IMG/VR virus record: IMGVR_UViG_3300017971_002929
Span: 1 to 25,713 of that record
Strand: one strand, 5' to 3'
DNA from: a virus
DNA length: 25,713 nucleotides
The notes beneath the pieces are model-generated. The model searched no databases. It saw only the letters and a program-made list of their open reading frames with translations, and was not told where the DNA came from. The position numbers and the translations under genes are program-made. Positions 1 to 25,713 of this stretch are shown one piece after another; position 1 is the first letter of the stretch; every line of letters begins with the position of its first letter.

Positions 1-8
1 GAGACTGG

Positions 9-48
9 CGGACTGCTCGGACTGTTCGGACTGCTCGGACTTGGACTG
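9..48. repeat. 9-bp tandem repeat CGGACTGYT
   Basis: The unit CGGACTGYT occurs head to tail at 9-17, 18-26 and 27-35, followed by a degenerate copy from 36. The repeat is direct and not inverted. Its role is unknown; candidates are an iteron-like protein-binding site or slippage-generated low-complexity DNA. Confidence 0.8.
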
Positions 49-79
49 CCACACCAGAACGGATGTTCTAGTTCCCCCC

Positions 80-186
80 ATGCGTGTACGTGCGTACGCA
101 TGATGCGTATGTGTGAGCGTGTGTACGCAGGGGCGTATGTGAGCGTATGTGTGTACGTGCAGGGGCGTGCGTATAGGCGTGCGGGG
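80..186. repeat. Alternating purine/pyrimidine GTGTACG-rich repeats
   Basis: A run rich in TGCG, TGTGTACG and GCGTATG steps. Two imperfect copies of GTGTGTACG(TG)CAGGGGCGT lie at 119-136 and 149-168, about 30 bp apart. TGCGTACGCA at 91-100 is a perfect palindrome. Alternating purine/pyrimidine DNA of this kind can adopt unusual helical forms. Function is not known. Confidence 0.7.
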
Positions 187-306
187 GAGGCTAAGCTCTT
201 CCACGAGGACTAGCTACGGGTAGCTTCGTTTTGTGAGCGATTTTCTTTTTGAGTTTGGCTCTCGCAAATGTATCACCGAGGGCTTATTAGAGCTCTTATA
301 CGAGCA

Positions 307-340
307 AAACCCCCAAAGAGCCTAGCGACTTCGGGGGTTT
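307..340 (-). terminator. Hairpin terminator of the leftward operon
   Basis: A 12-bp stem with one mismatch (307-318 pairing with 329-340) contains five consecutive G-C pairs and a 10-nt loop. Read on the minus strand it ends in a short T run (GGGGGTTTT). It lies about 70 bp past the stop of the last leftward gene, where an operon end is expected. Confidence 0.75.
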
Positions 341-343
341 GCG

Positions 344-423
344 CTCCACCAAACGGTGGAGGATGCCAGACACCCTAACCAATCGTAACTGGTAGGGCGA
401 CCAACCCGCTTATCCTCCAACCT
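344..423 (-). other. Additional hairpins before the terminator
   Basis: A perfect 7-bp stem CTCCACC/GGTGGAG with an AAAC loop lies at 344-361, and a bulged stem CCCTAACCA/TGGTAGGG at 373-397. GGAGGAT at 358-364 could instead pair with ATCCTCC at 413-419, enclosing the second hairpin. Together with the terminator this makes a structured 3' end for the leftward transcript, slightly entering the last gene. It may protect the mRNA end or be a small structured RNA; tRNA-like features are absent. Confidence 0.4.
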
Positions 424-619
424 CCTGCGGGGTGGGTTTTCGTGTTAATCGTATTGTGTATTGGATACCGTTCCACCAACCTGACTTAAAGGCTACCATG
501 TCGTTGTAGTAATCATGGTGGTGCCACTTAGACACAATTCCATTATGTTCAGGCTTATCATGGGGATTTAGTTCCCATATCACATCCTTATTAAACCTAA
601 CGGCAAGATTTCCATCCAT
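410..619 (-). CDS. Small hypothetical phage protein (69 aa)
   Basis: Not recognised. It is the last gene of the leftward operon and overlaps the previous gene by 23 bp. A purine-rich AGAGAG stretch precedes its ATG and serves as a weak SD. The protein is rich in His, Trp, Tyr and Asn, with an HHHDYYND stretch near the middle, and has no membrane segment. The position at the end of a tight string of small overlapping genes supports it being real, but no role can be assigned. Composition suggests a small soluble protein. Confidence 0.6.
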   Translation of the reverse strand: MDGNLAVRFNKDVIWELNPHDKPEHNGIVSKWHHHDYYNDMVAFKSGWWNGIQYTIRLTRKPTPQEVGG

Positions 620-812
620 ACCGTATCTCTCTTACTCTCTGCTCGTATATTTGCTCCAAGTCATAAACACCAAGGCATTCGGTTATCTCTTCATCGGTTG
701 GGGTATCCACATACTCAGGGAACTTCCTGAACCATAGTTTTACCAACCATAAGGGATACTGGTAAGTTTTTCTCTTATCCCCCGTGAAAACTATAAATGC
801 CTTACTCTTCAT
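597..812 (-). CDS. Small hypothetical phage protein (71 aa)
   Basis: Not recognised. The open frame extends upstream to 926, but that would place over 100 bp inside the previous gene. The ATG at 812, overlapping the previous gene by 11 bp, fits the spacing of this operon best; an ATG at 846 is an alternative. The product starts MKSKAFIVFTGDK, has a Tyr/Trp-rich middle, and ends in an acidic then basic helix-prone segment. No catalytic motif or membrane segment is visible. The weak SD suggests translation coupled to the upstream gene. Confidence 0.5.
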   Translation of the reverse strand: MKSKAFIVFTGDKRKTYQYPLWLVKLWFRKFPEYVDTPTDEEITECLGVYDLEQIYEQRVREIRYGWKSCR

Positions 813-1113
813 CTGGTGTATCTGGTAACATACTATCTGGCCACTCATACCTCTTATGGTATTGCACAGCACAGACAAAAAAGTCTTGTGGGGTACCAAA
901 GGGCTTTGCAGCACCAGAAGTTGCAAAGTAGTATTCTATCTCGTCAGGAGTCGCTAGTTTCAGGCACTCCATAGCATGAGTTCCCCATCTAGCATCACAC
1001 TCCTGATAAATCTTAACTGTTTCGTTTAGGTCATCCCTAAAATCCCACCGTAGTCGATAATAATCTCTATCACGATAGGTTGTGAATATCACGCTGTTTG
1101 CTTGTAATGGCAT
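802..1113 (-). CDS. Hypothetical phage protein (103 aa)
   Basis: Not recognised. The ATG is preceded by a strong SD (GGGGAGGT, about 5 nt away), which makes both gene and start convincing. The start lies 44 bp inside the end of the zinc-ribbon gene upstream, so the two are probably translationally coupled. The protein is rich in Tyr, Asp and Arg, has two cysteines without a paired metal motif, and ends in an acidic tail (DTPDEE). It looks soluble and cytoplasmic. No function is assigned. Confidence 0.75.
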   Translation of the reverse strand: MPLQANSVIFTTYRDRDYYRLRWDFRDDLNETVKIYQECDARWGTHAMECLKLATPDEIEYYFATSGAAKPFGTPQDFFVCAVQYHKRYEWPDSMLPDTPDEE

Positions 1114-1234
1114 AATTTACCTCCCCATTTTCTATATGGATTAAATGTGATGGGAGTGGCTGGCACTCACATATCTCACATGTATCTCCCTTACAATCGG
1201 TGGGTCTTCCACAGTATTTACAAACGCAAGCCAT
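1070..1234 (-). CDS. Cys-rich zinc-ribbon-like protein (54 aa)
   Basis: The chosen ATG at 1234 has a strong SD (GGAGGT, 5-6 nt upstream) and lies just downstream of the promoter at 1265-1293. A longer frame to 1276 would start inside the promoter -10 region. The first 25 residues carry clustered cysteines (CVCKYC, then DCKGDTCEICEC), a knuckle arrangement typical of small zinc-binding proteins. The rest is hydrophilic. Such phage proteins often act as nucleic-acid or protein-binding modulators; no specific role can be inferred. It is first in the downstream sub-operon. Confidence 0.75.
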   Translation of the reverse strand: MACVCKYCGRPTDCKGDTCEICECQPLPSHLIHIENGEVNYAITSKQRDIHNLS

Positions 1235-1264
1235 AGCATACCTCCAAAAGTTGAATAGGTATCC

Positions 1265-1293
1265 ATTATACCACATTTAGAGGTATTTGTCAA
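1265..1293 (-). promoter_or_regulatory. Sigma70-type promoter, leftward, internal
   Basis: On the minus strand, a perfect TTGACA (1288-1293), a 17-bp spacer and a perfect TATAAT (1265-1270), with TG one base before the -10 (extended -10). The spacer starts AAAT, as at the divergent promoters near 2600. It lies between the gene ending at 1306 and the gene starting at 1234, so it should add transcription for the four distal leftward genes. Confidence 0.85.
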
Positions 1294-1305
1294 TAGTCTT
1301 TAGCC

Positions 1306-1494
1306 CTAAATTTCTGTGGAATTTATAATGTCTTCGGTTATGTCTTCGCCGTCTACATTATAAAACCCTAAGATATCACTTAAGTCTAACTCTGGGTCAA
1401 ACTCACTATAACTGAAACTTAACCCACATTCTTCACACTCCCATACACCATTACTAGGCTGTATCATGGGAGTAAAACAACACGGACACTCCAT
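1306..1494 (-). CDS. Acidic zinc-ribbon protein (62 aa)
   Basis: The N-terminus has a clear four-cysteine ribbon: CPCC at residues 3-6 and CEEC about 15 residues later, each pair on a short knuckle. The following 35 residues are strongly acidic (DPELDLSDILG and beyond). The SD AAGGAG is 8 nt upstream of the ATG. The first half resembles the protein at 3174-3356 on the other strand (same M-[KE]-C-P-x-C start and same spacing), so they may be paralogues. The metal site is seen; function is unknown. Confidence 0.8.
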   Translation of the reverse strand: MECPCCFTPMIQPSNGVWECEECGLSFSYSEFDPELDLSDILGFYNVDGEDITEDIINSTEI

Positions 1495-1520
1495 CTACTT
1501 ACTCCTTATTGTCTGTCTCA

Positions 1521-1802
1521 TTAGTTCTTCATCCCCTTTCGTCTAACCGTTTTATCTGGGTAACTAGTCATATGCTTCTCGGTATCCCAATGGTAGGTGT
1601 CAGGCTTTAAATCATCTGGGGGTTCATTGGTACGCTTCCACCCTTCTCCTATCCATTCATTCATATGGATACTGGGCACAGTATAAACCCTCTGGAGCTT
1701 ACATTCACAGTGAGCACACCAATGAGGGTCACTGGCTTCTGCCATCGGTTTCTGTATCAACACCTCCATACGACAATTAGGGCACACATACGGATAAAAC
1801 AT
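1521..1802 (-). CDS. FmdB-like zinc-ribbon protein (93 aa)
   Basis: Residues 1-46 follow the FmdB-type zinc-ribbon pattern: YPYVCPNC, a spacer of about 20 residues, CAHCEC, then RVYTVPSI, matching the family's usual RVFSAPAI-like end. The family is common in bacteria and phages as a small putative regulator; its biochemical role is not established. The C-terminal half is polar, aromatic and basic. The start lies 26 bp inside the preceding membrane-protein gene with a weak SD (GGATGG), suggesting coupling. Assignment rests on motif spacing, not on a search. Confidence 0.75.
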   Translation of the reverse strand: MFYPYVCPNCRMEVLIQKPMAEASDPHWCAHCECKLQRVYTVPSIHMNEWIGEGWKRTNEPPDDLKPDTYHWDTEKHMTSYPDKTVRRKGMKN

Positions 1803-2034
1803 CTGCTATACACCATCCTATCATAGCTAAATAAAATCCAGAGACAAAACCATAGACATCTTTGTAGCTGTGGTCAACCTTCCTCCACTCCTGTATGTAC
1901 TCATAACCCAAAAAAGCCAAGAGACAGGCAATCCCACCTAAAGGTACCACCACTAACACAAAAGAATTTATTACACCCACTGGGAAGTGCATTAAAAACC
2001 TTTTATTCAATACCGACAATATCTCTGATTTCAT
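1777..2034 (-). CDS. Small two-helix membrane protein (85 aa)
   Basis: Two hydrophobic segments are visible, about residues 20-44 and 62-83, separated by a short charged stretch (EWRKVDHSYKD). An inner-membrane protein with a cytoplasmic or periplasmic hairpin loop is likely. The pattern HFPVG at the start of the first helix and YKDxxGF before the second recalls conserved small membrane proteins in other phage genomes. A GAAGGT SD precedes the ATG. A holin is possible, but its place in this early-type operon and the lack of a neighbouring lysin do not support that call. Confidence 0.75.
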   Translation of the reverse strand: MKSEILSVLNKRFLMHFPVGVINSFVLVVVPLGGIACLLAFLGYEYIQEWRKVDHSYKDVYGFVSGFYLAMIGWCIADVLSVCVP

Positions 2035-2188
2035 TTATTACCTTCTCTATGTTGTACAAAACCTCACCAAACGTAATTTTATCTAAGACTATAGCTCTAC
2101 CCTCAAGAAAAGCGTCCCTTAAACAACGTAATTCATTCAGCAACTCTGGTTCTGTTAGGGTTTTATCCCCATTTTGCTGGTTTTCCAC
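2003..2188 (-). CDS. Small helical hypothetical protein (61 aa), GTG start
   Basis: Not recognised. A GTG start with GGAG 7 nt upstream gives a 61-residue, mostly helical, charged protein. It overlaps the preceding gene by 26 bp and the following one by 32 bp, as is typical in this operon. Hydrophobic residues recur at helix spacing in the second half (ITFGEVLYNIEKVINEI), suggesting a dimerising helix. No catalytic or DNA-binding motif is visible. Confidence 0.65.
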   Translation of the reverse strand: MENQQNGDKTLTEPELLNELRCLRDAFLEGRAIVLDKITFGEVLYNIEKVINEIRDIVGIE

Positions 2189-2528
2189 CTAAATTCTCCA
2201 ACTCTACGATTACTTTAGCTCTTTTACGGTCAGCAGAAGGTGAAAAATCCCCTCGTAGACGGTTATAATGGTTAATTAACACCTTACGACGGTGCCTTTG
2301 GGTCTTATTTAGCTCCATACGAGGTCTTCCACCAGCCCCATTGAGCGGTTTTGACTCCGATAACACCTTCAATCGTTCATCTAACCAACACTGAGGGTGG
2401 AAATAGAAGGGTCTCTTGTACCCAGGCTTCACAAAAGTGAACACAATCATAGGTTCATCTTTGGAAATCACCTCACTACAGTACTGACAGGGGGTTTTTC
2501 TGCTGCACCACTTAAAAACAATGTTCAT
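2163..2528 (-). CDS. Putative zinc-finger protein, basic C-terminus (121 aa)
   Basis: First gene of the leftward operon, directly under the divergent promoter. Residues 8-47 hold C-x5-C-x2-C and a later H-x2-C (FYFHPQCW), an arrangement resembling PARP-type zinc fingers, which bind DNA ends or nicks. The second half is basic, with many Arg/Lys (TQRHRRKVLINHYNRLRGD), consistent with nucleic-acid binding. A DNA-binding early protein is the best guess. The SD is weak (AGAGA), with an AT-rich inverted repeat in the leader at 2540-2563. Metal ligands are seen; the family is inferred. Confidence 0.7.
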   Translation of the reverse strand: MNIVFKWCSRKTPCQYCSEVISKDEPMIVFTFVKPGYKRPFYFHPQCWLDERLKVLSESKPLNGAGGRPRMELNKTQRHRRKVLINHYNRLRGDFSPSADRKRAKVIVELENLGGKPAKWG

Positions 2529-2577
2529 GATTTTTCTCTATATTATTATTATTAAAATAATATCAAGTTTTGTCATC

Positions 2578-2606
2578 ATTATAACACATTTCGACTCATT
2601 TGTCAA
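2578..2606 (-). promoter_or_regulatory. Sigma70-type promoter, leftward, divergent pair
   Basis: On the minus strand, TTGACA (2601-2606), a 17-bp spacer and TATAAT (2578-2583), both perfect, with an extended -10 TGT. It drives the leftward operon from 2528 and leaves a leader of about 45 nt. It mirrors the rightward promoter around position 2615. Confidence 0.9.
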
Positions 2607-2623
2607 CCCCTAAGACCAAAAAC

Positions 2624-2652
2624 TTGACAAATGTTCTAATTTGTGTTATAAT
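2624..2652 (+). promoter_or_regulatory. Sigma70-type promoter, rightward, start of late block
   Basis: TTGACA (2624-2629), a 17-bp spacer and TATAAT (2647-2652), with extended -10 TGT. The first gene starts at 2663, only 10 bp after the -10. The predicted transcript would therefore begin about 3-5 nt before the ATG, making it leaderless or nearly so. Confidence 0.9.
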
Positions 2653-2662
2653 ATAAGGGAAA

Positions 2663-3214
2663 ATGGGTGAAATTATACCTTGGGCACCAGCTTACCCTTA
2701 TATTCCGTCTAACCCACGTAAGCAGTTGTTCATAAACTACCGAATAGCTGGTCACACCGAAAGAGAGGCCATGCTATTAGTTGGCGTCAAAGAAAGAGCC
2801 CTCTATAAGTGGAAACAGCTTGATAAAGATTTTGCCTACTGGAATTCTGACGGTATAGAACAACTAAGAAAGGAATCTAGAGAGAAATTAGTTGGAGACC
2901 TGTTTGCTATCAACGCCCACATGGTTGAGCAGATAGACCAAGTATTCTTAAGAAGAATTTCAGCTAAAATAAACAAAGGTGTGGTATTAACGCAAGAGGA
3001 GCAGAAGCAATTAGATAAGCTTCGTAACCTATACGCAATGCCAACACAACAACAAGCAGCTAAAAACTACGTGAAGGAAGGCAAAAAGGAGGGTACATCT
3101 ATCGTGCAGTTTTTCTTAGACATGGATAAACGCAAGGGTGAGACTGTAGATGGGGTATTCAGGGAGGTTAACGATGAAGTGCCCCATTTGTCAACTCCCC
3201 TTGGTCAAACGTAG
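2663..3214 (+). CDS. terS: Putative terminase small subunit (183 aa)
   Basis: Small terminases recognise phage DNA and hand it to the large subunit. This protein has a predicted helix-turn-helix at about residues 22-55 (FINYRIAGHTEREAMLLVGV, then ALYKWKQLD). A charged helical middle suited to oligomerisation and a polar tail follow. Size and position, first in the rightward block and shortly before the large terminase, fit the family. The ATG at 2663 is nearly at the predicted transcription start. AAGGGA lies only 3 nt before it, so initiation is probably leaderless-like. Another DNA-binding protein is the main alternative, since the call rests on HTH plus context. Confidence 0.65.
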   Translation: MGEIIPWAPAYPYIPSNPRKQLFINYRIAGHTEREAMLLVGVKERALYKWKQLDKDFAYWNSDGIEQLRKESREKLVGDLFAINAHMVEQIDQVFLRRISAKINKGVVLTQEEQKQLDKLRNLYAMPTQQQAAKNYVKEGKKEGTSIVQFFLDMDKRKGETVDGVFREVNDEVPHLSTPLGQT

Positions 3215-3356
3215 TGAAAAGCTGTGGGAGTGCAAAACATGCCCATACAAAATAGTAGCGACTACCACCAGCTTACAGACCACGACCTCCTCATTATTGT
3301 TGCCGAACACTGTAGAGAATTCAGAGAAGATATCAAAGACGTGCGAAGACGTTTAG
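3174..3356 (+). CDS. Zinc-ribbon protein overlapping two genes (60 aa)
   Basis: The ATG at 3174 follows a strong SD (GGGAGGT) and gives MKCPICQLP, then WECKTCPYK: a classic two-knuckle zinc ribbon within the first 27 residues. The remaining 33 residues are low-complexity Thr/Ser/Leu and then polar. The gene begins 41 bp inside the terminase small-subunit gene and overlaps the next ORF (3239-3466) by 118 bp in another frame. The ribbon half resembles the leftward protein at 1306-1494. The ribbon and its SD argue that it is real; the tail may be constrained by the overlapping frame. Confidence 0.65.
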   Translation: MKCPICQLPLVKRSEKLWECKTCPYKIVATTTSLQTTTSSLLLPNTVENSEKISKTCEDV

Positions 3357-3466
3357 ATGAATCAAACAAGGTAAAACCTCGTATCGCACGGTTAGAGGCA
3401 ATAGTTGGTATCCTAACGGTCTTAGGTTTGGGCACAGGGATACCAGCGGGTCTGGGGGTATTTTGA
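3239..3466 (+). CDS. Coiled-coil plus C-terminal membrane segment protein (75 aa)
   Basis: The chosen ATG at 3239 has GGGAG 8 nt upstream; a GTG at 3224 is possible. About residues 10-53 form a charged amphipathic helix (DIKDVRRRLDES, then KPRIARLEAIV), followed by one hydrophobic segment (IVGILTVLGLGTGIPAGLGVF) reaching the C-terminus. This coiled coil plus single anchor layout resembles XhlA-type and similar small phage membrane proteins, some of which take part in lysis. No lysin is adjacent, so the role is open. Its first half overlaps the zinc-ribbon gene by 118 bp. Confidence 0.65.
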   Translation: MPIQNSSDYHQLTDHDLLIIVAEHCREFREDIKDVRRRLDESNKVKPRIARLEAIVGILTVLGLGTGIPAGLGVF

Positions 3467-3591
3467 AGCCAAGGTCACCAAGACAGAGAGCAGCCAGCAG
3501 ACGTAACGTACAGAAAGCGCATATTGCAAGAGCGTTGATGCCTCGTGGCCTGAGTAGATACCTTAGGCAGTTGCGAAAATATGTCGTATGA
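3463..3591 (+). CDS. Highly basic micro-protein (42 aa), TTG start
   Basis: The TTG start overlaps the TGA stop of the previous gene (TTGA) and follows a G-rich SD-like run (GGGGG, about 6 nt upstream). The frame stays open for 42 codons and ends at a TGA inside the next gene's start region. The product is very basic, with Arg/Lys at about a third of positions (KPRSPRQRAASRRN). It could bind nucleic acid or be a packaging-associated peptide. Support comes from position, tiling and composition only. A non-coding gap is the alternative. Confidence 0.45.
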   Translation: MKPRSPRQRAASRRNVQKAHIARALMPRGLSRYLRQLRKYVV

Positions 3592-3835
3592 AAATAGATG
3601 GAATATGCAGAGAGACAAAGATAAAGGATGCTATCTTTATCATAGCTGTCTCTCTTGTCCTTTCAGCACTTGTATATTTGAAGGTAGAGAGAAGGATATT
3701 GAAGAAACGCTAAGTATAAGCTCCAGAGAAGCAGCCGATTACTTAGGTATTTCAGTTCGTCATGTTAACAGACTCAGACAAAAGTACAGGGAATCTAAAA
3801 GAGTCCCTCAAGAGGAACAAGAGAGAGTTTATTGA
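3581..3835 (+). CDS. Cys-cluster plus helix-turn-helix protein (84 aa)
   Basis: Cysteines at residues 17, 23, 26 and 31 (CLSCPFSTC) form a probable metal site. Residues about 46-72 (ISSREAADYLGISVRHVNRL) form a helix-turn-helix of the MerR/excisionase-like or sigma-region type. A DNA-binding regulator or terminase accessory protein is likely. No clear SD precedes the ATG at 3581; an ATG at 3605 would keep the HTH but lose the first eight residues. Its 3' end overlaps the large-terminase frame by 74 bp if the latter starts at 3762. Confidence 0.65.
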   Translation: MSYENRWNMQRDKDKGCYLYHSCLSCPFSTCIFEGREKDIEETLSISSREAADYLGISVRHVNRLRQKYRESKRVPQEEQERVY

Positions 3836-5372
3836 GACATTCCTCACAATAAAAGACAAAGGGAGGAACATTGTACCGTTTAAGCTTAACCCAATTCAAG
3901 CGGATATGGCTACAACCCGTACAAACTCTGACATCTACGTTAAGCCACGTCAAGTGGGGGCTTCTGAATATTTTATTGCAGATGTACTATGTGAGACTGT
4001 CATAGTTCCAGGTACAAACTCGGTACTGATAGCTTATGAAGAAGAAACAACCAAACGATTACTGTCAAAGGCAGACTTCTTCTTCAACAGATTAGACGGG
4101 TACGAATGGGATGGATTACCCACAAGATACCATGATTCAGAATTCAAGAAAACCTTTAGATACTATGAGGAGCGTAATAACCCAAAGAGCAGTCAGTTTG
4201 CACCACCTAGCACTCTTTACATTGCTTCTGCTCGCTCTTTCGTTATGGCTCGTGGCGATGCCTACCATAACATTATTGCAGACGAGTTCGCTTTTTGGCC
4301 TTACCCAGATAAACTTGTAGAGGTATTAGGTGGAAGAACACCAGATAGCAGAATCATCATATTATCCACCCCAAATGGGGAAGAGAACCAATTCTGTGAA
4401 ATGTACAGGACGGCCTGTGAAAAGATGCTTACAAACGAGAACGTCTACACGCCACACTTCTACACATGGCTACAACATCCCGAATACGTTCTGTCACCTG
4501 ATGATACTCTTACACTATCCAAAGATAGGGTGTCGCCTCTTGAAGACATCACCCCAGAAGAGTATGCTCTAATGGAAGGTGTGTGGCAAGCGTCTGAAGA
4601 ACAAATAAGATGGAGAAGATATAAGATAGCTGAGGTAGAACAGTTGCGTCGTATGGGGGAAACCCGTGTTCTGTTTTCTCAAGAGTTTCCAGAGGATGAC
4701 ACAACCTGTTTTATTACCTTTGGAGATATGGTATACGATGGGGAAATCCTCGCAGAAAAACTCAAAACCGCTTTCCCTGCTCCACATCATATGTTTAATG
4801 TTGACATTTGGGAGTTACCCCAAGAAGGACAAAAATACCTGATATCTGTAGACCCAGGAGTAGGTAAACAATCTATGACAGCTATCACTGTGTGGAGGTT
4901 TGAATTCGATGAATCTGGTGATGAGAAGGCAATACATTGCGCCACCTGTTGGGGGCTTTATGGAGCAGAACGAACCAATGATTGTGCACGTAATCTCGGT
5001 AAATTCTACAACTGGGGAACAATATCTACAGAAGCAAACATTGAAACCCTTGCCATACTCCTTAAAGGCTACCCCAATCTCTACAGGCGTAGAGACCTCC
5101 AGACTGGAAAGCCTACTTTGGATATAGGTTGGGTAACTACAGCCAAAACGAAACCTATTATGGTAAATGAACTGATGATGATGTTACCTAACATGGAAAT
5201 CCATGATGAACGCATTATCAAAGAAATAAGAAACATGAGATATGATAACAATGAGCGAGTAAGGTCTGCTGGTTTTGATGACCTTCATGATTCTGCTGCT
5301 ATTGCTATGATTACTCGCCAGTCCAGACCTATGACCACTGGACTTATCTTTAATTACGGGAGGAAGAAATAA
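3762..5372 (+). CDS. terL: Terminase large subunit (536 aa)
   Basis: This is the packaging motor: an N-terminal ATPase and a C-terminal RNase H-like nuclease that translocates and cuts phage DNA at the portal. Visible motifs are a deviant Walker A, KPRQVGAS, at residues 61-68 (no Lys before Ser, as in some terminases), Walker B IIADE at 171-175, and the coupling motif LSTPNG near 200. The nuclease acidic residues follow: D364 in SVDPG, E in TEAN, and the DDLHDSAA cluster at 506-513. Length is typical. The start is uncertain: the ATG at 3762 lacks an SD and sits 74 bp inside the upstream gene, yet the family-like sequence begins only about 20 residues in. Confidence 0.93.
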   Translation: MLTDSDKSTGNLKESLKRNKREFIETFLTIKDKGRNIVPFKLNPIQADMATTRTNSDIYVKPRQVGASEYFIADVLCETVIVPGTNSVLIAYEEETTKRLLSKADFFFNRLDGYEWDGLPTRYHDSEFKKTFRYYEERNNPKSSQFAPPSTLYIASARSFVMARGDAYHNIIADEFAFWPYPDKLVEVLGGRTPDSRIIILSTPNGEENQFCEMYRTACEKMLTNENVYTPHFYTWLQHPEYVLSPDDTLTLSKDRVSPLEDITPEEYALMEGVWQASEEQIRWRRYKIAEVEQLRRMGETRVLFSQEFPEDDTTCFITFGDMVYDGEILAEKLKTAFPAPHHMFNVDIWELPQEGQKYLISVDPGVGKQSMTAITVWRFEFDESGDEKAIHCATCWGLYGAERTNDCARNLGKFYNWGTISTEANIETLAILLKGYPNLYRRRDLQTGKPTLDIGWVTTAKTKPIMVNELMMMLPNMEIHDERIIKEIRNMRYDNNERVRSAGFDDLHDSAAIAMITRQSRPMTTGLIFNYGRKK

Positions 5373-7021
5373 TGGCACAATTCACACCTTCAGAAGTGAT
5401 GTCTAAGTGCCAAGAGCTAAAGAAGTCATGGAATGTCCGCAACCGCAAGTTTAAGGAATGGTACGAAGTTCTAAGGTTAGTAGACCAATTAGAAGAGAAG
5501 AACAAAGAAACCTACGTATCGAATGACCCACGTACCTTTTATAACTTAGCCAAGCATTTATTAACACCTTCAATCATTCCGCATAAGTTCCCGATAGAAG
5601 GACTTACACCCAATGAGATTGACGCTACTTCTAAGCTGGAGGCACAGATAGAGAAAGAAGCTTGGCAACGACTTGAAAAGTCTTATAGACGAAGTGGTAA
5701 ACAATCTTGGGTTGGTTACTTAGTTGGCTTAATCTTAGCCTTCGGTTGGTATAACGTTCAAGTTACCGCTGATAACAGCGGTTTCTATGCTGATATATGG
5801 CACCCTGCCGAAACATTCCAAAGCTATTCCCCAGACCCAGAAATAGGTCTTGTTGAAGTAGCCCACATATACGAAATGTCTGTAGCAGCAGCCCGTAAGA
5901 AAGCCAAGGTGCAAGAGTGGAACGTTAATCTACCGCAAGTGGGGAAGGTTAAGTTATTCGATTACTGGTTTATTGATGAAGACGGTGACGTGTCCCATAC
6001 CATAGTTTTAGACGGTAAGTTTGTAGTAAAACCATACAAAGACACTAGGTTTGACCGTATCCCTGTGGTATGTGGTGCCGTAGGAGGTTTACCTGACTTA
6101 GGTGAAGTTGACTCTAAATGGCAAGAACACTATGGGGAAGCTCTAGTAGCCGTTAACGAAGATGTCTACAAAAACTCTGACAGGTTGGCATCTTTCCTTC
6201 AGCAAGCCGTAAAAGAATCAACGGAACCTAAGTGGTTAGAACTCTCTCAAGGGACTACCATATTAAAACCAGAGCACTTTTACTCTGGTGCTATTTTTAG
6301 AGGGCAGCCTGGGGATTCGGTCACTGCCCTACAGCCACCTCCAATTCCCCCAGAGTTGATACAACGTATCTTCTCATATGAGCAAGATAAGCAGAAAGCC
6401 TCATTTTCGCCACTGATGTTTGGTAACATCCAATTCCAAGTGGCTGCATACACCCTGTCCCAGATGGCTCAGGCTGCCCAACAGGTTCTAAGACCATACC
6501 ATGAATCCGTGATGAATGTTTTAACAGAGATAGACAACATGTGGTTGAATCAAATGAGAGCTAAGGGAATTAAACCAAGGGGCGTTACTCTACCTAAGAA
6601 TATTCCTGATGATATAGAGATGGTAGTGGATTACCCCATATCAATCCCAGGTGACCTAATCAACCGCATCACATCAGCTAAGATGATATCACCTTCGGTA
6701 GAGATATCCCCAGAGACCACAATGGAGTTATTCTTCCCAGAGGTGAAAAACACGTTAGCAGAACAAGGACGTGTACGTAGTGCTAAGGCTCTTAACAACG
6801 CCATTGGACTATCCGTTAACCAAGTACGAGCCTATCGTATTGCTGCACAGGAAGCCCGTAGACGCAACGATGAAGAGACAGCTAAATTATACGATATCGC
6901 TGCTGATGCTGTTTTGTCTCAGTTAGAGGCCATAGCAGTAACCGAAGAAGAGAAACAGAGAGGCACAAGACCAAACCCTACGATGATGCCTTCACTTGGA
7001 GGTGGTAATGAACGGGGTTAA
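5372..7021 (+). CDS. Portal protein (549 aa)
   Basis: Portals form the dodecameric ring at one capsid vertex through which DNA enters and leaves. The call rests on position (its ATG overlaps the terminase TAA by one base), length near 550, and composition. The N-terminal part is helical; a mixed alpha/beta middle carries repeated Trp/Tyr (GWYNVQV, DIWHPAETF); a long central helix region with PPPIPPELIQRI and FSPLMFGNIQF resembles portal stem and crown segments. A helical Ala-rich C-terminus ends in PSLGGGNERG. An SD (GGAGG) precedes the ATG. No catalytic motifs are expected. The portal subfamily could not be assigned. Confidence 0.85.
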   Translation: MAQFTPSEVMSKCQELKKSWNVRNRKFKEWYEVLRLVDQLEEKNKETYVSNDPRTFYNLAKHLLTPSIIPHKFPIEGLTPNEIDATSKLEAQIEKEAWQRLEKSYRRSGKQSWVGYLVGLILAFGWYNVQVTADNSGFYADIWHPAETFQSYSPDPEIGLVEVAHIYEMSVAAARKKAKVQEWNVNLPQVGKVKLFDYWFIDEDGDVSHTIVLDGKFVVKPYKDTRFDRIPVVCGAVGGLPDLGEVDSKWQEHYGEALVAVNEDVYKNSDRLASFLQQAVKESTEPKWLELSQGTTILKPEHFYSGAIFRGQPGDSVTALQPPPIPPELIQRIFSYEQDKQKASFSPLMFGNIQFQVAAYTLSQMAQAAQQVLRPYHESVMNVLTEIDNMWLNQMRAKGIKPRGVTLPKNIPDDIEMVVDYPISIPGDLINRITSAKMISPSVEISPETTMELFFPEVKNTLAEQGRVRSAKALNNAIGLSVNQVRAYRIAAQEARRRNDEETAKLYDIAADAVLSQLEAIAVTEEEKQRGTRPNPTMMPSLGGGNERG

Positions 7022-10000
7022 TATAGGTACACCTGAAGAACGAGCACAGGTAAAAACAGAGTTAGAAGCTGGGCGTAAGCTTATGCACCCTATCGAACTG
7101 ATGGGTGCAGGTACGACCTATTCCCCTTACGAGGGGTTTGAGATTGATAAGACTATAACCCATCGTGAGTTGCAGGAATCCACTAAGACCCGTAAACTTA
7201 TTGAGGACAAGTACAGAACTGCTCAATCTCAATTTCGAATTCGTGTAGATGTAGACCCATTTGCCTACGTTTTTGGTAAAGACTGGGGTGACCCAGCACG
7301 TAAGCAGAAACGACAGGAAATAGAGGACTTAGCTGCCCAAATAGATGTAGCGGTGGCCTCTGAACAACAGGCGTTAGCTCGTCACTTAGCTTTAACATAC
7401 GCCTCCCAGTACATGGAACTTGGGATATTTGAGAACGTAGATGAACTCATGCAGTATTGGGGTTTAGATGACTCCTCTAGAACGTTTGCCCAAACTATAT
7501 GGAATAACTTTGCTCCTGTGGCTGGAAAGAAAGCTGGGCAACTAGACGAAGCTGTTAAATTACTCCAAGAGAGACCAACAGCACACCCAATGTCCGTAGA
7601 AGACTCCACAACGTCTGAGATACTCAAAGCTTTATCTACTTATCCACAGTTGGAGCTTACTGGTAGTTTACAGGCTTTAGGTGCTGATGGACTACGTGAG
7701 TTATTTGATACGGCTGGTTTAGACACCCAGTATCTTGACGAATACATACAAACTGCTCGTGGTCACTGGGCTACTCTAGATGAACAATGGCGAGACATAC
7801 GGGAGAATTATGAAGCCTACAGATTAGGACTTAAAACTCCCGAAGTATTGAATCTGTCTATTATGGAGCAACTCAAGTTAGCGTGGAAACAACCTGCTCT
7901 TGCTATGGTTGAATTACTTGATAACTATTTTGAGTACTGGGGTAGACCCTTTGCGTTCATAGCAGCCAATGTTTTAGACCCTCATAGGGGTGTAGCAGCA
8001 TTAACTGGTAAGAGCCCATTCGGTGAAACCACATGGAGTGGAGAACTAAAACGACTCCAAGGGGAACACATGTCTGAGGGGTTAAACTGGTGGATGGCTG
8101 CTGGCCATGCTTTTGATGACTGGGAGCAAAACTGGGTAACTAAACTGGGCTTGGAGATAGTAGGAGACCCGCTAACATGGTTTGGATTTAATATATACAC
8201 TAAGATAACCAAACCTATTGGGTGGCTTCATAGAACTGTTAGTGCTGCTGAGAAGGGCTTCATAGAAACAATGGATATCCCCTTCTTAGCATTACGTAAA
8301 GGTTGGGAATCTGTAGGTAAAACTACCTTCCAGAGAGCAATGGAACGCACCTCACAGGCAACCGTTAATATGTTAAGAGCAACCACTAAGTTCTCTAACC
8401 TACAGGATTTAGCTCGTATTACTCCAAACCAGTTAAAAGAGACGATGACTGCTGCCTACTCTGCGTTTCAAAACAAGCCTCAGATGGGTGGCCATACCTA
8501 CCTGCATCAATTCGGTGCGGATGTACATGATGCTATCCATAGATACATTCCAAGGGAAGAGGTAGAAGAACTCTTATCTAATATGAACCCATTGGTAGAT
8601 TACACCACCCGTGAGATGGAAGAGTTCGTCATGACTAAAACTCATGAGGTTAACGAACTCATAGATGGTATTGTAGGTAAATCTATTACCCCAGATGATG
8701 CCGTTTTGCCAATGTTGCAAATCCTAGGAGATTTTAGTGAGCGCAACATGCAACAGGTAAGAAGATTCCTACGTGGTGTACAAGATAGGGAATACGCACT
8801 ATTTGAGAAGCTCCTTGAATTTGATTCTACCAAGAGTGGAATGTTAAATTTTCTCAAGACCATGAGGGAAACATACGTGAGTAACATGAGCTCTAAGGTG
8901 GCAGCCCACCGCTCTCGTTACGGTATGATGGCTGCTATGCAAAACTCTATAGACTCAGCCGTAACCGTACTCTGGAGGAACTCTATTGAGAAGTGGCTCG
9001 TGCTCCCTGTAGCTCGCCAGATGTTACTCACAGCAAACTACGGTACCTTCAATATGTTTGAGTCTTTATTCCGTAGCGCTTTCTCAGGATATGGTTTATG
9101 GGGTAAGGCTGCTGCTGGCAGAGAAATTGTAGAGGAAGCAGAGCTTATCACTAGAGAGCTAATGAATGCCCCCCATGAGTTCGCTGAGAGCATAGTCTTT
9201 GAGCTACCCGCTCGTGGTGAGTTAAGTATTGCTGCTCGTGGTGAAGGCATACTACCTCTCATGACCACAGCTAATCTACCAAGTTGGCTCCCAGCACCAT
9301 TCGGTGGTAAAACCCTCACAGTGCCACGAAAGATAGGTGAGTACGAGATACCATTCTTAGGTGGTAAGAGAGTATCCATGTATGACTGGAACCAGTGGTT
9401 TAACCGCTTGGGTGAACAGCACCGTGCTTACACCTACATCCAAATGCACAAGCGTAAGATGTGGGAAATGTTCCCAGATGATATGAATATGATAGCAGAG
9501 GTTATACCTCAGCCACTAAAGTATGCTGATTTCAAAACTCTATCCCGTAAAGATATAGATGGTATTAACAGGTCATTAGAGAACCGTATACCCCTTGGTT
9601 CAAACTATGTTGATGACCTCCACTGGGAAAGAAGTATCTTAGAACGTAAGAAGCTAACCCAAGATACCCAAGAGCTTCTTAACCAAGTTAGGGCTGTAGA
9701 CCAAGACATTAAAGACTTCATATTACAGGAGGTACGGGCTGGTAACGTCAACAGTGGTAACGTGAGAGAGTTCGTAGATGAAGCCGTAGATGCCTATTAC
9801 ACCAACTATATTATGAAGATAGACATGTACAAGGAGTTAATGAGGTCGGCCACCGCCCAATTAGACGATTTCGTGCCACAGTCAGCAGATGAACTCATGG
9901 TGATGATTGGTAACGTAGACACCCTATTAAACGATATCTTACCTCGCTCCTGTACTGAATACTGGTCAGCAGTTACCCGCAAAGGCCATCGTATAGTTAA

Positions 10001-13000
10001 AGTATCTAAAGTGGAGAAGTTACATGCAGGGGCTCGTGATGAAATTTTAGGGTATATAGATGATGCTGTGACACAAGCACGCACTATGAAACAGAGATTA
10101 GAACAAGGTCTAAGGTTAATCCCAGATAAGACTAAGAGAGATTCAGCACGTGCCCTTATGAACAACTGGGAAGAATACATTGTCAACCTGAGAACCGTGA
10201 GAGAACGGGTATTTGCTACAATAGATGCTTACACATCCACCCATAGAGCTCCAGGTTCACGTACATTGGAAGGATGGAGAGCAGCACTCAAAGCTAGTGA
10301 ACGTATCTGGGATGATTACTGGAGGCAAATAGCCCAAATACCACGAACAGAGCACGCTCTGAACCTTGCTCAAGATGTGGTGCCTAACGTTCAATCTCAG
10401 ACTAAACGATTGTTAGTGAATGACATAGCAAAGTTGTTTGGTGCCACTGGGGAATCCATACGGGATAACCTTATATTTGCAGAAACCCGCACCATGATGG
10501 GTAAACCCCAATTTCAGGCTACCGTATACGAAAGAGCCTTGAAAGCAGCCAAACAACAGGGTAAGATGCCAGCAGAGATAGGTTTCTCATGGGAACGCAT
10601 TGGTGAGGTATACGATGATATCTTGAGAGGTATGCAGGTAGACCCACAGGTAGCTTCTCGCTTTACTCCTGCTGTTGAAGAGCTTCGCCACTTTGCCAAC
10701 CAGTACGAACGTTTGTACAATACAAAGGCAATAGACCCAGATGAATACTTCCGTGTTCAGAAGCATATCTCAGATGTAAGCGATAACATGAAGAAGCTGC
10801 CCATGTTCAGGAATGAAGTACCTGTAACCCAACCTGGATTCTACACGAAAGAGCTTAGGTTCAAACGCCCTTGGCAGATGAACCGTAAGGAATTCAAAAG
10901 GGAACATAAGAAGTACATGGAGCTTGCTCAGCAGAGTGAGCACTATGACGTTAGATTCTCTGATGTGGGTGATACCACTGTAACTACTGAACACATAAAA
11001 GAAGTTTGGGGTGAGGTTGATAACCACCACTTCTTCCTGAAAGATGATACAGGGAGGTCTCTAGGTGAAATCTCCTTACACGTTTTCCACGACTATAAGA
11101 TTATGGACGTGGGTTGGTTAGGGTTAAACCCAAACAGTAGAGTAACCGCTATAAGAGATGCTCTTAGTATTATTCGTGACTACACCCCAGAAGGATACAA
11201 GATTGTTGCGGATGTGAACAACTTCTCAGGACAGCTTATTGAGAAGTTAGAGAGGCGTGGTATTATACGTGTGAAGGAGAGACTTGGGGGTGAGTTTAAA
11301 CCACCAAAACCCGACGAGCAGTTTGCTTCTGTTGAAATAGAATTTATTACAGACCCGTCCAAAACAAATCTGTTAAAGAAACCTCGAATCGTTGAGGAAG
11401 ACTTAACATATGAGCAAAAGATACAGAGCAGGATTAGAGAGTACCTTGAAACTGAGTCTGTATCTTTTGAACCTTCTATGGAAATGAGAAGTGACTTCGT
11501 TCTTGCTGGGGATGAAACAGTATCCACTCAATTTGACCGTTACCCCAACATGCCAGATAGGTTAAGGGAACTGGCAGAAGTCAACCCAAGCCTTATGGAT
11601 GATGCAGAAGGTTTGTTTGAAGCTTGGCAGCGGAGAGCTATAGATGAAGGTTGGCTACCGAAATCAGGTCGCACTAAGAGAGAGGTATGGGTGGAGCCAA
11701 GAGAAGGTACAGAGATAAGGTTTGAGGCCACCCCAGAGTGGACAGCTAAACGTGATGCTGCTGCTGAGGCTGCTACCAAGGAATACCACCTTACCTTCAC
11801 AGACTACACCTCCCAGAATATGATGGATTCCTTTATGAAAGGTATCTATCCATTCTGGATATACGAATCCCGTAGATACCCGTACCTGTGGCGTACTGGT
11901 ATACGCACCCCAGGTGTTCCACTCTCTATGGGTCGCTTCATGGACTACACAGAAGGTGGGTACGTTAATATACCTGGGATGCCAATAGACATAAATCCTT
12001 TCCGTGGTACAGTATTCATGGGTGGATTCAGACGTATGTTCATCCGTGACTATCCTGAATACTATGATGCTCCTGTGTGGGGAACATTCGCTGGTGTGAT
12101 GGATGCGTTTTCACGGGGTGGATTCTACCCAGGTGTACATATAGCTGCACCCCTAGCTTTCTTTGGCTCTAAGGTAGGTGCCCCTCAGATGTATGAGGTA
12201 TTACCACCTGCTTTCACCACGTTGTTCAGTTTCTACCAGAGTATAGACCCTTCCAGTGAGACCTCTCGATGGCTACGTGACCAAGTGATGTCTGATAGGT
12301 TCCGTGAGTACATGATAGAGCAAGAGCTCACTGACCTTGGGGTAGATGGTAACTATGTGATGGCTAAGAAGTCAATGGGTATAGAGCTAACAGATGATGA
12401 ACAGAAGCTCGTAGACCAAGCCATGAGAAAAGTGTCTTTACTCCAAATCCCCTTTGTGCAGATGGGACTGTTTAGGTTCCGTCCAGAGGATAGAGATAAA
12501 GCTTATGAGATGGCTCTTGAAGTTAAAGAGAAGCTCACTGGTATCCCCGTAGAGCAATGGAAACGAGAGAGTAGGCTATCTGATATCACAGGGGTTCGTA
12601 CTTCAGATAGGTTCCCCCTATCCCCCTTGGAACAGAAGATACTGTTTGAAGCTGAAGAAGTTGAGCGGTGGAATAAGAACTTCGTTGCACCTCTACTTCC
12701 CTCAGAGCAGCGCAAAGAGGAAGAACGAATCATCATGTATCAATACGAAGTGAGTAAGATATATGAACAGGCTCGTACAGAAGGATTTCCAGACTACTCT
12801 GGTAAGCAGGACATAGTAAGTGAGGAGTTCTTAGAAGAGGAGTTTAGGGCTGGTCGTATCACAGGAGCCCAATACGATGCCATGTTAGAGGAGTTGGTAG
12901 AGGCTACGATTGAACGTGTTAACGCCTTAGCTGATACCGATATGTTTGCTGATGTGCCTAAGACACGTGAGGAGAGAGTGTCTCGCTACTTAGAGAGAGA

Positions 13001-13553
13001 TGAACCTGTACCCATATGGCACCCAGCACAAGAACTCCTTTGGGAGTACAGAGAGATAAAGCCTGAGATGGCATTTGATTATGAGCTAGATACATGGCGC
13101 ATTGATTGGGAAACTTACTTTGCTCGTGTTGATGCTATTATGAATGCACTTAGTGAAGAGAACCAGAGAAGTTTCTTAGAGAACCTACAATACGAGTGGA
13201 CTGATACCAAGCGACTTCGCTGGAGGATAAGTAAAGAATATATACGACCCTATTACAATACACGGGTAGCCCTCTTAGATACGTATTCGGTTGAGGAGCG
13301 TAAGCTCATACAGGAATACTCTCTGGCTAATTCCGCTAGAAGAGAAGAAATTAGAAACGTTACTGATTCTGAAGGGTTGAAGCTGATAAGCAACTTTACT
13401 ACCAAGTTAAAGAACATACACCAGAACATGCGTGTTAACGACCCTGAGCTAGACGCATGGTTAAGGTTCTGGGGTATTGTGGATAGTAACAGGAGCAAGG
13501 AAGCTGAAACCATGTACTTAAGATTACTAAGTACCTACCAGGGGATAGGATGA
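7008..13553 (+). CDS. Giant virion-associated protein (2181 aa)
   Basis: One unbroken frame takes a quarter of the window. The ATG at 7008 has an ideal GGAGGT SD, preferred over an in-frame TTG at 6996, and overlaps the portal end. Visible regions, in order: charged helical N-terminus (1-320); amphipathic Trp-rich stretch with FAFIAANVL (about 320-400); hydrophobic segment near 658-705 (WLVLPVARQMLL); long helical middle (870-1280); acetyltransferase-like segment about 1340-1445; aromatic block about 1590-1760 (IYPFWIYESRRYPYLW, GVHIAAPLAFFGS); charged helical C-terminus. No muramidase or polymerase motif was recognised. Placement between portal and scaffold suggests a head-interior or ejected protein, comparable in size to large podovirus internal proteins or polyvalent proteins. 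That role is inference. Confidence 0.85.
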   Translation: MNGVNIGTPEERAQVKTELEAGRKLMHPIELMGAGTTYSPYEGFEIDKTITHRELQESTKTRKLIEDKYRTAQSQFRIRVDVDPFAYVFGKDWGDPARKQKRQEIEDLAAQIDVAVASEQQALARHLALTYASQYMELGIFENVDELMQYWGLDDSSRTFAQTIWNNFAPVAGKKAGQLDEAVKLLQERPTAHPMSVEDSTTSEILKALSTYPQLELTGSLQALGADGLRELFDTAGLDTQYLDEYIQTARGHWATLDEQWRDIRENYEAYRLGLKTPEVLNLSIMEQLKLAWKQPALAMVELLDNYFEYWGRPFAFIAANVLDPHRGVAALTGKSPFGETTWSGELKRLQGEHMSEGLNWWMAAGHAFDDWEQNWVTKLGLEIVGDPLTWFGFNIYTKITKPIGWLHRTVSAAEKGFIETMDIPFLALRKGWESVGKTTFQRAMERTSQATVNMLRATTKFSNLQDLARITPNQLKETMTAAYSAFQNKPQMGGHTYLHQFGADVHDAIHRYIPREEVEELLSNMNPLVDYTTREMEEFVMTKTHEVNELIDGIVGKSITPDDAVLPMLQILGDFSERNMQQVRRFLRGVQDREYALFEKLLEFDSTKSGMLNFLKTMRETYVSNMSSKVAAHRSRYGMMAAMQNSIDSAVTVLWRNSIEKWLVLPVARQMLLTANYGTFNMFESLFRSAFSGYGLWGKAAAGREIVEEAELITRELMNAPHEFAESIVFELPARGELSIAARGEGILPLMTTANLPSWLPAPFGGKTLTVPRKIGEYEIPFLGGKRVSMYDWNQWFNRLGEQHRAYTYIQMHKRKMWEMFPDDMNMIAEVIPQPLKYADFKTLSRKDIDGINRSLENRIPLGSNYVDDLHWERSILERKKLTQDTQELLNQVRAVDQDIKDFILQEVRAGNVNSGNVREFVDEAVDAYYTNYIMKIDMYKELMRSATAQLDDFVPQSADELMVMIGNVDTLLNDILPRSCTEYWSAVTRKGHRIVKVSKVEKLHAGARDEILGYIDDAVTQARTMKQRLEQGLRLIPDKTKRDSARALMNNWEEYIVNLRTVRERVFATIDAYTSTHRAPGSRTLEGWRAALKASERIWDDYWRQIAQIPRTEHALNLAQDVVPNVQSQTKRLLVNDIAKLFGATGESIRDNLIFAETRTMMGKPQFQATVYERALKAAKQQGKMPAEIGFSWERIGEVYDDILRGMQVDPQVASRFTPAVEELRHFANQYERLYNTKAIDPDEYFRVQKHISDVSDNMKKLPMFRNEVPVTQPGFYTKELRFKRPWQMNRKEFKREHKKYMELAQQSEHYDVRFSDVGDTTVTTEHIKEVWGEVDNHHFFLKDDTGRSLGEISLHVFHDYKIMDVGWLGLNPNSRVTAIRDALSIIRDYTPEGYKIVADVNNFSGQLIEKLERRGIIRVKERLGGEFKPPKPDEQFASVEIEFITDPSKTNLLKKPRIVEEDLTYEQKIQSRIREYLETESVSFEPSMEMRSDFVLAGDETVSTQFDRYPNMPDRLRELAEVNPSLMDDAEGLFEAWQRRAIDEGWLPKSGRTKREVWVEPREGTEIRFEATPEWTAKRDAAAEAATKEYHLTFTDYTSQNMMDSFMKGIYPFWIYESRRYPYLWRTGIRTPGVPLSMGRFMDYTEGGYVNIPGMPIDINPFRGTVFMGGFRRMFIRDYPEYYDAPVWGTFAGVMDAFSRGGFYPGVHIAAPLAFFGSKVGAPQMYEVLPPAFTTLFSFYQSIDPSSETSRWLRDQVMSDRFREYMIEQELTDLGVDGNYVMAKKSMGIELTDDEQKLVDQAMRKVSLLQIPFVQMGLFRFRPEDRDKAYEMALEVKEKLTGIPVEQWKRESRLSDITGVRTSDRFPLSPLEQKILFEAEEVERWNKNFVAPLLPSEQRKEEERIIMYQYEVSKIYEQARTEGFPDYSGKQDIVSEEFLEEEFRAGRITGAQYDAMLEELVEATIERVNALADTDMFADVPKTREERVSRYLERDEPVPIWHPAQELLWEYREIKPEMAFDYELDTWRIDWETYFARVDAIMNALSEENQRSFLENLQYEWTDTKRLRWRISKEYIRPYYNTRVALLDTYSVEERKLIQEYSLANSARREEIRNVTDSEGLKLISNFTTKLKNIHQNMRVNDPELDAWLRFWGIVDSNRSKEAETMYLRLLSTYQGIG

Positions 13554-13645
13554 CTAAGAAGCGTAGCCGTAAAGAAAGACAGACGGCAAAGAGAAATAAG
13601 TCACTAGAACGTAGGCTTAAGAACACAAGACACGTGAAACGTTAG
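13550..13645 (+). CDS. Highly basic micro-protein (31 aa)
   Basis: The ATG overlaps the stop of the giant gene (ATGA) and has GGGGATAGG just upstream. The 31-residue product (MTKKRSRKERQTAKRNKSLE, then more basic residues) is over 40 percent Lys/Arg with only scattered acidic residues. It resembles short nucleic-acid-binding or charge-neutralising peptides. It lies just before the scaffold promoter, where a small gene tiles the gap neatly. Real expression is likely but unproven. Confidence 0.6.
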   Translation: MTKKRSRKERQTAKRNKSLERRLKNTRHVKR

Positions 13646-13656
13646 GACATATTCTA

Positions 13657-13685
13657 TTGACACGTGTGTTATAATGTGTTATAAT
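13657..13685 (+). promoter_or_regulatory. Sigma70-type promoter with doubled -10, before scaffold
   Basis: TTGACA (13657-13662) and TATAAT (13680-13685) are 17 bp apart. The spacer contains a second full TGTGTTATAAT (13665-13675), so two extended -10 elements sit 10 bp apart. From the proximal -10, transcription would start near 13692, beyond most of the AAGGAGG SD (13686-13692). From the distal one it would start near 13682 and keep the SD. It probably boosts scaffold and capsid expression. Confidence 0.88.
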
Positions 13686-13696
13686 AAGGAGGAAAC

Positions 13697-14290
13697 ATGG
13701 GTGAAGACTCAGGGGCAGAAACCCCAACTACGTCAGGAAACGTAGTCACATCCGTTGATATCGGGGATGGTAATAAATTTACTGTAGCTGATATCATAGC
13801 GATGAAAGGCGCAAAAGAAGGACTGGAGCGTGATGTTAATGGGCTGAGGGAGGCTAACACGGCGCTTAGCCAAGAGCTAGAGAAGCTTAAAACCCAAGCT
13901 TACAACATCAATCAGAACAGAATCCAGTCGGACTCCGCAAGAGAAGCTGCGGAAAAGTCCAGAGTAGAGTTAGAAGAAACTCTCAAATCCTCAAAATCTC
14001 AGGAGGAATACAATCAGATAGCCGAGGAGCGTGACCTCTTACTGCTAGAAAAATACTCTAGTAAGATTGATGCTCTAGCTGACACTCTGAAGATTGACAA
14101 GAAGGAGTTAGCTGGCAAGGACATGAAGGAGATTGATATATGGTTAGCCATAACTCAACTCACTCAAGAGAAAGCCAAAGACCCCACGCTTGATAGGTCT
14201 GGAGGTGGAGGCGGTGGCTCAATGTCGGAGAACGCACTGGAGGCTAACATGAGATTCCTCAAGGATTTAAAAGAGGGCAATAGAAAATAG
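13697..14290 (+). CDS. Capsid scaffolding protein (197 aa)
   Basis: Scaffolds guide capsid assembly and leave or are cleaved before packaging. This acidic, helical protein precedes the capsid gene. It has a coiled-coil core from about residue 40 to 120 (GLREANTALSQELEKLK and continuing), a second helical part, a Gly6 linker (RSGGGGGGSM) near residue 168-176, and a short basic tail (LKDLKEGNRK). A basic C-terminal helix is the usual capsid-binding end. A strong AAGGAGG SD and its own promoter indicate high expression. No protease motif is visible. Confidence 0.85.
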   Translation: MGEDSGAETPTTSGNVVTSVDIGDGNKFTVADIIAMKGAKEGLERDVNGLREANTALSQELEKLKTQAYNINQNRIQSDSAREAAEKSRVELEETLKSSKSQEEYNQIAEERDLLLLEKYSSKIDALADTLKIDKKELAGKDMKEIDIWLAITQLTQEKAKDPTLDRSGGGGGGSMSENALEANMRFLKDLKEGNRK

Positions 14291-14302
14291 AGGTGAGTAA
14301 GG

Positions 14303-15364
14303 ATGGTTGTTCATCACTGGGATACGCTGTCTGAGGCTCAAAAGCTCACACAGTCAGTCCTGATTCCAGGGGTTATCGAAGAGAGTATCTACCGTAACCC
14401 TCCACTGGCTTTAGGTATGCCTGTAGCTTGGACGCCTGGACAGACAATAAAGTATAACCGTGAAAACGCCACAATGGTTGGTCAAACTGCTGGTATTGAT
14501 ATCGGCGACCAGCTAAGTTGGTCTTCAAACATCACTTACGACCAGAAGGAAGTAACCCTCAAGAGACGTTACGTCCAGAGAATCGTGGATAATTTCATCC
14601 CCGATGTCTACGGTACGATTAACAACTACGAGGCTATTGTACTTCAGGAATGTAAGAAGGGTGTTTATGTTGACATCAACGACCTCATTATCTACGGCGA
14701 CCTTACCTACTCGACTAGCAACAAGGAGTTCGACGGACTTCATGCTTGGGCTGCTGAGCAGGGTACACCTGCTACCAGTGGCACAGGGTTAAACTATGAT
14801 GGTGAGAGTGCTGGGTTAAACCTCAGCAAAATGCGAGCCATGATAGATACCATGAAGCGAGAAGTAGATGCCCTGTTATTCCCGTTTGAGCTTGCACGCA
14901 GACTTAGTGCTTCGCTGCAAGAAGTCGGTGGAGAAGCAACCGGCATCTTCACTTCCCGTGGACAGATTTCCCAGTTGAGTTACGGTATAAACGACGTAGG
15001 TAAGAGGGTGGCGTTCTGGGATGGTATCCCCATCGTACCAACAGATTACCTCGTAGCAGAGGAAGATGGGACTGGAACTGGTTCGACCACGAATGCACGT
15101 GCAAAGTACTCTTCAGACTCGACGTTCAGTATATTCGGTATTAAGTTCGGTAACGTCTATATGGGTGAGCCTGGACTCATGTATGGGTTTGGCGCAACCG
15201 ATATGGCTGGCGACATGTATCGAGTAGACTACTTTGAGAAGCTGGAAGACTACGATGCATCTGGTATTCGTGTGGTTTCCTATGGTGCTGTTCTTTTAGG
15301 CAGCAAGTACGGACTTTGCAGGATGTTTGACGTTGACGACGACGACGTTATCATCAGCACTTAG
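14303..15364 (+). CDS. Major capsid protein, HK97 fold (353 aa)
   Basis: It forms the icosahedral shell. The length is normal for HK97-fold subunits. Its N-terminal arm is followed by the E-loop-like region (TPGQTIKYNRENA). The long spine helix (INNYEAIVLQECKKGVYVDI) precedes the A-domain, with GIPIVPTDYLV as the familiar late strand. The acidic C-terminal end is VDDDDVI. The gene directly follows scaffold with an AGGTGAG SD and precedes a probable decoration protein. There is no N-terminal protease or delta-domain-like extension, so assembly presumably relies on the separate scaffold. Confidence 0.88.
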   Translation: MVVHHWDTLSEAQKLTQSVLIPGVIEESIYRNPPLALGMPVAWTPGQTIKYNRENATMVGQTAGIDIGDQLSWSSNITYDQKEVTLKRRYVQRIVDNFIPDVYGTINNYEAIVLQECKKGVYVDINDLIIYGDLTYSTSNKEFDGLHAWAAEQGTPATSGTGLNYDGESAGLNLSKMRAMIDTMKREVDALLFPFELARRLSASLQEVGGEATGIFTSRGQISQLSYGINDVGKRVAFWDGIPIVPTDYLVAEEDGTGTGSTTNARAKYSSDSTFSIFGIKFGNVYMGEPGLMYGFGATDMAGDMYRVDYFEKLEDYDASGIRVVSYGAVLLGSKYGLCRMFDVDDDDVIIST

Positions 15365-15375
15365 AGGAGATAATA

Positions 15376-16224
15376 ATGGCTACAATACTACATCCCGCCC
15401 AAAAGCTCATTAACGAGCGTGGTATGGTGCTATTTATGCCCCCGAACTGCATGGATGCTGACAAGGTGTCTCTGTCTGAGCCCGACATCTACACGCAGAG
15501 TTCATCTCAGCTTTACCCTCTGGGTAGTAAGCTTGAGTTCTGTGATGGCCGTGTCTTTAGGTATTGTAAGCATGGAGCTACATCCACGGCTGCACCTATC
15601 GCACGTCTTGTCATGAACTCCAACTACTGTCCTGGAGCAACTGGTCATGCTGATGAAGACGGTTTTGAAGGCGCACCATACGCTAACGCTGCTGCTGCTG
15701 CCACCACAGTGCAGATAGCTGATACAGCATCAACCAAAAACGAATACGAAGACGCTATGCTGGTAGTGTATCCTTCGGGACACTACACTAGTTATCGTAT
15801 CGCTGGTAATGATGCTTCTGGTGGAACGTACACTGAGTTGGTGTTGGATGACCCTAGTGGTCTGAAGACAGCAATCACCACGTCCACTGGTATCACTGTA
15901 TACCTCAGTCGGTTCTCCAACTGTAGAACCTTTGGTGCTGAGGGAACGGCTGGCTATCAGAGTGCAATCGGAGTATCACAGGCTAGTGGCTTTACGTCTG
16001 CCTACTACAGTTGGCTACAGACTAAGGGTGCTTGTATCGTGACCCCGACTGCATACTTCGGTGACAGTGCTAACGAGCGAGCGTGTTTCTACAATCCTAG
16101 CGACGGTACAATTGGTACTGCTGCATCATATGACCCAAGTTCGGGTTATCAGTGCATCGGTTACCTACTGTCCCATACCATCAGCGGATACGGTGACCTT
16201 TGGGTCATGCTGATGCTGGAGTAA
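15376..16224 (+). CDS. Putative capsid decoration protein (282 aa)
   Basis: It directly follows the capsid gene with a clean AGGAGA SD. The protein is beta-rich, with many Gly, Ser, Thr and Tyr, nine cysteines and an Ala-rich stretch (YANAAAAATTVQIAD). The motif IGVSQASGFTSAYYSWLQTKG, followed by a C-terminal GYLLSHTISGYGDLWVMLML, resembles head-decoration or cement-like proteins near capsid genes of other phages, where an IG-x-L-x3-...-G-D-L-x-V ending is common. Several cysteines could stabilise the shell by disulfides or be accidental. Position plus fold-like features support the call; a minor capsid or tail protein is the alternative. Confidence 0.6.
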   Translation: MATILHPAQKLINERGMVLFMPPNCMDADKVSLSEPDIYTQSSSQLYPLGSKLEFCDGRVFRYCKHGATSTAAPIARLVMNSNYCPGATGHADEDGFEGAPYANAAAAATTVQIADTASTKNEYEDAMLVVYPSGHYTSYRIAGNDASGGTYTELVLDDPSGLKTAITTSTGITVYLSRFSNCRTFGAEGTAGYQSAIGVSQASGFTSAYYSWLQTKGACIVTPTAYFGDSANERACFYNPSDGTIGTAASYDPSSGYQCIGYLLSHTISGYGDLWVMLMLE

Positions 16225-16233
16225 GGAGGAAAG

Positions 16234-16314
16234 GTGAAAACTGGTAAAGAGGTTTTCCCACCTGAGCATCCAGCTAGTGGGAAGAAAGACAAACCAAAAC
16301 CCGTTAAGGGATAA
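16234..16314 (+). CDS. Micro-protein (26 aa), GTG start
   Basis: A GTG start preceded by an optimal AAGGAGG gives a 26-residue, Lys/Pro-rich peptide (VKTGKEVFPPEHPASGKKDK, continuing KPKPVKG). It ends just before the hairpin at 16322-16344. The strong SD with conserved-looking spacing argues for translation. Such short basic Pro-rich peptides are seen between head and tail genes in phages, but no role is known. Confidence 0.5.
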   Translation: MKTGKEVFPPEHPASGKKDKPKPVKG

Positions 16315-16321
16315 CGGCTTC

Positions 16322-16344
16322 GGGGGTGAGCCATAATCACCCCC
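16322..16344 (+). terminator. Hairpin, probable attenuating terminator
   Basis: GGGGGTGA (16322-16329) pairs perfectly with TCACCCCC (16337-16344) across a 7-nt loop, with a weak T-rich stretch (ATTTTATT) about 5 nt later. It separates the capsid/decoration genes from the tail-type genes, which lack an evident promoter of their own. Partial termination here would keep capsid mRNA more abundant. Confidence 0.65.
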
Positions 16345-16370
16345 CACACATTTTATTAAAGGAGTTAGAC

Positions 16371-16658
16371 ATGCCATCTGGTCTTATTGTGTCTGAATCC
16401 GCTCCAAGTAAAGATAACAGATACTATTGGTTCAAACCCAGCACTAGAGAGTGGTATGCGTTAAATGACGCAGCCACAGAATGGTTAGAAGTCTTTAATG
16501 AAGAATCCTGTACACTTACTAACTTGGTATTGGAGGGTACGCTTAGTATGGGTGGTGATATTGGAGTGAGTGGTCAGGTTGAGTTAGCTGGGTTTGGTGG
16601 TGGTAAGGTGAAGCTTACCATTACAGGTGGGGTTATTACTGAGATTGAGGAAGAATAA
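16371..16658 (+). CDS. Small hypothetical structural protein (95 aa)
   Basis: The chosen ATG at 16371 has AAAGGAG 6 nt upstream; a longer frame back to 16326 runs into the hairpin. The N-terminal half has an aromatic pattern (YYWFKPSTREWYALND) seen in short phage virion modules. The second half is Gly/Leu/Val-rich and beta-like (GGDIGVSGQVELAGFGGGKV) and ends acidic (EIEEE). Its place between decoration and tail-type genes suggests a minor virion or tail protein. No specific family was recognised. Confidence 0.7.
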   Translation: MPSGLIVSESAPSKDNRYYWFKPSTREWYALNDAATEWLEVFNEESCTLTNLVLEGTLSMGGDIGVSGQVELAGFGGGKVKLTITGGVITEIEEE

Positions 16659-16837
16659 TGCCATTAGCTGTGGAGAAGTTAACCAGACAGTCTACAATGG
16701 ACGCTATACGTACCGCTATAGCTCAAACTATTCGTTATTTGATGCAGCGAGAAGGTAAAACTCAGCAAGAGGCTGCTGGTCAAGCTTATGGCATGGCCAG
16801 AGAAAAGACTGGTAGGTCTCTTGGTAAGAAAGGATAA
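16658..16837 (+). CDS. Small basic helical phage protein (59 aa)
   Basis: The ATG overlaps the previous stop by one base (TAATG). The product is basic, with a pattern REGKTQQEAAGQAYGMAREK that recalls a common short phage protein type of the form EGKxxxQAxAIA...AG. Its function in those phages is not established. Two helices are predicted and no membrane segment. Translation is presumably coupled to the gene before it. Confidence 0.65.
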   Translation: MPLAVEKLTRQSTMDAIRTAIAQTIRYLMQREGKTQQEAAGQAYGMAREKTGRSLGKKG

Positions 16838-16839
16838 AC

Positions 16840-17139
16840 ATGGCAAGGAGACAACGTAGAAGTATTGCTACAAAAGCAACTACACGCATTACCGCTACTG
16901 GTGCTGCCATCACTGGAGCTTGTATTGTTTGGTGGATGACTATAGCCCCCAGTGCTGCCACTACAGTGTTAGATATAAGTGACGGTACAGCTAGTGGTAC
17001 AACTATTTGGACACACTCGTGTGTTAGTGGTAACGGTGCACACATAGACTTCGGTGAAGACGGCTTTGCGTTCACCAGCGGTGTGTATGTAGAAACCTTA
17101 ACTGATATCACCGCAGTTACATTCTGTTATAGCCAATAA
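16840..17139 (+). CDS. Small beta-sandwich-like virion protein (99 aa)
   Basis: The ATG follows the previous stop by two bases, with a GGAT-like SD inside the previous gene. A basic N-terminus (MARRQRRSIATKATTRI) precedes a moderately hydrophobic stretch near residues 20-40 and then beta-prone repeats (TTVLDISDGTASGTTIWTHSC; GFAFTSGVYVETLTD). The pattern of an isdG-like turn, IWTHS and F-x-SGVYV resembles small jelly-roll-like virion proteins found near tail genes. The hydrophobic stretch is more likely a strand or arm than a signal peptide, given the virion context. Confidence 0.6.
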   Translation: MARRQRRSIATKATTRITATGAAITGACIVWWMTIAPSAATTVLDISDGTASGTTIWTHSCVSGNGAHIDFGEDGFAFTSGVYVETLTDITAVTFCYSQ

Positions 17140-17873
17140 TGAGACAGTTATCAAGGAGTCTCTATGCTGCTCAGGTGGGGGCAAGCGGGACTCCTTTTGT
17201 TAGATGTGAAGTAGCCGACGTAGGTGAAGGTGCAGGGGGTAGTGATAACTATGGCTTGGTGACCCCTGTGTATGAGAATGATATGGCTAATATCACTAAA
17301 GTACTAAGGGGTAATTTGGTGACACCAACACGTAGTGGCTACGGTAAATCCATATGGGCTTATATGGGTTATACCCCAAACGGTATAAATGCTAGAGCTT
17401 ACGTGTACCTTAAGAGTGACGGCTCTCTCGTTGGTCAAACTGATGAATATGATGGTTCAAACATTCAAGCTGATTCATGGCATGAGTTTGAATTCTCTAG
17501 TAGACCAGCCTTAACTGCCAGTACTGATTACTGGATATTTGTTACATGTAGTGCTTCCTATATGGAAGTAGCCTACAAAGCTGTCAACAACGGTGTAACG
17601 TACGCTTACTACAATGCTGCTCAATACCCACCTCCAGACCCCATAGTCACTGGGGATGTCTATGAAAACATAGAACGCTCTTGTAATGTTTATATAACCG
17701 TTGAGTATGATGAAGTCGTCTATGATACCTCAGACCGTGTACTAGCGGTTAAACAATGGGAAGGTGAATATGAAGATGGTGCTGAGATACTCTTAGATAA
17801 CTCCGATGAACACTTTTCAACACGTGATTATGTTGGGTGTTTAATTAACTTAGGCTTTGGGTTCACAACATGA
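17139..17873 (+). CDS. Tail-associated protein, N-terminal half of hub-like unit (244 aa)
   Basis: The ATG overlaps the previous TAA by one base. Residues about 50-185 look like a jelly-roll carbohydrate-binding module (YGKSIWAYMGYTPNGINARA, then DSWHEFEFSSRPALTASTDY). The last 50 residues (RVLAVKQWEGEYEDGAEILL, then STRDYVGCLINLGFG) match the start of hub-like tail domains in which this segment runs directly into the sequence encoded by the next gene. The 4-bp ATGA overlap with that gene supports the two acting together. The host-binding role is inferred. Confidence 0.6.
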   Translation: MRQLSRSLYAAQVGASGTPFVRCEVADVGEGAGGSDNYGLVTPVYENDMANITKVLRGNLVTPTRSGYGKSIWAYMGYTPNGINARAYVYLKSDGSLVGQTDEYDGSNIQADSWHEFEFSSRPALTASTDYWIFVTCSASYMEVAYKAVNNGVTYAYYNAAQYPPPDPIVTGDVYENIERSCNVYITVEYDEVVYDTSDRVLAVKQWEGEYEDGAEILLDNSDEHFSTRDYVGCLINLGFGFTT

Positions 17874-19663
17874 CGGACGAATATTCTAACGTACCAGATT
17901 TATACGTAGCTGCCCAAGAAGATATAAGTATCAACGGTAAACTCTACACCAAGCTTATCTGCATGGGTGATTGGGGTCGCATGGATAAGAACAAAATCAT
18001 GGGCGACTCCATAGCTGCTGGCTTTGACTTCGGTACAGATACAGTCCAAGAGATAATAGAGGGTAACACTTACGACGCTATGTTGATGGCCGATATGACT
18101 GCTGAGGTAAACGATGACGATGCTGATGGAACAGAAGACTCAAAGGTACCTGGGTTAAAATACGAGGTATGGGTATCCAAGAGAAAGGTTATACAGGACT
18201 CAGTTGAGTTGACTACAAACCTTGCCAAGCTTAGGGGGGATGAATTATTCTTGGTAGCAGATACCACTGGGGAACAGCAACGACTTACTGGTACACTAGA
18301 TGGAGAGTTAACTGCTGGTGAGACAGTTACGGGCAGTAGCTCTGGTGCCACAGGTAAGTTTGTCTACCAGAACGTAGCTAGTGGTGCTGGTTATATAGTT
18401 ATAGAGAGTATAAATGGTACATGGGAAACCAGTGAGGATGCCGAAGGTGCATCCTACAAATGTGGGTCTATCACATCAATAGATGACGAGCATTATCTTT
18501 ATGAGCTAGATGGAACCAATACCCATAACATATATGAACACCATCGTATCCAGTCTTTATTACAGGCTAATCGTGTTATTTGTGTGGATAAACTACCCGA
18601 TAACTCCGAAACCAAACATACTTACAGCGGGACTGTAAACGATACCGATGACCAAGCTATTTTCGGTGTTGTTACTTATGTCTTTGAAGACCCAAGTGTT
18701 ACCAGTAACGAAGAAGCAGAAGCTTCTGCAACGGCTATGTTAACCCATTTTCAGTCTGATGCATTCGGGGGGTATATAAAAGCTCCTATGAATTGTGGTC
18801 AGGAGATGCATGATATAGTTAAGGTAACGGATTCTCGTGGTGGATGGACTGGTGACGATGTTATTGAGGGTAGAGTTGGTGGTATAATTAGGGAATTTAA
18901 GGCTTGGGAAGGAGTTTATACCATAGAGTTAACTATTGGTGGGCTATGGGTTCCTCCTCCACCGCTAGACCTCCCTGCTCCAACACCAACACCTCCTCCT
19001 GTTACTTGGGACAAACCACCTCACCCTTGGCCTGGGGAAACTGATACAACTAAACCTACACCAACTAAGACTGATGACCACTTAAGACAACAACTACCAC
19101 CCGTAGTTCCTCCTCCAGAGACATTTACTCCATACTCAAGGAGGGAATACGAAGAGGCGTGGAAATACCGCCCAGTGGAAACCTTAGAGATGGCTCCGCT
19201 ACCAGAAGGCATCCCTGGGTTTGGTGAAGCACCATTGGAAGCTCCTGTGATGATACCCCCAGAGGGCGTAGAGTTAGGTAGAGTACGAATACCACGGGGC
19301 ATACAGATAAGTGAGGAATTGGCTCAGTCAATAGAAGCTCAAAAGGCTTACGAAGCTGTCAGAGGAGTGGAACCTTATGCTGGTATGGTTAGACAGCCTA
19401 AAACACGCTGGCAAGCTTGGCAATATGCAGCTACAACTCTGTTAGGTATGACGACTATGTTAGCTGGTTTGTTTATGCCAGCACTGGCTCCATCACTAGC
19501 TCAACTTACCGCTAGAGTAGCAACCGTTGGTGGTATAACGGCTGGCGCTACCGTAGGCGTATCCGCTCAGGAGGCTGTAACACCACTAGCTCCATCCCCA
19601 GAGCAAGTCACAGCAGAAACCTTTAGTGGTGATGAATGGTGGAGAGGAGGTAGTTTGTGGTAA
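17870..19663 (+). CDS. Hub-like tail protein, proline-rich linker, hydrophobic C-terminus (597 aa)
   Basis: It starts within the stop of the previous gene (ATGA). Residues 1-365 are beta-rich and hub-like, beginning EYSNVPDLYVAAQEDISING. An inserted Gly/Thr-rich segment near 140-200 (GELTAGETVTGSSSGATGKF) resembles a small beta repeat. Residues about 366-430 are strongly proline-rich (LPAPTPTPPPVTWDKPP). A helical part follows, then a hydrophobic stretch near 525-570 (YAATTLLGMTTMLAGLFMPA) able to span or insert in a membrane. A tail protein that touches the host envelope or is ejected is plausible. Homology is inferred from fold-like features only. Confidence 0.6.
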   Translation: MTDEYSNVPDLYVAAQEDISINGKLYTKLICMGDWGRMDKNKIMGDSIAAGFDFGTDTVQEIIEGNTYDAMLMADMTAEVNDDDADGTEDSKVPGLKYEVWVSKRKVIQDSVELTTNLAKLRGDELFLVADTTGEQQRLTGTLDGELTAGETVTGSSSGATGKFVYQNVASGAGYIVIESINGTWETSEDAEGASYKCGSITSIDDEHYLYELDGTNTHNIYEHHRIQSLLQANRVICVDKLPDNSETKHTYSGTVNDTDDQAIFGVVTYVFEDPSVTSNEEAEASATAMLTHFQSDAFGGYIKAPMNCGQEMHDIVKVTDSRGGWTGDDVIEGRVGGIIREFKAWEGVYTIELTIGGLWVPPPPLDLPAPTPTPPPVTWDKPPHPWPGETDTTKPTPTKTDDHLRQQLPPVVPPPETFTPYSRREYEEAWKYRPVETLEMAPLPEGIPGFGEAPLEAPVMIPPEGVELGRVRIPRGIQISEELAQSIEAQKAYEAVRGVEPYAGMVRQPKTRWQAWQYAATTLLGMTTMLAGLFMPALAPSLAQLTARVATVGGITAGATVGVSAQEAVTPLAPSPEQVTAETFSGDEWWRGGSLW

Positions 19664-22173
19664 CTTCTGATACATGGCGTTTCATAGAGAGCGTAGCTAA
19701 AGCCCTGTCTAAGAATGAAGCTTTTCTCAGGCTTTTGAATAGAACCCACTCACACTCTCACGGTGAGAATTCCTCTGACCCAATAGAAGATGCTATGTAT
19801 GATAGCATCTTTGATGCCCACACCATACTCAAGGCTGATACTGATGACACCCCTGTGGCTCTAACTGTGAACGAGCAAGAGGTAGTCGGTAGGTTGACTG
19901 GCGGTAACATAGATGGTATTGCTATAGGAATATCCGACGATAACATGGTTCAGGTGGATGGCTCTCCCAACTCAGGTGAGGTAGCTCTGTGGACAGCCAA
20001 CGGGCTAGAGGGTAGAGCTATAGGTGTAAACGATGATAATATACTTGAGGTTGATGATGCAACCGTTATCACTGGTGATTACGCTAAATTCACCGCTAAT
20101 GGTTTAGAAGGTCAACAGGCATCTCAGGTGATGGCTGACCTTAGCGGTGAGGCTGGGTTTACCTTTGATTGGGTTGGGTGTATTCTGGAGAATGTTGAGG
20201 CTATTAAGGGTTTAACTGATGACACTCTCGACATTGTGGGTAAGCGTACTGACAGTGACGACAGTGTGAAAATCTCTACCCCTGGGGAAGCAATAAACTA
20301 CGCTGATACCGTGAGAGTAACTTTCCAAGGTAGAGCAGCGGAAGCTGATGTTGTTTGGACAGACTGTGAACACACTGGATTAAAGTTAGGTGGTGACCTA
20401 AATGCTGATTCCCATAACATAACCAGCCTTGAGCAAGCAATAACAGATAACCACATAGTCACTGTAGATGGTAGTCCTAACGATGACGAGTACGCCCGCT
20501 GGACTGCGAGTGGGTTGGAAGGTAGAACGGCTGCTGAGGCAAAGACAGATTTGGGTTTCATGACTGACTTAGTAGACGATGCTACCCCTCAACTAGGTGG
20601 TGACCTTGACCTAAATGGTAACAATATTGACTTCCCCACTACTGCCGATATATCCGATTGTTTAGATGAAGACGATTTGGTTTCGGATTCTGCTACTGCG
20701 TTGGCCACTCAACAGAGCATCAAGGCGTACGCAGATGGGAAGATTACGACTCACGAAGCAGCAGCAGACCCACATACAGGATACGTGAAGGAGAGTGAGT
20801 TCACCGCAAAAGGTGATGTGTTGGGTGGAACTGGTGCAGGTACGTTAGCTGCACTTGGAGTAGGCACTGACGAATACTGTCTTATTGCTGATAGTGGAGA
20901 GACCACAGGACTAAACTGGGGTAAGAGGGCAACCATCACAACTGCCTCTGCAACCTACTATGTAGATGGCACTAATGGTAATGACTCCAATCCAGGTACC
21001 CAAGCTGACCCATTTGCAACTATTCAAGGTGCGTGGGATTCTCTCCCAGACATTATAGCACATGATATTACTATTATTGTAGAAGACAATGGGCGCAAGA
21101 CTGGTACTGCTGATGGAAGAGTTGCTAACCATCTTCAAGATGACACCAACGCTCAGTTCGCAGCAGGAGACGTTGGCAAGACAGTATTTAATGTAACTGA
21201 TGGGAACTTTGCCACTATTACTGCTTACAATGATACAGGTGATGTGACGTTAGATACTGACATCTTCGACAATGGCAATGAAGACTACGTGATATACGCA
21301 ACTCCGTACAGAGAAGATGTAGACATCAGTGAGAGATACGTTATGGCCTCAGTAACCATTAGAGGTGAATACTACTGGCAGGGAGACTGTGAAGCAAATG
21401 TAGGTGGTGCAGGAGAAATAAAGGATACAGGTGCCTTTGGTGATGTAGCAGTTGGAGATAAAGTAGTAGTCTTAGACCTCTCTGGTGCAGACGGTAGAGC
21501 AGTCCAAGGTGAACTCTGCACTGTAGACGATATCTCAAACGCACCCGATAGGATAGGAACTACTGGTTCGTTAACTCCCACTACCAGTTGGATTTACTGG
21601 ATAGTCCGCACTGAGATATCAGGTAGTGACGATGGTACAGATGGTGGTACGGCACGGGATAATTGCTTTCTATTGACGTCAATAGATAATATTACGGTTC
21701 AAGGTTTTTATTTGACGTATTCGGATATGTACGCATTTGATACATTTAATTGTCGTAAACTTATAAGCTATTATATGGTATTTGAAAATTGCGACTATGA
21801 TTTGAGAGTAAAAGGGCATAGTTGTTTTGATGAGTCTGATTTTATATATTTCAGTGGGTCGTATGGTTGCGTCGTTGAGCAATCAAGTTATATGACACCT
21901 TGGTATTGTATGTATGAGGGTTGCACTTATGGAATAGATGTATATAGGAATAGTGGGGCAATACCAAGATATAGCTTTATAAAGGGTTGTAGTTATGGGG
22001 TGATAGTTCAGTTGTCGGGTGCAGTTGATTTTACTAGGTGTACTATAGATGCAGGAACAACTAACGGTATTTATGCTTTTAGGGCTGGATTCGTTTTTAC
22101 TTCTAAGATTACTAATAATGCTACTACACCAAAGACTCCCGCAGCAGCTAGTGACCCTGCTTGGGTAACGTAA
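19657..22173 (+). CDS. Tail fibre with beta-helix C-terminal domain (838 aa)
   Basis: A GTG start follows a GAGGAGG SD and overlaps the previous gene by 7 bp. The N-terminal 290 residues contain three related motifs of the form VDGSPN...WTANGLEGR (near 100, 135 and 270) and LGGDL(D/N) repeats, typical of fibre shafts. Then come HEAAADPHTGYV and a GDVLGGTGAGTLAAL segment ending in ADSGETTGLNW, a common fibre signature. YYVDGTNGNDSNPGTQADPF (about 433-452) opens a right-handed beta-helix that runs to the end. It likely binds, and possibly cleaves, host surface glycans. The last 500 bases are AT-richer than the rest. Confidence 0.85.
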   Translation: MVTSDTWRFIESVAKALSKNEAFLRLLNRTHSHSHGENSSDPIEDAMYDSIFDAHTILKADTDDTPVALTVNEQEVVGRLTGGNIDGIAIGISDDNMVQVDGSPNSGEVALWTANGLEGRAIGVNDDNILEVDDATVITGDYAKFTANGLEGQQASQVMADLSGEAGFTFDWVGCILENVEAIKGLTDDTLDIVGKRTDSDDSVKISTPGEAINYADTVRVTFQGRAAEADVVWTDCEHTGLKLGGDLNADSHNITSLEQAITDNHIVTVDGSPNDDEYARWTASGLEGRTAAEAKTDLGFMTDLVDDATPQLGGDLDLNGNNIDFPTTADISDCLDEDDLVSDSATALATQQSIKAYADGKITTHEAAADPHTGYVKESEFTAKGDVLGGTGAGTLAALGVGTDEYCLIADSGETTGLNWGKRATITTASATYYVDGTNGNDSNPGTQADPFATIQGAWDSLPDIIAHDITIIVEDNGRKTGTADGRVANHLQDDTNAQFAAGDVGKTVFNVTDGNFATITAYNDTGDVTLDTDIFDNGNEDYVIYATPYREDVDISERYVMASVTIRGEYYWQGDCEANVGGAGEIKDTGAFGDVAVGDKVVVLDLSGADGRAVQGELCTVDDISNAPDRIGTTGSLTPTTSWIYWIVRTEISGSDDGTDGGTARDNCFLLTSIDNITVQGFYLTYSDMYAFDTFNCRKLISYYMVFENCDYDLRVKGHSCFDESDFIYFSGSYGCVVEQSSYMTPWYCMYEGCTYGIDVYRNSGAIPRYSFIKGCSYGVIVQLSGAVDFTRCTIDAGTTNGIYAFRAGFVFTSKITNNATTPKTPAAASDPAWVT
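21670..21685. repeat. Perfect 16-bp palindrome in tail-fibre gene
   Basis: CTATTGACGTCAATAG reads the same on both strands. It lies in frame within the fibre gene at the point where the sequence turns AT-rich. It may be chance, a recombination footprint or a regulator site. It encodes part of LLTSIDN. Confidence 0.7.
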
Positions 22174-22688
22174 TGATAATATTATACTTGAAGGACTCGC
22201 CAGATATTAATACCTGTACCTTCTTACAGGCTATACCAGATGTGATGGTGTTGGAAGAGAGCGGAAGCCAAGCGTTTATAGAAGGTCAGCCTGAACCAGT
22301 TATTAACGACTTAACAAAAGCTGGTTGGTTTGCTGTTCCTGAGCAGTATATAGAACCTGAGGGTGATTTAGATGGTGATATTATCCCTAGAGAGGTTTGT
22401 GAGCTTAACTTGGTGCATTTTACTCCAGATAACTTACCGCACTCTCAGTTTGTGGGTAAACTTATTGCCGTTAATCTAAGTGCAATCAAACCCGCTACGG
22501 TTCGTAGGGTATTCTATGGAGAGACTTACGATGTGAATTGTTTGGTTGGCGAGAATGCAGCACAATTATGGATAAGCGGTAAGTTATTGGTTGATGATTT
22601 TGTAATAGTAAGTTATATCACTGAGGTACCATTTGGTACAAAAGTTAATTTGCCTATACTGGTGGATAAAATAAACAAGACATGGTAG
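22173..22688 (+). CDS. Hypothetical protein following tail fibre (171 aa)
   Basis: Not recognised. The ATG at 22173 overlaps the fibre TAA by one base; a TTG at 22161 is an unlikely longer start. The product starts MIILYLKDSPDINTCTF and contains a beta-rich acidic middle (YIEPEGDLDGDIIP) and a C-terminal strand-rich part ending PILVDKINKTW. Its position directly after the fibre suggests a fibre chaperone, fibre tip or baseplate attachment protein. No chaperone motif was identified. Like the fibre end, it is AT-richer than the capsid genes. Confidence 0.7.
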   Translation: MIILYLKDSPDINTCTFLQAIPDVMVLEESGSQAFIEGQPEPVINDLTKAGWFAVPEQYIEPEGDLDGDIIPREVCELNLVHFTPDNLPHSQFVGKLIAVNLSAIKPATVRRVFYGETYDVNCLVGENAAQLWISGKLLVDDFVIVSYITEVPFGTKVNLPILVDKINKTW

Positions 22689-23185
22689 ACTATCAATATA
22701 TACACATACCAAAGACTGGGGGTACGTCTATATCAAAAGTTCTCGGTGTGTACGCACACCATGAAGATGTGGTAGATGACCATAGGTTTAAGTTTGCTTT
22801 TGTACGCCACCCCGTCACACGGTTTGTATCAGGCTTTCACTATTGGAAACGTAATAGGGAGCTAACTCCAGAGGAGTTTATAGATAACCCAGAGTACGCC
22901 AAGTACTGGGAGAACTTAATCTTTAGACCCCAGTGGAAGTTTATTTGTGACCTTGATGGTACTGTCAAAGTCGATTTCTTAGGGAGGTTTGAAACACTTA
23001 ATTCTGATTGGGAGAGGTTATGTGGGGTAATTGGTTTACCATACGTAGAGTTGCCTTGGGTACGCAGGGGGGATTACCCCCAACCAAACTTGAATGATAC
23101 CCACTTGAAATACCTTTATAATCGTTACAAGAAGGATTTTGAAATATTTGGATATGAGGTGAGAGATGACACTAACAGAGTTTGA
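22682..23185 (+). CDS. Sulfotransferase, PAPS-dependent (167 aa)
   Basis: Sulfotransferases move a sulfo group from PAPS to a hydroxyl or amine. Both cofactor motifs are present: the 5'-phosphosulfate loop HIPKTGGTS at residues 8-16 (Lys11) and the 3'-phosphate motif FVRHPVTRFVSGF at 40-52 (Arg42, Ser50, with the usual eight-residue spacing). FLGRFETLNSDWERLC and a C-terminal YNRYKKDFEIFGYE match the ending of carbohydrate sulfotransferases of the Sulfotransfer_2 kind. It is shorter than usual (about 170 rather than 220 or more) but both ends look intact. It overlaps both neighbours, so it belongs to the late operon. Likely substrates are cell-surface or virion glycans; this is inference. Confidence 0.88.
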   Translation: MVDYQYIHIPKTGGTSISKVLGVYAHHEDVVDDHRFKFAFVRHPVTRFVSGFHYWKRNRELTPEEFIDNPEYAKYWENLIFRPQWKFICDLDGTVKVDFLGRFETLNSDWERLCGVIGLPYVELPWVRRGDYPQPNLNDTHLKYLYNRYKKDFEIFGYEVRDDTNRV

Positions 23186-24998
23186 GACTGCTCTACGGGT
23201 ACACCTTAAGGATAGCGGTACCACGTGGTCAGATGCAGAGCTAGACAGATGCATTTACCATGCTATAGCCGACCTATCTAGGTTTATCCCACGTGAGCAG
23301 GTATATGAATTAACTTTAGACTTCGATGAAGTCAGTAATGAATCGGTTACTACTGAGTCTGCACATGGTACGTATAAGGCGTTGGCCAATAAACCCATCA
23401 AATGGGATAGTGAGACCGTCACTACCACGGCTGGCACCACTACCTATACTAGAGATACCGACTACACCATAGACTATTGGAACGGTAAGATAACCACTAT
23501 CAGTGGTGGAAGCATGGCTGTGTCTACCGAGTACTACATTGATTACACTGTTGACCAGACTACCATAGACATCAGCAGCCTCACAGACTTAATCCGTGTA
23601 GACCGTGTTGAGTATCCAGTTGGTACACTACCACGACAGATGGTAGACTGTGATGTATTTGATGATAAGCTAACGGTTACGTTCTTCCCCCAGAGGGATG
23701 AAAGAGACCAGACTAACTTATTCGGTGGGAAGCATTTAAGGGTATATTACCACGCATACCATACCAACCCAACAGATAGTGCAGCGGGTTCACACCCACT
23801 GTTCTTGGATGAAGTGGTTGTGAAAGGTTCAGAGGCTTACTCATGGCTCATAGAAGCAGCCCAGTATGAGCATCAAGCAGTTACCGATTTAGCTAGTGCT
23901 CGTACAGAGCTTGGGAATATTTCCCATACCAACGTGGGTACGGCTCTGACTGCAATAGGAACAGAACTAGGGTTGGCTAACACTGCTCTTGATGACATAG
24001 GAGCTATAGGAGATACGGTACATGCTGCTGTTACTACAGCCTTAGCCCTCATTAACTCCAACCTAGATTCTACGGCTACACCACTTGGTGACGTAGCTGA
24101 TGGAGCTTCCCCTGACTATCATGCACTAGCTGATACAGCCTTAGATGCTGCTGCTACCCAGATTGGTGCAGCTTCTACGCCTTTAGGTAATGTTGCCGAT
24201 GGTCAGTCACCCGATTACCACGCTCTTGCTGATGCTGCACTAGACGCTGCCAACACAGAGCTAGACACACCATCTACCGCTACCACTGGAGATATAGACT
24301 TAGGTGAAACAGCACATACCGATGTAGAAACCTACACAACTGGTGCTACTGCTCCATCTATCAAGAAATACCTTGAGGATGGGGATGATACAATTACCAC
24401 TGTGAATGTTGGTGACCGTGTAGCTGAGATGTACATCCAGTACGCACAGGCTTCTAAGTGGATAGCAGATGAATTCCAAAGGGAGCGGGAGCTATACCTA
24501 CAGCAAGCTCAGATACGTGCCAACCTAGCCAACGGTTACTACAACGAATCAATGGGTAGGTTAGCCCAAGTCCAGAGGAAGATAGAGGAAGCCAACGCAA
24601 GGTCTAATCAGGGTTCCGTGTACGTCCAAGAAGCCAGAGAACGACTAGACCAAATAAACACTAAGATAAACGAGTCTAACGCTTATGTCACAGTGGCACG
24701 TGGGGCTGCTGAGGAAGCGAGAATGAGGTTGGCACAGATAGAAGCCATCGTTGGGGAAGCTAACGCTCGTATCGCTACTGCTAGGGGATATGCTGAGCAG
24801 GTTTCATTCTACCTGTACCAGATGGATAGGTACATAGCAGAAGCAGAATCTTATATCGCAGTAGCTCAAAGTAACTTTGCTCTTGCTGATAAATACCGTG
24901 ACATGGGTATACTAAGGCGTAATGAGTTCTGGGGGATACTCGCCAGTAGAGCACAGGGTAAAGTCCATCGTCATGCTACCTCAACATCCACAATATAA
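23166..24998 (+). CDS. Connector-like N-terminus fused to coiled-coil repeats (610 aa)
   Basis: The ATG has GAGGTGAG upstream and lies 20 bp inside the sulfotransferase gene. Residues 1-60 (LTEFETALRVHLKDSGTTWS, then CIYHAIADLSRFIP) resemble head-tail adaptor (gp6-like) helices. A beta-rich part continues to about 215. An Ala/Thr-rich helical middle includes two 33-residue repeats (PLG[DN]VADGxSPDYHALAD) at about 304-369. Residues 465-576 are four exact 28-residue coiled-coil repeats. The His-rich end is KVHRHATSTSTI. It probably joins portal to tail and extends a helical stalk. It is the last gene before the terminator. The adaptor assignment is moderate; the repeats are certain. Confidence 0.7.
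   Translation: MTLTEFETALRVHLKDSGTTWSDAELDRCIYHAIADLSRFIPREQVYELTLDFDEVSNESVTTESAHGTYKALANKPIKWDSETVTTTAGTTTYTRDTDYTIDYWNGKITTISGGSMAVSTEYYIDYTVDQTTIDISSLTDLIRVDRVEYPVGTLPRQMVDCDVFDDKLTVTFFPQRDERDQTNLFGGKHLRVYYHAYHTNPTDSAAGSHPLFLDEVVVKGSEAYSWLIEAAQYEHQAVTDLASARTELGNISHTNVGTALTAIGTELGLANTALDDIGAIGDTVHAAVTTALALINSNLDSTATPLGDVADGASPDYHALADTALDAAATQIGAASTPLGNVADGQSPDYHALADAALDAANTELDTPSTATTGDIDLGETAHTDVETYTTGATAPSIKKYLEDGDDTITTVNVGDRVAEMYIQYAQASKWIADEFQRERELYLQQAQIRANLANGYYNESMGRLAQVQRKIEEANARSNQGSVYVQEARERLDQINTKINESNAYVTVARGAAEEARMRLAQIEAIVGEANARIATARGYAEQVSFYLYQMDRYIAEAESYIAVAQSNFALADKYRDMGILRRNEFWGILASRAQGKVHRHATSTSTI
24558..24893 (+). repeat. Four 84-bp coding repeats (28 residues each)
   Basis: The encoded units begin RLAQVQRKIEEANARS, RLDQINTKINESNAYV, RLAQIEAIVGEANARI and YLYQMDRYIAEAESYI, each 28 residues (four heptads) with no insertions between copies. 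A preceding unit starting YLQQAQIRANLANGYY looks one heptad shorter. DNA identity is lower than protein similarity, so the duplication is old or selected at the protein level. Confidence 0.85.
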
Positions 24999-25029
24999 CT
25001 CTACCACCATGTGTGGCTAGAGTCACTAT

Positions 25030-25059
25030 GAGGGGGGAAGCACCACCACTTCCCCCCTC
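25030..25059. terminator. Strong bidirectional hairpin terminator
   Basis: GAGGGGGGAAG (25030-25040) pairs perfectly with CTTCCCCCCTC (25049-25059) across an 8-nt loop. It sits between the end of the rightward late block and the end of the leftward genes, so it can stop both. A weaker hairpin CTCTA/TAGAG surrounds 24999-25022. Confidence 0.88.
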
Positions 25060-25063
25060 TTGC

Positions 25064-25153
25064 TTACCTTGTTCTCCACTTGTTCCAGTAAGTGATTCCT
25101 GTTATTATGGAAAACCACATCCCCACCGCTAAGGCCATAAGAGTATCCTCCAT
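25064..25153 (-). CDS. Micro membrane peptide (29 aa)
   Basis: Leftward ATG with AGAGG about 6 nt upstream. The product MEDTLMALAVGMWFSIITGI followed by TYWNKWRTR has one hydrophobic segment with a basic end, the shape of a single-span membrane peptide (N-out or N-in cannot be told). It overlaps the previous ORF by 25 bp and stops just before the terminator. Small membrane peptides can be holin or antiholin parts or toxins; no test of this is possible from sequence alone. Confidence 0.5.
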   Translation of the reverse strand: MEDTLMALAVGMWFSIITGITYWNKWRTR

Positions 25154-25260
25154 ATTGTCCTCTCAGTTAGTTCATTAAACATTACACGGAGGAAAACCCA
25201 CCAGAAGACCATAGCAAAGTTAAGCCATAGTGGGTCTTCTCGCTTCCAGTCCCAATCCAT
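25129..25260 (-). CDS. Micro membrane peptide (43 aa)
   Basis: The ATG overlaps the TAA of the HAD-like gene by one base (TAATG), implying coupled translation. The product MDWDWKREDPLWLNFAMVFW and onward has a Trp/Phe/Val-rich hydrophobic segment at about residues 11-28, after a charged start and before a charged tail (NELTERTIWR). It is probably a single-span inner-membrane peptide. Tiling with its neighbours supports it. No homologue was recognised. Confidence 0.5.
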   Translation of the reverse strand: MDWDWKREDPLWLNFAMVFWWVFLRVMFNELTERTIWRILLWP

Positions 25261-25709
25261 TACGATACCAGTATTGTAGGTATACCCTCTCTTCTAAGGT
25301 ACTCTACTATGATTGGGTTGTTGTCGAAGTGAACATCAATAATTATTTGATTTTTAATCACCTCATACTTACGTTTGGCTGCTTCGATTGAGGCAGCCTC
25401 ATACGATAAGTTCGCCCAATCAATGGTATCATCAGCATCTACCCAAAATACGGGTAGAAAGATACCGTGACGTTGTAACCACTGTAACATTGTATGCTGT
25501 CCATAAGGTTTACACGATGTTACAATATACCCAGTGTCTCTATCACCCAAGAACAGGTAAGGGTTAAGCTTAGGTTTCATGTGGTCAAATATGTCATTTA
25601 CCAGTTCCTCTAGGAAGCTATTCTCTACGTTAAGGTAACGTAACAGCTTGTATTTCCACTTAGTTCCATCTTCTGTTAGCACACCATGTAAGTCAAAGCT
25701 TATGTTCAT
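25260..25709 (-). CDS. HAD-like hydrolase with altered motif I (149 aa)
   Basis: HAD phosphatases use DxDGx[TV] in motif I. Here ISFDLHGVLT (residues 3-12) keeps the nucleophile Asp6 but has His8 where the acid/base Asp normally lies. Motif II is probably VTSC with Ser, motif III Lys in KRKYEVIK, and motif IV HFDNNP near residue 127. About 150 residues is a minimal HAD core with a small or no cap, near phage polynucleotide- or 5'-nucleotidase-like sizes. The start near the window edge looks complete; its SD is only partly visible. It may be a phosphatase with changed chemistry or a non-catalytic binder. Confidence 0.75.
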   Translation of the reverse strand: MNISFDLHGVLTEDGTKWKYKLLRYLNVENSFLEELVNDIFDHMKPKLNPYLFLGDRDTGYIVTSCKPYGQHTMLQWLQRHGIFLPVFWVDADDTIDWANLSYEAASIEAAKRKYEVIKNQIIIDVHFDNNPIIVEYLRREGIPTILVS

Positions 25710-25713
25710 CTTA

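Follow-up and report, generated by a model that had tools for sequence, protein, structure and literature searches.

The window analysed here, the 25,713-nucleotide stretch covering positions 1 to 25,713 of IMG/VR record IMGVR_UViG_3300017971_002929, carries among its virion genes a small gene resembling PAPS-dependent sulfotransferases, which raises the question of what such an enzyme would do for a phage and how it came to lie there. A sequence-only reading had proposed an ATG-initiated frame of 167 amino acids at positions 22682-23185 of the forward strand, and we confirmed it; IMGVR 3300017963_000105, a second record, carries the frame at 100% identity. Both cofactor motifs named in that reading are present, HIPKTGGTS and RHPVTRFVS, as is the family-like C-terminus, YKKDFEIFGY being typical among homologues (Table 1). 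No signal peptide or membrane helix was evident in the protein (maximum 19-residue hydropathy 0.49), so the enzyme should act in the cytoplasm, with nucleotide- or lipid-linked precursors, or virion proteins, as its presumed targets.

Table 1. Features of the sulfotransferase locus and reference genes in the window
Feature	Coordinates	Strand	Size and evidence
Terminase large subunit (TerL), used for finding relatives	3762..5372	+	PHROG_2 1.8e-14; 41% identical in relative G002
Fibre/spike-like protein, right-handed beta-helix C-terminus	19657..22173	+	838 aa; Pfam Beta_helix, PHROG
Upstream neighbour, function not assigned	22161..22688	+	175 aa; stop overlaps sulfotransferase start by 7 nt
Sulfotransfer_2 family sulfotransferase gene	22682..23185	+	167 aa; Pfam, PHROG, AF2 pLDDT 92
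5'-phosphosulfate-binding motif HIPKTGGTS, residues 8-16 (predicted)	22703..22729	+	Lys11 position: K 83/88, R 5/88
His27, candidate catalytic base	22760..22762	+	H in 81/88 homologues
3'-phosphate-binding motif RHPVTRFVS, residues 42-50 (predicted)	22805..22831	+	R42, P44, S50 88/88
Family C-terminal motif YKKDFEIFGY, residues 149-158	23126..23155	+	Alignments; partly selected by pattern YKKDFEI
Downstream neighbour, probable head-tail adaptor, Ig-like insert and coiled-coil tail	23166..24998	+	610 aa

Profile searches bore out the assignment to the sulfotransferases: the protein matched Pfam Sulfotransfer_2 (PF03567) at 1.2e-14, scoring 55.5 bits where the cut-off is 22, and PHROG_3347 ('Galactose-3-O-sulfotransferase') at 3.4e-18, well beyond what chance would give. 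Because the Pfam match spans residues 28-159 only and leaves HIPKTGGTS outside, the 5' PAPS motif rests on alignments and on the fold. The NCBIfam search returned nothing, and a single-sequence search of the PDB with phmmer gave no match, heparan sulfate 6-O-sulfotransferase included; the family profile reached that enzyme's structure, 5t03, only at 0.0053.

Two motif scans supplied the homologues: of 105 stretches from viral contigs 80 were kept, and of 128 from genomes likewise 80. Throughout the resulting 88-row alignment, Arg42, Pro44 and Ser50 are invariant and Lys11, predicted to hold PAPS, is lysine or occasionally arginine, so that none of the residues singled out in the sequence-only reading has been lost. 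His27 is likewise conserved, although His26 and His27 are not always separable in the alignments, and Glu104 is glutamate in 86 of the 88 rows. Phe38, Arg42, Pro44 and YKKDFEI lie inside one scan pattern and were thus partly selected, whereas Lys11, His27, Ser50 and Glu104 lie outside the patterns, and their conservation is therefore independent evidence.

An AlphaFold model built from this alignment (pLDDT 92, pTM 0.87) adopts the predicted PAPS sulfotransferase fold. When compared with the PDB by Foldseek, the model found sulfotransferases in all of places 1 to 14, the best being heparan sulfate 6-O-sulfotransferase 5t03 (E 3.3e-3; TM by query length 0.66, with 0.60 for 4ndz), and the matches also include 3-O-, 2-O- and N-sulfotransferases. 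Against viral models, 24 matches passed 1e-3, mostly named sulfotransferases, from phages (phiRSL1, P-SSM7, SIO1 gp5.1) and giant viruses; SIO1 gp5.1 bears no functional name. Polysaccharide sulfotransferases are characterized by a lysine, a base that is either histidine or glutamate, and a serine carried by the helix of the 3' motif (review, PMC11625862). From the fold, the Lys and Ser residues and the candidate His base, the protein is very likely a catalytically competent, minimal glycan sulfotransferase.

We then considered the surroundings of the gene. The overlap with both neighbours is real, amounting to 7 nt upstream (22682-22688), where start and stop share the sequence ATGGTAG, and 20 nt downstream (23166-23185). 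The downstream ATG lies inside the sulfotransferase gene behind a ribosome-binding-like GGTGAG, and this start is credible because the N-terminus aligns with that of a relative (MTLTEF with MNLTET). The 610-aa product, kept in relatives, has a partial match to PHROG_807 (9.8e-7); its N-terminal 244 residues were modelled by AF2 at pLDDT 89, and the model is weakly like phage neck and portal-tail proteins (TM below 0.4), leading us to name it tentatively a head-tail adaptor or neck-like protein. On the other side, the 838-aa protein matches Pfam Beta_helix at 3.5e-5, just below the cut-off, and a PHROG tail protein at 7.8e-5. The sulfotransferase gene thus stands between fibre-like and neck-like genes. 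Its placement inside a virion-gene operon is supported, but since the downstream gene weakly resembles head-tail adaptors, we assign it to the adsorption/neck end of this run of genes rather than to the "tail module" first proposed. Promoter- and terminator-like sites did not exceed shuffled expectation, and no separate promoter for the gene was found. That it overlaps virion genes hints at action late in infection, as judged from gene order alone; in phages, the order of genes tells of timing no less than of function.

The window is a fragment of the same virus as IMGVR 3300017963_000105, from which it differs at 11 of 25,713 bases, none of them in the sulfotransferase gene. That record, from a metagenome (3300017963) that we take to be hypersaline lake sediment, is 44,374 bases long and has a terminal repeat of 123 bases, indicating a complete, circular genome of about 44.25 kb. 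The metagenome could be traced as far as its contributor, David Valentine (PMC7449369). Alignments of the adaptor, the capsid and the terminase, used as queries, found approximately 40 related contigs. A relative, 3300031578_000123, has a 127-base terminal repeat and is 41% identical in TerL, 41% in the portal, 47% in the major capsid candidate, 40% in the family A DNA polymerase and 36% in the downstream 610-aa gene; it is without the sulfotransferase. The contigs delineate an apparently undescribed family of viruses of about 42-44 kb, closing circularly, whose members are about 40% identical in TerL and 43-54% in the capsid candidate; for TerL, the closest phage records share no more than about 25% identity. 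A search for hosts with the TerL-family profile across 400 Chloroflexota and 392 Planctomycetota genomes produced weak generic matches only.

Several other genes were observed in passing. Between the portal and scaffold-like genes, positions 6996-13553 hold a 2185-aa gene. It shares about 30% identity across 636 residues with a gene of 1893 aa in relative G002, and its product may be a virion protein that is internal or ejected. On the minus strand, 25260-25709 encodes a 149-aa protein that is HAD-type phosphatase-like by eye (DLHGVL motif) and is without a Pfam match. In G001, beyond the window (stretch L016, 4133-6957), a gene resembling class II glutamine amidotransferases (GATase_6 8.1e-5, below the cut-off) directly follows a 589-aa gene that by eye is phage amidoligase-like; pairs of amidotransferase and amidoligase have been reported in OM43 phages (PMC10580990).

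The related viruses also bear on how the gene came to its site. Sulfotransfer_2 is absent from all 40 related records, fifteen of which are at least 38 kb long and hence near full length, so that a single member of the family carries the enzyme. Those relatives whose sequence extends upstream of the adaptor-like gene have one of several unrelated small genes next to it. In one of them (L189), a 117-aa gene directly abuts the adaptor-like gene, its TAA overlapping the adaptor ATG by one base, and this gene is 37% identical over 89 residues (2e-14) to residues 5-92 of the 175-aa upstream gene; the two neighbours adjoin there as an empty site. Together with the absence from relatives, this identifies the sulfotransferase gene as an accessory ("moron") gene that was acquired into the virion operon, in its adsorption/neck portion. 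Codon usage is the same as that of the resident genes, with no foreign composition, so the insertion is either not recent or came from a donor of similar genome; neither foreign composition nor an own promoter is essential to an old insertion. Phylogenetic analysis gave the gene no well-supported neighbour, with viral and cellular sequences repeatedly mixed.

Homologues occur on more than 100 viral contigs. An enzyme of this kind in such a position had been thought unusual, which was not borne out: PHROG_3347 is a catalogued phage family, and the homologue lies between TerL and portal in L025, before the head-tail adaptor Ad3 in L027 and L037, and after TerL in L053, ruling out a placement beside virion genes unique to this virus. 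Among 112 neighbours scanned, sugar genes comprised heptose kinase/adenylyltransferase in four cases, epimerase of nucleotide-sugar type in three and GtrB-like in two; methyltransferase genes also adjoin viral homologues. A GT2 glycosyltransferase was found in 25 and an APS kinase in 10 of 50 contigs; these contigs differ in length, and the counts describe sulfotransferase-carrying contigs only. In L022 (3300009152_000356, 1828-2989), the sulfotransferase gene is directly followed, with an overlap, by one for APS kinase (PF01583 1.5e-15), and this phage may encode the final step of PAPS synthesis next to a PAPS-using enzyme. Elsewhere, homologues sit beside QueC/QueD/QueE/FolE-like genes of 7-deazaguanine synthesis (L007, 3019-8319; L096, 2981-4525), hinting at another role for some family members; QueE in L096 was called by PHROG (2.1e-47) and the remaining Que/FolE-like genes by eye. 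The cellular relatives examined lie within polysaccharide clusters. That of Halomonas maura (L107, 275-9232) combines CysD/CysN-like genes, two sulfotransferases, glycosyltransferases, Wzy_C and ManC in one run, which we infer to be a candidate gene cluster for mauran, the sulfated polysaccharide produced by this bacterium (PMC5852497).

Comparison with known systems places the protein more precisely. It shares its family by HMM with PHROG_3347, a phage accessory gene in the moron/auxiliary metabolic gene category, yet is shorter than that 219-position model, and the galactose 3-O specificity is for this protein a label only. Roseobacter SIO1 gp5.1, Ralstonia phiRSL1, Prochlorococcus P-SSM7 and Stenotrophomonas DLP6 give fold or sequence matches at 33% identity or less; the DLP6 gene is near DNA polymerase and UvsX, in contrast to the virion genes here. 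The heparan sulfate 6-O-, 2-O- and 3-O-sulfotransferases, the best PDB matches, have the PAPS-binding fold in common at 12-15% identity, whereas the viral protein is a bare catalytic domain. The H. maura enzyme, also Sulfotransfer_2, is about 32% identical and shares the motifs, but belongs to a cellular polysaccharide cluster that also encodes sulfate activation. Surveys have recorded phage sulfotransferases and described their role as unclear (PMC10580990, PMC8290583), and the literature searched yielded no phage sulfotransferase with an activity, phenotype or assigned function.

Polysaccharide is the best-supported substrate class, as suggested by the modelled fold, viral sugar-gene neighbours and cellular relatives, the evidence by association coming from other viruses and from cells at only 25-40% identity. 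No APS kinase was detected in the genome, nor any member of Pfam glycosyltransferase families 1 and 2; the enzyme thus stands alone and would depend on host PAPS and a host glycan. We give an even chance to the explanation that the acquired gene encodes a minimal cytoplasmic PAPS-dependent carbohydrate sulfotransferase that alters a host surface receptor late in infection. The enzyme would be translated late, together with virion proteins, take PAPS from the host and place sulfate on sugars of the envelope polysaccharide or of lipid-linked precursors. The surface, altered and more negative, would lose its role as a receptor; progeny would not be wasted on debris or on cells already infected, and rivals would be excluded. 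Both proposals of the sequence-only reading, sulfation of host glycans and superinfection exclusion, are plausible.

The enzyme might instead act on the particle, sulfating a sugar or tyrosine on the fibre, neck or another virion protein and thereby changing adsorption or stability. The overlapping position between fibre-like and neck-like genes and the packaging or neck genes beside homologues in the four other viral contigs speak for this. However, gene order mirrors timing as much as function, homologues elsewhere adjoin DNA polymerase or sugar genes, the top fold matches are glycan and small-molecule rather than tyrosyl-protein sulfotransferases, and a GT1/GT2 glycosyltransferase for attaching glycan to the virion is lacking; we regard virion modification as unlikely. 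Its specific form, in which an enzyme co-translated with fibre and neck proteins sulfates a virion component to give a sulfated tailed-phage virion, is rather improbable. Equally unlikely is an auxiliary metabolic role altering exopolysaccharide output of the host, or polysaccharide released after lysis, with no effect on the receptor: placement in the virion-gene run would leave little time for bulk polymer change, even though cellular relatives lie within polysaccharide clusters and environmental phage surveys count sulfotransferases among auxiliary metabolic genes (PMC8290583, PMC10829341).

A role in sulfating a small molecule, nucleotides or the bases of phage DNA, perhaps as protection from restriction, would accord with the QueE-like gene directly adjoining the homologue in L096, with the similar arrangement seen by eye in L007, and with reports of sulfotransferase-based nucleotide modification in phages cited in PMC10829341. 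By eye, this genome holds no Que/folE or base-hypermodification genes, only a dCMP deaminase, and because no such cassette was seen we rate this role as very unlikely. That the gene is a functionless passenger or encodes a pseudo-enzyme also seems highly improbable: its frame is intact, its conserved residues are complete, its codon usage is genome-like and its fold is confident despite less than 40% identity to any relative. In favour of a passenger, the gene occurs in one virus only of its family, and the two records differ at 11 positions that all lie elsewhere, which gives no variation in the gene from which to measure selection.

Phage sulfotransferases were already known, and the gene described here adds one more to PHROG_3347. 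As a small standalone enzyme with no sugar genes found alongside, an empty site in a relative, and homologues next to packaging or neck genes in four other viral contigs, it offers a clean test case. If enzymes of this type do alter host receptors late in infection, sulfation would join acetylation and glucosylation among the routes by which phages remodel the host surface.
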